Shown here piece by piece: positions 1 through 64,000 of a stretch of DNA of 64,000 nucleotides. Position 1 is the stretch's first letter; each line of letters opens with the position of its first letter. The notes beneath the pieces were generated by a model. That model had not been told where the DNA came from, ran no database searches, and saw nothing but the letters and a program-made list of their open reading frames with translations. The stretch comes from Clostridia bacterium (GTDB lineage: Bacteria; Bacillota; Clostridia; Christensenellales; CAG-138): positions 78,087 to 142,086 of the forward strand of contig JAFZRT010000029.1 of assembly GCA_017619735.1 (NCBI GenBank), given 5' to 3'. The translations under genes and the position numbers were made by a program.

Positions 1-1446
1 GCAAAAATAAACGCCGACGTGGAAGCCAAGCGCGCTGAGCTTGTTTCCAGCGGCGTTTTTCATGAGGGAGTAACCGTAAACGGCATCCCGATCGGCGGCA
101 TGACCTACGATGAAGCGAGGAACGCACTTCGCGAATTTGAAAAGAGCATGGTCGCCGACGTCGGATTTGAGCTCAAGTACGGCGATGATCAGACGCTGGA
201 GATAGGCCGCGATTATTTCACGATCGGCTACAATACAGATGAGATACTTTCCGAAGCCATAATGCTTGCCAGCGACGGCGAGCTTGAGGCGATAAGGCAG
301 CAGATAGACGACCTCGCCGCTCACGGCAAAAACTACGAGATCGAATATGTCGTCAAGATCGACGCGGATCGCGTTATAGAAGAAGTCACCGCCATCGGCG
401 AATCCCTGAAAAAGTCTCCCAAGAACGCCAGCTGCAAACCCAATCCCGACAGCGTCTACAACGGCGGCGACAGGTTCACCTACAAGGCCGGCAGGAACGG
501 CTACGAGCCGAAGACCGAAGAAGCTATCGAGGAGATACTGTCCCGCGCGGAGGCAGGCGATTACGGCACCGTTGTTCTCGAGGGCAATATAATCGAACCG
601 GACATCAAGCTCTCCGACCTGCAGGGCAAGATAGTCAAGCGCTCCTCCTACCGCACGAGCTTCGCCTCCGGGCAGTACGCAGCGCCCAACCGCGTGTTCA
701 ACATCATCAAGGCGAGCGGCCTCGTCAACGGCACGGTGCTCCCGCCCAAGAGCTCCAGCAATCCCGACGATAAGCGCTACGTATTCTCCGCCAACTCCAC
801 CCTGGGCGACAGGACCGAGGCGCTGGGCTGGCTGCCCGCTCCCGGCTTCGTCAACGGCGGCGCCCGCAGCGAAGACTCCCCCGGCGGCGGCGTCTGCCAG
901 GTATCGAGCACGCTTTACAACGCCGTCATCCGAGCCGATCTGCAGATAGTCTACCGCATCAACCATTCGTCTCACGTCGGCTACGTGCCCTGGGGCCTCG
1001 ACGCGACGATCGACACCGGCAGGATCGACTTCAAGTTTGCCAACAACACGAAGAATTACATCTATATCTTCATGTGGGTCAACGAAGCGAAGCAGACCGT
1101 CAACTGCGAGATATGGGGCGATCCCTTCCCCTCCACATTCGACAAGATCGATTTTTATGCCGAACTCGTTGAGGAGACTCCCCCCTCCCCGACCGTATAC
1201 ATCCCCGACTCCTCGCTGACGGCGCCGTATTGGTTTGTCGACAACGAGGCGAAGACCGGATACAAGTATCAGTCCTATAAGCAGTATTACAAAAACGGCG
1301 AGCCCGTTGGCGATCCTATAAGGGTCGCGTCGTCCGAGTACAGGATGCACCCGAAACGTATCCACGTATGGCCCGGGTTCAATCCCGATTACGACATACT
1401 CTATCCGTATTACAAGATAGACCCATATGCCGAAGAAGAGCCGTGA
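1..1446 (+). CDS. VanW family protein, 5' end outside window
   Basis: The frame is open at the left edge, so the N-terminus (probably a signal anchor) is missing; 481 residues are visible. The first part (FHEGVTVNGIPIGGMTYDEA) looks like a peptidoglycan-binding type 4 repeat, a domain that commonly precedes VanW. The VanW domain follows, with its hallmark GGGVCQVSSTLYNA at about residue 295 and HSSHVGYVPWG shortly after. The family is extracytoplasmic and envelope-associated; its biochemical activity is not settled, and the name comes from some vanB-type clusters. No vanH, vanA or vanS genes are nearby, so a glycopeptide-resistance role is not supported. Its TGA directly abuts the stop codon of the convergent spoVAE. 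Confidence 0.9.
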   Translation, partial: AKINADVEAKRAELVSSGVFHEGVTVNGIPIGGMTYDEARNALREFEKSMVADVGFELKYGDDQTLEIGRDYFTIGYNTDEILSEAIMLASDGELEAIRQQIDDLAAHGKNYEIEYVVKIDADRVIEEVTAIGESLKKSPKNASCKPNPDSVYNGGDRFTYKAGRNGYEPKTEEAIEEILSRAEAGDYGTVVLEGNIIEPDIKLSDLQGKIVKRSSYRTSFASGQYAAPNRVFNIIKASGLVNGTVLPPKSSSNPDDKRYVFSANSTLGDRTEALGWLPAPGFVNGGARSEDSPGGGVCQVSSTLYNAVIRADLQIVYRINHSSHVGYVPWGLDATIDTGRIDFKFANNTKNYIYIFMWVNEAKQTVNCEIWGDPFPSTFDKIDFYAELVEETPPSPTVYIPDSSLTAPYWFVDNEAKTGYKYQSYKQYYKNGEPVGDPIRVASSEYRMHPKRIHVWPGFNPDYDILYPYYKIDPYAEEEP

Positions 1447-1815
1447 TCAGTTCTTGGTCCTCGGCCTGAAAATCAAAGCAGTCAAATAGCCGAACACGAT
1501 CGCCGCGGAAACGCCTGCGGCGGTCGCTTTTATTCCGCCTGTCAGCGCGCCGAGAAGGCCGTCTTCCCGAACCCCGTTTATCGCGCCCTTCGCGAGTGCG
1601 TAACCGAAGCCGGTAAGCGGCACCGTTGCGCCAGCGCCGCCGAGCTTTACGAGCGGCTCGTATACGCCGATACCGGTCAGAACCACGCCCGCGGTCACGA
1701 ACAGAACGAGCACTCTCGCCGGGGTCAGACGTGTAAGACTGATCAGAAGCTGACCGATAACGCAGAGCAGCCCGCCTATGACGAAAGCGAGCAGATAATC
1801 CTGTATGCCGCTCAA
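1447..1815 (-). CDS. spoVAE: Stage V sporulation protein AE (SpoVAE)
   Basis: This is a 122-residue, very hydrophobic protein with about four membrane segments, matching the usual 115-125 residues of SpoVAE (AEb type). It is a component of the SpoVA inner-membrane channel that moves dipicolinic acid into the forespore and out at germination. I chose a TTG start at 1815: a good AAAGGAGG ribosome site lies 5 bases upstream, and TTG overlaps the spoVAD stop as TTGA, which implies translational coupling. A longer reading from 2184 would only read through spoVAD out of frame. The gene ends with zero spacing against the VanW gene. Membrane topology is inferred from hydrophobicity only. Confidence 0.92.
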   Translation of the reverse strand: MSGIQDYLLAFVIGGLLCVIGQLLISLTRLTPARVLVLFVTAGVVLTGIGVYEPLVKLGGAGATVPLTGFGYALAKGAINGVREDGLLGALTGGIKATAAGVSAAIVFGYLTALIFRPRTKN

Positions 1816-2849
1816 ACGCTCCTCCTTTCGATCACAGCCGCGTGAGCAATCGAGGGTATTGTTTCCCCCTGAAGGCTCGAAAGAGGGCTCAGGAGCGCTC
1901 CTGTGGCCACAAACAGTATCCTTTCGAGCACGCCGCTCTCGATATCGGGAAGGAGCTTCGCGCTGAGCACTGAAGCGCAGCAGCCGCATCCGCTCCCTCC
2001 GCACATCACGTTTTGATCCTTTGAGAATATCATCATTCCGCAGTCGGAGTGATTGCGGCTCACGTCGTAGCCCTTCATATAGCAGAGCTCGTAAAGCATC
2101 TGCGTACCGAACGACCCGAGGTCGCCTGTCACTATCCTGGTGAAATGCTCGGGCCCTACACCCATATCCTCCATGTGTGCGCATATAGTCGACGCGGCGG
2201 CGGGAGCCATTGCCGCCCCCATATTGCTCGCGTCGGTTATTCCGTAGTCCTGGACCCTGCCTATCGTCCCGCCCGTCAGGATAATGCTTTCGTAGTACGC
2301 ATCGCGTATCTTCGCGTTCGAAGCCGAGACGGCGACAGCCGCGGCTCCCGTGACGGTGCGCTGCGCCGTCGGGGACGACTGCGTTCCCATCTCAAGAGGA
2401 TAGCGGAACTCCCTTTCCGAGGATGAAAAATGACTGCTCGCACCGCATACAGCAAGCTCCGCAAAGCCGCCGTCTATCAGCATAGCCGCGTTTAAAAGGC
2501 CTTCCGCCATCGTCGAGCACGCTCCGTACATTCCCATAAACGGGGAGCGAAGCTCTCTCGCGGCAAATCCCGCGGAGATTATTTGGCTCAAAAGATCTCC
2601 GCCAAGGAACAGGTCCATATCGTCAGGCTCCCTGCCGATCTTTTCGAGGGCGAGCCTGACCGCGCTCTGCAGCATACGGCTCTCCGCCTGTTCAAAGCTG
2701 TCAAGTCCTATCGTATCGTCCTTGTAGATCACGTCGAACAGCTTGCCCAATGGGCCCTCGCCTTCCTTGCTTCCTACGAAAGAAGCCGAAGAAACTATGC
2801 GTGGCTTCGACGGAAGCTTGAAGGACTGTTTTCCTATCTTCTTGTTCAT
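1812..2849 (-). CDS. spoVAD: Stage V sporulation protein AD (SpoVAD)
   Basis: This 345-residue thiolase-fold protein is the cytoplasmic DPA-binding subunit of the SpoVA channel. Recognisable stretches are GKQSFKLPSKPRIVSSASFV near the start, FMGMYGACSTMAEGLLNAA in the middle and SDCGMMIFSKDQ with GGSGCGCCASVL towards the C-terminus. The ATG at 2849 has an AAAGG ribosome site 7 bases upstream; an in-frame ATG 15 codons earlier lacks one. It is the first gene of its transcript because a terminator and a candidate sigma-G promoter lie directly upstream. In most Clostridia spoVAC precedes spoVAD; here it is absent from the window, leaving a two-gene AD-AE unit. Confidence 0.96.
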   Translation of the reverse strand: MNKKIGKQSFKLPSKPRIVSSASFVGSKEGEGPLGKLFDVIYKDDTIGLDSFEQAESRMLQSAVRLALEKIGREPDDMDLFLGGDLLSQIISAGFAARELRSPFMGMYGACSTMAEGLLNAAMLIDGGFAELAVCGASSHFSSSEREFRYPLEMGTQSSPTAQRTVTGAAAVAVSASNAKIRDAYYESIILTGGTIGRVQDYGITDASNMGAAMAPAAASTICAHMEDMGVGPEHFTRIVTGDLGSFGTQMLYELCYMKGYDVSRNHSDCGMMIFSKDQNVMCGGSGCGCCASVLSAKLLPDIESGVLERILFVATGALLSPLSSLQGETIPSIAHAAVIERRSV

Positions 2850-2875
2850 ATTACTGCCTTTCGATTTGATACCTG

Positions 2876-2905
2876 TATTATGAGCAGAATACAAACGGAT
2901 ATGTA
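2876..2905 (-). promoter_or_regulatory. Candidate sigma-G promoter of spoVAD-spoVAE
   Basis: On the minus strand TACATA (2905-2900) is followed after 17 bases by CATAATA (2882-2876). The Bacillus sigma-G consensus is TGHATR with 17-18 bases to CATWHTA, so there is one mismatch. The position, directly after a terminator and about 27 bases before the spoVAD start, fits forespore-specific transcription known for spoVA operons. This is inferred by eye. Confidence 0.55.
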
Positions 2906-2935
2906 AACAAAAAGGAAGGACGTCAGTCCTTCCTT
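2905..2935 (-). terminator. Rho-independent terminator after eda
   Basis: A perfect 10-bp stem (2912-2921 with 2926-2935) and a 4-base GTCA loop are followed on the minus strand by TTTTTGTTT. It closes the long minus-strand transcript ending in eda and insulates spoVAD. Confidence 0.9.
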
Positions 2936-2950
2936 ACATTATTCGGCCGT

Positions 2951-3586
2951 TCAGCCGAGAGCGGAGTACATATCCTCCGCGGCGGATCTTATCAGGTCGA
3001 AGCGCTTTTCGGCGATCAGTTTCGGATCGAACAGAGAACTGCTGACGCCGTATGCGGCTGCGCCGGCATCTTCGAACGAACGGATATTGTTTTTCGTAAT
3101 GCCCGCCACTGCCGCCATCATTATATGCGCGAGAGGCGCGCGTACGGCCTTGAAATAATCTACGCCCAATGCTCCGGCGGGGAATATTTTGACTATATCC
3201 GCCCCGAACCGGTGCGCCGCGGCTATCTCGGTAGGCGTTATTGCGCCGGGAATGGATATGAGCGAAAGACGCTTGGTCTCCTCGATCACCTCTTTGTCGG
3301 TATTGGGAGAAATGATGAATGCCGCGCCGGACTCAGCTGCGATTATAACCTGTTCCCTGTTCATGACCGTTCCCGCTCCGACAGCCGCATCCGCGGGGAG
3401 AGCAGCGGAAAGGGCCCGTATAGCGTCAGCCGTCAGCGAAGAGGGCTTGTCCTGCTCAAAAGTCACTTCGAAAGCACGGACGCCGCCCTCGTAAAGCGCG
3501 AGTGCGGCTTTTACGAGATCTTCGCCGTATATCCCGCGGGCTATCGCTATTATCTTTGAGTCAAGTATGGTCTTCAGCGTATCCAT
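2951..3586 (-). CDS. eda: KDPG/KHG aldolase (2-dehydro-3-deoxyphosphogluconate aldolase)
   Basis: At 211 residues this has the normal length of the class I aldolase that splits 2-keto-3-deoxy-6-phosphogluconate into pyruvate and glyceraldehyde 3-phosphate. Family marks are the catalytic-base region FEVTFE near residue 40, GAGTVM, and the Schiff-base lysine in ADIVKIFPA. I prefer the ATG at 3586 because GAGGTGG lies 4 bases upstream; an ATG at 3598 overlaps the trmL stop (TGATGA) and would add four residues. It is the last gene of the minus-strand run. No kdgK or edd is nearby, so the physiological substrate (glucuronate, galacturonate or gluconate pathway) is open. Confidence 0.93.
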   Translation of the reverse strand: MDTLKTILDSKIIAIARGIYGEDLVKAALALYEGGVRAFEVTFEQDKPSSLTADAIRALSAALPADAAVGAGTVMNREQVIIAAESGAAFIISPNTDKEVIEETKRLSLISIPGAITPTEIAAAHRFGADIVKIFPAGALGVDYFKAVRAPLAHIMMAAVAGITKNNIRSFEDAGAAAYGVSSSLFDPKLIAEKRFDLIRSAAEDMYSALG

Positions 3587-3597
3587 TATCCACCTCA

Positions 3598-4059
3598 TCA
3601 GTGCATTCCTTTGAATCCGTTCTGCCTGAACGCCTCGTAAACGACGATCGCGACCGAGTTGGACAGGTTCAGCGAGCGCTCGTTCGGCCGCATGGGTATC
3701 CTGAATATGCGGTCCCTGTGCTCTGAAAGTATCCTCTCTCCCAATCCGGCGGTCTCCTTGCCGAACACGAGGAAATCGCCCTCCTCATAGCTGACGTCGG
3801 CATAGCTCTTCTCGGCGTGTGTGGAGAAAAGGAAGAACCTCGCTCCCCTGTTCTTCTCCTCTACCTCCTCGAAGCTGTCGTAATAGAATATCCGGAGATC
3901 CTTCCAGTAATCGAGGCCGGCTCGCTTCAGCTGTCTGTCGTCAACGGAAAATCCAAGCGGACGAACGAGGTGCAGACTGCACCCCGTGACCGCACATGTT
4001 CTGGAAATATTGCCGGTGTTCTGAGGGATCTCCGGCTCTACAAGCACTATGTTGAACAT
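3598..4059 (-). CDS. trmL: tRNA (cytidine/uridine(34)-2'-O)-methyltransferase TrmL
   Basis: This 153-residue SPOUT methyltransferase methylates the ribose of the wobble nucleotide in certain leucine tRNAs using S-adenosylmethionine. Seen directly are the N-terminal EPEIPQNTGNISRTCA, FGKETAGLGE in the knot, and the C-terminal RSLNLSNSVAIVVYEA, all characteristic of TrmL. The length is typical. It starts one base after the stop of the SleB-like gene and its stop overlaps the alternative eda start, so these genes are co-transcribed. Confidence 0.95.
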   Translation of the reverse strand: MFNIVLVEPEIPQNTGNISRTCAVTGCSLHLVRPLGFSVDDRQLKRAGLDYWKDLRIFYYDSFEEVEEKNRGARFFLFSTHAEKSYADVSYEEGDFLVFGKETAGLGERILSEHRDRIFRIPMRPNERSLNLSNSVAIVVYEAFRQNGFKGMH

Positions 4060-4060
4060 C

Positions 4061-5095
4061 TCAATAAGTCCCTATTCCGTAGAAGAAACAGTTGCCCTCT
4101 ATCGTCGCGTAATACAGCATATAGCTCGCCCACGTGGTCCCCAGATAAGCTGCCCTGTAGAAGAGCACCTTCTTGGGCAGTGTCGAGCCGTGCTGCTGGA
4201 ACACGTACCTTGCGGCAATGAGCGTCTGCTCCGTCGCGACCACGCCCTCCAGAGCGGATTCGGGCAGGAACTGGTTATGCTGGAACATAACACCGGGCAC
4301 GTCGTCTGGGAAATGGCCGGATTCGTTCATGACCCTGTTGAGTATCACGCTGGAGATCGCTCTCAAGCCGAGCTGAGTCGCGCCGGGCGCTTCCACGACG
4401 AGGAATCTCGCTACAAGATCCACGTCCTCGTCCGAGAACTGCCCGGGCGATACCGAATAATACGGGAATGGCGTCGGCGTGGGAGTTGCCGTGGGCTTAG
4501 GAGTCTTCGTGGGCTTTGGCGTCTTTGTCGGCTTGGGAGTCGGCGTAGGCGTGGGCTTCGGGGTCTTCGTGGGCTTGGGCGTCCTCGTCGGCTTCGGAGT
4601 CGGCGAAGGCGTGGGTTTCGGAGTCTTCGTGGGCTTGGGCGTTGCCGTGGGCTCCGGAGCAGCAGTAGGTACCGGCGTGGGAGGCACGCCTATCGTGACG
4701 AACTGCTTTGCGATATAGCCGGTATGGCTGCCGACCTTAACGCGGTACCATTCGTCGTTCTCCCCCGTCACCGTGACCTCGCGGCCGTAAAGGAGCATCG
4801 TCATAACGGCTCCTTCCTTCGATGGCGCGCGCCTTAAATTGACGCCGTTGCCGCTGACGTAGCCCTGCATCTGTTCAGTATCCTTTATCGGGTGAGGCGA
4901 CGGTGTCGGCTCCTCGGTCGGCTCCGGAGCGGAAGTCGGCTCGTCGGTAAAAACGTCGGGCTCGGCGGTAAAAGAGCTTTCGGGCATAACGCTCTGTGCG
5001 TCGGGAACGTTGAATACGGTGGGGTCGCCGTATTTTCTGCAGCCCGCGCAGAAGAAAATGCATATGAGCAGTGTGAAAGCCAGAAACCTCTTCAT
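4061..5095 (-). CDS. SH3-domain lipoprotein with SleB-like cell wall hydrolase domain
   Basis: A 344-residue secreted protein. It has an N-terminal lipoprotein signal ending at Cys19, an acidic Pro/Thr region, a bacterial SH3 domain at about residues 78-135 ([19 protein letters not shown]), a long Pro/Thr/Lys linker made of a 20-residue tandem repeat (about 140-215), and a C-terminal SleB/CwlJ-type hydrolase domain (about 220-344) with [19 protein letters not shown] and SSVILNRV. In the family the Glu of this first motif is the catalytic residue of lytic transglycosylase-like activity on spore cortex or wall. AAAGGGA precedes the start by 10 bases. It sits in the hslU-trmL run rather than beside a spore gene, so a vegetative wall role is equally possible. 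Confidence 0.85.
4501..4656. repeat. 60-bp tandem repeat, about 2.6 copies, within the SleB-like lipoprotein gene
   Basis: Bases 4501-4560, 4561-4620 and 4621-4656 are near-identical successive copies of a 60-base unit differing at a handful of positions. Each full copy encodes 20 residues of the [14 protein letters not shown] type. The phase is exact, so copy-number change would keep the reading frame. Confidence 0.93.
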
Positions 5096-5126
5096 AAAAC
5101 CGATCCCTTTCTGTTTGTCCCCCCGG

Positions 5127-6521
5127 TTATACTATGTATTTGTTCAGGTCTTCAGTCGTCTTTGACATATTAAGATGCGACTCGACATAAGCCCTGTCGA
5201 TTACGACGTCTATCATAGGGTGCTCGCCGCTCGCATTGAAGGAGATATCGTCGAGCAGGTTTTCGATTATCGTGTGCAGCCGCCTTGCGCCGATGTTCTC
5301 GCTGGTCTCGTTTGCGGCAAAAGCGGCTTCCGCGATCGCGTGCTTCGCGCCGTCGTCGAAGGACAGCCGCACGTTGTCGGTCAGGAGCAGCGCTTCATAC
5401 TGCTTCGTAACGGCGTTTTCGGGCTGGGTGAGTATCCTTTCGTAATCCTCGACTGTCAGCGCGTTGAGCTTTACCCTTATGGGGAAACGGCCCTGCAGCT
5501 CGGGGATCAGGTCGCTGACCTTGGAGACATGGAATGCGCCCGCCGCGATAAAGAGCATGTAATCCGTCTTTACGGGTCCGTATTTAGTATTGACGGTGCT
5601 TCCCTCGACTATCGGGAGTATATCGCGCTGCACGCCCTCGCGGGAGACGTCGGCCCCCACTGTGTTGCCCGCGGCCGCTATCTTGTCTATCTCGTCTATA
5701 AAGATTATCCCGTCCTGCTCGGCGCGCTCTATCGCGCGGTCGATCACCTCGTCCATGTCGATAAGCTTGTCGGATTCTTCGGCAACGAGTATTCTCCTCG
5801 CCTCGGAGACGGGGACCTTCCTCTGTTTTTTCTTCTTGGGGAGCATGCCGCCGAACATCTCGTTGATATTGAGATCGATGCCCATAGCCAGCATGGCGTC
5901 GTTCCCGCTGTTGGATTCGGTCACTTCAACGGTGACTATCCTGTCCTCGAGCTCGCCGCGGCGGAGAGCTTCGAGAGTCGTGCGGCGCTTCTCCGCGCGA
6001 CGGGTCTTCTCCTCCTCGCTGATCTCCGGTTCGGAGGGTTCGGCCTTGGGTCCCAAAAGCATCTGCAGCCCGAAAAGGTTTGCGGCCTTGCTCTGCTTGC
6101 TCTTTGCGGAGGGGTCTACTCCGAGGAGTTCCACGAGACGCTGTTCGGCCGCGGCTTCCGCCATCATACGGACGCGCTCGTATTCGCCCTGCTTGCACAG
6201 CCTGATGGACGCTTCCACAAGGTCGCGCACCATGGAATCGACGTCCCTGCCGACGTAACCTACCTCGGTGAACTTGGTCGCCTCGACCTTGACGAAAGGC
6301 GCTTCGACGAGCTTTGCGAGACGGCGCGATATCTCGGTCTTGCCAACGCCGGTGGGTCCCATCATGATTATGTTCTTAGGGGTTATCTCCTCGCGCATTT
6401 CAAGAGGCAGACGCGAACGGCGGTACCTGTTGCGCAAAGCTATTGCGACGGAGCGCTTTGCTTCGTCCTGACCGATTATGTATCTGTCGAGCTGTTCGAC
6501 TATCTGTTTCGGAGTCAGCAT
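5127..6521 (-). CDS. hslU: ATP-dependent protease ATPase subunit HslU (ClpY)
   Basis: This 464-residue AAA+ unfoldase forms the hexameric cap of the HslV protease. Seen are Walker A GPTGVGKT (residues 55-62), the pore loop GYVGRD (88-93), the I-domain (about 110-245), Walker B IIFIDEID (272-279) and the C-terminal tail EDLNKYIV, which in the family docks into HslV. The length is normal. It starts one base after hslV ends. In Bacillus the gene is clpY/codX and is followed by codY; here a wall hydrolase follows. Confidence 0.97.
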
Positions 6522-6522
6522 A

Positions 6523-7059
6523 TCAAACCTCCTCCACCGTTACGTTGTTGTTGGTGTAAACGCAGATATCGGAAGCGATGAGTATCGCTTTTTCCGCGAT
6601 CTCCTTAGCCGGGAGATCCGTATTCTGCTTAAGCGCCCTCGCGGCGGCGAGCGCGTACATGCCGCCGGAGCCGATGGCCGCTATCCCGTCGTCGGGATAA
6701 ATGACCTCGCCCGTGCCGGACACGATCAGCAGCTCGTCCTTGTCCGCGCAGATGAGCAGCGCCTGCAGCTGACGCATGACCTTGTCGCTGCGCCAGTCCT
6801 GCGCAAGAGCAACCGCCGCGCGGGAGAGACCGCCGCCGAACTGCTCGAGCTTGCTTTCGAATCTGTCGCAGAGCGTGAAAGCGTCGGCGACCGATCCCGC
6901 AAAACCGACGACGACCTTATCGTTGTAGATCCTGCGGACCTTCTTTGCGGTATGCTTCATTATGGTATTTTCGCCGAGCGTCACCTGTCCGTCGCCCGCT
7001 ATGGCGCAGCCGGAATCGGACTTGACGGCGACTATCGTCGTACCCTTGAACTCTTCCAT
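6523..7059 (-). CDS. hslV: ATP-dependent protease peptidase subunit HslV (ClpQ)
   Basis: A 178-residue N-terminal nucleophile peptidase of the HslUV complex. The motif GTTIVAVK near the start gives a threonine nucleophile (Thr7 after removal of a short propeptide), the usual Thr type and not the Ser of Bacillus ClpQ. The core [14 protein letters not shown] and [14 protein letters not shown] are typical. I start at the ATG at 7059, preceded by AAGGAAGGA; a longer reading to 7155 would lie inside trmFO and add non-homologous residues. It is one base from the trmFO stop, so it is co-transcribed and probably coupled. Confidence 0.96.
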
Positions 7060-7060
7060 A

Positions 7061-8374
7061 TCATATTCCTTCCTTGCACAGTTCATCGATGCGGCCGAGC
7101 GCGCGCTGTGCAGCCGCGGCGTAACGCAAACGCTTGTTTTTCGGCGCCTTTTCAAGCGGCGCTATGATGCCGAAAGTAACGTTCATCGGCTGAAAATCGG
7201 AGCCGTTGTATTCGGAAACGTAATGGCCCAATGCGCCTATGGCCGTCTCAGCACCGAAATCGATCGGTGGCAGTCCCTTTAGCTTTCTTGCCATGCTGAC
7301 GCCCGCCGTGAATCCGGAGGAGGCGCTTTCGACGTAGCCCTCGACGCCGGTGATCTGCCCGGCGAAATACAGGTCGTCCCTTTTGATCAGTGAGTAATCG
7401 TACGAGAGCTTCCCCGGGGAATCCATGTAGGAATTGCGGTGCATGACGCCGTATCTTACGAACTCCGCGTTCCCGAGACCGGGTATCATGGAGAATACTC
7501 GCTTTTGCTCGCCGAACTTCAGATTGGTCTGGAAACCGACCATGTTGAATAATGTGCCATCGCTGTTGTCCTGCCTCAGCTGGACAACGGCGAACGGCTG
7601 CCTGCCGGTATTCGGATCCACGAGCCCGACCGGCTTCATCGGCCCGAACGCGAGCGTCATATCGCCTCGTTTGGCCATTATCTCTACGGGCATGCATCCT
7701 TCGAATACCTTGGGCGTCTCGAACTCGTGCAGCTCGACTGTCTCGGCCGAGACGAGCTCACGCACGAAACGGAAATACTCCTCGGAGTTCAGCGGACAGT
7801 TGAGGTAATCGGCGCCGGAACCCTTTTCATACCTCGACGAGGCGAACACACGGCTCATGTCGAGGGATTCCTTTGTGACTATCGGAGCGGCGGCGTCGTG
7901 GAAATGCAGAGTCGTTCCCGTTGCGCGCTCGATGCTCTCTAATAGCTTACCGTCGGTCAACGGGCCGGTAGCTATTATGCAGGGGCCGTCGGGGATATCC
8001 TCCGCCTCGGCTTCCTCCACGGAGATCAACGGATGATCCGAGATCCTTTTCGTGACGAGCCGTGAAAACAGAGTCCTGTCCACCGCAAGCGCTCCGCCTG
8101 CGGGTACGCGGGTCTTATCCGCGCAATCCATTATCAGCGACCGCATGCGCCGGAGTTCTTCCTTGAGCAGACCGACTGCGTTTTCGATATTGTCCGATCG
8201 CAGCGAATTGGAGCAGACGAGTTCGCAGAAGCTGCCGATCTTATGCGCGGGCGAAAGACGGTGGGGCTTCATGTCGATCAGGGTCACGGGTATCCCGCGC
8301 TCCGCGATCTGCCATGCCGCTTCGCATCCTGCGAGCCCCGCTCCTATCACTTTTACGCAGGGACCGTCCATCAT
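7061..8374 (-). CDS. trmFO: FADH2-dependent tRNA (uracil(54)-C5)-methyltransferase TrmFO
   Basis: This 437-residue folate/FAD enzyme makes ribothymidine at position 54 of tRNA using methylenetetrahydrofolate. Motifs are the N-terminal dinucleotide-binding [24 protein letters not shown] with its conserved Cys, and the C-terminal [16 protein letters not shown]. The start at 8374 (ATGATG) overlaps the topA stop by four bases. In Bacillus subtilis trmFO is followed by codV (a XerC-like recombinase) before clpQ; that gene is missing here and hslV follows directly. Confidence 0.97.
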
Positions 8375-10479
8375 TCGTCGCTTTCGCTCTTCTGTTTGCC
8401 CGTCTGACGCAGTACGAAGCCACAGTTCTCGGTATCGGAGCACTGCTTATAGCTTCCGTTCTTGCCTATCTTTTGCACCATGTACTTGCCGCATTTGGGG
8501 CAGTTTTCGCCCGTGGGCTTGAGCCATGATACGAAATCGCATTCGGGGTGGCGTTCACAGCCGTAGAACGCGCGGCCCTTCTTGGTGTGGAGCTTTATAA
8601 GATCCGCGCCGCACTTTGGGCATTTGACGTTTATCTTTTCGACGATGGGTTTGGTGTTCCTGCAGGTGGGATAGTTGGGACAGGCGAGGAACTTGCCGAA
8701 CTTGCCGACCTTATATACCATCATTGCGCCGCATTTGTCGCACTTGACTTCGGAGACCTCGTCGGGTATCTTGACGTGCTCGACGTTCTTGAACGCCTCT
8801 TCTACGGAGGACTCGAACGGGCCGTAGAAATCGCTGATGACCTTACGCCATTCCTTGCTGCCTTCCTCGACCTCGTCCAGCTTGGACTCCATATCGGCCG
8901 TGAACTTCACGTCCACTATCTCGCTGAAATTGTCCTTCATGAGCTGAGTTACCACGAAGCCCAATTCGGTGGGTATGAGCTGCTTCTTCTCGCGGCATAC
9001 GTAACCGCGCTCAATAATGGTCGTTATGGTCGGCGAATACGTGCTCGGTCTGCCGATGCCCTTTTCTTCGAGCGTCTTGACGAGAGTCGCTTCGGTATAA
9101 CGAGCAGGCGGCTGAGTGAAGCGGCGGGCTCCCTTTACCTCGGATGCGTTGAGAGCGGCTCCGGATTCGACTTCGGGCAGAGTGCCCTCCTTCTCCTCCG
9201 AATCGTCGGTGGTTTCGGTATAGAGCTTCGTGTAGCCGTCGAAGACCGTGCGGATGCCGTTCGCCCTGTAGGTGCAGGGGCCGGCGTTGAAAGTCAGCTG
9301 TGTGGTCTCATAGACGGCGCTGGTCATCTGGCTCGCGAGGAAGCGCTCGTAAATGAGCTTATAGAGCCTGAAGAGGCCGGATCTCAGCTGATCCTTAAGC
9401 ATGGACGGCTCGAGCAGGAGGTTCGTCGGACGGATCGCCTCGTGAGCGTCCTGTGCGTTGCTGCGGCCCTTGTAGGTGTTGGGACGAGTGGGGACGTACT
9501 TGTCGCCGTAGTTCGACTTGATAAAGTCGAGCGCCATGCCCTGCGCCTCCTCGGAGACCCTGACGGAGTCCGTACGGATATAAGTGATGAGTCCTACGCT
9601 TCCCTTGCCGCCGACTTCGACGCCCTCATAGAGCTGCTGGGCGAGAGACATTGTCATCTTGGGAGTGAGGCCGAGCTTTCTTGAAGCCTCCTGAAGCATG
9701 CTGCTCGTAGTAAAGGGAGCAGGCGCGTGACGGATCTTATCGGCCTTTTTCTCGTCGGCCAATACGAAGGGCACGCCCGTGCTGAGCTTTATGACCTTGT
9801 TTGCCTCTTCTTCGTTCCTTATGTCGGTCTTTTCGCCGTTGTAACCGAAGAACTTCGCCTCGATGGGCTTGCGTGCGCGTGGCGCCTGCAGGAGCGCCGT
9901 TATCGTCCAGTACTCCTCGGGGACGAAATCCATTATCTCCTGTTCGCGGTCGCAGATTATCCTCGTCGCGACGGACTGTACTCGGCCCGCGGAAAGGCCC
10001 TTCCTGACCTTTGCCCAAAGCAGGGGGCTGATCTTGTAGCCGACGAGCCTGTCGAGCACGCGCCTTGCCTGCTGCGCGTCGACGAGATTGCCGTCGATGG
10101 GCCTTGCTTTCTTGATGGAGGCCTGGAGAACGGATTTGGTTATCTCATTGAATACGACGCGGCAGTTCTTGGTCGGATCCATCTTGAGCGCGGCGGCAAG
10201 ATGCCACGAGATCGCCTCTCCCTCGCGGTCAGGGTCGGTTGCGAGCAGGACTTTTTTCGCCTGCTTTGCTTCCTTCTTTATCTTTTCGAGCACGTCTCCC
10301 CTGCCGCGGAGCGTGATGTACTTCGGTTCGAAATCGTTGTCGATATCGACGCCGAGCTGGCTCTTGGGAAGATCCCTTATATGGCCGTTCGATGCGACGA
10401 CCCTATACTTGGAGCCCAGATATTTGGCTATTGTCTTTGCCTTTGCCGGCGACTCAACGATTACCAGTGTGTCAGTCAT
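8371..10479 (-). CDS. topA: DNA topoisomerase I (type IA)
   Basis: A 702-residue type IA topoisomerase that relaxes negative supercoils. It shows the TOPRIM motif DPDREGE (82-88), the catalytic tyrosine in GLITYIRTDS (Tyr300), and three C-terminal zinc-ribbon repeats with CDKCGA, CPKCGA and CPKCGK. The third ribbon has CSDTENC as its second half, a spaced variant. AAAGGA precedes the ATG. It lies 57 bases downstream of dprA in the conserved dprA-topA-trmFO order. Confidence 0.98.
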   Translation of the reverse strand: MTDTLVIVESPAKAKTIAKYLGSKYRVVASNGHIRDLPKSQLGVDIDNDFEPKYITLRGRGDVLEKIKKEAKQAKKVLLATDPDREGEAISWHLAAALKMDPTKNCRVVFNEITKSVLQASIKKARPIDGNLVDAQQARRVLDRLVGYKISPLLWAKVRKGLSAGRVQSVATRIICDREQEIMDFVPEEYWTITALLQAPRARKPIEAKFFGYNGEKTDIRNEEEANKVIKLSTGVPFVLADEKKADKIRHAPAPFTTSSMLQEASRKLGLTPKMTMSLAQQLYEGVEVGGKGSVGLITYIRTDSVRVSEEAQGMALDFIKSNYGDKYVPTRPNTYKGRSNAQDAHEAIRPTNLLLEPSMLKDQLRSGLFRLYKLIYERFLASQMTSAVYETTQLTFNAGPCTYRANGIRTVFDGYTKLYTETTDDSEEKEGTLPEVESGAALNASEVKGARRFTQPPARYTEATLVKTLEEKGIGRPSTYSPTITTIIERGYVCREKKQLIPTELGFVVTQLMKDNFSEIVDVKFTADMESKLDEVEEGSKEWRKVISDFYGPFESSVEEAFKNVEHVKIPDEVSEVKCDKCGAMMVYKVGKFGKFLACPNYPTCRNTKPIVEKINVKCPKCGADLIKLHTKKGRAFYGCERHPECDFVSWLKPTGENCPKCGKYMVQKIGKNGSYKQCSDTENCGFVLRQTGKQKSESDE

Positions 10480-10536
10480 AATCCTTTTCGTTATCCTTTC
10501 GATAGTTCGTTTGCTGTAAATATCTTGCTAAACGCC

Positions 10537-11652
10537 TTAATAAGCGTAATAACCGTTCGGTAATTGCTTTATTATTCCCGATAATTCCATTTCTGTCAAG
10601 TATGTATTCAGCGCGGAGATCTTCATGCCGAGCAATTCGCAAAGCTCGTCGGCGGTCTTTTCGCCGTTTATGAGCGCTTCGCATACCCTTCTCTGCTCGG
10701 GGCTCAGCGCCGACAGATCGGCCACCTTTACGGGAGCGTGCCTGTATCCGGTAAACACCCCGTACTCGTACATGATATCGTCGACGCCGAACACCGCCTT
10801 TGCGGCGCCGCTCTTTATGAGGCCGTTCGTTCCGACGCTCATAAGGTCGTTTAAACGGCCCGGCACCGCGAATACGTCGCGCCCCTGATCGTGCGCGAAG
10901 CCAACGGTGATGCTTGTACCGCTCCTTAAGCCCGCTTCTATAACGAGCACTCCCTTAGACAGCCCGCTTATTATGCGGTTCCTCTGCGGGAAGCTGCCCC
11001 TCTGCGGCTTGCTGAACGGTCTGTATTCCGAGATGACGGCTCCGCGCGCGGCTATCTCATCGTAAAGACGTGTGTTCGACGAGGGATAGACGTCGTTTAT
11101 CGCCGTACCCAGTACGGCCGCTGTGGGATAATCGCAGTCCTTTACGGAAAGAGCGCCTTTTGCCGCTATCGAATCGCAGCCGTCGGCCATACCGGATATG
11201 ACGCAGGCGCCTTCCTGCGCGAGCTCCCTGCCGAAAAACTCCGCCATTTCCCGTCCGTAATCGGAACACTTGCGCGAGCCGATGACCGCGATCGGGTATT
11301 TGACGTCGGATCTCAGCCTGCCTTTGACGAAAAGGACCGTCGGCGGATCGTAGATCTCCCTCAGGAGCTTCGGATAATCCTCGCTGTCACGGGTCACGGC
11401 GTAAACTCCGGCGTCTTCCATATCGGAGATCATGGCGTCGATCTCGTAATTCGCACGGTTCTTTATGAGGGCGTTTCTCTGCCGCTCCTTCAGTTGATCT
11501 GGGCATCGCAGCGTACGGCCTGCCAATGCATCCTCGAACAGAGCCATAAGGCCGTCGTTCATATAGATCAGCTGATCCGCGGAAGCGACGTTCGACCCGA
11601 ACACGCTGTTAAGCCATAGCCACGCTCTTTCCTTTTCGGTATAGATCCTCAT
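10537..11652 (-). CDS. dprA: DNA-processing protein DprA (Smf)
   Basis: A 371-residue Rossmann-fold protein that loads RecA on incoming single-stranded DNA during natural transformation. Seen are the SAM-like N-terminus, the core motif IGSRKCSDYGREMAEF, VISGMADGCDSIAAKGAL, and PQRGSFPQRNRIISGLS. The C-terminal region (LSPEQRRVCEALINGEKTAD) is a DprA winged-helix domain. Its ATG shares one base with the comM stop (TGATG). Other competence genes (comEA/EC) are not in the window, so whether transformation occurs cannot be told. Confidence 0.96.
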   Translation of the reverse strand: MRIYTEKERAWLWLNSVFGSNVASADQLIYMNDGLMALFEDALAGRTLRCPDQLKERQRNALIKNRANYEIDAMISDMEDAGVYAVTRDSEDYPKLLREIYDPPTVLFVKGRLRSDVKYPIAVIGSRKCSDYGREMAEFFGRELAQEGACVISGMADGCDSIAAKGALSVKDCDYPTAAVLGTAINDVYPSSNTRLYDEIAARGAVISEYRPFSKPQRGSFPQRNRIISGLSKGVLVIEAGLRSGTSITVGFAHDQGRDVFAVPGRLNDLMSVGTNGLIKSGAAKAVFGVDDIMYEYGVFTGYRHAPVKVADLSALSPEQRRVCEALINGEKTADELCELLGMKISALNTYLTEMELSGIIKQLPNGYYAY

Positions 11653-13184
11653 CAGCGCGATCCCCAGTATTTCTCGTCAAGGCCTCTGTACTGCACGGCT
11701 TCGAGCACGTGGGGCTTTCTAATTCGTTCCTCGCCCGCTATGTCCGCAATGGTGCGGGCGACCTTTATGACCCTCGTATATGCCCTTGCGGAGAGCTTGA
11801 GCTTATCGTATGCGGCGTGAAGCAGCGCTTCGGCGTCCTCGTCCATTCGGCAGTATTTGCGCATCAGAGGCGTGTTGAGCTGCGCGTTGAAAAGTATGCC
11901 CTCGTCCCTGTATCGCGCTCTCTGACGCATCCTGGCGGCGTTTACGCGCTCCCTGACGGAGGCGGAGCTTTCCCCCTCCTGCTTTGATACGAGATCGTCG
12001 TAATTGACCTCGTTCATCTCCACGTGGATATCGAGCCGGTCGAGGAGCGGCGAACTGATTCTGCCGCGGTATTTTTCGATCTGCATGGCGGAACAGCGGC
12101 ATTCCTTCGTCTTGGAACCGTAATTGCCGCAGGGACAGGGATTCATAGCTGCGACGAGCATGAACTCCGCCGGGAAGCTCGTTTTAGCGGCCGCCCTCGT
12201 GATCGTGATGACGCCGTCCTCGAGCGGCTGACGAAGCGCCTCGAGCACGGTCGTCGGAAACAGTGGAAACTCGTCCATGAAAAGCACGCCGTAGTGTGCG
12301 AGACTTATCTCGCCCGGCAGCGCTCTCGACCCGCCGCCTACGAGCGCGGGTATGGAGGCCGAATGATGCGGCGCTCTGAACGGGCGTTCCGTTACAATGC
12401 CGGATCTGCCCTTCAGCTCTCCCGCTACGGAATGGATACGGGTGATCTCGAGCGACTCCTCCATTGTGAGCTCCGGCAGTATGGACGGGATGCTTCTTGC
12501 AAGCATAGTCTTGCCCGATCCTGGGCTTCCGATGAGCAGCAGATTATGATTGCCCGCTGCGGCGATCTCCGCTGCGCGCTTTGCGGCCTGCTGTCCCTTG
12601 ATCTCCGAGAAATCGTAGGGATAAACATGCTTCTGCCCGCTCCATTTGAGCGGCGGAACGGGGGTTATCCTCGCAGTGCCGTTCAGATGCCCGCAGGCCT
12701 CGTTGAGCGTCCTTACGGGGAATACGTTCATGTCGGCGAAAAACGACGCCTCCTCCGCATTCTCGTACGGAAGGATTATATTGCGGAAGCCGCGCTCGTG
12801 CGCGTCGATGACCATAGGCAATACGCCGGTGACCGAGCGGACTTGGCCGTCAAGAGCAAGCTCGCCGATGACTATGTATTCGTCCGCCGCGTGGAGAGGA
12901 AAAACGCCCCGTGCCGCAAGTATCCCGAGGGCTATGGGCAGATCGTAGACCGTGCCCTCCTTGCGGATATCCGCGGGGGCGAGATTGACCAGCACCCTCA
13001 TTTCGGGATACTGATGACCGCTGTTGGTGATGGCAGAACGCACCCGCTCTTTGGACTCCTTGACGGCGTTGTCGGGCAGACCGACCGTATCCGCGCGCTG
13101 CATGCCGCGTGAAAGATCCACCTCGACGCTGATCGGGCATCCGTCTATCCCTATGAGTCCGTAGCTGTTCAGCTTGGCGAGCAT
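11652..13184 (-). CDS. comM: ComM/YifB family Mg-chelatase-like AAA+ ATPase
   Basis: A 510-residue hexameric helicase-like AAA+ protein; ComM promotes branch migration during transformation in Vibrio. Domains are an N-terminal Lon-protease-like fold (residues 1-165), an AAA+ core with Walker A GSPGSGKTMLAR and Walker B GVLFMDEFPLF, and a C-terminal Mg-chelatase domain. The CPCGNYG and CRCS cysteines of the family are present. The start lies two bases after the gtrA-like gene, whose last codons carry the GGAAGGAG ribosome site. Confidence 0.95.
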   Translation of the reverse strand: MLAKLNSYGLIGIDGCPISVEVDLSRGMQRADTVGLPDNAVKESKERVRSAITNSGHQYPEMRVLVNLAPADIRKEGTVYDLPIALGILAARGVFPLHAADEYIVIGELALDGQVRSVTGVLPMVIDAHERGFRNIILPYENAEEASFFADMNVFPVRTLNEACGHLNGTARITPVPPLKWSGQKHVYPYDFSEIKGQQAAKRAAEIAAAGNHNLLLIGSPGSGKTMLARSIPSILPELTMEESLEITRIHSVAGELKGRSGIVTERPFRAPHHSASIPALVGGGSRALPGEISLAHYGVLFMDEFPLFPTTVLEALRQPLEDGVITITRAAAKTSFPAEFMLVAAMNPCPCGNYGSKTKECRCSAMQIEKYRGRISSPLLDRLDIHVEMNEVNYDDLVSKQEGESSASVRERVNAARMRQRARYRDEGILFNAQLNTPLMRKYCRMDEDAEALLHAAYDKLKLSARAYTRVIKVARTIADIAGEERIRKPHVLEAVQYRGLDEKYWGSR

Positions 13185-13186
13185 TG

Positions 13187-13699
13187 TCAGGCCGCTTCTC
13201 CTTCCTCTTTCCTTTTGAAAACGAAGAGCTTATTGAGAATAAAGTTTACGGGTATGCAAATGCATGTCGCGAGCAGGGAGCAGAACAGATCTCCGCTAAC
13301 TACCTTTTTGAGCCAGTCGGGGGTGTTCATTCCCATCCAGAAATCGTTGAGATGGAACGCGCTCTTGAAGAGCCATATGAGGCCGAACGATATGAGCAGC
13401 ACCGCGATATTGACGGCAACGAAGCTCAGCTTTTCGCGCTTGTCCTGCCTGCGCTCCTCGCGGAACGTCCAGCGGCTGTTGAGGATATAGCTGTTCAGAA
13501 TACCGCAGCCGTATCCTGCGGCTTTTGCCGCATACACTATCCAGCCGCCCTTGAAAACGAGGTTCAGGAGGAACGACACGATGGTATTCACGATCATGTC
13601 TACGACGGTGTTGCTTGCGCCGACTATCGCGAATTTTATGAGCTGTATCAGGCTTTTGCCCTTCTGCGGAGCGGAGGCGTTGGTTTCGAGGTTTTCCAT
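13187..13699 (-). CDS. GtrA family membrane protein
   Basis: A 170-residue protein with four predicted membrane segments. Marks are FAIVGASNTVVDMIVN at the start and LNSYILNSRWTFRE in the middle. GtrA proteins are thought to flip or present lipid-linked sugars (undecaprenyl-phosphate-glucose in the Shigella case) for membrane glycosyltransferases. Here it follows two large glycosyltransferase-like genes with 12 bases spacing, and comM starts two bases after its end. The substrate is unknown. Confidence 0.9.
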   Translation of the reverse strand: MENLETNASAPQKGKSLIQLIKFAIVGASNTVVDMIVNTIVSFLLNLVFKGGWIVYAAKAAGYGCGILNSYILNSRWTFREERRQDKREKLSFVAVNIAVLLISFGLIWLFKSAFHLNDFWMGMNTPDWLKKVVSGDLFCSLLATCICIPVNFILNKLFVFKRKEEGEAA

Positions 13700-13711
13700 T
13701 TATTTCAGACC

Positions 13712-16525
13712 TTATTTCTTGATAATGGTGATCATTTTTTCCGTCACGGGATGCGGCTCGTAATCGAGGAAGCGCCAGCCCATGCGGTAAGTGCGGAGGA
13801 CTTCGCCATCGGCGTTCTGGATCTCCCATTTATGGAAGGGCACCCACTGTAGCAGAGCGATGTACTCATACGGCACTTCGAGACCGGATATGACCGGGTA
13901 GAACAATATGAACATGAATCCGGCCAACGCCATCCAGATATACTTTACCTTGGGCACAAAGCTCTGCTTGAGACCCTTTTCGGATTTTCTGATCGCGTCC
14001 GCCTTTTCCCAATAGCCGAGCAGGTATCCCGCTCCCAATGTAATATAGGGCACGGTCGCGAAGAAGTGATACGCATACGTGCTTCTCGGGACGAGCACCC
14101 ACGGCAGCAGCGAGGAAGCCGCGCAGACGAACAGGAAATACGCTTCGAGCGGGAACTTCCTCCTCCGGAATATGAGCACGAAAATCAGTATAAGCATCGC
14201 GATATTGCATGGCAGCCATACGGCCGGATTGCCGAAGGCGCTTATCGTGCCGACGTATCCGTGCGGATTATCGTGACCTCCCACGTAGAACCATGTCGGG
14301 CGGAGGTTCGCGAGCCACATCCACCAGGGGGAAGCCGCGGAATGATCCGACTTCAGCTGGCTGTGATAATTGTACATATCCTGCTGATTCTTTATGACGC
14401 CGCTGAAATACGTATCCGCCGCGTCCTTCAGTGTCAGCTTTACATCGTCCACGGAAGCGTACTGCTCATAATTGGCGGTGTAGATCTGCGCCTGACGAGC
14501 GGGCTTCCACTGCGCTGTATAGTAGCGGAAATAGGAAGCGCTGTAAATGACGGCGGGCACGACGACGAAGAATATCAGGCACCAGCAGCAAAGCGTCAGA
14601 GCGTTGCCCCAATACTTCGAAACGAGCTTTCTGTCCTTGTACTTTTCGAGCTTCGAGAGCTTTTTGCTCTTGACGCCCATGAGTATCAGCTTCACGAAGA
14701 ACAGGACCGCAAGTCCTACTCCGGTATAAAGGCAGATCCATTTGCTCGCGCAGCCGAGGCCGAAGAATATTCCGGAAAGCGCGAGAGGTTTCATCATGCT
14801 CTTCACGCTGTCGCCGATGTCCATCGAAATAAACTGGTACATGTAATAAGTCATCAGCAGTATGAAGAACACGCCGTACACGTCGACCGTCGAAATCCTG
14901 GTCTGTGTGAAATGCATGAAGTCGAAAGCGAATATGAATGTCGAGAACAGGGCGAGCTTCGAATCCTTCAGTAGGCGTTTGCCGAAGCAGTACATTATCG
15001 GCACCATAGCGATTCCGAAGACCGTGCCCATAATGCGCCAGCCGAAGGGCTTCATGCCGAATATGAGTATGCCTACCGCTATTATGAGCTTGCCGAGAGG
15101 CGGATGCGTCCACTCGTAAACTGTCTGGTTGTTGATGTGCTCCAACGCGGTGCGGCCGTGATACAGCTCGTCGAAATACATGCCGTTGTAGCAGCTCGTG
15201 TATGCGGGGACTGTGTCCTGCTCATCGAAGAGCGCAGCGGCGGACTGATCAACGATGCAGGGAATCTTTTCGCCGTTTTCGTCGAAGAATACGAGCTCGT
15301 TCAAAACGAGATCGGGATCGTCCTTCCTGCCGACGTCGCCGCTGATGACCTCGAGCGTTACGCCGGTGGTTTCTGCCGAGGTGTTGTTGCTCAGCTTTGC
15401 CCAACGGAACATATGGCCGTATTCAGCGCGTTTTTTGGTCTCGAAGGCGATCTCCTCGTCGCTGTCGGTCCTCAGAACGTAGTTCGTGTAGGAGATGCCG
15501 GAGTTCTGCCAAACCTCGGATATTTTGTACGATCCGCCGAACTCTATCCTGACCTTGTCGCCGGCGTCGCCCTTCCACGCATTCGTCGGGAAGCTTAAAG
15601 TACCCAGCCTGAACAGCGCGATCAAGCCGTAGACCGCGGTGAGGACAATTATATAGATCCTGTCCTTTTTGGTGAAATGCAGTTTGAGATCGGTGGGCTC
15701 CGGCATGGAGTCGGAACGCATATCGAAGAAGGATCTGCCGTTCAGCTCCTGCATCGGCGTAAGCTTTCGCGTCTTGTCATAGGAATAGGTTATTGGCGAA
15801 GGCAGGGCTTCCCCTCCCTTATCGGCGCCGTTCCTGTTCTTGAGTACGAGTATGAGTACGACGGCCGCCGCCAGCAGGACGCCGGCTCCTATCAGTACGG
15901 CGGGGACTATGCTTCCGCCGCCCTTTTCGACGTCGTCGTCGATGATTCCGCTGTAGAAGGGTATTACGTCGCCGCTCCAGCTTTCGAGCTTTTCTACGGT
16001 GAAATCGTCGAACCATGCGTCGCCGTGCGCGACTGCGCTGTATCCGCCGACTCTGCAGGATATCACGAGTTCCGTCTGATTGGGGCCGGTCTTGCCTACG
16101 AGCTGAACCTGCTTCCAACCGTTGTCGCCGTAGAGCCCGTCGGATACTGCGATAATATCGCGAAGCGCGATGTTTGCGCCGGCGCCGTTTTCAACTGCCT
16201 CGGTCCTTATCCAGCAGGTGAGCTTGTAGATCGTAAGCGGTTCGACCGTTACGGACTGGAACACAGCCGCGTCGTCGTCCTGAAGCGAGGAGATATGCAG
16301 GACGCCGCCCCTTTCGGGATCCTGTTCGCATACCGCGAAGGAGTTATCGTAATTGTCGAGATACTCCGCCTCGTAGGAATGGAAGGACCAATACTCGGGG
16401 GAGCCGTCGCCGCCGACAACGTCGAATCCTCCGTTTTTGACTATCGCCTCGTCGTCTGCAAGCGTCGGCAGGGCTATTATCATGGCGAGCATCAGCGCCA
16501 GTATTGCAAAGAGTTTCTTTTTCAC
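13712..16525 (-). CDS. PMT (GT39)-family membrane glycosyltransferase with two extra beta-sandwich-like domains
   Basis: A 937-residue protein with GTG start and GAAAGGA ribosome site. Order: signal peptide (1-23); a secreted beta-rich domain (about 27-182) beginning KNGGFDVVGG and ending GDAWFDDFTVEKLE, resembling carbohydrate-binding modules; a membrane segment (207-228); then a PMT-type catalytic region. In that region the first membrane helix (about 290-308) is followed by an extra globular stretch (about 318-420, discoidin-like in appearance) before the catalytic acidic pair in GMYFDELYHGRTA (Asp452-Glu453) and THPPLGKLIIAVG. PMT enzymes move sugar from a polyprenyl phosphate to Ser/Thr of exported proteins. 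The acceptor here is unknown. The first domain is shared with the preceding gene. Confidence 0.88.
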   Translation of the reverse strand: MKKKLFAILALMLAMIIALPTLADDEAIVKNGGFDVVGGDGSPEYWSFHSYEAEYLDNYDNSFAVCEQDPERGGVLHISSLQDDDAAVFQSVTVEPLTIYKLTCWIRTEAVENGAGANIALRDIIAVSDGLYGDNGWKQVQLVGKTGPNQTELVISCRVGGYSAVAHGDAWFDDFTVEKLESWSGDVIPFYSGIIDDDVEKGGGSIVPAVLIGAGVLLAAAVVLILVLKNRNGADKGGEALPSPITYSYDKTRKLTPMQELNGRSFFDMRSDSMPEPTDLKLHFTKKDRIYIIVLTAVYGLIALFRLGTLSFPTNAWKGDAGDKVRIEFGGSYKISEVWQNSGISYTNYVLRTDSDEEIAFETKKRAEYGHMFRWAKLSNNTSAETTGVTLEVISGDVGRKDDPDLVLNELVFFDENGEKIPCIVDQSAAALFDEQDTVPAYTSCYNGMYFDELYHGRTALEHINNQTVYEWTHPPLGKLIIAVGILIFGMKPFGWRIMGTVFGIAMVPIMYCFGKRLLKDSKLALFSTFIFAFDFMHFTQTRISTVDVYGVFFILLMTYYMYQFISMDIGDSVKSMMKPLALSGIFFGLGCASKWICLYTGVGLAVLFFVKLILMGVKSKKLSKLEKYKDRKLVSKYWGNALTLCCWCLIFFVVVPAVIYSASYFRYYTAQWKPARQAQIYTANYEQYASVDDVKLTLKDAADTYFSGVIKNQQDMYNYHSQLKSDHSAASPWWMWLANLRPTWFYVGGHDNPHGYVGTISAFGNPAVWLPCNIAMLILIFVLIFRRRKFPLEAYFLFVCAASSLLPWVLVPRSTYAYHFFATVPYITLGAGYLLGYWEKADAIRKSEKGLKQSFVPKVKYIWMALAGFMFILFYPVISGLEVPYEYIALLQWVPFHKWEIQNADGEVLRTYRMGWRFLDYEPHPVTEKMITIIKK

Positions 16526-16586
16526 AGCAGCGGGTCCTTTCGTTTCAGCTTGTATTATTATATCACAGCGATCGGGGCTTCCGGCG

Positions 16587-18593
16587 TCAGCCGTTGTAGC
16601 CCCTTAAGGGTTTGTTTCTGAGAGTAAGATCTATCGTGACGTATGTAAACCAGATGAACAGCGCGACATTCGCGAGCGAGCACCAGTAGATGATGCGCTC
16701 GTCCCAGTAGAGGCCGTATTCGAATAGCTTGCTGTAATAGAACGCCGCCGCGCAGTTGACGAGCATCGTCGTCGCGTAAGCGACATATGTCACGAGCACG
16801 CGCCAGTCGTTATAGAATACGTAAGCGAACATGAGCAGCATCAGCGCGGGGAATATGTAGCGCTCGTGCATGTAATGCCCGAATGTGAATATAGCCGTGA
16901 GCAGGTACGCCATTGTTAGCGGCAGAGCGCCCTTGCAGCGCTTATGCCTGACGACAGCGAGCACGTATAGGCCGATGCTGACAATAACGGAAGCCGCCAT
17001 GAACAATGTGCCCCATTTGCCGTACGTGAGCCCCATGAAGGGAACGTCGACCTTCTTCCAGTTGGCGCCTATCAGCGCCCAGAAATTATAGGCGTTTACG
17101 GTCGCGTACTCGTAAGAGGTGGCGGTGCCGTAGTATTTCTCGACGAGCCAGAAGGTGCCCTGATCCCCCCTGAAGGGAGCGGAAACGAGGATTATCACGG
17201 CGAAGGCGGCGATTACCGCGGCTACCGTTTCGAAGAAGCGGAGTTTAACGCTGTCCTTCTTTACGCGGAACAGACGCGCCATGCCCTTTTTCATGCTGAA
17301 CTGCTCGTAGGGATTGCCCTTTATGACGTACAGCAGGTACGCCGCAGCGAACAGCGGGCCGCACATTAGCGCCTGAGGTTTCATTATGATACCGAGGCCG
17401 TAAACGAGGCCCGCCCAAATGGGCCTGCGTTTATAGAGCAGGAGTATCGGAACGATGAGCGTTACCGCAAGCGCCTGGTCGATCTGCCCCCATGCGGAGG
17501 AGACGTAAGCCATGACGGGAGTGAACGCGACGACGGCCATCAGCGCGACGGCGGCTTTGCGGTTCATTGTCTTGACCGCATAGCGGTAGACGAGGTATGC
17601 GCATCCGAGATCCGCGATGATGCAGGGGATCTTCACCATGAGAGCGTGGATATCCGCGTTCCCGCCGACGAGATCGTTAATCCACGACATGGCGCCGAGT
17701 ATAAGCATGTATCCCGGAGGATAATCGCACCACTGCTCGTAGAAATGCGCGGGGCCGCTTCTTATGACGCGATAGCCCCAATGAGTAAAGCAGTTGATGT
17801 CGGTCTTGTGACCGTAGAATATGAGCGAGAGCGCTACCCTGACGGCGAGCGCAATAATTAGTATCACTGCTATCCATACCCCGCCGCCCTTTGCGGTGAC
17901 GTTCATTGGCTTCTGCGCGAGCAGAACGTGTATGAGCCAGAGCAAAAGGAAGAGGAGCGTCGCAGCGCCGCACCATATGAGTATATCATTCGTCGGGAAT
18001 TCCGTGGGGACTTTCTTCGTGTCGTCGGAGCTCTTTGCCGGCGCGGCCGTGCCGAAAACGGCTTCGATCTTCGCATCGTCATGCGCCTTTTCGATCTTCA
18101 CGTCGTCGAACCACGCCTCGCCCTTCGAAAGAGAACCGTGACCGCCGATGCCGACGGATACGGCGAGAGTCTTTTGACCGGAGACAGTTTTTCCGACGAA
18201 TTCGAGCGTCTGCCAGCCGCTGTCGCCTGTGACGGCTCTCGAGCAGGCGGCGACTCCGTACACGCCGATATTGGCTCCCGCGCCGTCCTCAACGCCGGAA
18301 GTCCTGACGATGCAGGTGATCCGGTACGCGGTGTTCTCTTCAACGGGGATCTGCTGAATGAATCTTGCGTCGTTGAGGTCGTCGGTCCTGATATGCGCGA
18401 TATTCCCATGCTCCGGGTCGGATACGACGTCCAAAACGCAGTCGTCGGGATAATACGCCTCGGTTGTCCACGAAGAGGCGCCGTCGTCGAATCCGCCGTT
18501 TGCCACGACGGCGTCCGACCCCGCTTTTTTGCAGGCGGATAAAGCAAAAATCAGCGTTATAAAAATAATGACAATACTTTTTTTGAGTCTCAT
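16587..18593 (-). CDS. Membrane glycosyltransferase (polyprenyl-sugar type) with N-terminal lipoprotein beta-rich domain
   Basis: A 668-residue protein. It starts with a lipoprotein signal ending LSAC (Cys21), followed by a beta-rich domain (about 28-170) with NGGFDDGASSW, DGAGANIGVYG and GEAWFDDVKIEK, clearly paralogous to the first domain of the next gene. From about residue 210 it is a polytopic membrane protein with TDINCFTHWGYRVI, CDYPPGYMLILG and SAWGQIDQALA, the pattern of GT-C fold transferases of the GT87/DUF2029 kind. The acidic residue in the first loop (TDIN) is the likely catalytic base. It opens the three-gene glycosyltransferase module; GGGAGC precedes its ATG. Donor and acceptor are unknown. 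Confidence 0.82.
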   Translation of the reverse strand: MRLKKSIVIIFITLIFALSACKKAGSDAVVANGGFDDGASSWTTEAYYPDDCVLDVVSDPEHGNIAHIRTDDLNDARFIQQIPVEENTAYRITCIVRTSGVEDGAGANIGVYGVAACSRAVTGDSGWQTLEFVGKTVSGQKTLAVSVGIGGHGSLSKGEAWFDDVKIEKAHDDAKIEAVFGTAAPAKSSDDTKKVPTEFPTNDILIWCGAATLLFLLLWLIHVLLAQKPMNVTAKGGGVWIAVILIIALAVRVALSLIFYGHKTDINCFTHWGYRVIRSGPAHFYEQWCDYPPGYMLILGAMSWINDLVGGNADIHALMVKIPCIIADLGCAYLVYRYAVKTMNRKAAVALMAVVAFTPVMAYVSSAWGQIDQALAVTLIVPILLLYKRRPIWAGLVYGLGIIMKPQALMCGPLFAAAYLLYVIKGNPYEQFSMKKGMARLFRVKKDSVKLRFFETVAAVIAAFAVIILVSAPFRGDQGTFWLVEKYYGTATSYEYATVNAYNFWALIGANWKKVDVPFMGLTYGKWGTLFMAASVIVSIGLYVLAVVRHKRCKGALPLTMAYLLTAIFTFGHYMHERYIFPALMLLMFAYVFYNDWRVLVTYVAYATTMLVNCAAAFYYSKLFEYGLYWDERIIYWCSLANVALFIWFTYVTIDLTLRNKPLRGYNG

Positions 18594-18623
18594 TCGGAAT
18601 GCTCCCGGATCAAAAGTATTATC

Positions 18624-18652
18624 ATTATAGCATGTTTCTTTTTATAATGAAA
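18624..18652 (-). promoter_or_regulatory. Sigma-A-type promoter of the glycosyltransferase module
   Basis: On the minus strand an extended -10 TGCTATAAT (TATAAT at 18629-18624) lies 17 bases after a weak -35 TTTCAT (18652-18647). It is 30 bases from the start of the first transferase gene, in an AT-rich gap after yraN. No other promoter is evident before comM, so this may also feed comM-dprA-topA. Confidence 0.6.
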
Positions 18653-18666
18653 GAATAATTTTTATA

Positions 18667-19029
18667 TCAATATCCCTCGAAGGCGTTTTCGATATAGTTT
18701 ATTCTCCCTTTTACGGGCACTTCCGCGATATCGAACCGCAGCGTGCAGTCCCTTACGCCGTGTTTTTGACAGTAGCCCTTCGCAGCGGCGATAATGTTCT
18801 TTTGCTTCTCGGGACCGACCGCGGACTGCGGCCGGACAGTTGACACGTCCTTTCTTGTCTTTACTTCGACGAACGCGATCACGCGGCCCTTTTTGGCGAT
18901 TATGTCTATCTCCTTATGACCGTAGGTATAATTGCGTTCGAGTATCCTGTAGCCGTGCAGAAGAAGACGCAGAGCCGTCCTGCGCTCTCCCCTGTCCCCC
19001 GTTCTGCGCTTTTCGGTCTTTTTGGTCAT
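18667..19029 (-). CDS. YraN/UPF0102 family endonuclease-like protein
   Basis: A 120-residue protein with a restriction-endonuclease-like fold. Seen are GDRGERRTALRLLLHGY, the active-site-like KEIDIIAKKGRVIAFVEVK (the D...ExK pattern) and a conserved C-terminal FDIAEV. The family usually sits beside rnhB, as here; its function is not established. The ATG at 19029 lies one base after the rnhB stop; a TTG nine bases upstream is in frame but less likely. It ends the translation/SRP transcript. Confidence 0.92.
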   Translation of the reverse strand: MTKKTEKRRTGDRGERRTALRLLLHGYRILERNYTYGHKEIDIIAKKGRVIAFVEVKTRKDVSTVRPQSAVGPEKQKNIIAAAKGYCQKHGVRDCTLRFDIAEVPVKGRINYIENAFEGY

Positions 19030-19030
19030 A

Positions 19031-19657
19031 TCACACAAAGTTCTTGATAAAGCTTTTTCTGTGAATGGGGCAAGGCCCGTATTCCTTCAGCGCGGCTATG
19101 TGCTCGGCCGTGCCGTACCCCTTGTTCTTTGCAAAACCGTACTGCGGATAGAGCTCGTCCATTTCAGTCATGTATCTGTCGCGCTCGACCTTCGCGAGTA
19201 TCGAAGCGCAGGCAATGGAATAGGACAGAGCGTCCCCGTGTATAATGGGCATTTTCCTGCATGGGATATCGAGGCCTGACACTGCGTCGATGAGTGCCGA
19301 GTCGGCCGAGACGCCCATTGCGGAATACGCTTCCGCAAAAGCCCGTTTTGTGGCGTTCAGAATGTTGATATCGTCGATCACGCTCTCGCTGCAGCGGCCG
19401 AAGCCGACGGCGATGGCGGCGTCCTGTATTAAGCAGTACAATGACTCGCGCTTCTTTTCGCTGAGCTTCTTGGAGTCGTTCACGCCCTCAATGAGCGGCT
19501 CGCGCGGCATTATGACGCAGCAGGTCACGACCGGCCCCGCAAGCGGGCCTCTGCCGACCTCGTCCATGCCGCAGACGATAAGGCCCTCGTCCCACAATTC
19601 CCGTTCGTATTTAGTGAGCGCGAAGAGCCGTTTGCTTTCGTCGATCCTTTTACTCAT
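19031..19657 (-). CDS. rnhB: Ribonuclease HII
   Basis: A 208-residue enzyme that cuts the RNA strand of RNA-DNA hybrids and misincorporated ribonucleotides. The catalytic motif GMDEVGRGPLAGPVV (first Asp and Glu) is intact, as is the third carboxylate region ALIDAVSG, with ILAKVERDRYM further on. The ATG at 19657 lies inside the end of rbgA (8-base overlap, GAAAATGAGTAA), which supports coupled translation. A start seven codons upstream has no family support. Confidence 0.97.
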   Translation of the reverse strand: MSKRIDESKRLFALTKYERELWDEGLIVCGMDEVGRGPLAGPVVTCCVIMPREPLIEGVNDSKKLSEKKRESLYCLIQDAAIAVGFGRCSESVIDDINILNATKRAFAEAYSAMGVSADSALIDAVSGLDIPCRKMPIIHGDALSYSIACASILAKVERDRYMTEMDELYPQYGFAKNKGYGTAEHIAALKEYGPCPIHRKSFIKNFV

Positions 19658-20516
19658 TTTCGGCTTCCGGCCTTTCAAGCGCGATCTTTACGATCTTACC
19701 CGCGCGGAATTCGTCGAGCACTATCCTCGCGGCCCTTTCGGTGTCGAATACGCCGCCGGAAAGAATGAATCCGCGGCTCCTGCAAACGCCTTCCAGCATG
19801 GCTTCAAGCGAAGACCTGTCCTCGACCGCAGCGAGCTTCGGATAGCGTTTTGCAAGCTCGTCAGGGCATATCCTGTCAAGATCGCAGAGCAGCATTCCTG
19901 CTATTTCCTCGACGTTCAGTATGTCGTCGCGTATGGAACCGATGTAGGCGATGTGCTTCGCGCTATCCTGATCGTCGAGCTTCGCCCACAGAAGGCCTGG
20001 CGTGTCCATAAGCTCGAGGTAGGGAGATATCTTGACCCACTGCTTGCCGCGGGTCACACCGGGCCTGTCGCCGACCTGCGCCCTTGTCATGCCTGCGAGC
20101 TTGTTTATGAAAGTCGATTTGCCGACGTTGGGTATCCCGACGACGATCGCGCGGAGAGTCTTCGATACGCCTTTTTCACGGTAGCGCTTCAGGACCGGCT
20201 CCCCTGCCTTCTCGATGAAAGAAACCGCGTTCTTCTTGGCTCCGGAGCCGATGGAAACGAGCTCCATTACACTGACGCCCTGTTTCTGGAAATACCGTAT
20301 CCATTCGCGGTTCGCCTGAGGAGATGACAGGTCGCACTTGTTCAGGAGCATGACTCTGATCTTGTTTTTGAAAAGCTCTTCGAAGTCGGGATTGCGGCAT
20401 GCCAAAGGAGCGCGGGCGTCAACTATCTCGACGACCACGTCGATGAGCTTCAGATCTTCCGAAAGCTCCCGTTTGGCTTTCGTCATATGTCCGGGGTACC
20501 AGTTGATGGTCTGCAT
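19650..20516 (-). CDS. rbgA: Ribosome biogenesis GTPase RbgA (YlqF)
   Basis: A 288-residue circularly permuted GTPase required for late assembly of the 50S subunit. The permuted order is visible: DARAPLA, then G4 LLNKCDL, then G1 GIPNVGKSTFINKL, then G3 DTPGLLW. The start NWYPGHMTKAKREL is diagnostic. ATG at 20516 follows GAGGTT; residues that would precede it match nothing. The rplS-rbgA-rnhB order is as in Bacillus. Confidence 0.97.
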   Translation of the reverse strand: MQTINWYPGHMTKAKRELSEDLKLIDVVVEIVDARAPLACRNPDFEELFKNKIRVMLLNKCDLSSPQANREWIRYFQKQGVSVMELVSIGSGAKKNAVSFIEKAGEPVLKRYREKGVSKTLRAIVVGIPNVGKSTFINKLAGMTRAQVGDRPGVTRGKQWVKISPYLELMDTPGLLWAKLDDQDSAKHIAYIGSIRDDILNVEEIAGMLLCDLDRICPDELAKRYPKLAAVEDRSSLEAMLEGVCRSRGFILSGGVFDTERAARIVLDEFRAGKIVKIALERPEAENE

Positions 20517-20538
20517 ACTAACCTCGATTATAGAAATA

Positions 20539-20564
20539 CCCCGACGCCGTAAAGGGCATCGGGG
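20539..20564 (-). terminator. Hairpin between rplS and rbgA, partial terminator or processing site
   Basis: A 10-bp stem (20539-20548 with 20555-20564, one G-U pair in the minus-strand RNA) around a 6-base loop is followed by TATTTCTATAAT. The T tract is poor, so it probably lowers rather than stops transcription into rbgA. Confidence 0.5.
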
Positions 20565-20578
20565 CACTTTGTTCCGGA

Positions 20579-20932
20579 TTACTTGGTAACGATGCGCTCC
20601 TTGATCTTGGCAGCCTTACCCACGCGGTAACGGATGTAATAGAGCTTCGCGCGGCGGACGACGCCGTGACGGACGACCTCTATACGGCCGATGGCGGGGC
20701 TGTTGTAGGGGAAGGTACGCTCAACGCCGATGCCGTAGCTCATACGACGGACGGTGAAGGTCTTGCGGAGACCGCCGCCCTGCATCTTGATAACGATGCC
20801 TTCGAAGTTCTGGAGACGCTCGCGAGTGCCTTCGACGACCTTTACGTAAACACGAACGGTGTCGCCGATCTGAAGCTTGGGCAGATCAGTGCGGAGCTGC
20901 TCTTTTTCAAGTTCCTGAATGATGTTTGACAT
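20579..20932 (-). CDS. rplS: 50S ribosomal protein L19
   Basis: A 117-residue protein at the 30S-50S interface. It has the normal length, with [20 protein letters not shown] and [18 protein letters not shown]. It has its own strong promoter and a structured leader (20949-20993), which fits feedback control separate from trmD upstream. Confidence 0.98.
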
Positions 20933-20948
20933 AGTATTGACCCTTTCA

Positions 20949-20993
20949 TTTAAGACGTTCTTAAACCGACATGCGGTCAGAGGACCATCGCAT
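20949..20993 (-). ncRNA. Candidate structured leader of rplS
   Basis: The predicted 60-70 base 5' untranslated region contains two hairpins: a bulged one at 20971-20993 (ATGC/GCAT outer, GGTC/GACC inner) and a perfect 7-bp one at 20949-20965 (TTTAAGA with TCTTAAA, loop of 3). A ribosomal protein L19 leader is known in Bacillota (Rfam L19_leader). I cannot confirm homology by eye. Confidence 0.4.
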
Positions 20994-21003
20994 TAACTAT
21001 ATT

Positions 21004-21032
21004 ATTTTAGCACACATTTCGCCCCTTTTCAA
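21004..21032 (-). promoter_or_regulatory. Sigma-A promoter of rplS
   Basis: Minus-strand TTGAAA (21032-21027), 17-base spacer, then TAAAAT (21009-21004) with an upstream TG. The -35 lies inside a long inverted repeat (21013-21042) after trmD. Confidence 0.75.
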
Positions 21033-21042
21033 GGGGCAAATG
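21013..21042. repeat. Inverted repeat between trmD and rplS overlapping the rplS promoter
   Basis: Arms ACATTT-GCCCCTT and AAGGGGC-AAATGT pair around a short loop, interrupted by a single unpaired base. Neither strand has a T tract after the stem, so it is not a classical terminator. It may end trmD transcripts in a factor-dependent way or control access to the embedded -35. Confidence 0.6.
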
Positions 21043-21061
21043 TCTGTAAAACAAGTATATT

Positions 21062-21793
21062 TTACTCTTTTTCATATCCGAGCTCGGAAAGATAGGCGAT
21101 ATCCTCCTTGGTAAGCTCGGCTCGTTCGAGAAGATCCGGACGCATTTCCAGAGTTTTTTTCAGAGACTGCTTCCTGCGCCATTTGTTGATCTCCGCGTGG
21201 TTCCCGTTAAGGAGCACTTCAGGCACGAGGCGGCCCCTGAAATCAGCGGGGCGCGTGTACTGCGGGTATTCGAGCAGCCCGTCGTTCGAAAAGCTCTCGT
21301 CCTCTGCGGACTCGGCGCAGCCGAGCACTCCCGGGATGAATCTCGATATGCAGTCGACGAGCACCATTGCGGGGAGCTCTCCGCCTGTGAGCACATAGTC
21401 GCCGATCGATATCTCGTCGTCTATGAGCTCCGATATGCGCTCGTCGAGCCCCTCGTAATGCCCTGCGAGAATAACCAGCCGTTCCTCCTTGGCAAGCTCC
21501 ATTGCGAGCTCGGGAGTGAGCGTCCTTCCCCTCGGCGACATGAGTATCCTTCGCGCGGAGCCGCCTTCAAGCACGGATTCCATGCAGTCGAATATCGGCT
21601 GAGGCATCATCACCATACCGGCGCCGCCACCGAAGGCGTAATCGTCGGTATTGTGATGCTTATTGGAGGAATACTCGCGTATGTCGTGCACGAAGAAGGA
21701 CAGTATCCCCTTCGCTTCCGCGCGGCCGAGCATGCTCGTATGGAGGACTCCGCCGAACATTTCGGGAAAGAGCGTAAGAATATCAATCCTCAA
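21062..21793 (-). CDS. trmD: tRNA (guanine(37)-N1)-methyltransferase TrmD
   Basis: A 243-residue SPOUT enzyme that methylates G37 next to the anticodon and prevents frameshifting. Seen are the N-terminal MRIDILTLFPEMF, the trefoil-knot motif SIGDYVLTGGELPAM and YPQYTRPADFRG. It overlaps rimM by 11 bases. The C-terminal extension is standard. Confidence 0.98.
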   Translation of the reverse strand: MRIDILTLFPEMFGGVLHTSMLGRAEAKGILSFFVHDIREYSSNKHHNTDDYAFGGGAGMVMMPQPIFDCMESVLEGGSARRILMSPRGRTLTPELAMELAKEERLVILAGHYEGLDERISELIDDEISIGDYVLTGGELPAMVLVDCISRFIPGVLGCAESAEDESFSNDGLLEYPQYTRPADFRGRLVPEVLLNGNHAEINKWRRKQSLKKTLEMRPDLLERAELTKEDIAYLSELGYEKE

Positions 21794-22298
21794 AATAGCC
21801 CACCTCCGAAAGCACCTGCGAGTCGAGCACTATGCGCTTGTTCTCCACGTCGACGGAGGATAAAAGCTTTTTCAGAGCGGGGACCATGAGCTTCCTCTCC
21901 CCCTCTATCACGTAGACGTCGTTCGCGTTCGTTTCTAGAACGTCCGTTACCCTGCCGAGGTCGGTCCCGTCGTCGGCTTTTACTTCGCACCCGATTATGT
22001 CGGAAACGAAATAGTTGCCCTCGGGGAGCTTGACGGCATGAGCCCTGTCCACGCAGAGATAGAGCGAGCGGAGCTTTTCGGCTTCCTCCGGCTTATCACA
22101 GCCCGCGATATGCAAAACGACGGAATCGGAGACGTACTTCGTTCCGTCAACGACAACTGGTTCGTATTGCCCGTTACGCTCTATATAGGCGTCGTACAGG
22201 CGTTTGAAGCGCGAGATATCGTCGGTCAGAGGATAGACCTTGACCTCGCCTTTTATGCCGTGCGGGCGGAGTATTTGAGCAATACGAAAATGATCCAT
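21783..22298 (-). CDS. rimM: 16S rRNA processing protein RimM
   Basis: A 171-residue 30S maturation factor that binds S19. It has an N-terminal RimM domain (ILRPHGIKGEVKVYPLTD) and a C-terminal PRC barrel (GCEVKADDGTDLGRVTDVL). It starts two bases after khpA ends and overlaps trmD, the standard rpsP-khpA-rimM-trmD order. Confidence 0.97.
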   Translation of the reverse strand: MDHFRIAQILRPHGIKGEVKVYPLTDDISRFKRLYDAYIERNGQYEPVVVDGTKYVSDSVVLHIAGCDKPEEAEKLRSLYLCVDRAHAVKLPEGNYFVSDIIGCEVKADDGTDLGRVTDVLETNANDVYVIEGERKLMVPALKKLLSSVDVENKRIVLDSQVLSEVGYFED

Positions 22299-22300
22299 CG

Positions 22301-22558
22301 TCAGATGATCTCTACGATATACTTGGTCTCGGACTTGACGGAAGCGGCGCGTACGACGGTCCTTATGGCCTTTGCGATGCGGCCCTGCTTGCCGATGACC
22401 TTGCCCATATCGTCCTTGGCAACGGTCAGCTCGATCACGACCGCGTCCTCACCCTGCTTCGATACGACCTTTACGGAGTCGGGATCGTCGACAAGGTTCT
22501 TCGCGATATACTCGACGAGTTCGGCCATGCCCTCATTTTTTACAACAGTTTCTTCCAT
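22301..22558 (-). CDS. khpA: KH-domain RNA-binding protein KhpA
   Basis: An 85-residue single KH-domain protein, with the GKVIGKQGRIAKAIRTVV loop that contacts RNA. KhpA pairs with KhpB/EloR in many Bacillota and affects cell elongation. It lies between rpsP and rimM as is normal. The ATG at 22558 has no obvious ribosome site; an internal ATG at residue 11 (MAELVEY) matches the usual protein start and follows GAGGG at short spacing, so the true start could be 22528. In Bacillus ylqD follows; it is absent here. Confidence 0.94.
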   Translation of the reverse strand: MEETVVKNEGMAELVEYIAKNLVDDPDSVKVVSKQGEDAVVIELTVAKDDMGKVIGKQGRIAKAIRTVVRAASVKSETKYIVEII

Positions 22559-22569
22559 TTTTTACCCGA

Positions 22570-22812
22570 TCATTCAATAGCGCCGGACTTCTTGAGAAGA
22601 GCGCGGACGGTATCGGTGGGCTGAGCGCCGTTCTTCATCCAGTTCTTGGCCTTCTCAACGTCTACCTTGATCTCAACGGGGTCGGTGATGGGATTGTAAT
22701 ATCCGATCTCCTCAACGAAAGCGCCGCCCCTGGGAGCGCGGGAATCCGCAACGACGATACGGTAGAAAGGAGCCTTCTTGGCGCCCATGCGGCGAAGCCT
22801 GATCTTCAACAT
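22570..22812 (-). CDS. rpsP: 30S ribosomal protein S16
   Basis: An 80-residue protein of the small-subunit body, with [19 protein letters not shown] at the start and GYYNPITDP in the middle. The ATG at 22812 has a strong AGGAGG site 9 bases upstream. Residues encoded further upstream are not homologous. It follows ffh by 79 bases. Confidence 0.98.
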
Positions 22813-22891
22813 AGTGGTGAACCTCCTGAAAAAAATAAGTTTGTTGTGTTTGTATTTATCCATACGGCGAAACGCCGGTAATGGCCTGTCA

Positions 22892-24232
22892 TCAGAATCC
22901 GAAGAAACCCTTGCGGGGCTTCTTGCCCTTTCTGAACTTTCCGCCGGTGAACTGCTTCATCATCTGGCGGGTCTGCTCGAACTGATTGAGCAGACGGTTT
23001 ACCTCCTGAACTGACGTGCCGCTGCCCTTCGCTATGCGGCGCTTGCGGCTTGCGTTCAGCAGATCGGGTTTGTTTCTCTCGGCAGGGGTCATGGAACGGA
23101 TAATGGCTTCCGTCCTGCCGATGGCCTTCGTGTCGACCTGCGCGCCCTTGAGCTTTGAAGCGTTAAGGCCGGGGATCATCCCGACGAGATCTTCGAGCGA
23201 GCCCATGTTCTTGACCTGCTGGAACTGATCGAGGAAATCGTCGAGGGTGAATTCGTCCTTACGGAGCTTCTGCGCGAGTTCGTTCGCCTTCTTTTCGTCG
23301 AAGGCCTGCTCCGCCTTTTCGATGAGCGAGAGCATGTCGCCCATGCCGAGAATCCTCGAGGCCATCCTGTCGGGATGAAATATCGCGATATCGGTGAGCT
23401 TTTCGCCCGTGCCGGAGAACTTGATCGGCTGGCCAGTGACTTCCTTTACGGAGAGTGCGGCGCCGCCCCTCGTATCGCCGTCGAGCTTGGTGAGGATGAC
23501 GCCCGTCAGACCGAGCTTATCGTGGAAGGACTTCGCAACGTTTACCGCGTCCTGACCGGTCATGGCATCGACCACGAGGAGTATCTCGGAGGGATCCGTG
23601 ACTTCCTTGATGGCCGCGATCTCATCCATCATGGCCTCGTCGATATGCAGGCGTCCCGCTGTATCGATTATGACAACGTCGATGAAGTTCCGTTCGGCGT
23701 ACTCGACGGCGAGCTTAGCTGTCTCGACGGGGTCGGACTGTCCCCTTTCGAACACGGGCACACCGGCCTTTTCTCCGACGATCTGCAGCTGCTTGACGGC
23801 CGCGGGCCTGTAGACGTCGCATGCGACGAGCAGCGTGTCCTTCGACTGATGCTTCTTTAGATAGACGGCGAGCTTGCCGGCCATTGTGGTCTTACCTGCG
23901 CCCTGCAGACCGGAGAGCAGGAATACCGAGGGCTTGCGGGAGCCGTAATCGAGTCTCGCGGCGGTGCCGCCCATGAGCTTCGTAAGCTCTTCGTTGACTA
24001 TCTTAATGACCTGCTGCGCGGGCGTGAGGCTTTCGAGGACCTCGCTGCCGACGGCGCGTTCGGTCACCTGATTGACGAACTTTTTGACAACGGTGTAGTT
24101 GACGTCCGCTTCGAGCAGAGCAAGGCGCACCTCGCGAAGGGCTTCCTTGACCTCCTTTTCGGTCAGCTTGCCCTTGTTGCCGAGTTTTTTGAAAATATTC
24201 TGAAGCTTTGTTGAAAGTCCTTCAAATGCCAT
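22892..24232 (-). CDS. ffh: Signal recognition particle protein Ffh
   Basis: A 446-residue SRP54 GTPase that targets nascent membrane proteins. It has the N domain, the G domain with [28 protein letters not shown] and [15 protein letters not shown], and a methionine-rich M domain ending in a basic Lys/Gly/Phe tail. It lies 25 bases after ylxM. Its receptor ftsY is encoded on the opposite strand about 6.3 kb away, unlike Bacillus where ftsY-ylxM-ffh are contiguous. Confidence 0.98.
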
Positions 24233-24257
24233 TTTCGGTCTCCGGATGCTTTATCGT

Positions 24258-24590
24258 TCATCTTGTGACGGAGCGGATCGCGTCGATCGCCTTTTTGACC
24301 TCGGCGGAGATATCGGACGATCCGTTCAGTGCTGTCTCGAGCTCGTCGGATATCGCGCGGAGCGCACGGTCCTTTTCTATAAGGCCCAGACGCCCGTCCA
24401 TTTCGCGAAGCTCCTTCGTTGCTCTCGCGAGGCAGTCCCTCACTCCCTGACGTGAAACGCCGACGATGTCAGCAATCTCGGAAAGGGACATATCCTCGTC
24501 TGCGCTCATGAGCATCAGCTCGCGCTGCCTTTCGGTAAGAAAAGCACCGTAATAATCGAGCAAAAGTGATATTTTGGCTTTATCCGTCAT
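24258..24590 (-). CDS. ylxM: YlxM/UPF0122 family DNA-binding protein
   Basis: A 110-residue helix-turn-helix protein of the sigma-factor region 4 kind (SEIADIVGVSRQGVRDCL). The family is almost always beside ffh and is thought to modulate SRP. It is the first gene of the translation/SRP transcript, with a strong promoter and a perfect palindrome upstream. Autoregulation through that palindrome is possible but unproven. Confidence 0.95.
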   Translation of the reverse strand: MTDKAKISLLLDYYGAFLTERQRELMLMSADEDMSLSEIADIVGVSRQGVRDCLARATKELREMDGRLGLIEKDRALRAISDELETALNGSSDISAEVKKAIDAIRSVTR

Positions 24591-24618
24591 GCGTGGCTCC
24601 GAGCTGCGGTGTTGGTTC

Positions 24619-24640
24619 TGTAAAGTATTTTAACTTTACA
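24619..24640. promoter_or_regulatory. Operator-like perfect palindrome in the ylxM leader
   Basis: The 8-base arms TGTAAAGT and ACTTTACA are exact reverse complements around 6 AT bases. The element covers roughly +2 to +23 of the predicted ylxM transcript and is about 60 bases upstream of the plsX promoter. It does not match the FapR, GlnR, BirA or LexA consensus that I know. Confidence 0.65.
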
Positions 24641-24648
24641 CCTCTCTG

Positions 24649-24676
24649 ATTATACACGAAATACCCGAAATGTCAA
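24649..24676 (-). promoter_or_regulatory. Consensus sigma-A promoter of the ylxM-ffh-rpsP operon
   Basis: Minus-strand TTGACA (24676-24671), 16 bases, TATAAT (24654-24649). Both hexamers are perfect consensus. Start of transcription is expected near 24642, directly ahead of the palindrome. Confidence 0.85.
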
Positions 24677-24698
24677 TCATCTTTTCGAATATATTTGA

Positions 24699-24727
24699 TT
24701 GTATTGCGATTAAAACAGTTGTATAAT
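24699..24727 (+). promoter_or_regulatory. Sigma-A promoter of plsX
   Basis: TTGTAT (24699-24704), 17 bases, TATAAT (24722-24727). A strong AAAAGGAG ribosome site follows before the plsX ATG at 24759. It is divergent from the ylxM promoter. Confidence 0.75.
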
Positions 24728-24758
24728 TAGCCCAGAAACGAAAAGGAGTGCATTTACG

Positions 24759-25775
24759 ATGAAGCTTGTAATAGACGCATACGGCGGAGACAACGCGCCT
24801 CAGGCCGTTATAGAGGGCGTGTGCCGCGCCATGCGCGAATGGGGCGACTTCGATGTGATCCTGACGGGAGACGAACAGGGCATACTTGCGGAGCTTAAAA
24901 AGCGCGAGAACGCCGACATGAGCAGGATAAGAATCATCCACGCTCCGGAGGTCATTTCATGCGACGAACAGCCCACTATCGCTGTCAAACGCAAGAAGAA
25001 CTCCTCCATCGTCGCCGCCATGAACGTCATGGCCGCAGGTGAAGCGGACTGCCTCATATCGGCCGGCAGCACGGGCGCCGTTTTGACCGGAGCTACGCTC
25101 ATTGTCCGCAGGATCCCGGGCGTAAAGCGTCCTGCACTCGCTCCCGTGATCCCGACGCCGGGCAAGCCGTTCCTGCTTCTCGACTGCGGAGCGAACGCCG
25201 ACTGCAAGCCCGAGTATCTCCAGCAGTTTGCGATAATGGGATCTGCATACATGGAGGGCGTAATGGGGATATCCTCCCCCGCCGTCGGCCTCGTCAGCAA
25301 CGGCGAAGAGGAGGCGAAGGGCAGCGAGCTTTCGAAGGCCGCATATGCGCTTCTCAAGGAGACGGATATCGATTTCAAGGGCAACTGCGAGGCAAGGGAG
25401 ATATTCTCCGGCAATTATGACGTTATGGTCACCGACGGCTTCACCGGGAATGTCATTCTCAAAGAGGCCGAAGGCCTTGCCGACGCCCTCTTCAAGATGC
25501 TGAAGCGCGAGCTGCGCTCCTCCTTCAAGACGAAGATCGGCGCAGGACTGGCCAAGCCGGCGTTCAAGCGCGTCAAGAAGACCATGGACTATACAGAGTA
25601 CGGCGGAGCGCCGCTTCTCGGCATCAAGGGCGGCATAATAAAGGCGCACGGATCCAGCGATGCGAAGGCCTTCGTTTCCGCCATACGCCAGGCCAGACAG
25701 TACGTAACGGGCGGCGTTACCGAGAAGATCGCCGAGAGGATCGGCGCGCTAGAGACCTCCGAAAGCAACGATTGA
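24759..25775 (+). CDS. plsX: Phosphate acyltransferase PlsX
   Basis: A 338-residue enzyme that converts acyl-ACP to acyl-phosphate, the first step of the PlsX/PlsY route to phosphatidic acid. Seen are the start IDAYGGDNAP, ISAGSTGAVLTGATLI, LLDCGANADCKPEYLQQFA and YGGAPLLGIKG. fabD and fabG, which often lie between plsX and acpP in Bacillota, are absent. Confidence 0.97.
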   Translation: MKLVIDAYGGDNAPQAVIEGVCRAMREWGDFDVILTGDEQGILAELKKRENADMSRIRIIHAPEVISCDEQPTIAVKRKKNSSIVAAMNVMAAGEADCLISAGSTGAVLTGATLIVRRIPGVKRPALAPVIPTPGKPFLLLDCGANADCKPEYLQQFAIMGSAYMEGVMGISSPAVGLVSNGEEEAKGSELSKAAYALLKETDIDFKGNCEAREIFSGNYDVMVTDGFTGNVILKEAEGLADALFKMLKRELRSSFKTKIGAGLAKPAFKRVKKTMDYTEYGGAPLLGIKGGIIKAHGSSDAKAFVSAIRQARQYVTGGVTEKIAERIGALETSESND

Positions 25776-25800
25776 CAATTTGACCTTTATGGTTTACAAT
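25772..25800 (+). promoter_or_regulatory. Sigma-A promoter of acpP overlapping the plsX stop codon
   Basis: TTGACA (25772-25777) includes the plsX TGA; after 17 bases comes TACAAT (25795-25800), 34 bases before the acpP ATG. It would allow higher acpP expression than plsX. Confidence 0.75.
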
Positions 25801-25834
25801 ATCGGGGAATATCCGGGAAAGGTGGTATTTTATA

Positions 25835-26059
25835 ATGTTTGAAGAAATCCGCAATGCCATAGCGATCCAACTCAACGTCGACGAGGAGAACATCACTCCC
25901 GAAACGCGCTTCGTTGAGGATCTGAAGGCAGACTCCCTCGATCTCGTCGAGCTCGTAATGGATCTTGAAGAGCGCTACGGCGTTGAGATCCCCGACGAGC
26001 AGCTTGCCGAAGTCAAGACCGTAGGCCAGATCATCGAGATAATCGAGAACAATAAATAA
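25835..26059 (+). CDS. acpP: Acyl carrier protein
   Basis: A 74-residue acidic helical carrier of fatty-acid synthesis. The phosphopantetheine serine lies in LKADSLDLVELVMDLE. AAAGGTGG precedes the ATG. It sits between plsX and rnc, the usual Bacillota order, and has its own promoter. Confidence 0.98.
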   Translation: MFEEIRNAIAIQLNVDEENITPETRFVEDLKADSLDLVELVMDLEERYGVEIPDEQLAEVKTVGQIIEIIENNK

Positions 26060-26091
26060 TACTTCAATGCATGCCAACCGCCTGCATCGAT

Positions 26092-26110
26092 CGACCGGAA
26101 AGGCCGGTCG
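26092..26110 (+). other. Hairpin between acpP and rnc
   Basis: A 7-bp GC-rich stem (CGACCGG with CCGGTCG) and a 5-base loop lie 33 bases after acpP. No T tract follows, so it is more likely an mRNA-stabilising or RNase III-processing hairpin than a terminator. Confidence 0.4.
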
Positions 26111-26160
26111 TGTAGGCCTTTGGCTTATATTGGACGCGCTGACAGTATGGTAACCGAAAA

Positions 26161-26898
26161 ATGAAGCTGAACGAGAACAGGATCAACGAGCTTAAAATAC
26201 TTCAGGAAACGACGGAATACACATTCAACGATCTCGAATTGCTGAATACAGCTCTTACTCACACCTCTTACGTAAAAGGCGAAAACAGGAATACCGGGCA
26301 CAACGAGCGCCTGGAGTTTTTGGGCGACGCCGTGCTGGAGCTCATTGTGAGCGAATACCTCTTCATCAACAATCCGCAGATGAACGAGGGGCTCATGACG
26401 AGGATACGCTCCCGCGCGGTATATGAGAACGCCCTCTTTGACGCGGCCAGGAGCATTGATCTCGGCCGCTATCTGCTGTTAAGCCACGGCGAGGAGCACA
26501 CAGGCGGACGCGAGAAGCCCTCGATACTCTCCGACGCGCTCGAAGCGCTGATAGGAGCCATGTATATCGACGGAGGTATAGAGCCCGCAAAGCGCTTTAT
26601 CCTTAGCTTTGCCGTCACATTTATCGAAGACGCGATTAGCACGATATCCGCCAAGGATTTCAAAACGCTCCTGCAGGAGCATATACAGCAGCATCATATG
26701 GGCGTGCTCGAATACAACGTGATATCCGTTTCCGGCCCCGATCACAAACGCGTGTTCACGATCGAAGCCGACATAAACGGCAAGCCCTACGGCAGAGGCC
26801 AGGGCAATTCGAAGCAGGAAGCCGGACAGAACGCCGCCCATGCGACGCTTATGATGCTCGGCGCTATAAGGCCCGCCAATACGGAGGGAACGCTATGA
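26161..26898 (+). CDS. rnc: Ribonuclease III
   Basis: A 245-residue double-strand-specific RNase for rRNA and mRNA processing. It has the signature NERLEFLGDAVLELIVSEYL with catalytic Glu and Asp, a second acidic site in SDALEALIGAMYIDGG, and a C-terminal double-stranded RNA-binding domain (about 170-240) with GQGNSKQEAGQNAA. The stop overlaps the smc start (ATGA). No clear Shine-Dalgarno precedes its ATG. Confidence 0.97.
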   Translation: MKLNENRINELKILQETTEYTFNDLELLNTALTHTSYVKGENRNTGHNERLEFLGDAVLELIVSEYLFINNPQMNEGLMTRIRSRAVYENALFDAARSIDLGRYLLLSHGEEHTGGREKPSILSDALEALIGAMYIDGGIEPAKRFILSFAVTFIEDAISTISAKDFKTLLQEHIQQHHMGVLEYNVISVSGPDHKRVFTIEADINGKPYGRGQGNSKQEAGQNAAHATLMMLGAIRPANTEGTL

Positions 26899-29800
26899 GA
26901 CTGACCCAGATCGAGATAAACGGATTCAAGTCCTTCGCAAAAAAGCAGGAGCTCTCCTTCCCCGAGGGCATCACCGCCATAATCGGCCCCAACGGCTGCG
27001 GTAAGAGCAATATCGCGGACGCTTTCCGTTTCGTTCTCGGCGAGCAGAGCGCGAGAGCCCTGCGCGGAAAAAAGGTCGAGGATTTCATATTCGGCGGCAC
27101 TGAAAAGCGGCGGGCGCTCTCCTTCTGCGAAGTGTCCCTTCATTTCGACAACAGCGACGGCGAGCTGAAGACCCCCTATCAGGAGGTCTGTATCACGCGC
27201 AGAGCATACCGTTCGGGCGAAAGCGAATATTACATCAACAAGGGCGCGTGCCGTCTGAAGGACATACACGAGCTCTTTCGCGATACAGGCGTTGGCAAGG
27301 ACGGCTATTCCATAATCGGCCAGGGCCGAGTATCCGAGATTATCTCCGAAAAGAGCGCCGACAGACGCACCGCTTTCGAAGAGGCCGCAGGCGTTATGAA
27401 ATACCGCGCGCGCAAGGAGGAAGCCGAAAGAAAGCTTCTCAACACGCAGAAGAACCTCGTCCGCCTCGACGACATACTGCTCGAGTTGGAAAGCCGCATC
27501 GAGCCCCTGCGCGAGCAAAGCGAAAAAGCCATACTGTACCTTAAGCTTCGTGAGGAGCTCAAGGATCTCGAAGTCAATCTCTATATCTATCAATACGAAA
27601 AATCGAACGACCGAATAAAGCAGCTGACAGGCAATCTCGAGCAGATCAAAGAACAAATCGAGCTTGCCGAGGGTTCCGGCAGCGCGTTGGCCGCCGCACT
27701 TTCCGAGGGCGAGGAATCCGAAAGGAAGATATCCGCCGCAATAAGCGAGGTTTCTCAGAAGCTTCTGGCCGCTACCGCAAGCGTGGAATCCCACTCCGGC
27801 GAGGAAAAGGTATTGAACGAGCGCATAGCCGCGCTTGAAAAGGAGCGCGAGCGCCTCGCCTCCGAATCCGCCTCGGCAAGAGCCGGTATTGACGAGAGAA
27901 CTGCGCTGAAATCGGAACTCGAAAAGCAGATACTCGTTTTCGCCGCGGACGTTGAATCGGCGGAAAAGGAGCTTGAAAAGGTCGAGCTCTATCTTAAGGA
28001 ATGCGAAGCCGCTCTCGGCTCCAAAGAGGAAGAACTCGAGGAGCACAAGCAGTCCATGATGGACAGGCTGAACAGACTGTCCGACGCCAAGAGCCGTATC
28101 TCGAGGCTCGACGCCATGAAGACCGCTCTGCTCCGCCGCATCGACGCGATAGCGGTCGAGAAAAAGACCGTTGCCGACGAGGGCGAAAAGCTCCGCCTTG
28201 AAAACGAGGAGTGCGAAGCCGCCGATGCTCAGCTTGCCGCGGAACGCAAAGAGCTCGCCGAAAAATACGACGCCGCCGTTGCGGACGTGAACGGGATAAA
28301 TCAGAGGATCTACTCCCTTCGCGAGCAGGAAAGGCGCCTTGACAACGAATTGGAGTCCGTCAGGTCCCGTAACAGGGTGCTGAACGAGATGAAGCGCGCG
28401 CACGAGGGCTATTATTCGAGCGTACGCGATCTGTTGAGGGACGCAGAACGAGACACTTCCCTGTCCTCCCTCATCGAGGGCGTCGTCGCGGAGCTTATCT
28501 CCGTACCCGCACAGTACGAGACCGCAATAGAAATGGCGCTGGGTTCCTCGCTCCAGAACATTGTTGTTCCCACGGAGCAGGAAGCCAAGCGCGTGATAGA
28601 ATATCTGCGCAGCAAGCATTACGGCAGAGCGACTATGCTCCCCGTCAGCGCAATGAGGCCGAGGACGCTTACTCCCGAGGAACGCTCGTATATCGACGTT
28701 GACGGGTGCTTCGGCGTTGCTTCGGAGCTCATCGGCTTCTCGCCGCGTTACAGGGGCATTGCGGAAAACCTTCTCGGCAGGACCGTAATAGTCCGCGACC
28801 TCGACGTAGGCATATCCATCAACAAAAAGGCGCGTTCCTCTTTCAGGATCGCGACACTTCTCGGCGATATCATGAATCCCGGCGGATCCATGACCGGCGG
28901 CAGCGCCCAGAAGCGCGAATTCAGTCTTTTGGGCCGCGAGCGTGAGCTCGAACAGCTTAACAAACGCATGAAGGAGATCGCCGTAAGCGCCGAGGAAGCG
29001 AATAAAAACATCGAGGAATTGAACGCCAAGCTCGAAGCCGCGAACGCCGTTGTTTCTGAGCATGCCGAAGAACTGCGCAAGCTCGATATCAAGCGCGCAT
29101 CCTTCCGCGAAAAGCACGACATCGTGCTCCAATACGTCGAGAAGAACCGCCTCAATATGGAGAAGTACGACTCCGAGCTTTCGCAGATCAACGACAATAT
29201 CGAGGATATCGATTCCCAGTGCCGCGCCGCGTCCGAGCTCGAAAGCGGCCTGAACTCCGGCAACGCCTCCACCGCGGAGGATATCAAGCGGGTACAGGCC
29301 GAGATCGTCGCTCTGCGCTTGCGTCAGCAGAGCATTATAAACGACGTTACCGCCGTCAAGGTCCGCCACGTTGCGGCAAAGAAGGAACACTCCGCAGTTG
29401 AGAACGATCTTGCAAGGACCGTCCGCGAACTCGATTCGCTCGTAAGCTCCACGCGAAAGAACGCCGAAAGCGCCGAGAGCATTTCTGCCGAGATCGCAGA
29501 TCACCGCGAAAAGCTCGCTTCTATGAGCGCCGACATTTCCGGCGAGAGGACCGAGGTCGACGCCCTTACCGACGAGATGCGCGCACTGGAAGAGGAGCGT
29601 GCGGCAAAGCTCCGCTACGTCGACGAGCTCAGGGAAAGGTGCGACAGGGACGGCGCCGAGCTCAACGAGATGCGTGAGCGCATGCACCGCTACGAGCTAA
29701 ATCTCAGCCGTCTGCAGATGGAGCTCGACAACATGACCGACAGGATCTGGCAGGAGTACGAGCTTACGTATGAGAACGCACTCCCCTTCCGCCACCCGAT

Positions 29801-30467
29801 CGCCGTCACCGCAACGCACATGAGGGCCGACGAACTTCGCTCCGAGATCCGCGGGCTCGGCGAGGTCAACACCGCCTCCGTGGAGGATTACCGCAACGTC
29901 GTCGAGCGGCATGCGCAGCTCAAGTCACAGTGCGACGACCTCAAGCAGGCGGAGATCGACCTGACCGAGATAATTAAGCGTCTGACCGTCACAATGGAAA
30001 AGGAGTTTGCAGAGCAGTTCAAGCACATCCGCGAGAACTTCAGCAAGACCTTCACCGAGCTGTTCCACGGCGGCAGGGCCGAGCTCATACTGTCGGATCA
30101 GAACGATATCCTGAACTGCGATATCGATATCATAGCGCAGCCGCCGGGAAAGAAGCTGCAGCTGCTGTCGCTGCTCTCCGGAGGCGAACAGGCGCTTACC
30201 GCTATAGCTCTGCTCTTCGCGATATTGAAGCTCAAGCCCACCGCGTTCTGCATACTCGACGAGATCGACACCTCGCTCGACGAGGCGAACGTGGACAACT
30301 TCGCGGAGTACCTCAAAGCGTATTCCGCTGAGACCCAGTTCATTATCATCACCCACCGCAAGGGCTCCATGGCCGTCTGCGATTCGCTCTACGGCGTATC
30401 CATGGAGGAAAAAGGAGTATCGAGGCTGATCTCCGCCCGTTTCGATGAAAACGAGGAGACCGCATAA
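26895..30467 (+). CDS. smc: Chromosome segregation protein SMC
   Basis: An 1190-residue condensin ATPase. It has Walker A GPNGCGKSNIADAF at about residues 32-45, two long coiled coils rich in Glu/Lys/Arg (about 165-505 and 675-1020), a hinge (about 515-670, with IEMALGSSLQNIVVP and GSMTGGS at its end), and C-terminal LLSGGEQALTAIALLFA followed by Walker B CILDEIDTSLDEANV. Length is typical. scpA and scpB are not in the window. The opposite strand carries a 966-codon open frame that is a codon-bias shadow. Confidence 0.98.
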   Translation: MRLTQIEINGFKSFAKKQELSFPEGITAIIGPNGCGKSNIADAFRFVLGEQSARALRGKKVEDFIFGGTEKRRALSFCEVSLHFDNSDGELKTPYQEVCITRRAYRSGESEYYINKGACRLKDIHELFRDTGVGKDGYSIIGQGRVSEIISEKSADRRTAFEEAAGVMKYRARKEEAERKLLNTQKNLVRLDDILLELESRIEPLREQSEKAILYLKLREELKDLEVNLYIYQYEKSNDRIKQLTGNLEQIKEQIELAEGSGSALAAALSEGEESERKISAAISEVSQKLLAATASVESHSGEEKVLNERIAALEKERERLASESASARAGIDERTALKSELEKQILVFAADVESAEKELEKVELYLKECEAALGSKEEELEEHKQSMMDRLNRLSDAKSRISRLDAMKTALLRRIDAIAVEKKTVADEGEKLRLENEECEAADAQLAAERKELAEKYDAAVADVNGINQRIYSLREQERRLDNELESVRSRNRVLNEMKRAHEGYYSSVRDLLRDAERDTSLSSLIEGVVAELISVPAQYETAIEMALGSSLQNIVVPTEQEAKRVIEYLRSKHYGRATMLPVSAMRPRTLTPEERSYIDVDGCFGVASELIGFSPRYRGIAENLLGRTVIVRDLDVGISINKKARSSFRIATLLGDIMNPGGSMTGGSAQKREFSLLGRERELEQLNKRMKEIAVSAEEANKNIEELNAKLEAANAVVSEHAEELRKLDIKRASFREKHDIVLQYVEKNRLNMEKYDSELSQINDNIEDIDSQCRAASELESGLNSGNASTAEDIKRVQAEIVALRLRQQSIINDVTAVKVRHVAAKKEHSAVENDLARTVRELDSLVSSTRKNAESAESISAEIADHREKLASMSADISGERTEVDALTDEMRALEEERAAKLRYVDELRERCDRDGAELNEMRERMHRYELNLSRLQMELDNMTDRIWQEYELTYENALPFRHPIAVTATHMRADELRSEIRGLGEVNTASVEDYRNVVERHAQLKSQCDDLKQAEIDLTEIIKRLTVTMEKEFAEQFKHIRENFSKTFTELFHGGRAELILSDQNDILNCDIDIIAQPPGKKLQLLSLLSGGEQALTAIALLFAILKLKPTAFCILDEIDTSLDEANVDNFAEYLKAYSAETQFIIITHRKGSMAVCDSLYGVSMEEKGVSRLISARFDENEETA

Positions 30468-30475
30468 GGAGCAAT

Positions 30476-31399
30476 ATGGAAAAAGAGATCAAAGAAAAAA
30501 AGCCCAGATTCTTCGCAAAGCTGAAGCAGGGGCTTGAAAAGACCAGGGGCGGCCTTCTCGGAATGATTTTCGGGAACGGCGACGAGCGTATAAACGACGA
30601 GTTCTTTGAAGAGCTCGAGGACGCTCTTATTATGGCCGATATGGGCTTTGAGACCACCGAGAGCATTCTCGATACATTAAGGTCACGCATAAAGGAGGAA
30701 AAGCTCAAGGACAGGACTTCCGCCAAGTCGGCGCTCGTCGATATCCTCTGCGACTATATGACGACGGACGAACCTTTCCTCAGCGAGGACGGCGACAACG
30801 TACTGCTTATCGTCGGCGTCAACGGCGTCGGTAAAACCACTTCCATCGGCAAGCTTGCCGCCATGTACAAGGCCGAGGGCAAATACCCCCTTCTTGCCGC
30901 AGCCGACACCTTCCGCGCCGCCGCAGCTGAACAGCTGACCGTTTGGGCGGAGAGAGCCGACGTGCCCATCATAAAGCACGGCGAGGGCGCCGATCCAGCC
31001 GCTGTCGTTTACGACGCCATCGTATCTTACAAGGCAAAGAAAAACGACCTGCTCATCTGCGATACCGCCGGCCGTCTCCACAACAAGAAGAACCTCATGA
31101 ACGAGCTTGCGAAGATGCGCCGCGTGATCGACCGCGAGCTTCCCGAAGCTCATGTCGAGGTGCTTCTCGTGCTCGACGCGACCACCGGACAGAACGCGAT
31201 CGCGCAGGCAAAGGCGTTCGGCGAGAGCTGCGGCCTGACGGGCATTATACTGACGAAGCTCGACGGCACAGCGAAGGGCGGCGTCGTGGTCTCCGTCAAA
31301 AACGAGCTCGGCCTTCCCATCCGCTTCGTCGGCGTGGGCGAAGGCATCGACGACCTGCAGCCCTTCGACGCGAGAGCGTTCGCGGAAGCGCTGCTCTGA
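30476..31399 (+). CDS. ftsY: Signal recognition particle receptor FtsY
   Basis: A 307-residue SRP receptor GTPase. The acidic A domain is minimal, as in many Clostridia; a basic N-terminal helix (EKEIKEKKPRFFAKLKQGL) probably contacts membrane. The NG domain has GVNGVGKTT (114-122), DTFRAAAAEQL, LICDTAGRLH, and LTKLDGTAKGGVV. AAGGAG precedes the start 8 bases after smc. It is the last gene of the plsX transcript. Confidence 0.98.
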   Translation: MEKEIKEKKPRFFAKLKQGLEKTRGGLLGMIFGNGDERINDEFFEELEDALIMADMGFETTESILDTLRSRIKEEKLKDRTSAKSALVDILCDYMTTDEPFLSEDGDNVLLIVGVNGVGKTTSIGKLAAMYKAEGKYPLLAAADTFRAAAAEQLTVWAERADVPIIKHGEGADPAAVVYDAIVSYKAKKNDLLICDTAGRLHNKKNLMNELAKMRRVIDRELPEAHVEVLLVLDATTGQNAIAQAKAFGESCGLTGIILTKLDGTAKGGVVVSVKNELGLPIRFVGVGEGIDDLQPFDARAFAEALL

Positions 31400-31413
31400 T
31401 CTGATAATAATCA

Positions 31414-31441
31414 GGGGAGGATGATATCCTCCCCTTTTTTA
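31414..31441 (+). terminator. Rho-independent terminator after ftsY
   Basis: A 9-bp stem (31414-31422 with 31426-31434) and a 3-base loop are followed by six T. The T tract contains the stop codon of the convergent pdaB-like gene. Confidence 0.92.
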
Positions 31442-32320
31442 TGCGCTTTTCTGAACGCCGTTCACGTCTATCACGGTATCGCCTTCAAGCAATAGCTCGT
31501 CGACTGTCACGAATACGTAACCGTTCGCCTGCGCTGTCTCTATCAGCACCGGCAGATATTCCTCGATCTTGTATCCGTTGTTGTGACAGAGTATTATGCT
31601 CCCGCTGCGAAGCTTCGAAAGTACGGAGTCGAGAATCGCCTGCGAGCTCCTTTCGGGTTTCCAGTCGATAGTGTCGACATCCCACTGTATCGGCTCATGG
31701 CCCGATGAACGTACCGTCAGTATCACCTTATCGTTATACTCGCCGTACGGGGCTCTGAAAAGCACGCTCCTCTTCCCCGTTATCCTTTCGAGCATGTCGT
31801 CGAGCTTCGAGATCTCTTCGATCATCTTCTGCTCGGATATCTTTGTCATATGCGGATGTGTCATGCTGTGATTGCCAATGGAATGGCCCGCGTCGGAGAC
31901 GGCTTTCACCATCTCGGGATACGCCTCCGCCCAGAACCCGCAGAGAAAGAACGTCGCCTTGACGTTGTACTTTCCGAGCGTCTCCAGTATGAAAGGCGTT
32001 TTGTCGTCGTCCCATGCCGCGTCGATCGTGAGGGCTATCCTCATATCGTCGCGCGATACCGAATACACCGGCAGCTCTCGCTTGAACCCGGCAAGCACCT
32101 GTACTTCGTAGGCGTCCGCTGATGAAAGAAGCTTGCCTCCCGCGGGATCGTTATCCCCGCTGAAGGCAAGCGCTGTGGGCTTCGGCTCCGCATTCGCCGA
32201 CTTCGGAGCCCTTTCGGATCCCGCCGCGGCGACTGCGACTGCCGCGGCAGCGATAATGAGAGCGATGATCGCGGCAGCGGCGATTATGAGCGTTTTTTTG
32301 GTTATTACAAGAATCTTCAT
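31439..32320 (-). CDS. PdaB-like polysaccharide deacetylase
   Basis: A 293-residue protein anchored by one N-terminal helix (residues 9-33, very alanine rich), with an exported NodB domain (about 95-285). Motif 1 is IALTIDAAWDDD: the catalytic-base Asp is kept but the second, metal-binding Asp is replaced by Ala, similar to the TFDISWGD form of sporulation PdaB. The metal His pair SIGNHSMTHPHM, RAPYGEYND and the C-terminal SIILCHNN are present. PdaB-type enzymes act in spore cortex formation; N-acetyl groups of peptidoglycan are the expected substrate. GGAGGATC precedes the start. A weak sigma-E-like pair (TTTTATT, 14 bases, CATATAGTT) lies upstream. Confidence 0.85.
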   Translation of the reverse strand: MKILVITKKTLIIAAAAIIALIIAAAAVAVAAAGSERAPKSANAEPKPTALAFSGDNDPAGGKLLSSADAYEVQVLAGFKRELPVYSVSRDDMRIALTIDAAWDDDKTPFILETLGKYNVKATFFLCGFWAEAYPEMVKAVSDAGHSIGNHSMTHPHMTKISEQKMIEEISKLDDMLERITGKRSVLFRAPYGEYNDKVILTVRSSGHEPIQWDVDTIDWKPERSSQAILDSVLSKLRSGSIILCHNNGYKIEEYLPVLIETAQANGYVFVTVDELLLEGDTVIDVNGVQKSA

Positions 32321-32381
32321 TTCCGATCCTCCGCATGTTTTTCGCTCAACTATATGCGCGGAGGACGCGGAATAAAACAGG

Positions 32382-33332
32382 TCATTTCATCACGCGGACG
32401 TTCGGCGTGGTCATCTTTATCGTCTTGACGCGGCGGGGAGAAACAATGCGGGAAATTATCCTTTCGCCGTATTCCTCGTCGATCTCCTCAAACTTTTTGT
32501 TGGTGGCGATCAGCGTCGCTCTGTTCATGTCCTGTCTCTCGCAGATTATCGACAGTATGGATTCGATTGTCACGTTCCTGATCATGGGTTCCGTGCCGAG
32601 ATCGTCGATTATCAGAAGCTCCGGGAGTATGTAATCCGGCCTTTCGACGCCGTCCTCGGTGATCGAATCCATCACGGAGCCGATGAGCTTTGAAGCAGTC
32701 ACCTTGAGCACGGAGTAGCCGCGCTCCAAAACACGGCCGCCTATGCAGTTGAGGAGGAAGGTCTTTCCGATGCCGGGCGCGCCGACGAGAAGCAGGTCGG
32801 GCAGATCGTTGTCGGGGAACATGTCGGAGTATTCCAAGCAGTAGGAATAAATGCGCTCCATTGCTTTGTTCTGCCTCGGATCGGAGATCAGATCGTGGCG
32901 GAAGCTTTTGAAGCTCTCCCCCGGGTTTATACCGGAGCCGGAAAACATGCGTTCTATCATGTGCTGCTTTATGCAGGAGCAGAGTTCGCTGCCGGCAATA
33001 CCGGTATCCGCGCAGACGGGGCAGCGATATTTCAATTCCAGATAATCCGAAGGCAGCCCATGCGCGGCAAGCAGATTTTTAAGCTCTTTCTCCTTTGCCG
33101 AGACGATCTCCTTAGCGAGCTTTTCGAGCTCTTCGGTCCTGTCGGGAGCGGCCATTATCTTTGAGGAGAAATCAAGCGCCGTTTCGGCGATCTCGTTCCT
33201 GAGCGCCTCAATTACCGGATAGTTTTTTCTGATATCCTCCCTGTGGTCGTGAAGCTCGCGCAGAGAAGCGCTCCGTCTTGCGGAGAGCAGATCTTCGGTA
33301 TCCTTGCCGAATCTCAAACCGTTAGTGCTCAT
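32382..33332 (-). CDS. dnaC: DnaC/DnaI-type replicative helicase loader ATPase
   Basis: A 316-residue AAA+ protein that loads DnaB helicase during replication initiation. It has an N-terminal helical region, a zinc-finger-like CPVCADTGIAGSELCSC at about residues 109-125, Walker A GAPGIGKTFLLNC, and Walker B LLIIDDLGTEP. The pairing with a DnaD-like gene (11-base overlap) is the usual Clostridial arrangement. The gene could equally be named dnaI by Bacillus usage. Confidence 0.92.
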   Translation of the reverse strand: MSTNGLRFGKDTEDLLSARRSASLRELHDHREDIRKNYPVIEALRNEIAETALDFSSKIMAAPDRTEELEKLAKEIVSAKEKELKNLLAAHGLPSDYLELKYRCPVCADTGIAGSELCSCIKQHMIERMFSGSGINPGESFKSFRHDLISDPRQNKAMERIYSYCLEYSDMFPDNDLPDLLLVGAPGIGKTFLLNCIGGRVLERGYSVLKVTASKLIGSVMDSITEDGVERPDYILPELLIIDDLGTEPMIRNVTIESILSIICERQDMNRATLIATNKKFEEIDEEYGERIISRIVSPRRVKTIKMTTPNVRVMK

Positions 33333-34551
33333 CGTCGTAGAACTCCTCTCCGAGGCTTATCCCGAGCCTCTTAAGGTCATCTTCCGTGTATTTGACGTCG
33401 CTGTGAATGTACGTAAGCGAGCGTTTCGATCCGCCCTTCGTGCGGCGCGGATCATTCTTCGTGTTTTCATAGCGTTCCTTGGCGGCGCTCACGGAGGATA
33501 TGCCCGCGCCGTGCCAGTCGTCGAGGAGCATCTTCATATACGCGAACGGCTTGTCCTTCTTGTTCGCGATATCGGCCGCAAGGTAAATGAGCTCCGCGCT
33601 CATCGACCAGTCGGAATACCATTCGCGGAATCTGTCGCGATGCTCGCGAGAAGGCCTCGACTTTATACCGGCACGGGTCAGCGCAGCTCTTGCCAGCTCG
33701 GCGATCATGTCCTCTTTTTTCATATCAGCCTCAATGGCGGATCTGTCGATCCTGCCGTTTTCGCGCCAGGAGGTCAGAAGCCCGTCAAGGTATTTGAACG
33801 ACGGCTTTACTGCCGCTGTCATTTCCCTGAGGGCAAGATCAAGGCCCGCCTCGTCAAAGCCCCAAGCAGTCGTCCACTTTTCGTAAAGCGCTATCTCGTC
33901 CTCGGTGGGCACGCGCCCGGACTGGTTCCAGCGCTTCAGTATCCTTGCGGCGCCGCCTGTAAGGCGGTCTTCTTCTTCAAAGTAAGCGGCGACCGATTCA
34001 TGCGTGAGCGCGCCCTTCGAGGCGATGCTCTTTGCAACCTTGTCCATATATGCGACGGAGACCTTCGCGCCCTTCGTATCGAGGCAGCGGCGGACGATAT
34101 CCTGTGCTGCTTCCTGCTCGAATCCGAATACTTCGATCCAATCGTAGATCTTCGCGAGCTCAGAGCCCGATAGTATCCTGGTGCCGAGCACCTTCTGGAG
34201 CTTGCCTACGAACTCCCCGTATCGGGCGCCGGCAGTATTGACGCGGCCCTTCATCAGCGCGTTCCTGATATTGAGATACCTCACCGCGAAGGGCTCGTTG
34301 GAAACTATCTCGACGAGACCGGCGGTCTGCCAGTAGGAGAACGCGGCATAAACGTCTGTATCGGAGCAGCCGAGAGCTGCGGCAATATCCTCGTCGGCGG
34401 ATTGGAGCCCGGCGGAGATCAGCATGAGCCCGTAGAGATACGCCTTAACGGCGATATCGGGCGCCTGCGGCATGAACTGCGATATGAAAATGTTCTCCAC
34501 CGGAGTCACCTCCAGCAGTTCCTTGTCCTTCATGAATGCAATGCCGCTCAT
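33322..34551 (-). CDS. DnaD/DnaB-like replication initiation protein
   Basis: A 409-residue protein with an N-terminal winged-helix region (about 1-110) and two copies of the DnaD C-terminal helical domain, one about 115-200 (IYDWIEVFGFEQEAAQDIV, with YMDKVAKSIASKG) and one about 215-265 (YEKWTTAWGFDEAGLDLAL, with FKYLDGLLTSW). A third related stretch ending FAYMKMLLDDWHGAGI lies near 320-350. The order fits Gram-positive DnaB/DnaD primosome proteins that help load helicase with DnaC. GGGGGAG precedes the ATG. It is the first gene of a two-gene operon with dnaC. Confidence 0.88.
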   Translation of the reverse strand: MSGIAFMKDKELLEVTPVENIFISQFMPQAPDIAVKAYLYGLMLISAGLQSADEDIAAALGCSDTDVYAAFSYWQTAGLVEIVSNEPFAVRYLNIRNALMKGRVNTAGARYGEFVGKLQKVLGTRILSGSELAKIYDWIEVFGFEQEAAQDIVRRCLDTKGAKVSVAYMDKVAKSIASKGALTHESVAAYFEEEDRLTGGAARILKRWNQSGRVPTEDEIALYEKWTTAWGFDEAGLDLALREMTAAVKPSFKYLDGLLTSWRENGRIDRSAIEADMKKEDMIAELARAALTRAGIKSRPSREHRDRFREWYSDWSMSAELIYLAADIANKKDKPFAYMKMLLDDWHGAGISSVSAAKERYENTKNDPRRTKGGSKRSLTYIHSDVKYTEDDLKRLGISLGEEFYDDEH

Positions 34552-34597
34552 GGTGGTCTCTCCCCCGCTTTGAGTTTATTTAGTATCAACGTAAGCT

Positions 34598-34626
34598 ATT
34601 TTAGCATACCCGAGTTTGTCAGTCAA
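34598..34626 (-). promoter_or_regulatory. Sigma-A promoter of the dnaD-like/dnaC operon
   Basis: Minus-strand TTGACT (34626-34621), 17 bases, TAAAAT (34603-34598) with TG two bases upstream of the -10. Confidence 0.75.
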
Positions 34627-34667
34627 TTTTTACTCCCGTATTTCAAAGGATTTTCTCAATAATATAT

Positions 34668-34696
34668 TTGAAATGCGTCACTCTTTACTGTATAAT
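34668..34696 (+). promoter_or_regulatory. Sigma-A promoter of the CNNM/CBS gene pair
   Basis: TTGAAA (34668-34673), 17 bases, TATAAT (34691-34696). It is divergent from and 42 bases away from the dnaD promoter. Confidence 0.78.
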
Positions 34697-34732
34697 ACAT
34701 GCAATAAGTTTTGAGAGGAGTTGGTCTCATCA

Positions 34733-35878
34733 ATGGATGATGGCAGTATATGGCGATGTTTGACATCTGATTTGCCATCTTTCGCTCCTTTGCGAGCGGA
34801 TTCAATATCCCTTCTTATATCGAACGCCGATATCAAGGGAATAATCGTATACGCAGTTCTTTTGGTGCTTTTCCTTGTGATAAGCTCCTATTTTGCGTCT
34901 TCCGAGATCGCGTTGGCTTCCGTCAACCGCGTTCGAATGAAGGCCTATGCCGAGGAAGGCAACAAACGCGCCAAGTACGTTATGTACATACTCAACAATT
35001 TCGAAAAGGCGCTCACGACGCTTCTGATCGGCAACAATATTATGCACATCGCATGCTCCGCGCTCGCAGTTCTTATCACGCGCAAGCTCTTCGGCGGCAC
35101 CGGATATCTTGCCGTAGCTCTTACCGCGGCGACGGTCATTGTCACGATACTCGTTTTCCTCTTCGGAGAAATGCTCCCCAAGTCCTATGCCAAGGCCTGC
35201 AATGAAAGGTATTCGTTGAGCATAGGCCATTCGCTGTACTTTCTTATGAAGGTCCTCACTCCCCTTTCGGCAGTGTTCACCTGGATCGGCAGCAGCATCG
35301 GCCGCCTATTCAAGCGCAATAACGAGACGCCGTCCGTCACAAAGAACGAGCTCGTCGATATTATCGAGACATTCAAGGACGAGCGCGAGGAGGACGACGA
35401 GCAGGAGGACGCCACTGCCGAGCTTATGGTCAACGTGCTTCAGTACAAGACCCGCACCGTGCGCGAATGCTATACCCCCTGGGATCAGGTCGAAAAGCTC
35501 GACGAGACCATCCCCGTCGAGGAGCAGTTCGAACAGCTCAGCCATACGAGCCATTCGCGTCTGCCCGTCATCAATTCGAAGGGCAACGTGATAGGCATTG
35601 TGCTGATCCGCGCATTCTTCCGTGAATACATGAAATCAAGATCCGAGCTGGATCTCGTCGACCTGCTCGACACGCCGTATTTCGTCCGTCCCGATATGCC
35701 GGTCGACGAACTGCTGCTGGACCTGAGCAAGAGCCGCAGGCACCTTGCTATAGTAAGCGAGCGCAGCGACATACTCGGCGTTATCACCGTTGAAGACATT
35801 CTGGAGGAGCTCGTCGGCGAGATCTTCGACGAATACGACGAGGGCTCCGTTGAGAACGAGGAGGCGGTAAAAGCATGA
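34733..35878 (+). CDS. CNNM/HlyC-CorC family membrane protein with CBS domains, short form
   Basis: A 381-residue protein. An N-terminal DUF21/CNNM domain with about four helices (about 38-200, including SSYFASSEIALASVNRVR and LLIGNNIMHIACSA) is followed by a CBS pair (about 235-365, HSRLPVINSKGNVIGIVL and DILGVITVEDILEELVGE). Members are linked to magnesium or other divalent cation export. The C-terminal CorC_HlyC domain is missing, unlike in its downstream neighbour. I start at ATG 34733, 12 bases after GAGAGGAG; a TTG at 34721 is in frame but abuts the ribosome site. The first 25 residues have no family match, so a later start is possible. Confidence 0.88.
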   Translation: MDDGSIWRCLTSDLPSFAPLRADSISLLISNADIKGIIVYAVLLVLFLVISSYFASSEIALASVNRVRMKAYAEEGNKRAKYVMYILNNFEKALTTLLIGNNIMHIACSALAVLITRKLFGGTGYLAVALTAATVIVTILVFLFGEMLPKSYAKACNERYSLSIGHSLYFLMKVLTPLSAVFTWIGSSIGRLFKRNNETPSVTKNELVDIIETFKDEREEDDEQEDATAELMVNVLQYKTRTVRECYTPWDQVEKLDETIPVEEQFEQLSHTSHSRLPVINSKGNVIGIVLIRAFFREYMKSRSELDLVDLLDTPYFVRPDMPVDELLLDLSKSRRHLAIVSERSDILGVITVEDILEELVGEIFDEYDEGSVENEEAVKA

Positions 35879-37194
35879 TCTGGGTCGCCTACGCACTTGT
35901 TCTTATAATACTTATCCGCCTTTCCGCGATATTCTCCGGCTCCGAGATCGCCTATTCCTCAATGAACGAGATGCGCGTTCGTCATCTTGCGGACGAGGAG
36001 AACGATCCCAAGGCAAAGGTCGCGCTGTTCAATCATTCGAGGTACGACAGGCTGCTGAGCACGATACTGATCGGCAACAACTTCGTCAACCTCGCCGCTT
36101 CCACTATATGCACTCAGCTGTTCATACGCCTGCTGTATGAGAACGGCATTGTGAGCGAGAACGTCGCGGCCCTGCTTTCGACCGTCGCGCTGACCATCGT
36201 GATACTCATATTCGGCGAGATAGTCCCGAAGATCGTCGCGAACTCCAATGCCGACGAGAAGGCCATGAAGCACGCCTCGTTCCTGAAGGTGCTCGGATAC
36301 GTCTTCTACCCCCTCGTATGGCTCGTAACGAAGATAGTCAAGCTCTTCTCGAAGGGCTGGTCCGATAAGGTCACCGAGGATGCGAACGTCACGGAAAAGG
36401 AGCTTTCCGACATCATCGACACCGTCGAGGACGAGGGCGTCATCGACGAGCATACGAGCGATCTGCTTCAGTCCGCGCTCGAGTTCCCTGACATCTACGC
36501 TTATGAGATAATCACACCGCGCGTGGATATGGTGGCTGTCGACATCGAGGACGACGACGAGAAGATCATCGAAACGATACTCTCTTCTAACTACTCCCGC
36601 ATCCCCGTTTACGAGGACACGATCGACAACATAATTGGCGTTATACATCTCAACGAGATACTGAAAGCCATCGCCGACGGCACGCCGCTCAATCTCAGGG
36701 AACATATGCTTCCCGTCTGCTACATCCACAAGACGACCATACTCCCCCAGGCGCTGCGCGAGCTGCGTGAAAAGAAGCTGCATCTCGCCATAGTCACCGA
36801 CGAATACGGCGGAACGATGGGCATACTCACCATGGAGGACATACTCGAACAGCTCGTCGGCGACATCTGGGACGAAACCGACGAGATCGAGGACGAGCTG
36901 GTCAAGATCTCCGACGACACCTACGAATGCGACGGAGACATGCGCATCTACGACCTCTTCGATGAGTTCGAGATAGACGACGAGGATTTCGACGACGACA
37001 ACGCCACGGTCGGCGGCTGGGCCATCGAACAGCTCGGCGGATATCCCGCAAAGGGAGAATCCTTCGATTTCGAAAACCTCACCGTTACCGTCAAGCAGAT
37101 ACAGAACCTGAGGGTCACACGCCTCCTTATAAAGGTGCACGAAAAGCCGCCCGAGGAGGACGAGGACGAGATAGACTGGGAGACAAAATCATAA
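35875..37194 (+). CDS. CNNM/HlyC-CorC family membrane protein, full length
   Basis: A 439-residue paralog of the preceding gene, starting in its stop codon (ATGA). It has a CNNM membrane domain (residues 1-190, with IFSGSEIAYSSMNEMR and STILIGNNFVNLAAS), a CBS pair (about 205-335, with NYSRIPVYEDTIDNIIGVIH and EYGGTMGILTMEDILEQLVG), and a C-terminal CorC_HlyC domain (about 350-425, with WAIEQLGGYPAKGESF). A cation-transport role is inferred from the family. The pair is probably translated together and may form a heterodimer, since CNNM proteins are dimers. Confidence 0.92.
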   Translation: MIWVAYALVLIILIRLSAIFSGSEIAYSSMNEMRVRHLADEENDPKAKVALFNHSRYDRLLSTILIGNNFVNLAASTICTQLFIRLLYENGIVSENVAALLSTVALTIVILIFGEIVPKIVANSNADEKAMKHASFLKVLGYVFYPLVWLVTKIVKLFSKGWSDKVTEDANVTEKELSDIIDTVEDEGVIDEHTSDLLQSALEFPDIYAYEIITPRVDMVAVDIEDDDEKIIETILSSNYSRIPVYEDTIDNIIGVIHLNEILKAIADGTPLNLREHMLPVCYIHKTTILPQALRELREKKLHLAIVTDEYGGTMGILTMEDILEQLVGDIWDETDEIEDELVKISDDTYECDGDMRIYDLFDEFEIDDEDFDDDNATVGGWAIEQLGGYPAKGESFDFENLTVTVKQIQNLRVTRLLIKVHEKPPEEDEDEIDWETKS

Positions 37195-37201
37195 ACCTTA
37201 A

Positions 37202-37227
37202 AAGGGCTTCCCCGCGGGGAGGCCCTT
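37202..37227 (+). terminator. Terminator hairpin after the CNNM pair
   Basis: A 12-bp stem spans 37202-37227 with one G-U pair. The tail AATAAATATA is poor in T, so efficiency may be low. Confidence 0.6.
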
Positions 37228-37250
37228 AATAAATATATTGGTATTTTGTA

Positions 37251-37279
37251 TTGACTTTACAATTTCAAACTGCCAAAAT
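37251..37279 (+). promoter_or_regulatory. Sigma-A promoter of glnA
   Basis: TTGACT (37251-37256), 17 bases, CAAAAT (37274-37279) with an extended TG before the -10. No GlnR box (TGTNA-N7-TNACA) or riboswitch was recognised in this gap. Confidence 0.65.
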
Positions 37280-37323
37280 GAAACTATAAGGGGCAACACC
37301 CAAAAAGACATTGGAGGTCAGTT

Positions 37324-38748
37324 ATGTTCAAAACCATTGAGCAGGCACAGAAATTCATTGTTGACAACAATATCGAGATGGTAGACTTCAAGATGACCGA
37401 TATCGACGGCCGCTGGAGACACATCACTATCCCCGCTGAGCGTTTCAATGAGGATACCATGAAATACGGTATCGGGTTCGACGGCTCCAATTACGGCTAT
37501 GCGCCCGTTGAAAACAGCGATATGGTATTCATTCCGGATCTCTCCACTGCAGCGGTCGATCCCTTTGCGGAGGTCGCGACCCTTACCATGAGCGGCGACG
37601 CGATGATCATCGACCGTCCCGTCAACCGTCCTTTCGATCAGTATCCCCGCAACGTCATCCGCAGGGCGGTCGAATACATGCGCGAGACCGGCATCGCCGA
37701 CGAGATGATAATCGGCCCGGAGTTCGAGTTCCACGTATTCGATTCCATCCAGTTCGAGAGCCGTCCCAACTGCGTAAGGTGCGAGATCGACACCGAAGAA
37801 GCCGATTGGAACACCGGCTTGTGCGAAGACGGCTTCCAGATCCCCCACAAGGGCGGCTATCACATCGGCGCCCCGCAGGACAGGTATTACAACCTCCGTT
37901 CCCGCATGTGCATGCTGATGGAGGACTGGGGCGTTAAGGTCAAGTACCATCACCATGAGGTCGGCGGCCCCGGTCAGCTCGAGATCGAAGTCGAGCTCGC
38001 GGACGTCGAGAAGATGGCCGATAACACCATGGTCATCAAGTACGTCATAAAGAACGCCGCAGTCGAAGAGGGCTGCACCGCGACATTCATGCCCAAGCCC
38101 ATCTACGGCGAAGCGGGCAACGGTATGCACGTGCATATGCTCCTCACGAAGGACGGCAAGCCCCTCTTCTACGATGAGAACGGCTATGCGCAGCTCTCCA
38201 AGCTCGCCCACTACTTCATGGGCGGCCTTCTGAAGCACGCGAAGTCCCTCTGCGCGATCACCAATCCTTCCACCAACTCGTTCAAGCGTCTCGTTCCCGG
38301 CTTCGAGGCCCCCGTTACGATCGGCTATGCGACTGCGAACCGCTCCGCCGTCATAAGGATACCCGCCTATGCGAAGTCCCCCATGAGCAAGCGCTTCGAG
38401 CTCCGCAACCCCGACGGCACCTGCAACCCCTATTACGCATATGCCGCGATACTCATGGCAGGTCTCGACGGCGTCATCAACGAGATCGACCCCTCCGTTT
38501 CCGGCTGGGGACCCTACGATTTCAACCTCTTCGATCTTTCCGATGAGGAAAAGTCGAAGATCGACGCTCTTCCCACCACCCTTGAGGAGGCGCTCGACGA
38601 TCTCGAGAAGGATCACGAATATCTGACCCGCGGCGGAGTATTCCCCGAGAGGCTGATAAAGATCTGGATCGACCGCAAGCGCAAGGAAGCCCGCAGGATC
38701 GAGAACATCCCCCATCCCGCCGAGTTCGAACGCTACTACGATCTGTGA
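37324..38748 (+). CDS. glnA: Glutamine synthetase type I
   Basis: A 474-residue dodecameric enzyme that makes glutamine from glutamate, ammonia and ATP. Active-site stretches are GFDGSN, GPEFEFHVF, GGPGQLEIEVEL, MPKPIYGEAGNGMHVHM, and NRSAVIRIP. The adenylylation tyrosine of the enteric enzyme (NLYDLPPEE) is replaced: NLFDLSDEE has Phe403. Covalent AMP control is therefore unlikely, as is normal for Bacillota. TGGAGGT precedes the ATG. It is monocistronic between two terminators. Confidence 0.97.
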   Translation: MFKTIEQAQKFIVDNNIEMVDFKMTDIDGRWRHITIPAERFNEDTMKYGIGFDGSNYGYAPVENSDMVFIPDLSTAAVDPFAEVATLTMSGDAMIIDRPVNRPFDQYPRNVIRRAVEYMRETGIADEMIIGPEFEFHVFDSIQFESRPNCVRCEIDTEEADWNTGLCEDGFQIPHKGGYHIGAPQDRYYNLRSRMCMLMEDWGVKVKYHHHEVGGPGQLEIEVELADVEKMADNTMVIKYVIKNAAVEEGCTATFMPKPIYGEAGNGMHVHMLLTKDGKPLFYDENGYAQLSKLAHYFMGGLLKHAKSLCAITNPSTNSFKRLVPGFEAPVTIGYATANRSAVIRIPAYAKSPMSKRFELRNPDGTCNPYYAYAAILMAGLDGVINEIDPSVSGWGPYDFNLFDLSDEEKSKIDALPTTLEEALDDLEKDHEYLTRGGVFPERLIKIWIDRKRKEARRIENIPHPAEFERYYDL

Positions 38749-38760
38749 TCGGAATTAAAG

Positions 38761-38796
38761 AACTGCCGCTTCATTAGAAGCGGCAGTTTTCTTTTA
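38761..38796 (+). terminator. Rho-independent terminator after glnA
   Basis: A perfect 12-bp stem (38761-38772 with 38777-38788) and ATTA loop are followed by TTTTCTTTT. The T tract covers the stop codon of the convergent recombinase gene. On the minus strand the hairpin is followed only by CTTTA. Confidence 0.93.
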
Positions 38797-40098
38797 TCCG
38801 ATTATGCTTTTTACGTGATGCTTTATGAGCTTTCCGGAAACCGGTGAGCGCAGGATCAGATATGTTTCACCGTTCTTTATCCTGACAGACCGCACGAATG
38901 CCCGGATAATGAACGAGCGTTCCTCGCACGACAGCTTTCCGATATTCCGCGCTCTTTCAAAGAACCGGCCGATCTCGTCGCGCTTGACCGAAAACAGGTC
39001 CTTTTCGGAGGCGATCCTCCTCAGCCGCATGGAATACACGTTTTTGAGGTCGGTTTCATTCTCCAGCCGTTCCTGCAGCTCCGTGCTATAGTCGCCGGAG
39101 CACACAAGCCCGATATCCTCGCGGAAAGCATGCAGGAGCTTGTTGTATTCGGCGGCAGCCGGCTCGAAAGCGGCTTCGGCCTGCGCCTTTTCCTTCATTA
39201 CGAAACCGTTATAGAGCACGTCCGCATTATCGTCAGTCGCCGAAGATACGATCAGTTCTTCGGTTTGGGCGAACAGGGCGTCGAAGTCGGCAAGATAACA
39301 CGAGGTATCGCACGCGAAGGACGGCGCAATAACGCGCGCGTCGACGATCGGACGGTCGGCCGAGAGCCGTAACGGGAAAACTTCAGTATCGTATTCAGGG
39401 GGATAATCCCTCTCGAGCCGTTCCTTTGCGAGCAACCATTTTTCATACGTGACTATCGCAGGCAGATGATAGCCCTTCTTCGACTGCAGGCCGAGGTATC
39501 TCTCGTTGCGCAGAACGGTTTTGACCGTCATGTTGCCGAACTTCTTGTTCCTCGTCGAAACGGCTCCGTCGATAGCGCGGCAGATATCCTTGATGCTCAA
39601 ACCGGCGATGTACAGATCGAATATCCTGTTGACCACGGCGGCGTTCGCCTCGTCGATCACCGCTCTGCCGCCTTCGACCCTATATCCGAAAGGAGGCGTC
39701 CTCCTGAAGTCGGAAAACGTGAAATGCTCCGGCATCCGAAGGCCGTACTCCGTCTCCCATTCCACCGCTTTTCCCGTGAAAGCTCTTACGGCGGTCACGA
39801 TCTCGCGTCGGCAGTCCGATGCGTGCTTTCGTGCATAGATTACGCGAACGCCGTTCCTTTTCAGAAACAGCTCGTTCTCGAGCCGTATGTACTTATCATC
39901 GCCAAGGGACGAATACGAATCGATCAGTACGAGGCCGCACGCTTCGAGCTTGACTATGTTCTGCAGCTGGCGGAAGCCCGAATACCCGCATTCGCCGTCT
40001 GAAAGAACAAGCATGAGTTTGATCCCATGCTTATCCGCTGTTTCCTGTATGAGGGCACGGCCTTCGTCCGTGCCCCTGTAATAACCTATAGCATCCAT
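38794..40098 (-). CDS. Degenerate large serine recombinase-like protein
   Basis: A 434-residue protein with the layout of large serine recombinases: resolvase-like N-domain (1-125), recombinase domain (about 140-245, RTPPFGYRV, then NMTVKTVLRNERYLG) and a C-terminal coiled region. The catalytic site is lost. The usual YARVS is YYRGT, with Thr10 in the place of the nucleophile. The DRLSR motif is DSYSS (60-64), losing both arginines. The zinc-ribbon cysteines are also absent. The DNA-binding parts remain. ATG 40098 shares its A with the DUF885 gene stop (a GTG at 40101 is also in frame), so it is translationally tied to the envelope operon. I expect a non-recombining DNA-binding function, or a decaying gene. 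Confidence 0.8.
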   Translation of the reverse strand: MDAIGYYRGTDEGRALIQETADKHGIKLMLVLSDGECGYSGFRQLQNIVKLEACGLVLIDSYSSLGDDKYIRLENELFLKRNGVRVIYARKHASDCRREIVTAVRAFTGKAVEWETEYGLRMPEHFTFSDFRRTPPFGYRVEGGRAVIDEANAAVVNRIFDLYIAGLSIKDICRAIDGAVSTRNKKFGNMTVKTVLRNERYLGLQSKKGYHLPAIVTYEKWLLAKERLERDYPPEYDTEVFPLRLSADRPIVDARVIAPSFACDTSCYLADFDALFAQTEELIVSSATDDNADVLYNGFVMKEKAQAEAAFEPAAAEYNKLLHAFREDIGLVCSGDYSTELQERLENETDLKNVYSMRLRRIASEKDLFSVKRDEIGRFFERARNIGKLSCEERSFIIRAFVRSVRIKNGETYLILRSPVSGKLIKHHVKSIIG

Positions 40099-41927
40099 CA
40101 CTTGTTCATGTAGTCGTACATGATATCCATGAAGCTCGGGCCGTAGCTGAGGTACTCGGCAAAGAACTCCTTATGATCGGCTTCGGTAGCGGGAGCCGCC
40201 TTGGCGTAGATGTCGGACAGATATGAGTATCCGATGGCATAGCTCATCGCGTAGGAAGGCATCGTTACCGCATATTCGTAGAAGATGTCCGCCGCGGAGG
40301 AAATACCGTAGTCCTCCAGATAATCGCTGACGTCGTCTATGTCCCAGCCGTAATAATTGACCTTGATGCTTATGTAAGCGGGCAGGAAAACGTTCGTGAA
40401 CGTGCTCTCGCTGTTCATCATGACACAGAACTCCCTGCCGATATCGTCGCAGTGCTTGGCTACGAAATCCTCGGTGAATACGGTCCATGCCTCGGCGTAG
40501 CCGGTGGGCTCGAGCACCTGCTGGGAAAGGGACATGTTTTCACGGCTCCTCGTATAGAGGAACTGGTACATATGCCCGGGCAGAGTCTCGTGCGCCACGG
40601 TCAAAAGATCGTCGGCGTTTTCGGAGGTGGGGTTGATCAGCATCACGTTGTTGTAATAGTCGTCAAAACCGGGGTTGAGATATGCCGCGGGGCTGAAGTC
40701 CTCCGCGATATCCTCCGGGACTTCGATATACTTGAGGGAAAAATCGGGAAGCTCTGGATAGTACTTTTCGATGAAGCCCTTCAGCCATTCGACGTTGTTA
40801 TCAACAGAGCCGAATGAGATATCCTCTCCGTATCTGTCCAGTATGTCGTCCGGGCCGTTGATGATGGCGCGGTACATATCCATATAGCAGTTCTTGCCCA
40901 TGGCTTCGAGGAGCTCCGCGATACGGTCCATGTCTTCCATCGTCGCGCCTTCGTACCTTGCGTCGAGCTCGAAATACGCCTTCGCGTCCTCTCCCCTGTC
41001 CGCAGCGCCGACAAACGGCGTACAATCGCCTCTGTGGGCTTCCAGCGTGTCGGCAAGCTTGGAGTAAGCCGGGAGAACGTATTCGAGTACGGCCGTCCTG
41101 TTGCGCGTACGAAGGAGCTCGCACTCGTCGTCCGTATAGCCGTATTCCTTTGCCTTTTCAATGATCTCTTCGAAGTAGCTGATGAGGAAGCTGTCCTCTC
41201 CGTTTGCGGCGAAGTTACGGCAGGATTCTATGACCTGATCGAGCGCCGTCTCGCACATGAAGAGGCCGTGCTCCGCCTTTTCGACTTCGAACTGCTCTAT
41301 CTGCCCCAGGTAACGGGCCATGTCCTCGATCAGTGTGAGATACATCTCAACGTCGTCGGCGTTCCTGATGCTCAGGCAGATCATGGTGAGCGGGAGCATG
41401 GAATGATCGCCGTTCACGGGTTCGAGCGGCTCGTCGTAATAGTAGTAGTCCTCGTACATTATCTGGACGTCGAACCAGCGCATAATGGCGTCGTATGCGT
41501 GCTTATTGTTCTCGCTGAGGGTATCGTAATCGATGAGCTCCATGCGGGAGAGCATATCGCGGTAATACTCGATGCTCTCGATATGCGCGTCGTAGGAAAG
41601 CTCGCCCCAGCCGGGATTGACGTCGGCGGGATCAATGCCGAATCTCGCGGGATCGGAGACGATGAACTGATTGTATGCGTCCGCGCCGGAGGTCACCAGA
41701 TCGCGGAAGAGCATGAGATCGAAGAGCTCGAAATCCTCGTCGGCTTCGCTCTTATAGCCCTCCGGTATCTGCGTGGGCTCGGGGGCCTCCGTTGCTTCTG
41801 GCGTGGTCTCGGAGACGTCTGTCGGCTGTGCCGTGGGATCGTCAGAGGGCTTCTTCCAATACTCCCTGCAGCCGATGGTGAACGCCGCGAAAACGATGGC
41901 GAGTATTAAGCAGATGTACTTTTTCAT
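40098..41927 (-). CDS. DUF885 family lipoprotein, probable zinc carboxypeptidase-like protein
   Basis: A 609-residue exported protein with lipoprotein signal (FTIGC, Cys20), a Pro/Thr/Glu linker (about 25-60) and a DUF885 domain for the rest. The key motif AHETLPGHMYQF at about residue 443 has the HExxxGH zinc-binding pattern of the family, followed by GYAEAWTVFTED with a third likely ligand Glu. The family is a predicted metallopeptidase; substrates are not known. AGGAGGTC precedes the start 4 bases upstream. In the operon it follows the DHHW gene by 16 bases. Confidence 0.88.
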   Translation of the reverse strand: MKKYICLILAIVFAAFTIGCREYWKKPSDDPTAQPTDVSETTPEATEAPEPTQIPEGYKSEADEDFELFDLMLFRDLVTSGADAYNQFIVSDPARFGIDPADVNPGWGELSYDAHIESIEYYRDMLSRMELIDYDTLSENNKHAYDAIMRWFDVQIMYEDYYYYDEPLEPVNGDHSMLPLTMICLSIRNADDVEMYLTLIEDMARYLGQIEQFEVEKAEHGLFMCETALDQVIESCRNFAANGEDSFLISYFEEIIEKAKEYGYTDDECELLRTRNRTAVLEYVLPAYSKLADTLEAHRGDCTPFVGAADRGEDAKAYFELDARYEGATMEDMDRIAELLEAMGKNCYMDMYRAIINGPDDILDRYGEDISFGSVDNNVEWLKGFIEKYYPELPDFSLKYIEVPEDIAEDFSPAAYLNPGFDDYYNNVMLINPTSENADDLLTVAHETLPGHMYQFLYTRSRENMSLSQQVLEPTGYAEAWTVFTEDFVAKHCDDIGREFCVMMNSESTFTNVFLPAYISIKVNYYGWDIDDVSDYLEDYGISSAADIFYEYAVTMPSYAMSYAIGYSYLSDIYAKAAPATEADHKEFFAEYLSYGPSFMDIMYDYMNK

Positions 41928-41943
41928 TTTGACCTCCTGATTG

Positions 41944-43011
41944 TCAGTAACCCAAGGAACTCACGTACTCGTACAAAAGGTCGAGATTGCGCTCGACGAG
42001 CTCTATTACGACGATATCCGGATCCTTATCCTTGATGAAATCCGTCTTGTACGGAAAATAGCTGTTCATGTAGAGAGATCCGACCGACTGACTAAGTATC
42101 GGCTGCAGCGAGCGGCCGAATGAGTCGTGGTAGATCACCATTACGCGGTCGTTGATGTCGGAATGGGTCTCGACCGTCTTGTCCCTGTCGAAATTGACGG
42201 GGCGCTTTGAAGTGTATTCAGCGAACTCCGGATAGATTATCCTCTCCTCCTTATAGTCGGTGGAGGGATAAACGAAATTGTGAAGGTCGCCCGTCCTGTC
42301 GATCTCGACGGTATAGGTATAGGCGTCGTGCTGTTCGAGGCCGAACTGCTCAGCAATATCGTTGTAGACGAGCATGGCTCCGAAATTGTTCCAGTGTGAG
42401 TCGTGCTCGTAGTAGACCGTCCTCTCCGCCTTAGCCTTCAGCAGTATCGATTTGGCGTCGATAACGCGAACGTTCCTTTCGACAAGCGCCTCGGTCAGCA
42501 TATCGATATTCCGAGCAGCGTCGGTCGGCTTAAGATACCCGGGCATGTACTCGGGGTAGATGGTCGCCTTATTGGGCGCGGTCATGAAAGCGAATGCGGC
42601 GCCGTCCTTCGCAAACTCGGCGGAAAGGTCGGAAAGGTAGTCTGCTATCGAGCTTATCTGCTCCTCCGTGAGCTGATCGATCCCGAGGTAATCGTCAAGC
42701 GTTTCGCCGTAGAAGATGTGATGGTTCTTCCCTATCACCGCGTTCGTTCCGTTGAAATCGCGAAGAAGCGCGATATCGGCAATATTGAATGCGGAAACGA
42801 GATACTCGCGAAGCGCGAAATGATCCTCAATGTATTTATCGAACTGGGAAGCAAAAACGGGATTTATCTTTCCCTCGTTTACCAGCTTCGGCATCTGAGC
42901 CAGAGGCCTGTTCTCACGGTTGGCGTTTTTGAAGCCGCAGAGCATGAGGACCGACGGCGTCATCAAAGCCGCGATCATAAGGATTATGAATACTGTTCTG
43001 ATCTTTTTCAT
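41944..43011 (-). CDS. DHHW/AlgX-like protein, partner of MBOAT acyltransferase
   Basis: A 355-residue protein with one N-terminal membrane segment and a periphery-facing SGNH-like domain. Marks are ENRPLAQMPKL, the DSHWNNFGAMLVYNDIA stretch (AlgJ/AlgX DHHW-type active-site Asp and His) and VIYHDSFGRSLQPILSQ with the Ser nucleophile. In alginate and poly-glycan systems such proteins take acyl groups supplied by the MBOAT partner and place them on the polymer. ATG at 43011, 11 bases after the MBOAT stop, follows ACGGAG; an open frame extends further upstream but is not homologous. Confidence 0.9.
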   Translation of the reverse strand: MKKIRTVFIILMIAALMTPSVLMLCGFKNANRENRPLAQMPKLVNEGKINPVFASQFDKYIEDHFALREYLVSAFNIADIALLRDFNGTNAVIGKNHHIFYGETLDDYLGIDQLTEEQISSIADYLSDLSAEFAKDGAAFAFMTAPNKATIYPEYMPGYLKPTDAARNIDMLTEALVERNVRVIDAKSILLKAKAERTVYYEHDSHWNNFGAMLVYNDIAEQFGLEQHDAYTYTVEIDRTGDLHNFVYPSTDYKEERIIYPEFAEYTSKRPVNFDRDKTVETHSDINDRVMVIYHDSFGRSLQPILSQSVGSLYMNSYFPYKTDFIKDKDPDIVVIELVERNLDLLYEYVSSLGY

Positions 43012-43022
43012 GCTTTGCTCCG

Positions 43023-44429
43023 TTAAAACTGCGTGTAGATCGAGGGGTTGTAATTGCCCGAAGCGATAAAGAACAGGCAAATCACGAGCAGCACTGCGGC
43101 AAGACCGTATCTGATGCACGCCTGAAGCCTTGGCTTGCCGTCGAGCTTTGCGCAGAGCATCTTCGCAAGCGGGGTCGCGGCAATTACCGCCGCGATGAAA
43201 ACGGCGATCGTAGTCGGCTTGAAGACCGCGGAAAGGCCCGCAACGGTCGCATTATCAACGGCAAAGCCGGTGAACATGTTCTTTATCATAGCCCATGCGT
43301 AAGCCATATTGGGCGAATTGAATATCGCAAAACCGACCGTGACGACGATCATCGTGTACAGCCATGTGACGATCTTCGGCAGACGAAGCTTCGTCTTTTT
43401 CAAATAGTTCTCCCCCAGCAGGAACGCACCGTTATAGGCGCCCCAGACCACGAAAGTCCAGTTCGCGCCGTGCCAGAGGCCGGTGAGCAGGAAGACTATC
43501 ACCTTATTGAGGCCGGTCCTGAACGCTGACTTACGGTTGCCGCCGAGAGGGATATAGACGTAGTCGCGGAACCACCTTGAAAGGGTGATATGCCATCTGC
43601 GCCAGAAATCGGTCATGCTGTAGGCGATGTAGGGATAATTGAAGTTCTGCGGGATGGTGAAGCCGAACATGCGGCCGAGGCCGATCGCCATCTGCGAATA
43701 GCCCGCGAAATCGAAATAGATCTGCAGCAGGAAGCAGACAGCTCCCGCCCAGGCGTATGCCGCGTTGAGCGAAGACGCCTCGATCCCGTAAACGTAGGCC
43801 GTCACCCGGCCCAACGAGTTGGCGATAACGAGCTTCATCGCGAGGCCTATGACGAACAGGCGCAGGCCCTCAGCGATGTTTTCGACGGTGAGCTCCCTCT
43901 TTCCGAGCTGCTCGGATATGGCGGAGTAACGGATGATGGGCCCCTGCACGAGCTGTGCGAAGAAGGAGATGTAGAGAAGGAAATCGCCGAAATCCTTCGT
44001 CGGCTCTATGTCGCGGCGGTAAACGTCGATGACGTAGCTCAGCGCCTGGAAAGTGAAGAAGCTTATCCCGAGCGGGCTCACGATCTTCGGCGCGGGAAGC
44101 GCCGTCCCTAAAAGGCCGTTCACCGAATCGACGGCGAAAGCGGCGTATTTGAAGACGGCGAGCAGACCGATATTGAATATTACGGCGATAATGAGAAGCG
44201 GTTTATTGTTCCTGCCCTCGCCCCTCTGCCCCATCCACAGCGCGATAAAGAAATTGACCGCGGCCGAGAATACCATGAGGAGCACATAATAAAGCCCGCC
44301 CCATGCATAGAATACGAGGCTTGCGGCTATCAGCAGCCAGTTGCGCACCTTATGCCAGGGCAGGACGAGATACAGCAGGAATACTGCCGGCAGGAATATG
44401 AATATGAAATTGGCGGAAGCAAACTCCAA
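43023..44429 (-). CDS. MBOAT family O-acyltransferase (AlgI/DltB-like)
   Basis: A 468-residue protein with about 11 membrane segments. The invariant histidine lies in FLLTGLWHGANWTF at about residue 319, and FDFAGYSQMAIGLGRMFGF and MTDFWRRWHITLSRWFRDY are textbook AlgI-family stretches. MBOAT proteins carry acyl groups (usually acetyl) across the membrane for O-acylation of wall polymers. Its adjacent DHHW gene is the expected transfer partner. The polymer is not identifiable from sequence; L,D-transpeptidase and dipeptidase neighbours suggest peptidoglycan or a polymer attached to it. Confidence 0.95.
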   Translation of the reverse strand: MEFASANFIFIFLPAVFLLYLVLPWHKVRNWLLIAASLVFYAWGGLYYVLLMVFSAAVNFFIALWMGQRGEGRNNKPLLIIAVIFNIGLLAVFKYAAFAVDSVNGLLGTALPAPKIVSPLGISFFTFQALSYVIDVYRRDIEPTKDFGDFLLYISFFAQLVQGPIIRYSAISEQLGKRELTVENIAEGLRLFVIGLAMKLVIANSLGRVTAYVYGIEASSLNAAYAWAGAVCFLLQIYFDFAGYSQMAIGLGRMFGFTIPQNFNYPYIAYSMTDFWRRWHITLSRWFRDYVYIPLGGNRKSAFRTGLNKVIVFLLTGLWHGANWTFVVWGAYNGAFLLGENYLKKTKLRLPKIVTWLYTMIVVTVGFAIFNSPNMAYAWAMIKNMFTGFAVDNATVAGLSAVFKPTTIAVFIAAVIAATPLAKMLCAKLDGKPRLQACIRYGLAAVLLVICLFFIASGNYNPSIYTQF

Positions 44430-44444
44430 AGATCAGTTCTCCGT

Positions 44445-45074
44445 TCAGTTGGAATAGCTGGGCGAATAGACGTAGATCTCGGTAACGACGTCGTCGGTGA
44501 ATACGAACTGTATCCTCATCTCGCCGATGTTCTCGGGATCGGCGGACTTGGTGTAGGTGAGATAGTAGCCGTCGTCGAAGAAGTTGTCGCCGTAGGCTGC
44601 GGTCACCTCGTCGCGGGTGGCTCCGACGCCGATGTTCCTCGCGGTGACGAAATCCCCGCCGAATATGCTGAACATCTCGATAATGTCGGTATCGCCGTCG
44701 GGAACCGTGCTGACGGTGATGTTCTCATACTGGAAGGTCTTGTCGTAGCCGTTGTAGACGCAGCTTATGGACTCGTTGTACTCGTAGCCGTCGCCAAGAG
44801 CGGCAAGTATCTCGGCGCTGTCGACGCGGACGGGGTATTTGACACCGTTGTAGATAATAGCCATATCGAAAGCTTCGTCGAAGGGCTGACCGGCGTGATA
44901 GTCGACCGGTTCGTCGGTCACGTCGACTGTTTCGGTGTTTTCGGCCCTCTCGGTATTGTCAACGGGAGCGGCGGTGGGATCCGCGGGCTTTACGGGTTCG
45001 TGGGTGCAGCCGATCATAACGGCGGCGAACAGCACGGCAAGAAGGAGCGCCGTGAGCTTGACGATGTTCTTCAT
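44445..45074 (-). CDS. Uncharacterised lipoprotein
   Basis: A 209-residue protein not recognised by motif. It has a lipoprotein signal (VMIGC, Cys23), a short Pro/Thr/Glu linker (24-60) and a compact acidic domain (about 65-209) with alternating beta-like segments (MAIIYNGVKYPVRVDSAE, ENITVSTVPDG, IGVGATRDEVTAAYGDNFFD, RIQFVFTDDVVTEIYVY). The repeating 'GxTxxEVxxxYG' flavour recalls BamE/SmpA-type small lipoprotein folds, but this is only a resemblance. It is in the envelope operon between the dipeptidase and MBOAT genes. Confidence 0.75.
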   Translation of the reverse strand: MKNIVKLTALLLAVLFAAVMIGCTHEPVKPADPTAAPVDNTERAENTETVDVTDEPVDYHAGQPFDEAFDMAIIYNGVKYPVRVDSAEILAALGDGYEYNESISCVYNGYDKTFQYENITVSTVPDGDTDIIEMFSIFGGDFVTARNIGVGATRDEVTAAYGDNFFDDGYYLTYTKSADPENIGEMRIQFVFTDDVVTEIYVYSPSYSN

Positions 45075-45101
45075 TCTTTGTTCCTCCTGAAAGGTAATTA
45101 C

Positions 45102-46196
45102 TTAATCCATGCTGTAGCCCAACTGATTGGCCGTATACATGGGGATATCCTTCATATCGAAATCGAGCACTATGAAGGAAAGATAGTTCTCATCGGAAAA
45201 ATGCCACCACTCGGAATTGATTATCTTGAATCCGCATTCGGTCATTATCCGGGTCATATAGTCCACGTTCCTGCGCTGCTCGGGCGTCCATCCGGCGGAG
45301 TTCGACCTGTTGGACAGCGAGTTGAACGTGTGCATCGGGGTCGGGAAATCGAGCTCACGCCCGTCGGGGCCGATAAGCGTCATATCGACGGCGGCCGCCC
45401 TGTTGTGGTTCGACGCGCTGTTGTACGGGTTTGCGATGTAGCTCGAGTTCTGGACGATGTCATACAGTATGTACTGTACGGATTTGGGACGGTAGCAGTC
45501 GTAGATCTTGATCGTGTAACCGTCGTTTTTGAAGAGCTTTGCCGCTTCCGCGAGCTTCAGCGCTGTCTCGTACTGCAGTACGGGCACGGGCCTGCTGTAG
45601 AGCACGTTGCCGGTGAAGTTCTTGTCGGTGCCGAATATCTGATAGATCTCGATATCGGGGATGACGAGGCGGATATCGATGAGCTCGCTCTTGAGCATTA
45701 TAGGATTGCCGTGCTCGTCCAGCGCGATGTTTCCGTTGTTGTCCTTCTTGTACTCGTACATGGGCGCCATGTATCCGTACAGCGGCTCGTCGGCGGGGAC
45801 GATGCTCCTGCAGTCGCAGTAGCAGATCTCGCCGTCGAGATAGACCTTGACAAAATCGGCGTCGGCCGCCTCGATAAGATGGACCTTGTCCTCATACCTG
45901 AGCTTGCGGACGACCCTGCTGTTCTTGTCCGGTGCGGAATAGATCTTGAGCTCGTTCACGCGGGACTTGTAAAGGAAGGTGACCATCGGAGTCGACGTGG
46001 GCTCAGCGGAGGGAGCTTCGGTCGGGATCTCGGTCGGCACAGCGGTAGGCTCGGCAGTCCGCTCCGGCGTCGCGGGCTCCTGAGTTTCAAAAGGAACCTC
46101 GGTGGGAACGTACACCTCGGGCGGGGCGAGCTTGCATCCCGACGATAATGCGATGAACACAGCGAAAAGAACGGCAAAAAGCTTCTTCACGTTCAA
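45102..46196 (-). CDS. VanX-like D-alanyl-D-alanine dipeptidase lipoprotein with SH3-like domain
   Basis: A 364-residue exported protein with lipoprotein signal (LSSGC), a Pro/Thr/Glu linker (about 24-70), an SH3-like domain (about 75-135) and an M15D peptidase domain (about 170-350). Zinc and catalytic residues of VanX/DdpX are present: YDCYRPKSVQ (substrate Arg), SNHNRAAAVDMTL (His and Asp) and SEWWHF (Glu and His). VanX is cytoplasmic; an exported form would act on stem-peptide dipeptides or free D-Ala-D-Ala outside the cell. It starts in the stop of the L,D-transpeptidase gene (ATGA). Confidence 0.88.
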   Translation of the reverse strand: MNVKKLFAVLFAVFIALSSGCKLAPPEVYVPTEVPFETQEPATPERTAEPTAVPTEIPTEAPSAEPTSTPMVTFLYKSRVNELKIYSAPDKNSRVVRKLRYEDKVHLIEAADADFVKVYLDGEICYCDCRSIVPADEPLYGYMAPMYEYKKDNNGNIALDEHGNPIMLKSELIDIRLVIPDIEIYQIFGTDKNFTGNVLYSRPVPVLQYETALKLAEAAKLFKNDGYTIKIYDCYRPKSVQYILYDIVQNSSYIANPYNSASNHNRAAAVDMTLIGPDGRELDFPTPMHTFNSLSNRSNSAGWTPEQRRNVDYMTRIMTECGFKIINSEWWHFSDENYLSFIVLDFDMKDIPMYTANQLGYSMD

Positions 46197-46915
46197 TCAT
46201 CTCCTTTTAGAGCGTCAACGTCCGTCGGGTCGTAACCCTTTCTCGTGATCTCGGGAACGTCCGGGCTCGTAGTGCCCCTGGGGCTTCCGTTAACGATCTC
46301 GAGCTTTGTGCCGGGAGGACAGTTGAAGTAGATGAACTTAGCCGCTTCGGTGACCATCCTCAAGCAGCCGCCGGTATTGGATGTGCCAATTCCCATCTCT
46401 CCGTTATAGTACCGCGGCCATATCCTCGAAGGATCCTGCGCGCCGTACAGCGGCGAATGGATGAACAGATTGCCCCAATATGAAGTCGCATACTGGACGC
46501 TGCCGCCGAGGCGGAAATCGTACCAGCGGTATCTCGTTTCGGACAGGGTGAAGAGGCCGATGGGCGTCTTGTTCCCGCCGTGGCCGATCCTGTACTGCTT
46601 TACGATAACGGTGTAGTTGTAATTCTCGTCCTTGCCGTAAATGGTGAGCGTATAGGAGCCCTTTTCAACGTAAAGGTAATACGGATGCTCCGGATCGAGA
46701 TCGACGACAGGCGTAGGTGTCGGCTCCGGGGTAGGATCGGGTTCCTTCGTCGGCACGGCCGTAGGCGCCGCGGTCTGCTGCACGTTTTCGGTTATATCGA
46801 CGGCCTCGATATCATCGGGGTCGGGCACATTTTCATGGCACGCGCAGAATACGAGCGGCATAAGGGCCGTAAGCGCTGCGAGCAATATGAATGCTGCTTT
46901 TTTGAAAAACTTCAT
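46193..46915 (-). CDS. L,D-transpeptidase (YkuD) lipoprotein
   Basis: A 240-residue exported protein with lipoprotein-like signal (FCAC, Cys25), Pro/Thr/Glu linker (about 40-70) and a YkuD catalytic domain (about 80-215). FIHSPLY and TSNTGGCLRM hold the His and the nucleophile Cys. L,D-transpeptidases form 3-3 cross-links or attach proteins to peptidoglycan. The usual SHGC is TGGC, a mild change; the Cys and Arg are kept. It is the first gene of the seven-gene envelope operon. Confidence 0.9.
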   Translation of the reverse strand: MKFFKKAAFILLAALTALMPLVFCACHENVPDPDDIEAVDITENVQQTAAPTAVPTKEPDPTPEPTPTPVVDLDPEHPYYLYVEKGSYTLTIYGKDENYNYTVIVKQYRIGHGGNKTPIGLFTLSETRYRWYDFRLGGSVQYATSYWGNLFIHSPLYGAQDPSRIWPRYYNGEMGIGTSNTGGCLRMVTEAAKFIYFNCPPGTKLEIVNGSPRGTTSPDVPEITRKGYDPTDVDALKGDD

Positions 46916-46945
46916 TTCAGTCTCCTAAATCAACAATCAACTTTT

Positions 46946-46974
46946 ATTATATCACATTATTATCCGCAATTCAA
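46946..46974 (-). promoter_or_regulatory. Sigma-A promoter of the envelope operon
   Basis: Minus-strand TTGAAT (46974-46969), 17 bases, TATAAT (46951-46946) with a TG one base before the -10. TTAGGAGA precedes the first ATG. No other promoter was seen within the seven genes. Confidence 0.8.
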
Positions 46975-47008
46975 TCCGAAAACCTATCATTGAGGATTAT
47001 ATTGCTGA

Positions 47009-47037
47009 TTGAACGGGGGCGGCAATTATGCTATAAT
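47009..47037 (+). promoter_or_regulatory. Sigma-A promoter of the DUF512-der operon
   Basis: TTGAAC (47009-47014), 17 bases, TATAAT (47032-47037) with TG at one base before the -10. It is divergent from the envelope operon promoter; the two -35 boxes are 34 bases apart. Confidence 0.8.
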
Positions 47038-47055
47038 AATTGTTCGGAGGAAGAA

Positions 47056-48369
47056 ATGAAGCATCTCGTTACAAAGGTAGACGGCGGTTCCATCGCCGAT
47101 GAGGTAGGCGTAAAGGCCGGCTGGAAGCTTGTGAGCGTCGACGGAAAGACCATCCGCGACGTTATTGATTATGAGCTTTTCACCAATAACGAGTTCATTT
47201 CGGTCGTGTTTGAAACCGACGGCGGCGAGACCGCGGTATTCGATATCGAAAAGGAGGTCTGGGAACCTCTGGGCCTCAATTTCGAATCCGGTCTCATGAG
47301 CCCCGTCCGTCAATGCGCGAACCACTGTGTATTCTGCTTTATCGATCAGATGCCGCGAGGTCACCGCGACACCCTCTATTTCAAGGACGACGACTGGCGT
47401 CTTTCGCTCATAATGGGCAATTACGTGACGCTTACAAACGTCGGCGACGCGGAGTTCAAGCGCATACTCGACAGGCGCGTTTCGCCGCTCTATATCTCCG
47501 TTCACGCGACGGACGGCGCCGTCCGCAAGCAGATGATGCGCAGCAACAACGCCGACAGGATAATGGAACGGCTCACGGCTCTGCATGAACACGGGCTGAA
47601 GTTCCATGCGCAGATAGTTCTCTGCCCCGAACTGAACGGCGGAGAGATACTGAAAAAGAGCCTGCGCGATCTCTATTCGTTGGCTCCCGATGCGCAGTCC
47701 GTCGCCGTCGTTCCCGTAGGTCTCACCCGCCACAGGGAGGGTCTTTATCCGCTGAAGCCGATGAGCATGGAAGATGCGCGCGAGGCCGTCCGCATAGTGG
47801 ACGAGTTCAATTCCGAGACGCATGCGGAGTTCTTTGCATTCTGCTCCGACGAGATGTATTTGAGAGCGGGCCTCGAACTGCCTCCTTATGAGTATTACGG
47901 CCCGTTCGATCAGATCGAGAACGGTGTGGGCCTGTTCCGACTGTTCGAGGACGGAGTGCTCACAGCCCTCGGCGAAAGGTCTCCCCTGCCCGGCCGCGTA
48001 AGGATCACCTCCGTCTGCGGCGTGGCGATAGCGGATTGCCTGCGCGGACTGTTCAAAAAACTCCGGCCCTACGGCATCGAGATAGACGTGCTACCCATCA
48101 GGAACGATTTCTTCGGGGACAGCGTCACAGTGAGCGGCCTCGTCACGGCGGGCGACATACTTAAGCAGACCGATGGAAAGGGCCTGGGCAGCGCGCTCAT
48201 AATGTCCGGCTCCATGCTTCGCGAGATGGACGACATATTCCTCGACGGGATGCGCCTTCCCGAGCTCGCGGAAAAGATGGGCATCACCGTAAATCCGATG
48301 CCGGCAGACGACGGCGAAGCATTTATCGAAAAACTGTTTGAATTATCCGAAAGGTTATTATCCGAATGA
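47056..48369 (+). CDS. DUF512 family radical SAM protein with PDZ domain
   Basis: A 437-residue protein with an N-terminal PDZ-like domain (about 5-70, [20 protein letters not shown]), the iron-sulfur motif [11 protein letters not shown] (a CxxxCxxC cluster) at about residue 92, and a C-terminal DUF512 domain (about 210-420, [29 protein letters not shown]). The function of the family is unknown; it is usually beside der, as here (ATGA overlap). Start at 47056 follows CGGAGGAAG; the frame extends upstream through the promoter and is not coding there. Confidence 0.93.
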
Positions 48370-49691
48370 AACCCCTTGTAGCAATAGTCGGAAGGCCCAA
48401 CGTGGGCAAATCCACACTCTTTAACCGAATAGTCGGCAAGCGTATCGCCATTATCGAGGACACCCCCGGCGTCACGCGCGACAGGATCTACGGCGATGCG
48501 GAATGGCTGACGCATTCCTTTACCGTCATCGACACCGGCGGCATCGAGCCCGATACCGAGGACGTCATACTCTCGCAGATGCGCCGGCAGGCCGAGCTTG
48601 CGATAGAGACTTCGCACGTCATCATATTCGTTGTCGACGGCAGAGAGGGTCTGACGGCAGCGGATATGGAGGTCTCCGAGATGCTCCGCCGCTGCAAGAA
48701 GCCGATAGTGCTCTGCGTCAACAAGGTCGACCACGTCAAGTACGAGGATACGGCTTACGATTTCTATTCCCTCGGCATAGGCGACCCCGTGACGATCTCC
48801 GCCGAACAGGGGCTCGGCATAGGCGATCTCCTGGACGAGGTATGCAAATACTTCCCCGCCATCGAGGAGAACGAGGGCTCCGAAGCTATATCGATCGCCG
48901 TGGTCGGCAAGCCCAACGTCGGCAAATCCAGCCTTGTCAACGCGCTCCTCGGTCAGGAGAGGACGATCGTATCCAACATCCCCGGCACGACGAGGGACGC
49001 CATCGACACGCCCTTCCGCTATAACGAGAAGGATTACGTTTTGATCGACACCGCGGGCATCCGCCGCAAAAGGGCCGTAGGCGACGAGAACGTCGAACGC
49101 TACTCCGTTATCAGGTCGCTCGCCGCGATCAGACGATGCGAGGTCGCTCTCATCGTCGTCGACGCTGAACAGGGTCTTTCCGAGCAGGACGTCCGCATAG
49201 CCGGCTACGTGCACGAGGAGGGCAAGGCGAGCGTACTCATCGTCAACAAATGGGATCTTATCGAAAAGGATACCCATACCGTCGAGAAGTTCAAAAAGGA
49301 CATGATAACGGATCTCGCATTCATGAGCTATGTTCCCATGCTGTTCATATCCGCCAAAACAGGTCAGCGCGTACAGCGCGTTATGGAGCAGGCGAACTCC
49401 GTTTTGGAACAGGCCTCGACGAGGATATCCACCGGCATACTGAACGACGTTATCGGCGAAGCCGTCACTATGAGCGAGCCGCCTTTCGTCAAGGGCCGCC
49501 GTCTCAGGATATTCTACTGCACGCAGGTTTCCGTAAAACCTCCGACCTTCGTCATATTCGTCAACGACGCGGAGCTCATGCACTTCTCTTACAGACGATA
49601 CCTCGAAAACTACATCCGCAAATCCTTCAAGATCGATTCCGTACCGATAAAGCTCATCATCAGGAACAGATCCGAGAACGACGAAAACTGA
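48366..49691 (+). CDS. der: Ribosome-associated GTPase Der (EngA)
   Basis: A 441-residue double-GTPase needed for 50S assembly. GTPase 1 has [16 protein letters not shown] and NKVD; GTPase 2 has [16 protein letters not shown] and NKWD. The KH-like C-terminal domain starts near residue 355 ([15 protein letters not shown]). It overlaps the DUF512 gene by four bases and is followed by a strong terminator. Confidence 0.98.
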
Positions 49692-49699
49692 TCACTCCC

Positions 49700-49726
49700 C
49701 CCGCCCTTTTACCGGGCGGGTTTTTT
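49700..49726 (+). terminator. Rho-independent terminator after der
   Basis: A perfect 7-bp GC stem (49700-49706 with 49714-49720) is followed by six T. It separates der from spoIVA. Confidence 0.93.
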
Positions 49727-49735
49727 CTTGCCGCG

Positions 49736-49765
49736 TCATTTTGTGCGGATCGGCGTCATATCAAT
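49736..49765 (+). promoter_or_regulatory. Candidate sigma-E promoter of spoIVA
   Basis: TCATTTT (49736-49742), 14 bases, CATATCAAT (49757-49765), 34 bases before the spoIVA ATG. It resembles the sigma-E pair (-35 like TCATATT, 14 bases, -10 like CATACAAT) with one extra base in the -10. Mother-cell control fits this gene; matching is by eye. Confidence 0.45.
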
Positions 49766-49799
49766 TAACTGCGATATGAAAACCGAAGGGAGAAGCTTA

Positions 49800-51284
49800 A
49801 TGGAAAGAGCGGAGCTTTACCGTGATATAGCGAAAAGGACGCAGGGAGACATCTACATCGGCGTCGTCGGCCCGGTCAGGACGGGCAAATCCACGTTCAT
49901 TAAAAGGTTTATGGACACTCTTGTAATCCCCGAGATCGAGAACGAATACCAGAAGGAACGCGTCATAGACGAGCTCCCGCAGAGCGGCTCTGGGAAAACG
50001 ATAATGACTACGCAGCCGAAGTTCGTCCCGAACGACGCTGTATCGATACGGATCGGGGACGATGAATCGACCGAGCTTTCGGTAAGGATGATAGACTGCG
50101 TCGGATACATGGTGAAGGGCGCGCTCGGCGGATCCGAGGAGGAGATACCGCGCATGGTCCGTACTCCGTGGTTCGATCACGATATCCCTTTCGACGACGC
50201 GGCTGAGATCGGCACGAGAAAGGTCATAACCGAGCATTCGACCGCAGGCATTGTCGTGCTCACCGACGGCAGCATCACGAGCATAGCAAGGAGCGATTAC
50301 TCCGCCGCCGAGGAAAAGGTGTTCGCTGAAATCAAAGCGACGGGTAAGCCGTATGCCGTGATACTGAACAGCACGCGTCCAACATCCGATGAAGCCGTAT
50401 CCTGCGCTGAGGAGATATCGGAAAAGTACGGAGTGAACGTGCTCCCGCTCGACGTAATGAGCATGGAAGCGGGCGGTATTAACGAGCTCCTTGAAAATCT
50501 GCTCCTCGACTTTCCCCTGCAGTCAGTGACATTCCAGATTCCGCGCTGGGTAACGGCGCTGGGATATGATCATCCGCTTGTAAACAGCGTCATCGATGCG
50601 CTGCGTTCGGCGCTGCCGGATGTATCGAGGATGCGCGATCACGGCAAGCTCGCCGCGGCTCTGACCGGGATAACGGATTACACGGCTCCGGAGCTCAAGA
50701 GGTCTACGCTCGGCGACGGCTGCGCATATTATCGGCTGGCTCCGAACGACGACGTATTCTACCGCGTGCTGAGCAGCGAATGCGGTTACGAGATCGCGAA
50801 CGAATCGGAGCTTATGAGCGCGCTGAAGGACTTCGTCGCCGCGAAGCGCGAGTATGACAGGATCGCCTCGGCGCTGATATCGGCTGAAGCGACCGGATAT
50901 GGCCTCGTGCCGCCCAAAATAGACGAGATGCAGCTCGACCGGCCGGAGATCGTGCGGCACGGGAACAGATTCGGAGTGCGTTTGAAAGCGCATGCATCCG
51001 GTCTGCACATAATGCGCGTGGATATCGAAAGCGAAGTCAACCCTCTTGTCGGAACTGCGGAACAGGGCGAGGAGCTTGCCGGTTATCTTATGAACAAGTT
51101 CGAGACCGATCCCGAAGCGATATGGTCTACGAACATATTCGGAAAACCCATTTACGACCTCGTGCGGGACGGCATGACGGGAAAGATCAACAACCTACCC
51201 GAGGACGTAAGGATGAAGCTGCGCGACACAGTGAACCGAATGGTGAACGACGGCTGCAACGGCTTGATATGCGTGCTTCTGTAA
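49800..51284 (+). CDS. spoIVA: Stage IV sporulation protein A (SpoIVA)
   Basis: A 494-residue morphogenetic ATPase that assembles the basement layer of the spore coat around the forespore. The N-terminal P-loop GVVGPVRTGKSTFIKRF (residues 21-37), and MTTQPKFVPNDAVSI, SLARS-like TSIARSDYSAAEEKVF and the hydrophobic C-terminus NGLICVLL are conserved. GAAGGGAG precedes the ATG at 49800. It is monocistronic between two terminators and has a sigma-E-like promoter. Confidence 0.98.
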   Translation: MERAELYRDIAKRTQGDIYIGVVGPVRTGKSTFIKRFMDTLVIPEIENEYQKERVIDELPQSGSGKTIMTTQPKFVPNDAVSIRIGDDESTELSVRMIDCVGYMVKGALGGSEEEIPRMVRTPWFDHDIPFDDAAEIGTRKVITEHSTAGIVVLTDGSITSIARSDYSAAEEKVFAEIKATGKPYAVILNSTRPTSDEAVSCAEEISEKYGVNVLPLDVMSMEAGGINELLENLLLDFPLQSVTFQIPRWVTALGYDHPLVNSVIDALRSALPDVSRMRDHGKLAAALTGITDYTAPELKRSTLGDGCAYYRLAPNDDVFYRVLSSECGYEIANESELMSALKDFVAAKREYDRIASALISAEATGYGLVPPKIDEMQLDRPEIVRHGNRFGVRLKAHASGLHIMRVDIESEVNPLVGTAEQGEELAGYLMNKFETDPEAIWSTNIFGKPIYDLVRDGMTGKINNLPEDVRMKLRDTVNRMVNDGCNGLICVLL

Positions 51285-51290
51285 TGAAAA

Positions 51291-51322
51291 AGCGCGGGCT
51301 CAACGCCCGCGCTATTGTTTTT
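51291..51322. terminator. Bidirectional terminator between spoIVA and pfkA
   Basis: A perfect 9-bp stem (51291-51299 with 51305-51313) has T-rich tails on both sides: ATTGTTTTT on the plus strand and TTTTTC on the minus strand. It serves both convergent genes. Confidence 0.92.
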
Positions 51323-51327
51323 CCGTA

Positions 51328-52290
51328 TCAGAACTTTGCCATTATCTCGTTCAGCTCGTAGAGCTTCTTATCGAATTCGTCCTTGACCTCGATGGCTTCC
51401 TCGAGCGCCACGTCGTAGATCTGATTGTGACGAATGCCTACTGCGCGGCCCGCCTTGCCCTCGGCAAGCAGCTCTACTGCCCTTTCGCCGAGCTTTGCGG
51501 CAAGCACGCGGTCGAAAGCGGAGGGATTGCCTCCCCTCTGAATGTAGCCGAGCACTGTCGCCTTTATCTCGACGTCCGTATGCTCGCGGACGTATTTGAC
51601 GAAATCGTCGGCCCTGCCCGCGCCTTCTGCGATCATGACGATACTTGTGAGCTTGCCGCGGAGTTTGTTCTGCTCCAGGCGGTTCGCCGCTTCCTCCCAG
51701 GACATCGGCATTTCGGGCACGAGGATCAGATCCGCAGCGCCGCCTATGCCTGCCCAGAGAGCGATATCTCCGCAGTTGCGGCCCATTACCTCTATAACGC
51801 CGACGCGGTCATGCGCGCGCATGGTGTCCCTGATCTTATAGATCTCGTTCGTCACGTTGTTTACAGCGGTATCGAAGCCGATAGTGAAATCGGTATAGCC
51901 CATGTCGTTGTCGATGGTGCCGGGAATGCCTATCGCGGGTATGCCGTTCCTCACGAGCTCCATGCAGCCGCGGAAGCTTCCGTCGCCGCCTATTACGACG
52001 AGGCCCTCTATGCCGTACGCCTTCAAAACGGATATCGCCTTTTTGATGCCCTCGGGAGATTTGAACTCCTCGCTTCGGGCCGTCCTCAGCACGGTACCGC
52101 CCTTATGCATCTTGTTCTCCACGTCCTCATGGGTAAGGTAATCGACCCTTCCCTCAATAAGGCCCTTGTAGCCGTGGTATATGCCCATGACCTGCATACC
52201 CATTGCAACACCGGTCTTGAACACGGAACGGATGGCACAGTTCATGCCGGGAGTGTCTCCGCCGCTTGTAAGCACACCGATCCTTTTCAT
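51328..52290 (-). CDS. pfkA: ATP-dependent 6-phosphofructokinase
   Basis: A 320-residue glycolytic enzyme, fructose 6-phosphate to fructose 1,6-bisphosphate. Motifs: LTSGGDTPGMNCAIRSV, VIGGDGSFRG, the catalytic GTIDNDMGYTDFTIGFDTA and GYIQRGGNPSAFDRVLA. It has a second promoter inside the 3' end of dnaE and its own GAAGG site. dnaE-pfkA order is common in Clostridia. Confidence 0.98.
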   Translation of the reverse strand: MKRIGVLTSGGDTPGMNCAIRSVFKTGVAMGMQVMGIYHGYKGLIEGRVDYLTHEDVENKMHKGGTVLRTARSEEFKSPEGIKKAISVLKAYGIEGLVVIGGDGSFRGCMELVRNGIPAIGIPGTIDNDMGYTDFTIGFDTAVNNVTNEIYKIRDTMRAHDRVGVIEVMGRNCGDIALWAGIGGAADLILVPEMPMSWEEAANRLEQNKLRGKLTSIVMIAEGAGRADDFVKYVREHTDVEIKATVLGYIQRGGNPSAFDRVLAAKLGERAVELLAEGKAGRAVGIRHNQIYDVALEEAIEVKDEFDKKLYELNEIMAKF

Positions 52291-52326
52291 ACGATACGAC
52301 CTTCTTTCGGAATGAGATTGCGGATA

Positions 52327-52355
52327 GATTATATCACAATTATTTCAGCTTTACA
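52327..52355 (-). promoter_or_regulatory. Sigma-A promoter of pfkA inside the end of dnaE
   Basis: Minus-strand TTGTAA (52355-52350, in the last dnaE codons), 17 bases, TATAAT (52332-52327). It lets pfkA be expressed apart from dnaE. Confidence 0.7.
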
Positions 52356-55300
52356 AATCTGACGTTGTCGCGTCCTATGAGATTGCCGGCTATCTCTATC
52401 AGCTGGTCGGAGCCGCTTACGCAGAGCTCCCTCGGCGCCAGCTGCTGTTTGCCGGTATCCGAATCGAAGAACACGACCTCATGCTCGCCGGGGTATCTTC
52501 TCAATACCTGAGCAACCCGTTCCTTTTTGGAGGAGTTTTCGGCGTTGAACCTCAAATACAGGCGGTACCTTTCGGGCTTTTCGAGAGGGGCTACCTCGTC
52601 GATCATTACGGTATTCGCCTTATCCTCGCGCATGGAAAGCCGGCCCGTGATCTTCAGCGGTATCTCGCCGGAGAATAGATCTCTGTACTTCGAATAGACC
52701 GTCGGGAAAGCCGCGAACTCGACCTGCCCCGTCATGTCCTCGATAACGCCGTACGCCATAGCGCCTACTCCGGACTTGGTCTGCCGAGTATGCACTCCTC
52801 CGAGCATACCCGCAACCGTAACGCGCGAATTGTCGCTTATGCCGGACGAACCGTCCGCCTCGGCAAGGCGCTTGCAGTCGGTGGACAGCAGCCGAATTGC
52901 GGATTCGTATTCCATGAGCGGATGTCCGCTGATATAGATGCCGAGGGCTTCCTTCTCCATGGAGAGCAGATCCTCGATGCTGTATTCCTGCCCGCCTTTT
53001 GGAGCGGACGACCTCTTCAGCGAGGGCTGATCGTCGCCCATCATATCGAACAGCGACAGCTGGCCGGACTCAAGGCGTTTCTTTTCCGAAGCCGCGGCGT
53101 TCATCTCGTCCTCGTAGTTCTGCATCAGCCACAGACGGGTGATGCCCATGCCGTCGAAACAGCCGGCCTTTATGAGACCCTCCATCATACGCTTGTTGAT
53201 GCCTTCGGTCCGCATGAGGAAGTCGCCGAAATCGGCAAAGCTGCCGTTGGTACTGCGCTCGCGCAGCATGGCGTTCATCGCCTCTTCGCCGACGTTCCTT
53301 ATCGCGACGAGGCCGAACCGTATCGCGCCGTCCTCGACGGTGAAATGCGGCTCCGACTTGTTGATATCGGGCGGCAGAATCCTGAATCCGCGCTTGCGGC
53401 AGTAATAGATGTAGTCTGCGATCTTATCTGCCGAGCCGATGAAGCTGTTGATGAGCGCCGTCATCATCTCGACGGGATAATAGTATTTGAGATAAGCCGT
53501 CCTGTAGGCGACAACGGCGTAGCACGCGGCGTGCGCCTTGTTGAACGCATATGAGGCGAAATCGGTCATTTCGTCGAAGATCTTGTTTGCGACGGCCGCG
53601 GGGATGCCGTTCCTGACGGCGCCGGGCACGGTTATTGTGCCGTCCTCCTCGACTATGCCGTTGATAAAGTTTGCGCGCTCCTTCTCCATTACGTCGTGCT
53701 TTTTCTTACTCATGGCGCGGCGTATGAGGTCGCTCCTGCCGTATGAGTATCCGGCAAGGTCGCGTACTATCTGCATGACCTGTTCCTGATAGACCATGCA
53801 GCCGTAAGTTGTCGAGAGTATGGGACGAAGCTTCTCGTGGATGTAGGTGACGCTCGACGAATCCTGCTTGCCCTCAAGATAGCGCGGTATCGACTCCATG
53901 GGGCCGGGACGGAAGAGCGCGATGCCGGCGATGATGTCCTCAAAGCATCCGGGCTTCATCTGCATCATGAAGTTCGTCATTCCCGCGGATTCAAGCTGGA
54001 ATATGCCTATCGTGTCGCCGGAGCTTATGAGTTCGTAAACGTTCTTGTCGTCGAAGCCGAGCTTCGAAAAATCGGGCGCGTCTATCCCCCGCTGCTTAAT
54101 GAACTCGCAGCAGTCGTGTATCACGGTCAGCGTACGCAGACCCAGGAAATCCATCTTCAGCATGCCGAGAGCCTCGAGCGTGCCCATCGGGAACTGTGTA
54201 GTGATGGAGTCCTCGTTCCTCTGCAGGGGGACGAGCTCCATTGTCGGCGACGAGGAAATGACTACGCCCGCCGCGTGGGTCGACGCGTGTCTTGGCAGGC
54301 CTTCGAGCTTCATGGAAAGATCGAGAAGCTTTTTATACGTTTCGTTGCCGTCGTAGAGCTCCTTTAGCTCCGGGACCATCTCGAGCGCCTGCTTAAGCGT
54401 GATCTTAAGCATCTGCGGGATCAGCTTTGCTATCCTGTCTACCTCGTTGTAAGGCACGCGCAGTACTCGGCCGACGTCCCTTACGACCGCTCTTGCGGCC
54501 ATTGTGCCGAACGTGATTATCTGCGCGACGTGATCCGCGCCGTACTTGCGTACGACGTAATCGATGACCTCCTGCCTTCTCTCGTAGCAGAAGTCGACGT
54601 CGATATCGGGCATTGTGATTCGCTCTGGGTTAAGAAAACGCTCAAAGAGCAGATTGTATTTGATCGGGTCGAGGTCCGTGATATCGAGCGTATATGCGAC
54701 AATGGAAGCCGCGCCGGAGCCCCTTCCGGGGCCTACGGGTATCCCGTGTGTTTTGGCGTAATGTATGAAGTCCCAGACGATGAGGAAGTAATCGACGAAG
54801 CCCATCTTCGAGATAACGCCTATCTCATATTCGAGGCGGTCGACGTATTCCTTTCCGGGATCCGGGCCGAAGCGCTTAAGCATGCCTTCCGCGCAGAGCC
54901 GGCGAAGGTAAACCTCGTTGTCCATACCGTCCGGGGCCTTGAACTCGGGCAGATGACGGCCGCCGAGCTCGATCTCCAGATCGCACTTTTCGGCAACGAG
55001 AGCGGTATTGTGAACCGCCTCCTCATAGCCCGCAAATCGCCTGAGCATCTCCTCTTCCGATTTGACGTAGAACTCCTCGGCCTGCATCTTCATACGGTTG
55101 GTCTCATCGACAAAGTGGCCCGTTTGAATGCATAGGAGCGCGTCCTGCGCCTCCGCGTCGCTGCGATCGACGTAATGGATATCGTTCGTCGCGACGGTCT
55201 TTATACCGAGCTTTTTTGCAAGCTCAACAAGTCTGGGCAGAACGGTAAGCTGCTCTGGTATGCCGTGATTCTGAAGCTCGATATAGAAATCGTCGCCGAA

Positions 55301-55786
55301 AACGCGCTTGAGGCGTCGGGCAAGCGCCTCCGCTTCTTCATACTGCTCGTTCAAAAGGTATTGCGGGATATCGCCCGCGAGGCATGCGGAAAGACAGATG
55401 ATCCCCTCGCTGTGTTTTTCGAGCAGATCGTAATCGATGCGGGGCTTGTAATAGAAGCCGTCGATGAAAGCGATCGAGGACAGCTTCATTAGATTCTTAT
55501 AGCCTGTTTCGTTTTTGCAGAGAAGTATGAGATGCGCGTGCTCGCGGACGTTGGTCGGTTCGTAAATGCTCTTCGGCGCGACGTACGCCTCCATTCCGAT
55601 AATGGGCTTTATGCCCTTTTTGCGGCATTCGTTGTAGAAATCTATAACGCCGTACATGCAGCCGTGGTCGGTTATCGCGAGAGCGTCCATATTGAGCTCG
55701 GCAGCTCTCGAAACAAGATCGCCTATCCTCGCCGCGCCGTCAAGCAGGCTGTATTCGGTATGTACGTGCAGATGTGTAAAGCTCAT
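52340..55786 (-). CDS. dnaE: DNA polymerase III alpha subunit DnaE
   Basis: An 1148-residue C-family polymerase. It has an N-terminal PHP domain (HLHVHTEYSLLDGAARIG, ITDHGCMYG), the palm with catalytic PDIDVDFCYERR at about residue 390, fingers and beta-clamp-binding regions, and a C-terminal OB fold (RVTVAGMLGGVHTRQTKSG) near residue 1000. It is DnaE1-like by length. In Bacillota it works beside PolC, which is not in the window. It follows whiA by 19 bases. Confidence 0.98.
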   Translation of the reverse strand: MSFTHLHVHTEYSLLDGAARIGDLVSRAAELNMDALAITDHGCMYGVIDFYNECRKKGIKPIIGMEAYVAPKSIYEPTNVREHAHLILLCKNETGYKNLMKLSSIAFIDGFYYKPRIDYDLLEKHSEGIICLSACLAGDIPQYLLNEQYEEAEALARRLKRVFGDDFYIELQNHGIPEQLTVLPRLVELAKKLGIKTVATNDIHYVDRSDAEAQDALLCIQTGHFVDETNRMKMQAEEFYVKSEEEMLRRFAGYEEAVHNTALVAEKCDLEIELGGRHLPEFKAPDGMDNEVYLRRLCAEGMLKRFGPDPGKEYVDRLEYEIGVISKMGFVDYFLIVWDFIHYAKTHGIPVGPGRGSGAASIVAYTLDITDLDPIKYNLLFERFLNPERITMPDIDVDFCYERRQEVIDYVVRKYGADHVAQIITFGTMAARAVVRDVGRVLRVPYNEVDRIAKLIPQMLKITLKQALEMVPELKELYDGNETYKKLLDLSMKLEGLPRHASTHAAGVVISSSPTMELVPLQRNEDSITTQFPMGTLEALGMLKMDFLGLRTLTVIHDCCEFIKQRGIDAPDFSKLGFDDKNVYELISSGDTIGIFQLESAGMTNFMMQMKPGCFEDIIAGIALFRPGPMESIPRYLEGKQDSSSVTYIHEKLRPILSTTYGCMVYQEQVMQIVRDLAGYSYGRSDLIRRAMSKKKHDVMEKERANFINGIVEEDGTITVPGAVRNGIPAAVANKIFDEMTDFASYAFNKAHAACYAVVAYRTAYLKYYYPVEMMTALINSFIGSADKIADYIYYCRKRGFRILPPDINKSEPHFTVEDGAIRFGLVAIRNVGEEAMNAMLRERSTNGSFADFGDFLMRTEGINKRMMEGLIKAGCFDGMGITRLWLMQNYEDEMNAAASEKKRLESGQLSLFDMMGDDQPSLKRSSAPKGGQEYSIEDLLSMEKEALGIYISGHPLMEYESAIRLLSTDCKRLAEADGSSGISDNSRVTVAGMLGGVHTRQTKSGVGAMAYGVIEDMTGQVEFAAFPTVYSKYRDLFSGEIPLKITGRLSMREDKANTVMIDEVAPLEKPERYRLYLRFNAENSSKKERVAQVLRRYPGEHEVVFFDSDTGKQQLAPRELCVSGSDQLIEIAGNLIGRDNVRFVKLK

Positions 55787-55805
55787 ATCCTGTGTCCTTC
55801 GACGC

Positions 55806-56744
55806 TTATTTGGCCCGCAAGTCGTCAGCTATACGGGATATCTTCTTCAGTCTGTAATTGACGGCCGAGCGGCCGAGACCCAACAGAGCCGAAAGCTCCG
55901 TCAACGTCATTTCGGGATTCTCCATTCGCGCCTTTGCAACCTCATAGAGCTCCTCCGAGAAGCCGTCGGCGCCGAGCTCCGTCATGATTAACGAGATGTC
56001 CTCGACCTGCGCGGCGGAGGCCTTGGCTGCTTTATCCATATTTGCGTTGAAGCAGTTGACCTCGCGGTTGGAGTTGTTCGCGGCCTCCCTGATCATGCGC
56101 TGTTCCCTGACCTGGAGCATGGATTCGCCTGCGCCCATGAACGTAAGAAAGTCCTCCACGATATCGCCGTTCTTCATGTAGACGATGTATAGGTTCTTGC
56201 GCCTCGCCACTCTGGGCGGTATCTCCTTTTCGGCAAGCAGGCGCGCGACCTCGTTGGCAAGGAATTCGCTCTTCAGCACAAGCTCGGCATGACAGCCGGT
56301 CTTGGGATCGGAAACCGTGCCGCAAACGAGGAATATGCCGCGAATGAAAGCGCGCAGCCCGTGCTCGCTGTCGAGACCGTCGGGAAGGCGCGTCTCAAAG
56401 CTCCTGTCTCCGTTCTCATCGTACGAGATCAGCCCCGAATCAAAGCAAAGCTTATCCATATCCTTGCCGTAAAGGAACAGCTCCGTGTTTCGGGCTTTAA
56501 GCCGCTGATGCACGTTAAGGGAGATCTCCTGCGATAGATCGTATGTCCTGCACGCGAGCTTTGCGATGAAAGATATGCCGGACGAGTTCTCGCTGACGTA
56601 ATGCAGGCCCCACGTGCGTAGCTGACGGGAATACTTCAGGGAAGCGGCGGCGAGCGTCGCGCCGGCAACGAGCATAGCCCCGTCCGAACCGCGGCGGAGC
56701 CTGACTTCGATCAATTCCTCTTTTACTTCCCGTGAAAAGGACAT
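55806..56744 (-). CDS. whiA: Sporulation/cell division transcription factor WhiA
   Basis: A 312-residue protein with an N-terminal LAGLIDADG-like fold (about 90-190; the homing-endonuclease motif GIFLVCGTVSDPKTG) and a C-terminal helix-turn-helix (about 220-305; ELSALLGLGRSAVNYRLKKI). WhiA controls cell division in actinobacteria and affects chromosome segregation in Bacillus. Its start shares one base with the rapZ stop. The yvcK (gapR) gene that commonly lies between rapZ and whiA is missing. Confidence 0.97.
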   Translation of the reverse strand: MSFSREVKEELIEVRLRRGSDGAMLVAGATLAAASLKYSRQLRTWGLHYVSENSSGISFIAKLACRTYDLSQEISLNVHQRLKARNTELFLYGKDMDKLCFDSGLISYDENGDRSFETRLPDGLDSEHGLRAFIRGIFLVCGTVSDPKTGCHAELVLKSEFLANEVARLLAEKEIPPRVARRKNLYIVYMKNGDIVEDFLTFMGAGESMLQVREQRMIREAANNSNREVNCFNANMDKAAKASAAQVEDISLIMTELGADGFSEELYEVAKARMENPEMTLTELSALLGLGRSAVNYRLKKISRIADDLRAK

Positions 56745-57622
56745 CAGAGTTCGAACCTTTCGGATATGGATTCGGCCTCGATAGCGAGGTCTCGGTGTTC
56801 GATGGTGACTTCGCCCATGTCGCGGAGCCGTTCATAGAGGGCTTCTGCCATGGCGACAGATCTGTGCCTGCCGCCCGTGCAGCCGAACGAGACCATGAGT
56901 CGGCGCTTTCCCTCCTTCTCGTAGGCGGGAATGAGCTCCTTCAGCATCTCGGTAAGCGTGTCGAGGTGCTTCCTGACGAGCGGATCGCTCATGACGTAGT
57001 CGAAAACCGGCTTGTCCCTGCCCGAGAGATTGCGGAGCGTATCCTCGTAATAGGGGTTCGCGGTATAGCGCATGTCGAATACGATGTCGGAGTTTAACGG
57101 TATGCCGCGCTTGAAGCCGAAGCTCGTTATTACGAGCCGGAACGACTTGCCGGCGCCCTTCGCGCTGAGCGTCTTTTCGAGTATGCGCTGAAGCTCGCGG
57201 GGGGTCATGTCGCTCGTGTCGATTATATAATTCGCTCGCTCCTTGACCGGCTCCAGAAGCTCACGTTCGATGAGTATCCCCGCAAGAGCGTCGTCGTGCA
57301 TGGGATGACGGCGGCGAGTCTCGTTGTAGCGCCTCTGCAGGACTTCGTTGGAGCAGTCGAGATACAGTATCTCATGAGGATCGCTCAGCATATCGAGCGC
57401 CTGGAAAAGACGCTCTGTGCTGAAGCGGAAAACCGAAGCCCGGCTGTCGATAACGAGCGCCGCTCTTTCAACGGGCGGGTCGTTGCTTCGGCAAAGCTCG
57501 ACGAAATTGCCGACAAGCCCGCTGGGCAGATTGTCGACGCAGAGATAGCCCATATCCTCGAGCACGCGCAGCGCGCCGGATTTGCCCGCTCCGCTCAATC
57601 CCGTAACGATGAGGATGTTCAT
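56744..57622 (-). CDS. rapZ: RNase adapter protein RapZ (YvcJ)
   Basis: A 292-residue P-loop protein with N-terminal Walker A TGLSGAGKSGALRVLEDMG, DSRA, and the C-terminal VSFGCTGGRHRSVAMAE. In E. coli RapZ guides sRNA decay to control glucosamine-6-phosphate synthesis; in Bacillota it hydrolyses nucleotides and affects competence. It lies 12 bases after murB, so both are likely linked to wall precursor supply. Confidence 0.97.
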   Translation of the reverse strand: MNILIVTGLSGAGKSGALRVLEDMGYLCVDNLPSGLVGNFVELCRSNDPPVERAALVIDSRASVFRFSTERLFQALDMLSDPHEILYLDCSNEVLQRRYNETRRRHPMHDDALAGILIERELLEPVKERANYIIDTSDMTPRELQRILEKTLSAKGAGKSFRLVITSFGFKRGIPLNSDIVFDMRYTANPYYEDTLRNLSGRDKPVFDYVMSDPLVRKHLDTLTEMLKELIPAYEKEGKRRLMVSFGCTGGRHRSVAMAEALYERLRDMGEVTIEHRDLAIEAESISERFEL

Positions 57623-57634
57623 ATCATTCTCCAG

Positions 57635-58534
57635 TCAGTGAAGTATTTTGACTTCCGGCTCAAGCATGACGCCGTATTTTTCATAAACCGTGTTTCGGAC
57701 GATATCGATGAGTTCTAATATGTCGCGTGTGGTGGCTCCGCCGGTATTAACGACGAAACCGGCGTGCTTGCGGCTTACGCATGCGCCCCCCACGCTCGTT
57801 CCCTTGAGGCCCGCTCCTTCTATCAGCGCGCCGGCAAAATGTCCCTCGGGACGCTTGAAAGTGCTTCCGGCGGATGGGTAATTGAGCGGCTGTTTGTCGC
57901 GGCGTCTTGCCGAATAATCCTCCATCCTCTCCTTCGCGCCACCGTCGTCGGGCAGAAGTTTGAACTCGGCTTCGAGCACCGTCATATCGGGATAAGAATA
58001 ATCGGATCTCCTGTATCCCAACGCATCGGGATCCGCTTCGATATGCTTCAAGCAGCCGTCCGAATAGTACGTGATGCTGCTCAGGACCTGCTTGATCTCC
58101 CCGCCGTATGCGCCCGCGTTCATTGCTACGGCTCCGCCGACGGTGCCGGGTATGCCCGCAGCCCATTCGAGCCCCATAAAGCCGCAGCTGACGGAGTACT
58201 TCGCAGCGGCGGCCATAGAAGCGCCTGCGCCGCATTTCAGGATATCGCCGTCCATGCGGAAAGAGCACAGCTCGCCTGAGAGCTTTATAAAGAGCTTATC
58301 AAGTCCCTCGTCGGGGATCAGAAGATTGCTTCCGTTGCCAATGAGATAATACGGCACGCCGTTTTTATCCGCATAGGAAAGCAGTCTGCACGCCGCATCG
58401 GCGTCCTTCGGTTCGGCGAAAAGCGCTATCCTTCCGCCCGTGCGGAATGTCGTGCAGTCAGCGCCCGTGACGTCCTCTCTGAATGGAACGCCGTGTATCT
58501 TCATGTATTCGGCGAGTGCTTCGTAATGCTCCAT
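57635..58534 (-). CDS. murB: UDP-N-acetylenolpyruvoylglucosamine reductase MurB
   Basis: A 299-residue FAD enzyme that reduces UDP-GlcNAc-enolpyruvate to UDP-MurNAc. It shows FRTGGRIALFAEP, LIGNGSNLLIPD, GLEWAAGIPGTVGGAVAMNAG and the C-terminal PSAGSTFKRP catalytic Ser region. It is the first gene of the murB-rapZ-whiA-dnaE run and has its own promoter. It is type II (no YxRE loop evident). Confidence 0.97.
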   Translation of the reverse strand: MEHYEALAEYMKIHGVPFREDVTGADCTTFRTGGRIALFAEPKDADAACRLLSYADKNGVPYYLIGNGSNLLIPDEGLDKLFIKLSGELCSFRMDGDILKCGAGASMAAAAKYSVSCGFMGLEWAAGIPGTVGGAVAMNAGAYGGEIKQVLSSITYYSDGCLKHIEADPDALGYRRSDYSYPDMTVLEAEFKLLPDDGGAKERMEDYSARRRDKQPLNYPSAGSTFKRPEGHFAGALIEGAGLKGTSVGGACVSRKHAGFVVNTGGATTRDILELIDIVRNTVYEKYGVMLEPEVKILH

Positions 58535-58567
58535 TGCCTTTGACCTTTCTCTATTCTGCCAAAATAC

Positions 58568-58596
58568 ATTATACTATTTTCTTCGTCCCAATACAA
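58568..58596 (-). promoter_or_regulatory. Sigma-A promoter of the murB-rapZ-whiA-dnaE operon
   Basis: Minus-strand TTGTAT (58596-58591), 17 bases, TATAAT (58573-58568), 34 bases before the murB ATG. Confidence 0.78.
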
Positions 58597-58609
58597 GCGC
58601 AAATGATTC

Positions 58610-58642
58610 GGGAAAAAGAAAAAGCCGGGGGCTTTCCCCGGC
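58610..58642 (-). terminator. Rho-independent terminator after the 375-residue lipoprotein gene
   Basis: A 7-bp GC stem (58624-58630 with 58636-58642) is followed on the minus strand by TTTTTCTTTTTCC. Confidence 0.93.
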
Positions 58643-58664
58643 AAACAAAAGTATTGGGCTTTGA

Positions 58665-59792
58665 TCAGTTGATGTACGTCAGATCAGAGAAGAGCTCGTC
58701 CATCGGCACGCCGTTCATAAGCGGCTTTCCGTCCTGACCGAAGGTCACGACGATATAGCCGTCCGCGCCGGATTCGAGACGCACGTTGATGATCCCTTCA
58801 AGATCGGTGGATACGGGATAGAGTACGTCTCCCCTGTCGAGATACACCGATTCGTTATTGCCGCCGGAGGTATAGATGCCAACGATAAGCTCATCCGCAA
58901 CGGTGCACCATCTGCCATCATCGCGGACGACTTCCCACATTTCGCTCGTCTTTTCAAGGACGAATCCACTCCTTGATAAAACATGCTCCGCCGTGCATTT
59001 CCAGGTGCCCATCAGGTCGTAATAGCGGCCGATGACAACGGAGCCTGCTGAAGCTGTCTCGAGCCAGCCATCCGCGGCGTATCGGACGAAAGCCGAGGAA
59101 TCTGCGTTGAGACGATAGCACCTGACAAAATGATCGCATGTGCCGGCGGCAACCGAAACAAGGAGCTCCGCCCTGCCGTCGCCCTTGTTGAAATCGTTGA
59201 GATACGCCTTGAGGAACCTCTTTATGGTGAACTCGTCCCTTATGACAGCGCCGTTCTTTCCGACGGTGACTTCAACAGAACACTTTACGCCCGTTGCGCC
59301 GGGGATGACGGCGAAATCGATCCTTTCGGGGCTGCCGTCGAAATCGAGATCGCTGAAGATTTTTTTGGAAGAATAGATCCACAGCGGGCCGGAAACGGGC
59401 GCGGGCTGATCCGCGGGCTTCGGCGTTTCCGTCGGAACGTCGGTAACGCCCGGCTCTGCGGTCGGCTCGGGGGACGTATCATGACCCGGCTCGGTAGCGT
59501 CCGGCCCGTCAGTATCCGGCGGACGATGCGACTGATCGGCGGGATCTGTCGGCGCGGGAGAAGCTCCGTCCGGGGTGACAGAAGGATCGGATGTGCCGTC
59601 TGGCTCGGATGCCTCCGTGCCTCGCGGCTCTTCTGTGGTGAGAGCATCCTTCTCGGTCGCGGCGGCGGTTGGGACTGCGCTCTTCGTCGGATCGTCATAT
59701 ATGGGCCTTCGTCCGCAGGAAGCGAACAGAGCCGTTATCATGATAATCACAGTTATTATTGAAATCAGCCTTGCAGCAGTTTGCTTTTTCAT
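58665..59792 (-). CDS. Uncharacterised Pro/Thr/Asp-linker lipoprotein
   Basis: A 375-residue exported protein not recognised by motif. It has a lipoprotein signal (FASC, Cys26), a 100-residue low-complexity linker of Pro, Asp, Glu and Thr (about 30-130), and a C-terminal globular domain (about 135-375). That domain starts with SDLDFDGSPERIDFAV, like FG-GAP or Ca-binding repeats, and continues with beta-rich segments. A role as a surface sensor or binding protein is conceivable but not supported further. It has its own promoter and terminator, so it is monocistronic. Confidence 0.8.
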   Translation of the reverse strand: MKKQTAARLISIITVIIMITALFASCGRRPIYDDPTKSAVPTAAATEKDALTTEEPRGTEASEPDGTSDPSVTPDGASPAPTDPADQSHRPPDTDGPDATEPGHDTSPEPTAEPGVTDVPTETPKPADQPAPVSGPLWIYSSKKIFSDLDFDGSPERIDFAVIPGATGVKCSVEVTVGKNGAVIRDEFTIKRFLKAYLNDFNKGDGRAELLVSVAAGTCDHFVRCYRLNADSSAFVRYAADGWLETASAGSVVIGRYYDLMGTWKCTAEHVLSRSGFVLEKTSEMWEVVRDDGRWCTVADELIVGIYTSGGNNESVYLDRGDVLYPVSTDLEGIINVRLESGADGYIVVTFGQDGKPLMNGVPMDELFSDLTYIN

Positions 59793-59821
59793 TTCTTTCT
59801 CCCGATTCGGTTTGCATTAAG

Positions 59822-59850
59822 ATTATAATTCCGAGCCGCTTCTCCGTCAA
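59822..59850 (-). promoter_or_regulatory. Sigma-A promoter of the 375-residue lipoprotein gene
   Basis: Minus-strand TTGACG (59850-59845), 17 bases, TATAAT (59827-59822), 30 bases before the ATG. Confidence 0.75.
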
Positions 59851-59906
59851 GTTTTTCGGATCGGAAATATGTATTAACGCTTCCATTTCCTGCCGGAATG
59901 TGATAC

Positions 59907-59912
59907 TATAAT
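59907..59912 (+). promoter_or_regulatory. -10-like TATAAT four bases before the acyltransferase start codon
   Basis: ACTATAAT ends three bases before the ATG at 59916. A -35 at the right distance would be CATTTC (59884-59889), which is poor. If used, transcription would begin at or inside the start codon and give a leaderless mRNA. Confidence 0.35.
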
Positions 59913-59915
59913 GCC

Positions 59916-61259
59916 ATGGAAAAGAACAAAAGCAAAAACGAGATAAATACCAAATACGTCGACGTGCTCGACGGCATACGAGCGATTAGCGTCATCATCG
60001 TGCTGATATTCCATTTTTGGCAGCAGACATGGATATTCCCCGTCGTCAGCACGCCTATTTTGAGCAGGATCGGGATAAGCCAGATAAACTTCACCCCGTT
60101 CGCGAGGGTCGGTTATCTCTTCGTCGACATGATGATCCTGATCAGCGGCTTTCTCTTGTTCCTCCCCGTGGCGAGGAACGCGCTAACCGGCGAACCGCTG
60201 ACGAAGTGGAAGGATTTCTTCCGCAAACGCGCCATAAGGATACTGCCGAGCTATCTGTTCTGCATAATCGCGCTGTTCGTTTACGAGCTCTCGACAGGCG
60301 GCTACGGCACTCCCGTCAACGCGGGCCTTGCCGCAAAGGATCTCATACTACACCTTCTGTTCCTGCATACATGGACCGTACCCACCTACCTCGCCACAAA
60401 GCTGAACGTCGTGCTGTGGACGCTTGCCGTCGAGGTGTGGTTCTACATACTGTTCCCCATCTTCGCCACCGTAATCAAGCGCAGAAAGGACGAAAAAACG
60501 TCGACAGCCCCCGTCGTCCGCGCCTTGATAACGGCCGCCGTGATGATCGGCATTTCGCTCTTCTACATTTACGGGTACGTGCTCAAAACGGGAAGCGCCT
60601 TCTCGAACGGCGTCGACGGGATATTTGCCTCGATCGGCTCCGGCATAAGGTCGAGCTACCTCGCGATGGTAATAAATCAGCTTCCCGCTTTCTTCGGCTC
60701 GTATGCGATAGGACTTATAGGCGCCTTCATCTATACTGCGCTTGCTGTGAAGATCAAACGCAAATGGTGGATCGGCGCCATAGGGACGGTGCTTTCGGCT
60801 GCGTTCATATGTCTTATCGTCATCATGATAAAGGACTGCGCTTCGCTCGACCTCAATTCAGCGCAGAACTGGCAGATCACGAAGCGGCTGCCTCTGGCGC
60901 TCGTATTCATGGGATTCATACTCTCCGCCGCTTTCGCATCGTCCTGGTTCAGATTCCTTTTCTCGAATCCGCTGATGCGGTTCCTGTCGGCGATATCGTA
61001 CAACCTGTACATATGGCATCAGTGGCTGTGCGTCAAGATCAAGAACGATTGGCGCATCCCTCGCTGGGAGGGCGACACCCCGCCCAATCAATGGGGCACA
61101 GCGGCAGGAAAAGCATGGAGCAGCAGGTATGCGATCATCATTACGGCAGCGGCATTCCTGGCGGCAATACTGGCAACGTACTTCTTGGAAAAGCCGGCCG
61201 CCGATCTGCTGAACGGCAGACTGTCGATCTACAACGGAAAGCTGAAAAAGAAGAAATGA
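59916..61259 (+). CDS. Acyltransferase family 3 membrane protein (OafA/YrhL type)
   Basis: A 447-residue protein with about 10-11 membrane segments. The N-terminal helix has LDGIRAISVIIVLIFHFW with the catalytic His, then GFLLFLPVARNAL and RRAIRILPSY-like RKRAIRILPSYLFC, and the C-terminal TYFLEKPAADLL. Such proteins O-acetylate peptidoglycan, lipopolysaccharide or antibiotics; the substrate here is unknown. The C-terminal SGNH domain of OafA is absent. An in-frame stop lies 15 bases upstream, so ATG 59916 is the first possible start, yet no ribosome site is visible. It stands alone on the plus strand. Confidence 0.9.
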   Translation: MEKNKSKNEINTKYVDVLDGIRAISVIIVLIFHFWQQTWIFPVVSTPILSRIGISQINFTPFARVGYLFVDMMILISGFLLFLPVARNALTGEPLTKWKDFFRKRAIRILPSYLFCIIALFVYELSTGGYGTPVNAGLAAKDLILHLLFLHTWTVPTYLATKLNVVLWTLAVEVWFYILFPIFATVIKRRKDEKTSTAPVVRALITAAVMIGISLFYIYGYVLKTGSAFSNGVDGIFASIGSGIRSSYLAMVINQLPAFFGSYAIGLIGAFIYTALAVKIKRKWWIGAIGTVLSAAFICLIVIMIKDCASLDLNSAQNWQITKRLPLALVFMGFILSAAFASSWFRFLFSNPLMRFLSAISYNLYIWHQWLCVKIKNDWRIPRWEGDTPPNQWGTAAGKAWSSRYAIIITAAAFLAAILATYFLEKPAADLLNGRLSIYNGKLKKKK

Positions 61260-61263
61260 GCAA

Positions 61264-61291
61264 AAAAACAGCCCCGCTTTACAGCGGGGCT
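61264..61291. terminator. Terminator between the acyltransferase and glycerate kinase genes
   Basis: A perfect 9-bp stem (61270-61278 with 61283-61291) and TTAC loop. On the minus strand it is followed by TTTTTTT (strong, for the glycerate kinase gene); on the plus strand by TAATCATTTG (weak). Confidence 0.9.
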
Positions 61292-61304
61292 TAATCATTT
61301 GTTC

Positions 61305-62828
61305 TTATATCCATATGTAAATATCATCGGCGAGCTTTTCCGCGGCCCTGTCGAAGCGGGACAAGACGTCCTCGCCTTCGTCGGCATATTCGGTAAAGAC
61401 CGCGTGCTTCTCCGGTTCTTCCGCGCCTTCGCCTCTGCAGCCGGCTATCAGCGCAACAGGAACGCCCGCCTTTTCGGCATGTTTGATTATTTCACCCACG
61501 GCTTTCCCTTGCATGCTCGTGCTGTCGATCCTGCCTTCGCCCGTCACGACAAGCACCGCGTGACGCAGTTTCCTGTCGAAGTCGGCAACGTCGAGTATCG
61601 CTTCCGAGCCGCACATGTACCTTGCTCCGAAAACCGCCATGAGCATCGCGCCCATACCGCCGGCGGCGCCCGCGCCGGGCTCGGAGCAAACGTTCCTGCC
61701 GGCATGGTCGTTAAGAAGCTTCTCAATATTGAGCATGCCGTTTTCGAGCTTCAGGAGCGTTTCTGCGGCCGCTCCCTTCTGAGGGCCGAACGTATATGTC
61801 GCGCCGTTAACTCCTGTCAGAGGGTTGCTGACGTCGCACACGGCGGTGAAACGGGCCTCGCGCACAAGCTTGCCTACGTTCTCGGCGTCAATGAAAGCGA
61901 TGCGGTCCATTTCACCCGCTTCGGAGATCTCGTTTCCGTCTGCGTCGAGGAAGCGTACGCCGAGAGCGCGCGCCATACCAATACCGCAGTCGTTCGTTGC
62001 GGATCCGCCGAGACATACATAGATGTCCTTCAAGCCCTCGTTCACGGCACGCAGTATGAGTTCGCCGGTCCCGAAGCTTGACGCCTTCAAGGGATCGAGT
62101 TCATAATCGGCGCAAAGCGCGAGACCGCTCGCAAGGGCGGATTCGATAATGGCTTTCGTGCCGTCCGCAACGAGATAATCGGCCTTAATGCTGTCGCCGT
62201 AAGGCGCGGTCACGGCGACGGTTCTGCGCTGAGTGATTATGCCGCTCTCGATTGCTTCAAGCGTACCGTCGCCTCCGTCGGCGGCGGGAACGGGCACGAG
62301 CGCGGTTTCCGGCAGTTTTTTCCTCAGCGCCGCGGACAGCCGTCTTACGGCTTCCTTGGCGGGGACAGTGCCCTTGAAGCTGTTAGGAGCAAGTATAATG
62401 GTGTTCTCATAATAGGCGATACGCTCGACGGGCTTTTCCAGGAATACCAATTCACGGGAGCCGCCCTCCGTCCTTCCGTTCTTTGACACGGCGCCGAAAT
62501 ACTCCATATCCGTAAAGGCGCGGATAACGTTATTCTGCACATAGGGATCGCGCGCTTCGAGCAGCGAATGCAGTTTCCCGTCGCCGTCGATCTTCGAATA
62601 GAGACGGCGCATCTTTCCGAGCTTGCCGTTCATGAAAACGACAGTATAAACGCCCTCGCTGTCGCGCGGATCGATCTTATTCACTCCTCCGAGGATATGA
62701 AGGCCCTCGACGTCCTTAGCGGACAGCGAAGAAGTAAGCTCCGAAAGGACGAGCTCCTTGAAATCTTCGCCGACGCTGTCCTTGAGCGAATCGAATCTTA
62801 TTCCCAATGCGAACTTCAAAATGTCCAT
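61305..62828 (-). CDS. Glycerate 2-kinase with an unrecognised 140-residue N-terminal domain
   Basis: A 507-residue protein. Residues from about 142 form a complete GlxK/GarK-family kinase (usual length about 370-380): ILAPNSFKGTVPAKEA, PAADGGDGTLEAI, GGSATNDCGIGMARALGV, GAAGGMGAML and GEGRIDSTSMQGKAVGEI. The N-terminal 140 residues (DILKFALGIRFDSLKDSVGE, then SRELVFLEKPVERIAYYEN) match no family that I know. The kinase converts glycerate to 2-phosphoglycerate with ATP. ATG 62828 shares its A with the Clp-like gene stop; TTG codons just upstream are also in frame. Confidence 0.85.
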   Translation of the reverse strand: MDILKFALGIRFDSLKDSVGEDFKELVLSELTSSLSAKDVEGLHILGGVNKIDPRDSEGVYTVVFMNGKLGKMRRLYSKIDGDGKLHSLLEARDPYVQNNVIRAFTDMEYFGAVSKNGRTEGGSRELVFLEKPVERIAYYENTIILAPNSFKGTVPAKEAVRRLSAALRKKLPETALVPVPAADGGDGTLEAIESGIITQRRTVAVTAPYGDSIKADYLVADGTKAIIESALASGLALCADYELDPLKASSFGTGELILRAVNEGLKDIYVCLGGSATNDCGIGMARALGVRFLDADGNEISEAGEMDRIAFIDAENVGKLVREARFTAVCDVSNPLTGVNGATYTFGPQKGAAAETLLKLENGMLNIEKLLNDHAGRNVCSEPGAGAAGGMGAMLMAVFGARYMCGSEAILDVADFDRKLRHAVLVVTGEGRIDSTSMQGKAVGEIIKHAEKAGVPVALIAGCRGEGAEEPEKHAVFTEYADEGEDVLSRFDRAAEKLADDIYIWI

Positions 62829-64000
62829 CAACAATCGACCTTTCTAATGTTGTAAACGCCATACGTGACGCCGCATTCCGCTTTGTCTCCCGGGGCTATT
62901 TCGCCGGAGAGCAGCGCGCGGCTGACGGCATCCTCCGCGGTGACGGATACGACCCGCTGAATCTGCGCGGCAGAACCGCGGCATGCGGTCACTATCCCGT
63001 CGATAACGGAAGGCGTGAACTCGATATCGATATTCTTTCGCTTTATTCGGTCCGTAAGATCGCCGATGCTCTTCTGCACAATCCTGCGAAGGTCGGCGTC
63101 CCGCAGTTTCCCGAAGGGAACGACCGAATCGACAAGCGACAGCAGCGACGAAGGAAGCTTTCTCGAAACGGAACGCATTACCCTGTCGCCGCCCTGCAAG
63201 CTCTCAGACGTAAAGCCGAGCGCATAGCCTTCGTCGTCGGTATCGACAAGAAGCACAACAACGCTGTTTCTGAAGCTGACGGGACGTCCCTTTCCGTCCT
63301 CGATCATGCCTTTGCCGAGTATCTCTGCAAAGAGCGAATGAACTGCGGGCGAGCAGAGATCCGCGGAAATCAATTCGACAACGGAAACGGGGTGCAGTCT
63401 TAAATGCTCCGTAAGCACGCCGCCTTTTTCAGCGTCCTTATAACCCGCCGGAGCACCTGTGAGGCGCATCACGGCCGCCTCGTCGGTGAGATCCATGCCG
63501 TTAAGCCGAACGGCCGAATTATTGAAAGCGGTCTCGGTCAATCGGCTGACAAGCGTATCTTTACCCGAATGGGACGGGCCGGCAAACACGAACGAGGCGA
63601 AGGGCTTCTGCGGATCGCCCAACCCCGCCGCGGATCTTCTCAATACGGCGGCGGTCAGTGCGATCGCGTCGTCCTGGCCGAACACGGCAAAGCCGAGGCG
63701 GTCTTCAAGCCCGTTCAGCCGTTCGGCGCCGTATGAAGCGTCAAGGCCTGTCCTTTCGCTTATTACTGCGGAAATATCCTCCGCTGTTACGTGCGGCTGC
63801 GATCCCGAAACGCCCTCGAGCTTCTTTTCCTCCTCGCGGAGCTTTTCCGCAAGCTCATAGTCGCCGAGATCAGCCGCCGCCTCGATCCTGCGCCTTACGG
63901 AATACAGGTTTTCCTTGTCGGCGTTATCGAGCCTCGCCCTGGCGCATGCCTCGTCCATGAGGTCTATCGCTTTATCGGGCAGACGTCTGTCGGCAATGAA
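62828..64000 (-). CDS. ClpC/ClpB-type AAA+ protein with degenerate second ATPase domain, 5' end outside window
   Basis: The frame is open at the right edge; 390 residues of the C-terminal part are visible. FIADRRLPDKAIDLMDEACA closes the first ATPase domain as in ClpC/ClpB. A short helical linker follows (LAEKLREEEKKLE, a UVR-like segment), then a full D2 domain that aligns along its length with ClpB D2. The D2 catalytic residues are lost: Walker A GPTGVGKT is GPSHSGKD; Walker B VILLDEVEKAH is VVELISADLCS; the pore-loop GYVGYEEGG is GYKDAEKGG; sensor 1 TSN is lost (VLLVDTD); the arginine finger NRIDE is SLVDS; sensor 2 GAR is changed (GSAAQ). D2 should not hydrolyse ATP. It overlaps the glycerate kinase gene. 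Confidence 0.85.
   Translation of the reverse strand, partial: FIADRRLPDKAIDLMDEACARARLDNADKENLYSVRRRIEAAADLGDYELAEKLREEEKKLEGVSGSQPHVTAEDISAVISERTGLDASYGAERLNGLEDRLGFAVFGQDDAIALTAAVLRRSAAGLGDPQKPFASFVFAGPSHSGKDTLVSRLTETAFNNSAVRLNGMDLTDEAAVMRLTGAPAGYKDAEKGGVLTEHLRLHPVSVVELISADLCSPAVHSLFAEILGKGMIEDGKGRPVSFRNSVVVLLVDTDDEGYALGFTSESLQGGDRVMRSVSRKLPSSLLSLVDSVVPFGKLRDADLRRIVQKSIGDLTDRIKRKNIDIEFTPSVIDGIVTACRGSAAQIQRVVSVTAEDAVSRALLSGEIAPGDKAECGVTYGVYNIRKVDC

Follow-up and report, generated by a model that had tools for sequence, protein, structure and literature searches.

Organization of the operon

The window, the whole stretch of 64,000 nucleotides that was analyzed, comes from an uncultured gut Clostridia species. 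It contains seven contiguous minus-strand genes, denoted A to G, that run from position 46915 to position 38794, in the order and with the span given in an earlier note on this DNA. The operon promoter (TTGAAT-17-TATAAT with an extended −10 TG; 46946 to 46974, minus strand) could be aligned in all eight loci compared, i.e., that of the window, six loci of the genus, and that of genus g12 (L042). With the GTG at 46190 taken as the start of B, the spacing is 2 bases between A and B, 27 between B and C, 15 between C and D, 11 between D and E, and 16 between E and F, and F and G overlap by 4. A strong bidirectional intrinsic terminator recognizable in the sequence (38759 to 38790), with a 12- to 14-bp stem and a T tail on both strands, is common to the operon and the convergent glnA gene and separates the two. 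The contiguity of the seven genes, the gaps of at most 27 bases, and the promoter kept in eight loci bear out the single operon proposed in the earlier note, and A to G can be taken on these features as one real operon. No matches to Rfam families and no tRNAs turned up when the window was scanned for them.

Lipoprotein signals are predicted in the products of A, B, C, and F. Both these four signals and the Pro/Thr linkers described previously were confirmed, the linkers being a trait of the whole lineage: unrelated lipoproteins of the same genomes match over the linker stretch alone.

Gene A (46193 to 46915, minus strand) encodes a putative L,D-transpeptidase lipoprotein of 240 residues, whose YkuD domain scores above the PF03734 cutoff (9.6e-11). 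The active-site His and the S/T-x-G-C-x-R motif are present as HSPL and TGGCLR, and both are kept across orthologues. Gene B (45102 to 46190, minus strand; 362 residues from the GTG) encodes an M15D peptidase lipoprotein (PF01427, 4e-23) with an SH3_3 domain. Its closest structure is VanX (1r44), with which it was aligned, and the YRP motif (Arg) and the SNHNRAAAVD and EWWHF motifs (Zn ligands and catalytic Glu) are kept in nearly all orthologues. B scores under the cutoffs of the VanX equivalog (48 versus 320 bits) and of the DdpX-type model (127 versus 176). Its best matches are VanX/DdpX dipeptidases, and its sequence assigns it to the VanX/DdpX type.

The MBOAT–SGNH pair and lipoprotein C

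Pairs of MBOAT and SGNH proteins have substrates as varied as teichoic acids, peptidoglycan, alginate, cellulose, and secondary wall polymers, which they decorate; to our knowledge, few partners have been described for them. The products of D and E carry motifs of the polymer acylation type, consistent with the earlier proposal that they form an acylation system. D (43023 to 44429, minus strand; 468 residues) is an MBOAT acyltransferase (PF03062, 100.9 bits, 1.1e-28) whose catalytic LWHG motif (His) is kept in orthologues and whose closest solved relative is DltB (9e-30). Its C terminus, NPSIYTQF, resembles an acyl shuttle. The Tyr and the terminal Phe of its last six residues, SIYTQF, are invariant in every MBOAT C terminus read; the first residue of the corresponding FXYXXF motif, defined in PMC12148441, is Ser in the studied genus (g1) and in g12, and Phe in the other genera read. 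For PatA/PatB, an acyl-Tyr shuttle has been demonstrated, and further pairs of this kind have been suggested to use one as well (PMC12148441). Further MBOATs are encoded elsewhere in the same genome, and most genomes of the genus have an AT3 acyltransferase.

Gene E (41944 to 43011, minus strand) encodes an AlgX/PatB1-like SGNH acyltransferase (PF16822, ALGX, 3.5e-20) whose top PDB matches are PatB1 (5v8d, 7.7e-7) and AlgJ (4o8v, 8.4e-7). It has DSHW and DSF motifs; D-x-H-W is found in all orthologues read, and roughly half of them have DSF in its simple form. This fifth gene had been recognized before, but its start was moved from 43119 to the ATG at 43011, giving 355 residues, and the DHHW label attached to it gave way to the Pfam family ALGX.

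Gene C (44445 to 45074, minus strand) encodes an uncharacterized lipoprotein of 209 residues that is covered by none of the Pfam and NCBIfam families searched. Foldseek alone returned no match at E <0.001. A second structure aligner matched DUF4309, CAP-associated, and YfeY folds (Z-scores of 9.6 for YjgB 4ygt, 9.9 for 4h0a, and 8.9 for YfeY) with no sequence-family match; the predicted fold may be DUF4309/YjgB-like. In a sample of the class, 40 neighborhoods of C from outside this order were inspected. An MBOAT, AlgX, or other SGNH gene was present in 33 of them, and in 36 when a ligase or YkuD was also counted; 20 control windows from the same genomes contained no MBOAT or SGNH gene. MBOATs were found in neighborhoods of C from 13 families, and ligase–ACP–MBOAT–SGNH–C is a frequent arrangement. 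The donor machinery beside C varies, with none at the studied operon, a ligase and ACP at L255-L276, and an FkbH-like protein at L211, L214, and L215, which argues that C goes with the two transferases, whichever acyl group they handle. C-MBOAT-SGNH also occurs at several other loci devoid of YkuD and M15D and is common across the class. This link, which is absent from the earlier note, is the most widely conserved one. Going by gene neighborhood and fold, C looks like a so far unrecognized lipoprotein with an accessory role in polymer acylation by MBOAT–SGNH pairs, one that is recurrently linked to L,D-transpeptidases.

An older core and a two-gene tail

The core A-B-C-D-E is found in identical order in five genera (g1, g12, g22, g15, and g5). 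Partial cores also occur, A-C-D-E in genus g9 and family f4 and C-D-E in f17 and f5, and another family, f43 (L251), has a rearranged core in which C-D-E is accompanied by B-A. Three relatives (G010, G012, and one G003 contig) have no YkuD gene at the locus, and g9 and f4 have no M15D gene there; g9 and f4 thus keep A but not B, and G010 and G012 keep B but not A. More broadly, A and/or B adjoin C in several families (f1, f4, f31, f17, and f55). Thus, YkuD and M15D genes do recur beside the pair well beyond the genus, and the absence of co-occurrence that the earlier note named as one refutation was not observed. In g12 and in every genome of the genus with an adequate assembly, the locus lies between DUF512/der and glnA, and the operon is vertically inherited in its genus and in one neighboring genus.

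The seven genes do not constitute one ancestral set. The operon is composite: an older core, YkuD – VanX-like M15D – C – MBOAT – AlgX/PatB1-like SGNH, was joined later by a separate two-gene tail consisting of the DUF885 and recombinase-like genes. Gene F (40098 to 41927, minus strand) encodes a DUF885 metallopeptidase-like lipoprotein of 609 residues (PF05960, 1.4e-52) whose HETLPGH motif is kept in orthologues. Gene G (38794 to 40101, minus strand) encodes a serine-integrase-like protein of 435 residues with a recombinase domain (PF07508, 45.3 bits, 1.1e-11) and a Foldseek match to a serine integrase (4.9e-11). PDB sequence searches with F and with the G profile found nothing.

G shares the PF07508 domain and the overall fold of large serine integrases. 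The recombinase-like gene reported previously is thus present, but its product lacks the catalytic residues of serine recombinases. Alignment with four canonical enzymes showed that the catalytic Ser of the YxRxS motif is missing in all orthologues; the active-site Arg of the RxxR motif is replaced, e.g., by SSLGDD for DRFARN, and the Zn-ribbon Cys residues are lost in all orthologues. Because these catalytic residues are missing, the idea that G works as an invertase or integrase for the operon was rejected. The frame nevertheless stays open in orthologues despite the dead catalytic site, with an excess of third-codon-position differences (codon-position differences were used in place of dN/dS because synonymous sites appeared saturated). 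The domain and fold of G might also mark it as a mobile-element remnant and the operon as a mobile or recently acquired island, a reading with next to no probability and one that we rejected: the position between DUF512/der and glnA is fixed in the genus and g12, G is inactive, and the window holds no tRNA gene.

Proposed function and relation to known systems

The operon is probably best explained as encoding a unit of the cell surface that centers on an O-acylation module, the MBOAT-SGNH pair, which would act between a putative acyl donor and a putative acceptor polymer. C would be a dedicated accessory of the module, docking the SGNH enzyme or presenting the acceptor. A and B would work on the same wall, A by forming or editing L,D bonds of stem peptides and B by hydrolyzing D-Ala-D-Ala or D-Ala-D-X units. 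F would be a surface metallopeptidase, and G, derived from a serine integrase but catalytically dead, would probably regulate by binding DNA; the two are later additions to the operon. In the 13 genomes of the genus searched, PF04464 (teichoic-acid polymerase) had no match and SLH domains (PF00395) occurred in one genome only. The genus therefore offers no evident acceptor of the kind that related systems usually employ, and a teichoic-acid or SLH-linked acceptor was discarded on the basis of these two families. This shortage of acceptors weighs against the proposed explanation, as do the Ser in the shuttle motif, the additional MBOATs, and the AT3 acyltransferase.

The earlier note envisaged that the wall is trimmed, recross-linked, and acylated in a coupled manner. 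The operon and the co-occurrence of its genes support such coupling in part, but YkuD or M15D is not always present. The losses of A and of B described above show that joint action is not obligatory, and since C-MBOAT-SGNH stands alone at other loci, the activities are separable and do not have to occur at the same time. The trimming of stem peptides is not supported for a VanX/DdpX-type M15D enzyme either, as free D-Ala-D-Ala is the substrate of VanX-type enzymes and pentapeptides are that of VanY-type enzymes (PMC6403190). That B would nonetheless be a stem-peptide D,D-carboxypeptidase making tetrapeptide donors for A, while D and E O-acylate the same wall polymer, is rather unlikely in our view. 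The L,D-transpeptidases reviewed do require tetrapeptide donors, supplied in Enterococcus faecium by the metallo-D,D-carboxypeptidase DdcY (PMC12729407), the lipobox places B outside the cytoplasm, and VanXY enzymes with dual specificity exist (PMC6403190). However, the best matches of B are to dipeptide-specific enzymes, and A and B occur without each other. The requirement for tetrapeptides also weighs against a scheme in which A releases D-Ala-D-Ala from pentapeptide stems and B hydrolyzes the dipeptide, which would draw the reaction forward and return D-Ala for reuse; this scheme would account for a surface-anchored VanX-type enzyme beside an L,D-transpeptidase, but we regard it as improbable.

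A possibility of lesser but appreciable weight is that the promoter drives two envelope functions that are independent of each other, A-B serving housekeeping L,D-transpeptidation and D-Ala-D-Ala salvage and C-D-E an unrelated acylation, joined by vertical inheritance only. The genomes that have lost A or B and retained C-D-E, and the frequency of C-MBOAT-SGNH without A-B across the class, agree with it. In contrast, the recurrence of A and/or B beside C in several families and the altered orientation in f43 are left unexplained by vertical inheritance of one operon. The unit centered on O-acylation remains our preferred reading. It may tentatively be taken further, with C as a third extracytoplasmic component of Clostridia MBOAT-SGNH systems, whatever the donor, that here would tie the acyltransferase to the L,D-transpeptidase, a given strand then being both acylated and 3-3 cross-linked.

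The operon is related to several known systems. The PatA1/PatB1 system for O-acetylation of the secondary cell wall polysaccharide of Bacillus cereus (mechanism reviewed in PMC9487903) likewise combines an MBOAT with a permuted SGNH transferase, and PatB1 is among the two best PDB matches of E. However, E is of the AlgX type (DSHW, no DHHW Pfam match), the genus is nearly devoid of SLH proteins, and the operon adds YkuD, M15D, and C. In the Gram-negative PatA/PatB system for peptidoglycan O-acetylation, an MBOAT with a C-terminal Tyr tail is also followed by an SGNH gene (PMC12148441), whereas the studied lineage is Gram-positive, with extra lipoproteins and SIYTQF in place of FXYXXF. The Dlt system (DltA-DltC-DltB-DltD-DltX) provides the closest solved relative of D, and homologues of C elsewhere end Dlt-resembling ligase-ACP-MBOAT-SGNH operons; yet D scores 184 bits against a DltB equivalog cutoff of 375, and no ligase (DltA), carrier protein (DltC), or DltX is found among the seven genes or their flanks. 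AlgIJXF and WssFGHI, which acetylate alginate and cellulose, also pair an MBOAT with an AlgX-family protein, but no polymer synthase lies near the studied operon. Their AlgF, an extracytoplasmic protein of unknown function (PMC9487903), is an extra component analogous, rather than demonstrably homologous, to C. Finally, LdtFm and DdcY of E. faecium associate an L,D-transpeptidase with a metallopeptidase of D-Ala-D-Ala chemistry (PMC12729407), whereas B is a VanX-type lipoprotein in an operon with A, and a link to acylation is not described for LdtFm/DdcY. Among open-access papers, none was found that unites an L,D-transpeptidase, a VanX-type dipeptidase, and an MBOAT-SGNH pair in one operon.

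The inactive integrase is a candidate for a recombinase converted to a DNA-binding protein. A lipoprotein family that tracks MBOAT-SGNH pairs in many families of Clostridia, irrespective of the acyl donor, points to a component so far missing from these systems and open to direct testing. That genes for an L,D-transpeptidase and a VanX-type peptidase recur beside the acylation genes suggests coregulation of wall acylation and L,D cross-linking in gut Clostridia, which would bear on their tolerance to beta-lactams and lysozyme.

Layout and predicted enzymes of the operon

Reading the window directly bore out the earlier note's description of the gene set. All seven genes are present on the minus strand: A (YkuD L,D-transpeptidase, 46193-46915), B (VanX-like M15 peptidase, 45102-46190), C (lipoprotein, 44445-45074), D (MBOAT, 43023-44429), E (SGNH protein, 41944-43011, with its start corrected to the ATG at 43011), F (DUF885, 40098-41927) and G (recombinase-like, 38794-40101). 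The intergenic distances from A to G are 2, 27, 15, 11, 16 and -4 bases. The operon promoter, at 46974-46946, can be aligned in the window, six loci of the genus and L042, a locus of genus g12. G and the convergent glnA are separated by a strong stem that has a T tail on each strand. Opposite the operon promoter, a divergent DUF512 gene carries a conserved promoter-like motif; the pattern of this region (46946-47060) is constant among the genus genomes. The Pro/Thr linker is no special trait of the operon, as many unrelated lipoproteins in these genomes match on the linker stretch only.

Six of the seven genes have Pfam support, the exception being C. Motifs and family matches point to enzymatic roles for A, B, D, E and F. 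A carries HSPL and TGGCLR, and B, which can be aligned to VanX, has YRP, SNHNRAAAVD and EWWHF. F contains HETLPGH, and its orthologues keep HExxPGH. LWHG is present in D, whose C terminus reads SIYTQF, with Ser at the first position in g12 as well; in all other genera read, the MBOAT ends in F(I/L/M)YxxF. The latter type of ending is an acyl-shuttle motif, in which the acyl group travels to the SGNH enzyme on an invariant Tyr (PMC12148441). Circularly permuted SGNH transferases carry D-x-H-W and D-S-F motifs (PMC9487903), and E has both; at the sequence level, PatB1 and AlgJ are its only relatives of solved structure. Outside the operon, an AT3 acyltransferase gene (PF01757; 59967-61061) encodes a possible second surface O-acyltransferase. 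The product of 49728-51284 appears to resemble the spore morphogenesis ATPase SpoIVA, which would suggest that the lineage retains sporulation genes.

A composite operon with a recombinase-like tail

The relatives compared were metagenome-assembled genomes labelled Clostridia or Clostridiales, many of ruminant-gut origin. In the window's own genus, the block sits between DUF512/der and glnA in all adequately assembled genomes; split loci result from contig breaks. In G010, G012 and one contig of G003, the locus lacks A and starts with B. Contigs C1 and C24 of G003 hold two differing copies of the C-D region, with 47% and 56% identity to the window's C, and this genome may be a mixed bin.

All seven genes recur in g12 (L042). 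In other genera the locus stops at E, with A-B-C-D-E in order in g22 (L111, L155, L156, L157, L159), g15 (L112, L158) and g5 (L154). B is missing in g9 (L153), and in g24 (L113) A and C are duplicated and the contig ends inside D; there, three YkuD and two C genes are arrayed around one M15D gene and the MBOAT. In other families of the order, the locus is A-C-D-E (f4) or C-D-E (f17 and f5); in f31, A-B-C precedes an FkbH-like gene and an MBOAT accompanied by an SGNH-like gene. In genus g10, DUF885 lies directly 5′ of an inactive G-like gene, with an MBOAT alongside at L220 and none at L237. The core A-E and the tail F-G are thus distributed separately, and the operon is a composite of the two.

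When the G orthologues were aligned with canonical large serine recombinases of related genomes, the catalytic serine, active-site arginines and zinc-ribbon cysteines proved absent from every orthologue. Both the recombinase domain and the coiled-coil region are retained, and the predicted fold matches serine integrases. G is the fastest-evolving of the seven genes; its reading frame is open in all orthologues and third-codon-position changes outnumber those at the first or second, so it is under constraint. We infer that G acts as a DNA-binding regulator. Host cells are known to recruit transcription factors and active recombinases from mobile elements (PMC8987985); no description of a dead large serine recombinase within an envelope operon was found in the literature searched.

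Lipoprotein C across the class

C belongs to no Pfam or NCBIfam family, and no model of either database reached its cut-off for the class-wide members tested. Its structure was predicted confidently (pLDDT 94), with best matches to CAP-associated domains, YjgB (DUF4309 family) and YfeY (Z 9 to 10), a likeness in predicted fold that shows no function.

A profile built from 24 C sequences matched in 83 of 391 class genomes searched. We sampled 40 neighbourhoods outside the order, from 15 families, among the higher-scoring matches. An MBOAT gene lies within 3.5 kb of C in 27 of them (13 of the 15 families), and 33 have an MBOAT, AlgX or other SGNH gene nearby; when adenylating ligase and YkuD genes are counted as well, the number rises to 36. 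The remaining four, mostly lower-scoring matches, have none of these. Neither MBOAT nor SGNH occurred in 20 control windows, most of them from the same contigs at a distance of some 30-40 kb. As related C loci are not fully independent, these counts are descriptive.

Most commonly, an adenylating ligase gene is followed by those for a carrier protein, MBOAT, SGNH and C. Such operons, with an amino-acid-adenylation-type ligase, occur class-wide (L255, L258, L259, L263, L268, L276); they resemble Dlt, yet score under the Dlt equivalog cut-offs. A second arrangement is C-MBOAT-AlgX (L250, L251, L272, L289). Three MBOAT loci (L211, L214, L215) combine the C lipoprotein with an FkbH-like protein of about 600 residues, which suggests a different, possibly glyceryl-type, acyl donor. 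Because C stands beside the transferase pair under differing donor genes, it tracks the pair irrespective of the donor machinery. YkuD also adjoins C in f4, f31, f17 and f55, and in f43 (L251) a B-A pair neighbours C in the opposite orientation. The link between L,D-transpeptidase and acylation module is therefore recurrent.

Predicted acylation and wall-peptide enzymes in one operon

The best-supported reading of the sequence is that the operon joins wall-peptide enzymes (A and B) to a putative module for envelope acylation (C-D-E). The acyl donor would most likely be acetyl-CoA, as the operon has neither a ligase nor a carrier gene. Among acceptors, peptidoglycan is plausible, because it would be the substrate of A and B and because signals of classical wall teichoic acid polymerases and SLH domains are nearly absent from the genus genomes searched.

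The earlier note had proposed stem-peptide trimming together with L,D re-cross-linking and O-acylation, and of these the trimming step is weaker. L,D-transpeptidases in general need tetrapeptide donors, supplied by DdcY in E. faecium (PMC12729407). B is of the VanX type, a dipeptide-specific class, pentapeptides being cut by VanY-type enzymes, although dual VanXY enzymes exist (PMC6403190). One possible role of B is the salvage of D-Ala-D-Ala that is released at the surface; alternatively, B could have gained carboxypeptidase activity.

Our search of the open-access literature turned up no combination of YkuD, M15D and MBOAT-SGNH. Every catalytic family in the operon is already known, and the putative accessory lipoprotein C is the most useful part of the finding.

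Follow-up and report, generated by a model that had tools for sequence, protein, structure and literature searches.

The ClpC unfoldase encoded at one end of a 64,000-nucleotide stretch of DNA from a Clostridia bacterium (contig JAFZRT010000029.1; the whole stretch is referred to as the window) has lost most of the catalytic residues of its second ATPase domain, D2, while retaining an intact first ATPase domain, D1, and the loop that docks ClpC onto ClpP. The same degenerate domain, hereafter pseudo-D2, is found in 19 species belonging to three genera. We consider it likely that D1 is the only motor of a ClpC-ClpP protease formed by these proteins, and that the D2 ring is passive, serving for docking and as a conduit.

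The clpC open reading frame runs off the end of the window, and the source contig, part of a 1.86 Mb draft genome, goes on beyond it. On the extended contig the gene reaches C35:143274, 1,188 bp past the window end. The full-length gene lies on the minus strand and is 786 codons long, with its final 390 residues encoded in the window. The gene, the part of it that encodes the M-domain, and its neighbor are positioned in the window as follows:

62828..64000, minus strand: 3' part of clpC, residues 397-786 of 786
63779..63952, minus strand: shortened M-domain, residues 413-470, with the Tyr/Phe (F436-like) and Arg (R443-like) tip residues kept
61305..62834, minus strand: glycerate kinase with an N-terminal domain of 130-140 aa, a conserved neighbor of clpC

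The domain order of the protein is N-domain, intact D1 ATPase, short M-domain, and D2 with an AAA+ fold; Pfam matches to Clp_N, AAA, AAA lid, AAA_2 and ClpB-type D2-small occur in that order, all above their cut-offs. All NCBIfam Clp matches score below the cut-offs curated for them, and the matches listed include no ClpC model. The best sequence matches in the PDB are the ClpC proteins of S. aureus and B. subtilis (6em8, 9rai, 3j3s; E 1.9e-161). The genome encodes no other ClpC, and its other large Clp protein is one ClpB. If ClpB is defined by a long M-domain and the absence of a ClpP loop, the protein is not a ClpB: it has a short M-domain and the tripeptide LGF, and a separate canonical ClpB is encoded.

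Extension of the contig brought D1 into view, with its Walker A, Walker B and arginine residues intact (GEPGVGKS, IDEIHT, IGATT and ALERRF). All 19 pseudo-D2 species retain an intact Walker A and Walker B in D1, together with both of its arginines and its pore loop. The D1 Walker A of one congener, G004 (L169), reads GEPGVSKS, a change of Gly to Ser. Judged by sequence, the protein possesses the competent D1 of a ClpC and lacks a competent D2, and we have filed it as a variant lineage derived from ClpC, unlike the standard two-motor ClpC. The initial annotation had proposed a non-hydrolysing role; this would apply to D2, whereas for the protein as a whole a non-hydrolysing scaffold role is unlikely because D1 is completely intact in the 19 species.

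The elements of D2, all on the minus strand, are:

62879..63733, minus strand: pseudo-D2 AAA+ module, residues 486-770, delimited by Pfam AAA_2 and ClpB_D2-small matches above cut-offs, the AlphaFold2 model and superposition on ClpB D2
63554..63580, minus strand: degenerate Walker A GPSHSGKDT, residues 537-545, with Lys543 kept and Thr544 changed to Asp
63419..63445, minus strand: D2 pore loop 1, GYKDAEKGG in place of GYVGYEEGG, residues 582-590, with Tyr583 kept
63365..63382, minus strand: lost Walker B, residues 603-608, with Asp607-Glu608 replaced by Ile-Ser
63242..63244, minus strand: sensor 1, residue 649, Asn changed to Asp (Asp in 11/12 congeners)
63134..63136, minus strand: lost arginine finger, residue 685, now Leu
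62966..62968, minus strand: lost sensor 2 arginine, residue 741, now Ala

It had been claimed from the window alone that every catalytic position of D2 is lost within an intact fold. This is correct for Thr544, Asp607-Glu608, Asn649, the finger at 685 and Arg741, but not for Lys543, which is kept; likewise, the pore tyrosine loop is altered from GYVGYEE to GYKDAEK as described, but its tyrosine is still present. The fold itself is supported by the Pfam matches and by modeling. The AlphaFold2 model of ClpC has a mean pLDDT of 86.6; most of D2 lies around 90, with lower values at the docking loop. The modeled D2 can be superposed on crystal structures of ClpB D2 at 2.0-2.4 Å over about 290 residues. 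Given the high pLDDT and the close superposition, the D2 scaffold is predicted to be intact.

In a set of 76 unrelated ClpC proteins from many phyla, the seven catalytic columns of D2 are preserved apart from one T to S change, and they are likewise intact in 19/19 canonical ClpC proteins of the same family, so the pattern of loss in pseudo-D2 is far from chance. Among the 19 pseudo-D2 proteins, the Walker B Glu is altered in 18 and the two Walker B acids occur together in none; an Arg aligns at the arginine finger in 2/19, the sensor 1 Asn is found in 1/19 and the sensor 2 Arg in 1/19. The D2 pore Tyr is kept in 16/19.

The family survey covered 103 draft genomes in 26 genera, to which we gave working labels; g1 is the genus of this genome. 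Pseudo-D2 ClpC is present in g1, g4 and g13. Within g1, a ClpC with the same set of losses is encoded by 12 of 13 congeners, and the 13th genome is only 53% complete. D2 is intact in genera g5, g8, g9, g11, g12, g14, g15, g16, g21, g22 and g25, and in g17 as far as its truncated sequences extend; g20 encodes a ClpE-like protein whose D2 motifs are intact. A pseudo-D2 ClpC is also carried by a public metagenomic record from goat abomasum (L035, JAFPXD010000057.1). A search of 396 genomes of the order with a pseudo-D2 profile, which would miss independent pseudo-D2 origins with other sequences, gave matches of at least 339 bits only in g1, g4 and g13. The next-best match scored 305 bits, and the 21 next-best loci checked all encode a canonical D2. 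In a sample of 391 genomes of the class, the only one to pass the profile threshold was this genome. A phylogenetic tree was built from the N-domain and D1, and is therefore independent of D2. It nests the pseudo-D2 proteins among the canonical ClpC proteins of the family and unites g1, g4 and g13 in one clade (UFBoot 100) next to canonical g5. The pseudo-D2 sequence state thus has a single origin.

Sequencing or assembly artefact was rejected as an explanation, since the losses are found in 19 genomes and in JAFPXD010000057.1, and the ClpB proteins of the same genomes keep all D2 motifs. Reading frames are open and full-length in all 19 species, with no stops in any copy. Codon models gave omega values for D1 and D2, respectively, of 0.075 and 0.161 in g1 and of 0.031 and 0.151 in g13; the canonical relatives gave 0.028 and 0.055. 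With dS close to saturation these values are rough, yet they are far from neutral, and pairwise NG86 values agree with them. D2 evolves faster than D1, with an omega about twice as high in g1, as in canonical ClpC, and about five times as high in g13. With D2 omega at 0.15-0.16, nowhere near 1, and no stops, a pseudogene was rejected. These sequence comparisons support purifying selection on D2 and not random decay, in agreement with the initial annotation, which had predicted a pseudo-ATPase retained by selection; the recurrence of the residue losses, which it had proposed as a check, was found in the 19 species, with a D2 omega far below 1 in g1 and g13.

Selection could nevertheless be relaxing on the way to gene loss, with ClpC becoming dispensable, D2 decaying first and little or no function left. 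D2 is far less conserved than D1 in g1 (identity 0.48 for the large and 0.36 for the small D2 subdomain, versus 0.75 for D1). ClpC is missing from 5/11 g13 genomes (in the G028-G036 / L144-L158 range), where ClpB and ClpP stay, and from many g23 and g24 genomes. It may have been lost repeatedly in this lineage, and its absence from several close relatives indicates that it is dispensable somewhere within it. Decay toward loss is nonetheless unlikely for the proteins that remain: besides the open frames and the low D2 omega, the D1 catalytic residues and the docking Gly-Phe are each kept in 19/19, 11 derived D2 positions, among them Asp for Asn at sensor 1 and Asp for Gly in the pore, are fixed in at least 11/12 congeners, and the clade is deep, spanning three genera.

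The part of D2 that has been spared most strictly, apart from its scaffold, is the ClpP-docking loop:

63212..63220, minus strand: ClpP-docking tripeptide LGF, residues 657-659, with Gly-Phe invariant in 19/19 pseudo-D2 ClpC proteins

An xGF tripeptide docks ClpC into ClpP and is used to tell ClpC from ClpB (PMC10149685). There are 110 D2 columns invariant in the canonical relatives, and the 19 pseudo-D2 proteins all keep 18 of these: Gly658, Phe659 and 16 scaffold positions, most of which are Gly or Pro. Gly658 and Phe659 are the sole invariant columns between positions 648 and 680, in a hypervariable loop. The first residue of the tripeptide is smaller in 4/6 g13 proteins, which have AGF. 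The invariance of Gly-Phe amid the loss of the motor suggests that selection stripped D2 of its motor parts and kept the hook. Co-degeneration of ClpP was rejected, as ClpP is canonical, with its catalytic residues and N-terminal hairpin present; there is one copy in this genome and usually one in pseudo-D2 genomes. ClpX and ClpB of this genome are also canonical, and clpX adjoins clpP. The assembly of G006 has the clpC gene and neither clpP nor clpX, which a single gap would explain given that the two genes are adjacent.

Retention of the docking residues with the main motor gone, together with the availability of ClpX as an alternative partner for ClpP, could also be accounted for by a regulator that performs no degradation of its own, docking ClpP through Gly-Phe to block it, gate it or share it with ClpX, or by a stand-alone D1 chaperone. 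We regard this as quite unlikely, because the D1 motor and its pore loop, the N-domain, and the D2 pore Tyr in 16/19 proteins are threading parts that would be superfluous in a plug.

In the D1-driven ClpC-ClpP protease that we favor, the protein would assemble into rings in which ATP binding and hydrolysis take place in D1, and D1 also does the gripping and threading of the substrate chain. D2 would have lost hydrolysis and, in g1, probably ATP binding too. As a passive lower ring it would provide a guided channel and a platform from which the Gly-Phe loops dock into ClpP, where the substrate would be degraded.

The sequences of g13 point to how this state may have arisen. Walker A is kept as GKT (GKS in one) in 6/6 g13 proteins, Walker B reads DD, DN or EN, with the Asp mostly kept and Asn or Asp standing in for the Glu, and just one aligned sequence still has the arginine finger. 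On these sequence states g13 is an intermediate stage of D2 loss. In g1, the Walker A Thr and the Walker B Asp are each replaced in 11/12 proteins, which makes Mg-ATP coordination by the g1 D2 unlikely. Since g13 retains Walker A and g1 is also without the Thr and the Walker B Asp, we infer that the loss of ATP hydrolysis preceded that of nucleotide binding. It is fairly probable, on balance, that D2 was converted stepwise in this order into an inert docking ring, leaving D1 alone to drive unfolding and degradation. The Walker motifs of g13 would also suit a D2 that binds ATP as a structural ligand without hydrolysis, as does the D1 ring of Pex1/Pex6, which is inactive yet ATP-bound (PMC10518020). 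This is very unlikely as a general explanation given the replacements in g1, and fits g13 better. That another ClpC or ClpB supplies the missing D2 active sites in mixed rings is scarcely credible: a ClpB with intact D2 is present in the same genomes, but none of the pseudo-D2 genomes has a second ClpC, the loss is uniform across the clade, and to our knowledge no ClpB-ClpC mixed ring has been described.

Regulation may differ from that of other ClpC proteins, as the M-domain is shortened and no MecA was found. In S. aureus ClpC, the repressed head-to-head resting state depends on residues F436 and R443 (PMC5699869). The M-domain is wholly absent from two congeners, G006 and G008 (L173, L172), whose proteins are 738 aa long, and by sequence this should remove the head-to-head resting state; the remaining g1 proteins keep a Tyr or Phe and the Arg equivalent to these two residues. 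A search for MecA found none in 13 congeners and recovered MecA in the controls B. subtilis and L. lactis, and MecA was accordingly rejected as the adaptor.

The only partner visible in the window had been taken to be the glycerate kinase, whose start codon (ATG, 62826-62828) shares bases with the stop codon of clpC (TGATG). Its N-terminal domain (window positions 62400-62828, minus strand) has no Pfam match. It is predicted to adopt an alpha/beta fold (pLDDT 91) with weak ferredoxin/ACT-like matches only (best Z 6.2), and on this model is perhaps a small-molecule sensing domain. The domain is fused to glycerate kinase in 62/103 genomes and 23/26 genera of the family, and is sometimes stand-alone. 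Among the genomes examined, linkage of the kinase to clpC is confined to g1, g4, g13 and canonical g16: the pair is kept at every pseudo-D2 clpC checked, yet also at the canonical clpC of g16. A dedicated kinase partner was thus rejected, since the fused kinase occurs throughout the family and, in most genera, lies away from clpC. Elsewhere in the window (approximately 5175-6527, minus strand), an HslU-like AAA+ open reading frame of 470 aa, conserved in congeners, gives a weak match to the ClpX profile, and by sequence another ATP-dependent protease may be present.

A search of literature outside subscription journals turned up no paper on a ClpC with a dead D2, and within that scope the suggestion of an undescribed Clp variant holds. 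The protein shares with Firmicutes ClpC the N-domain, D1, short M-domain, D2 fold and xGF loop, and is orthologous to it by the N-domain and D1 tree; it differs in the loss of the D2 catalytic residues, the further shortening of the M-domain, and the lack of a detected MecA in the genus. ClpI of Actinomycetota is also a non-standard ClpC-like unfoldase class, with the opposite pattern of variation: its Walker motifs are described as strongly conserved, and the M-domain and LGF loop vary (PMC10149685). Pex1/Pex6 is likewise a double-ring AAA+ machine in which one dead ring is still structurally relevant, its D1 being catalytically dead but ATP-holding and its D2 active (PMC10518020). The dead ring there is D1, whereas here it is D2, in a bacterial protein that docks ClpP. 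In NSF, a eukaryotic classic AAA protein, D1 drives and D2 mainly assembles the ring and binds ATP. An active D1 and a structural D2 would be common to both, although NSF works without ClpP and the homology extends no further than AAA+.

Most arguments on the need of two-ring Clp unfoldases for two motors, and on the task of each ring, rest on point mutants of ClpA, ClpB and ClpC. The pseudo-D2 clade is a natural experiment on this need, with the D2 ATPase gone and the ClpP hook kept in 19 species, and with the g13 intermediates and the intact sister genera as a comparison set. Three questions can be tested with it: whether a D1 motor is sufficient for degradation by ClpP, whether a dead ring can retain allosteric coupling to ClpP, and through what sequence of losses a motor ring is inactivated. 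The main motor of ClpA is its D2 ring, with D1 in an auxiliary and back-up role (PMC9663308). ClpA and pseudo-D2 ClpC are both two-ring unfoldases that dock on ClpP, but in the latter D1 is the only possible motor; by analogy with ClpA, whose principal motor is D2, a machine powered by D1 only may be weak. If the D1-driven reading is true, the division of labor in pseudo-D2 ClpC is the inverse of that in ClpA.
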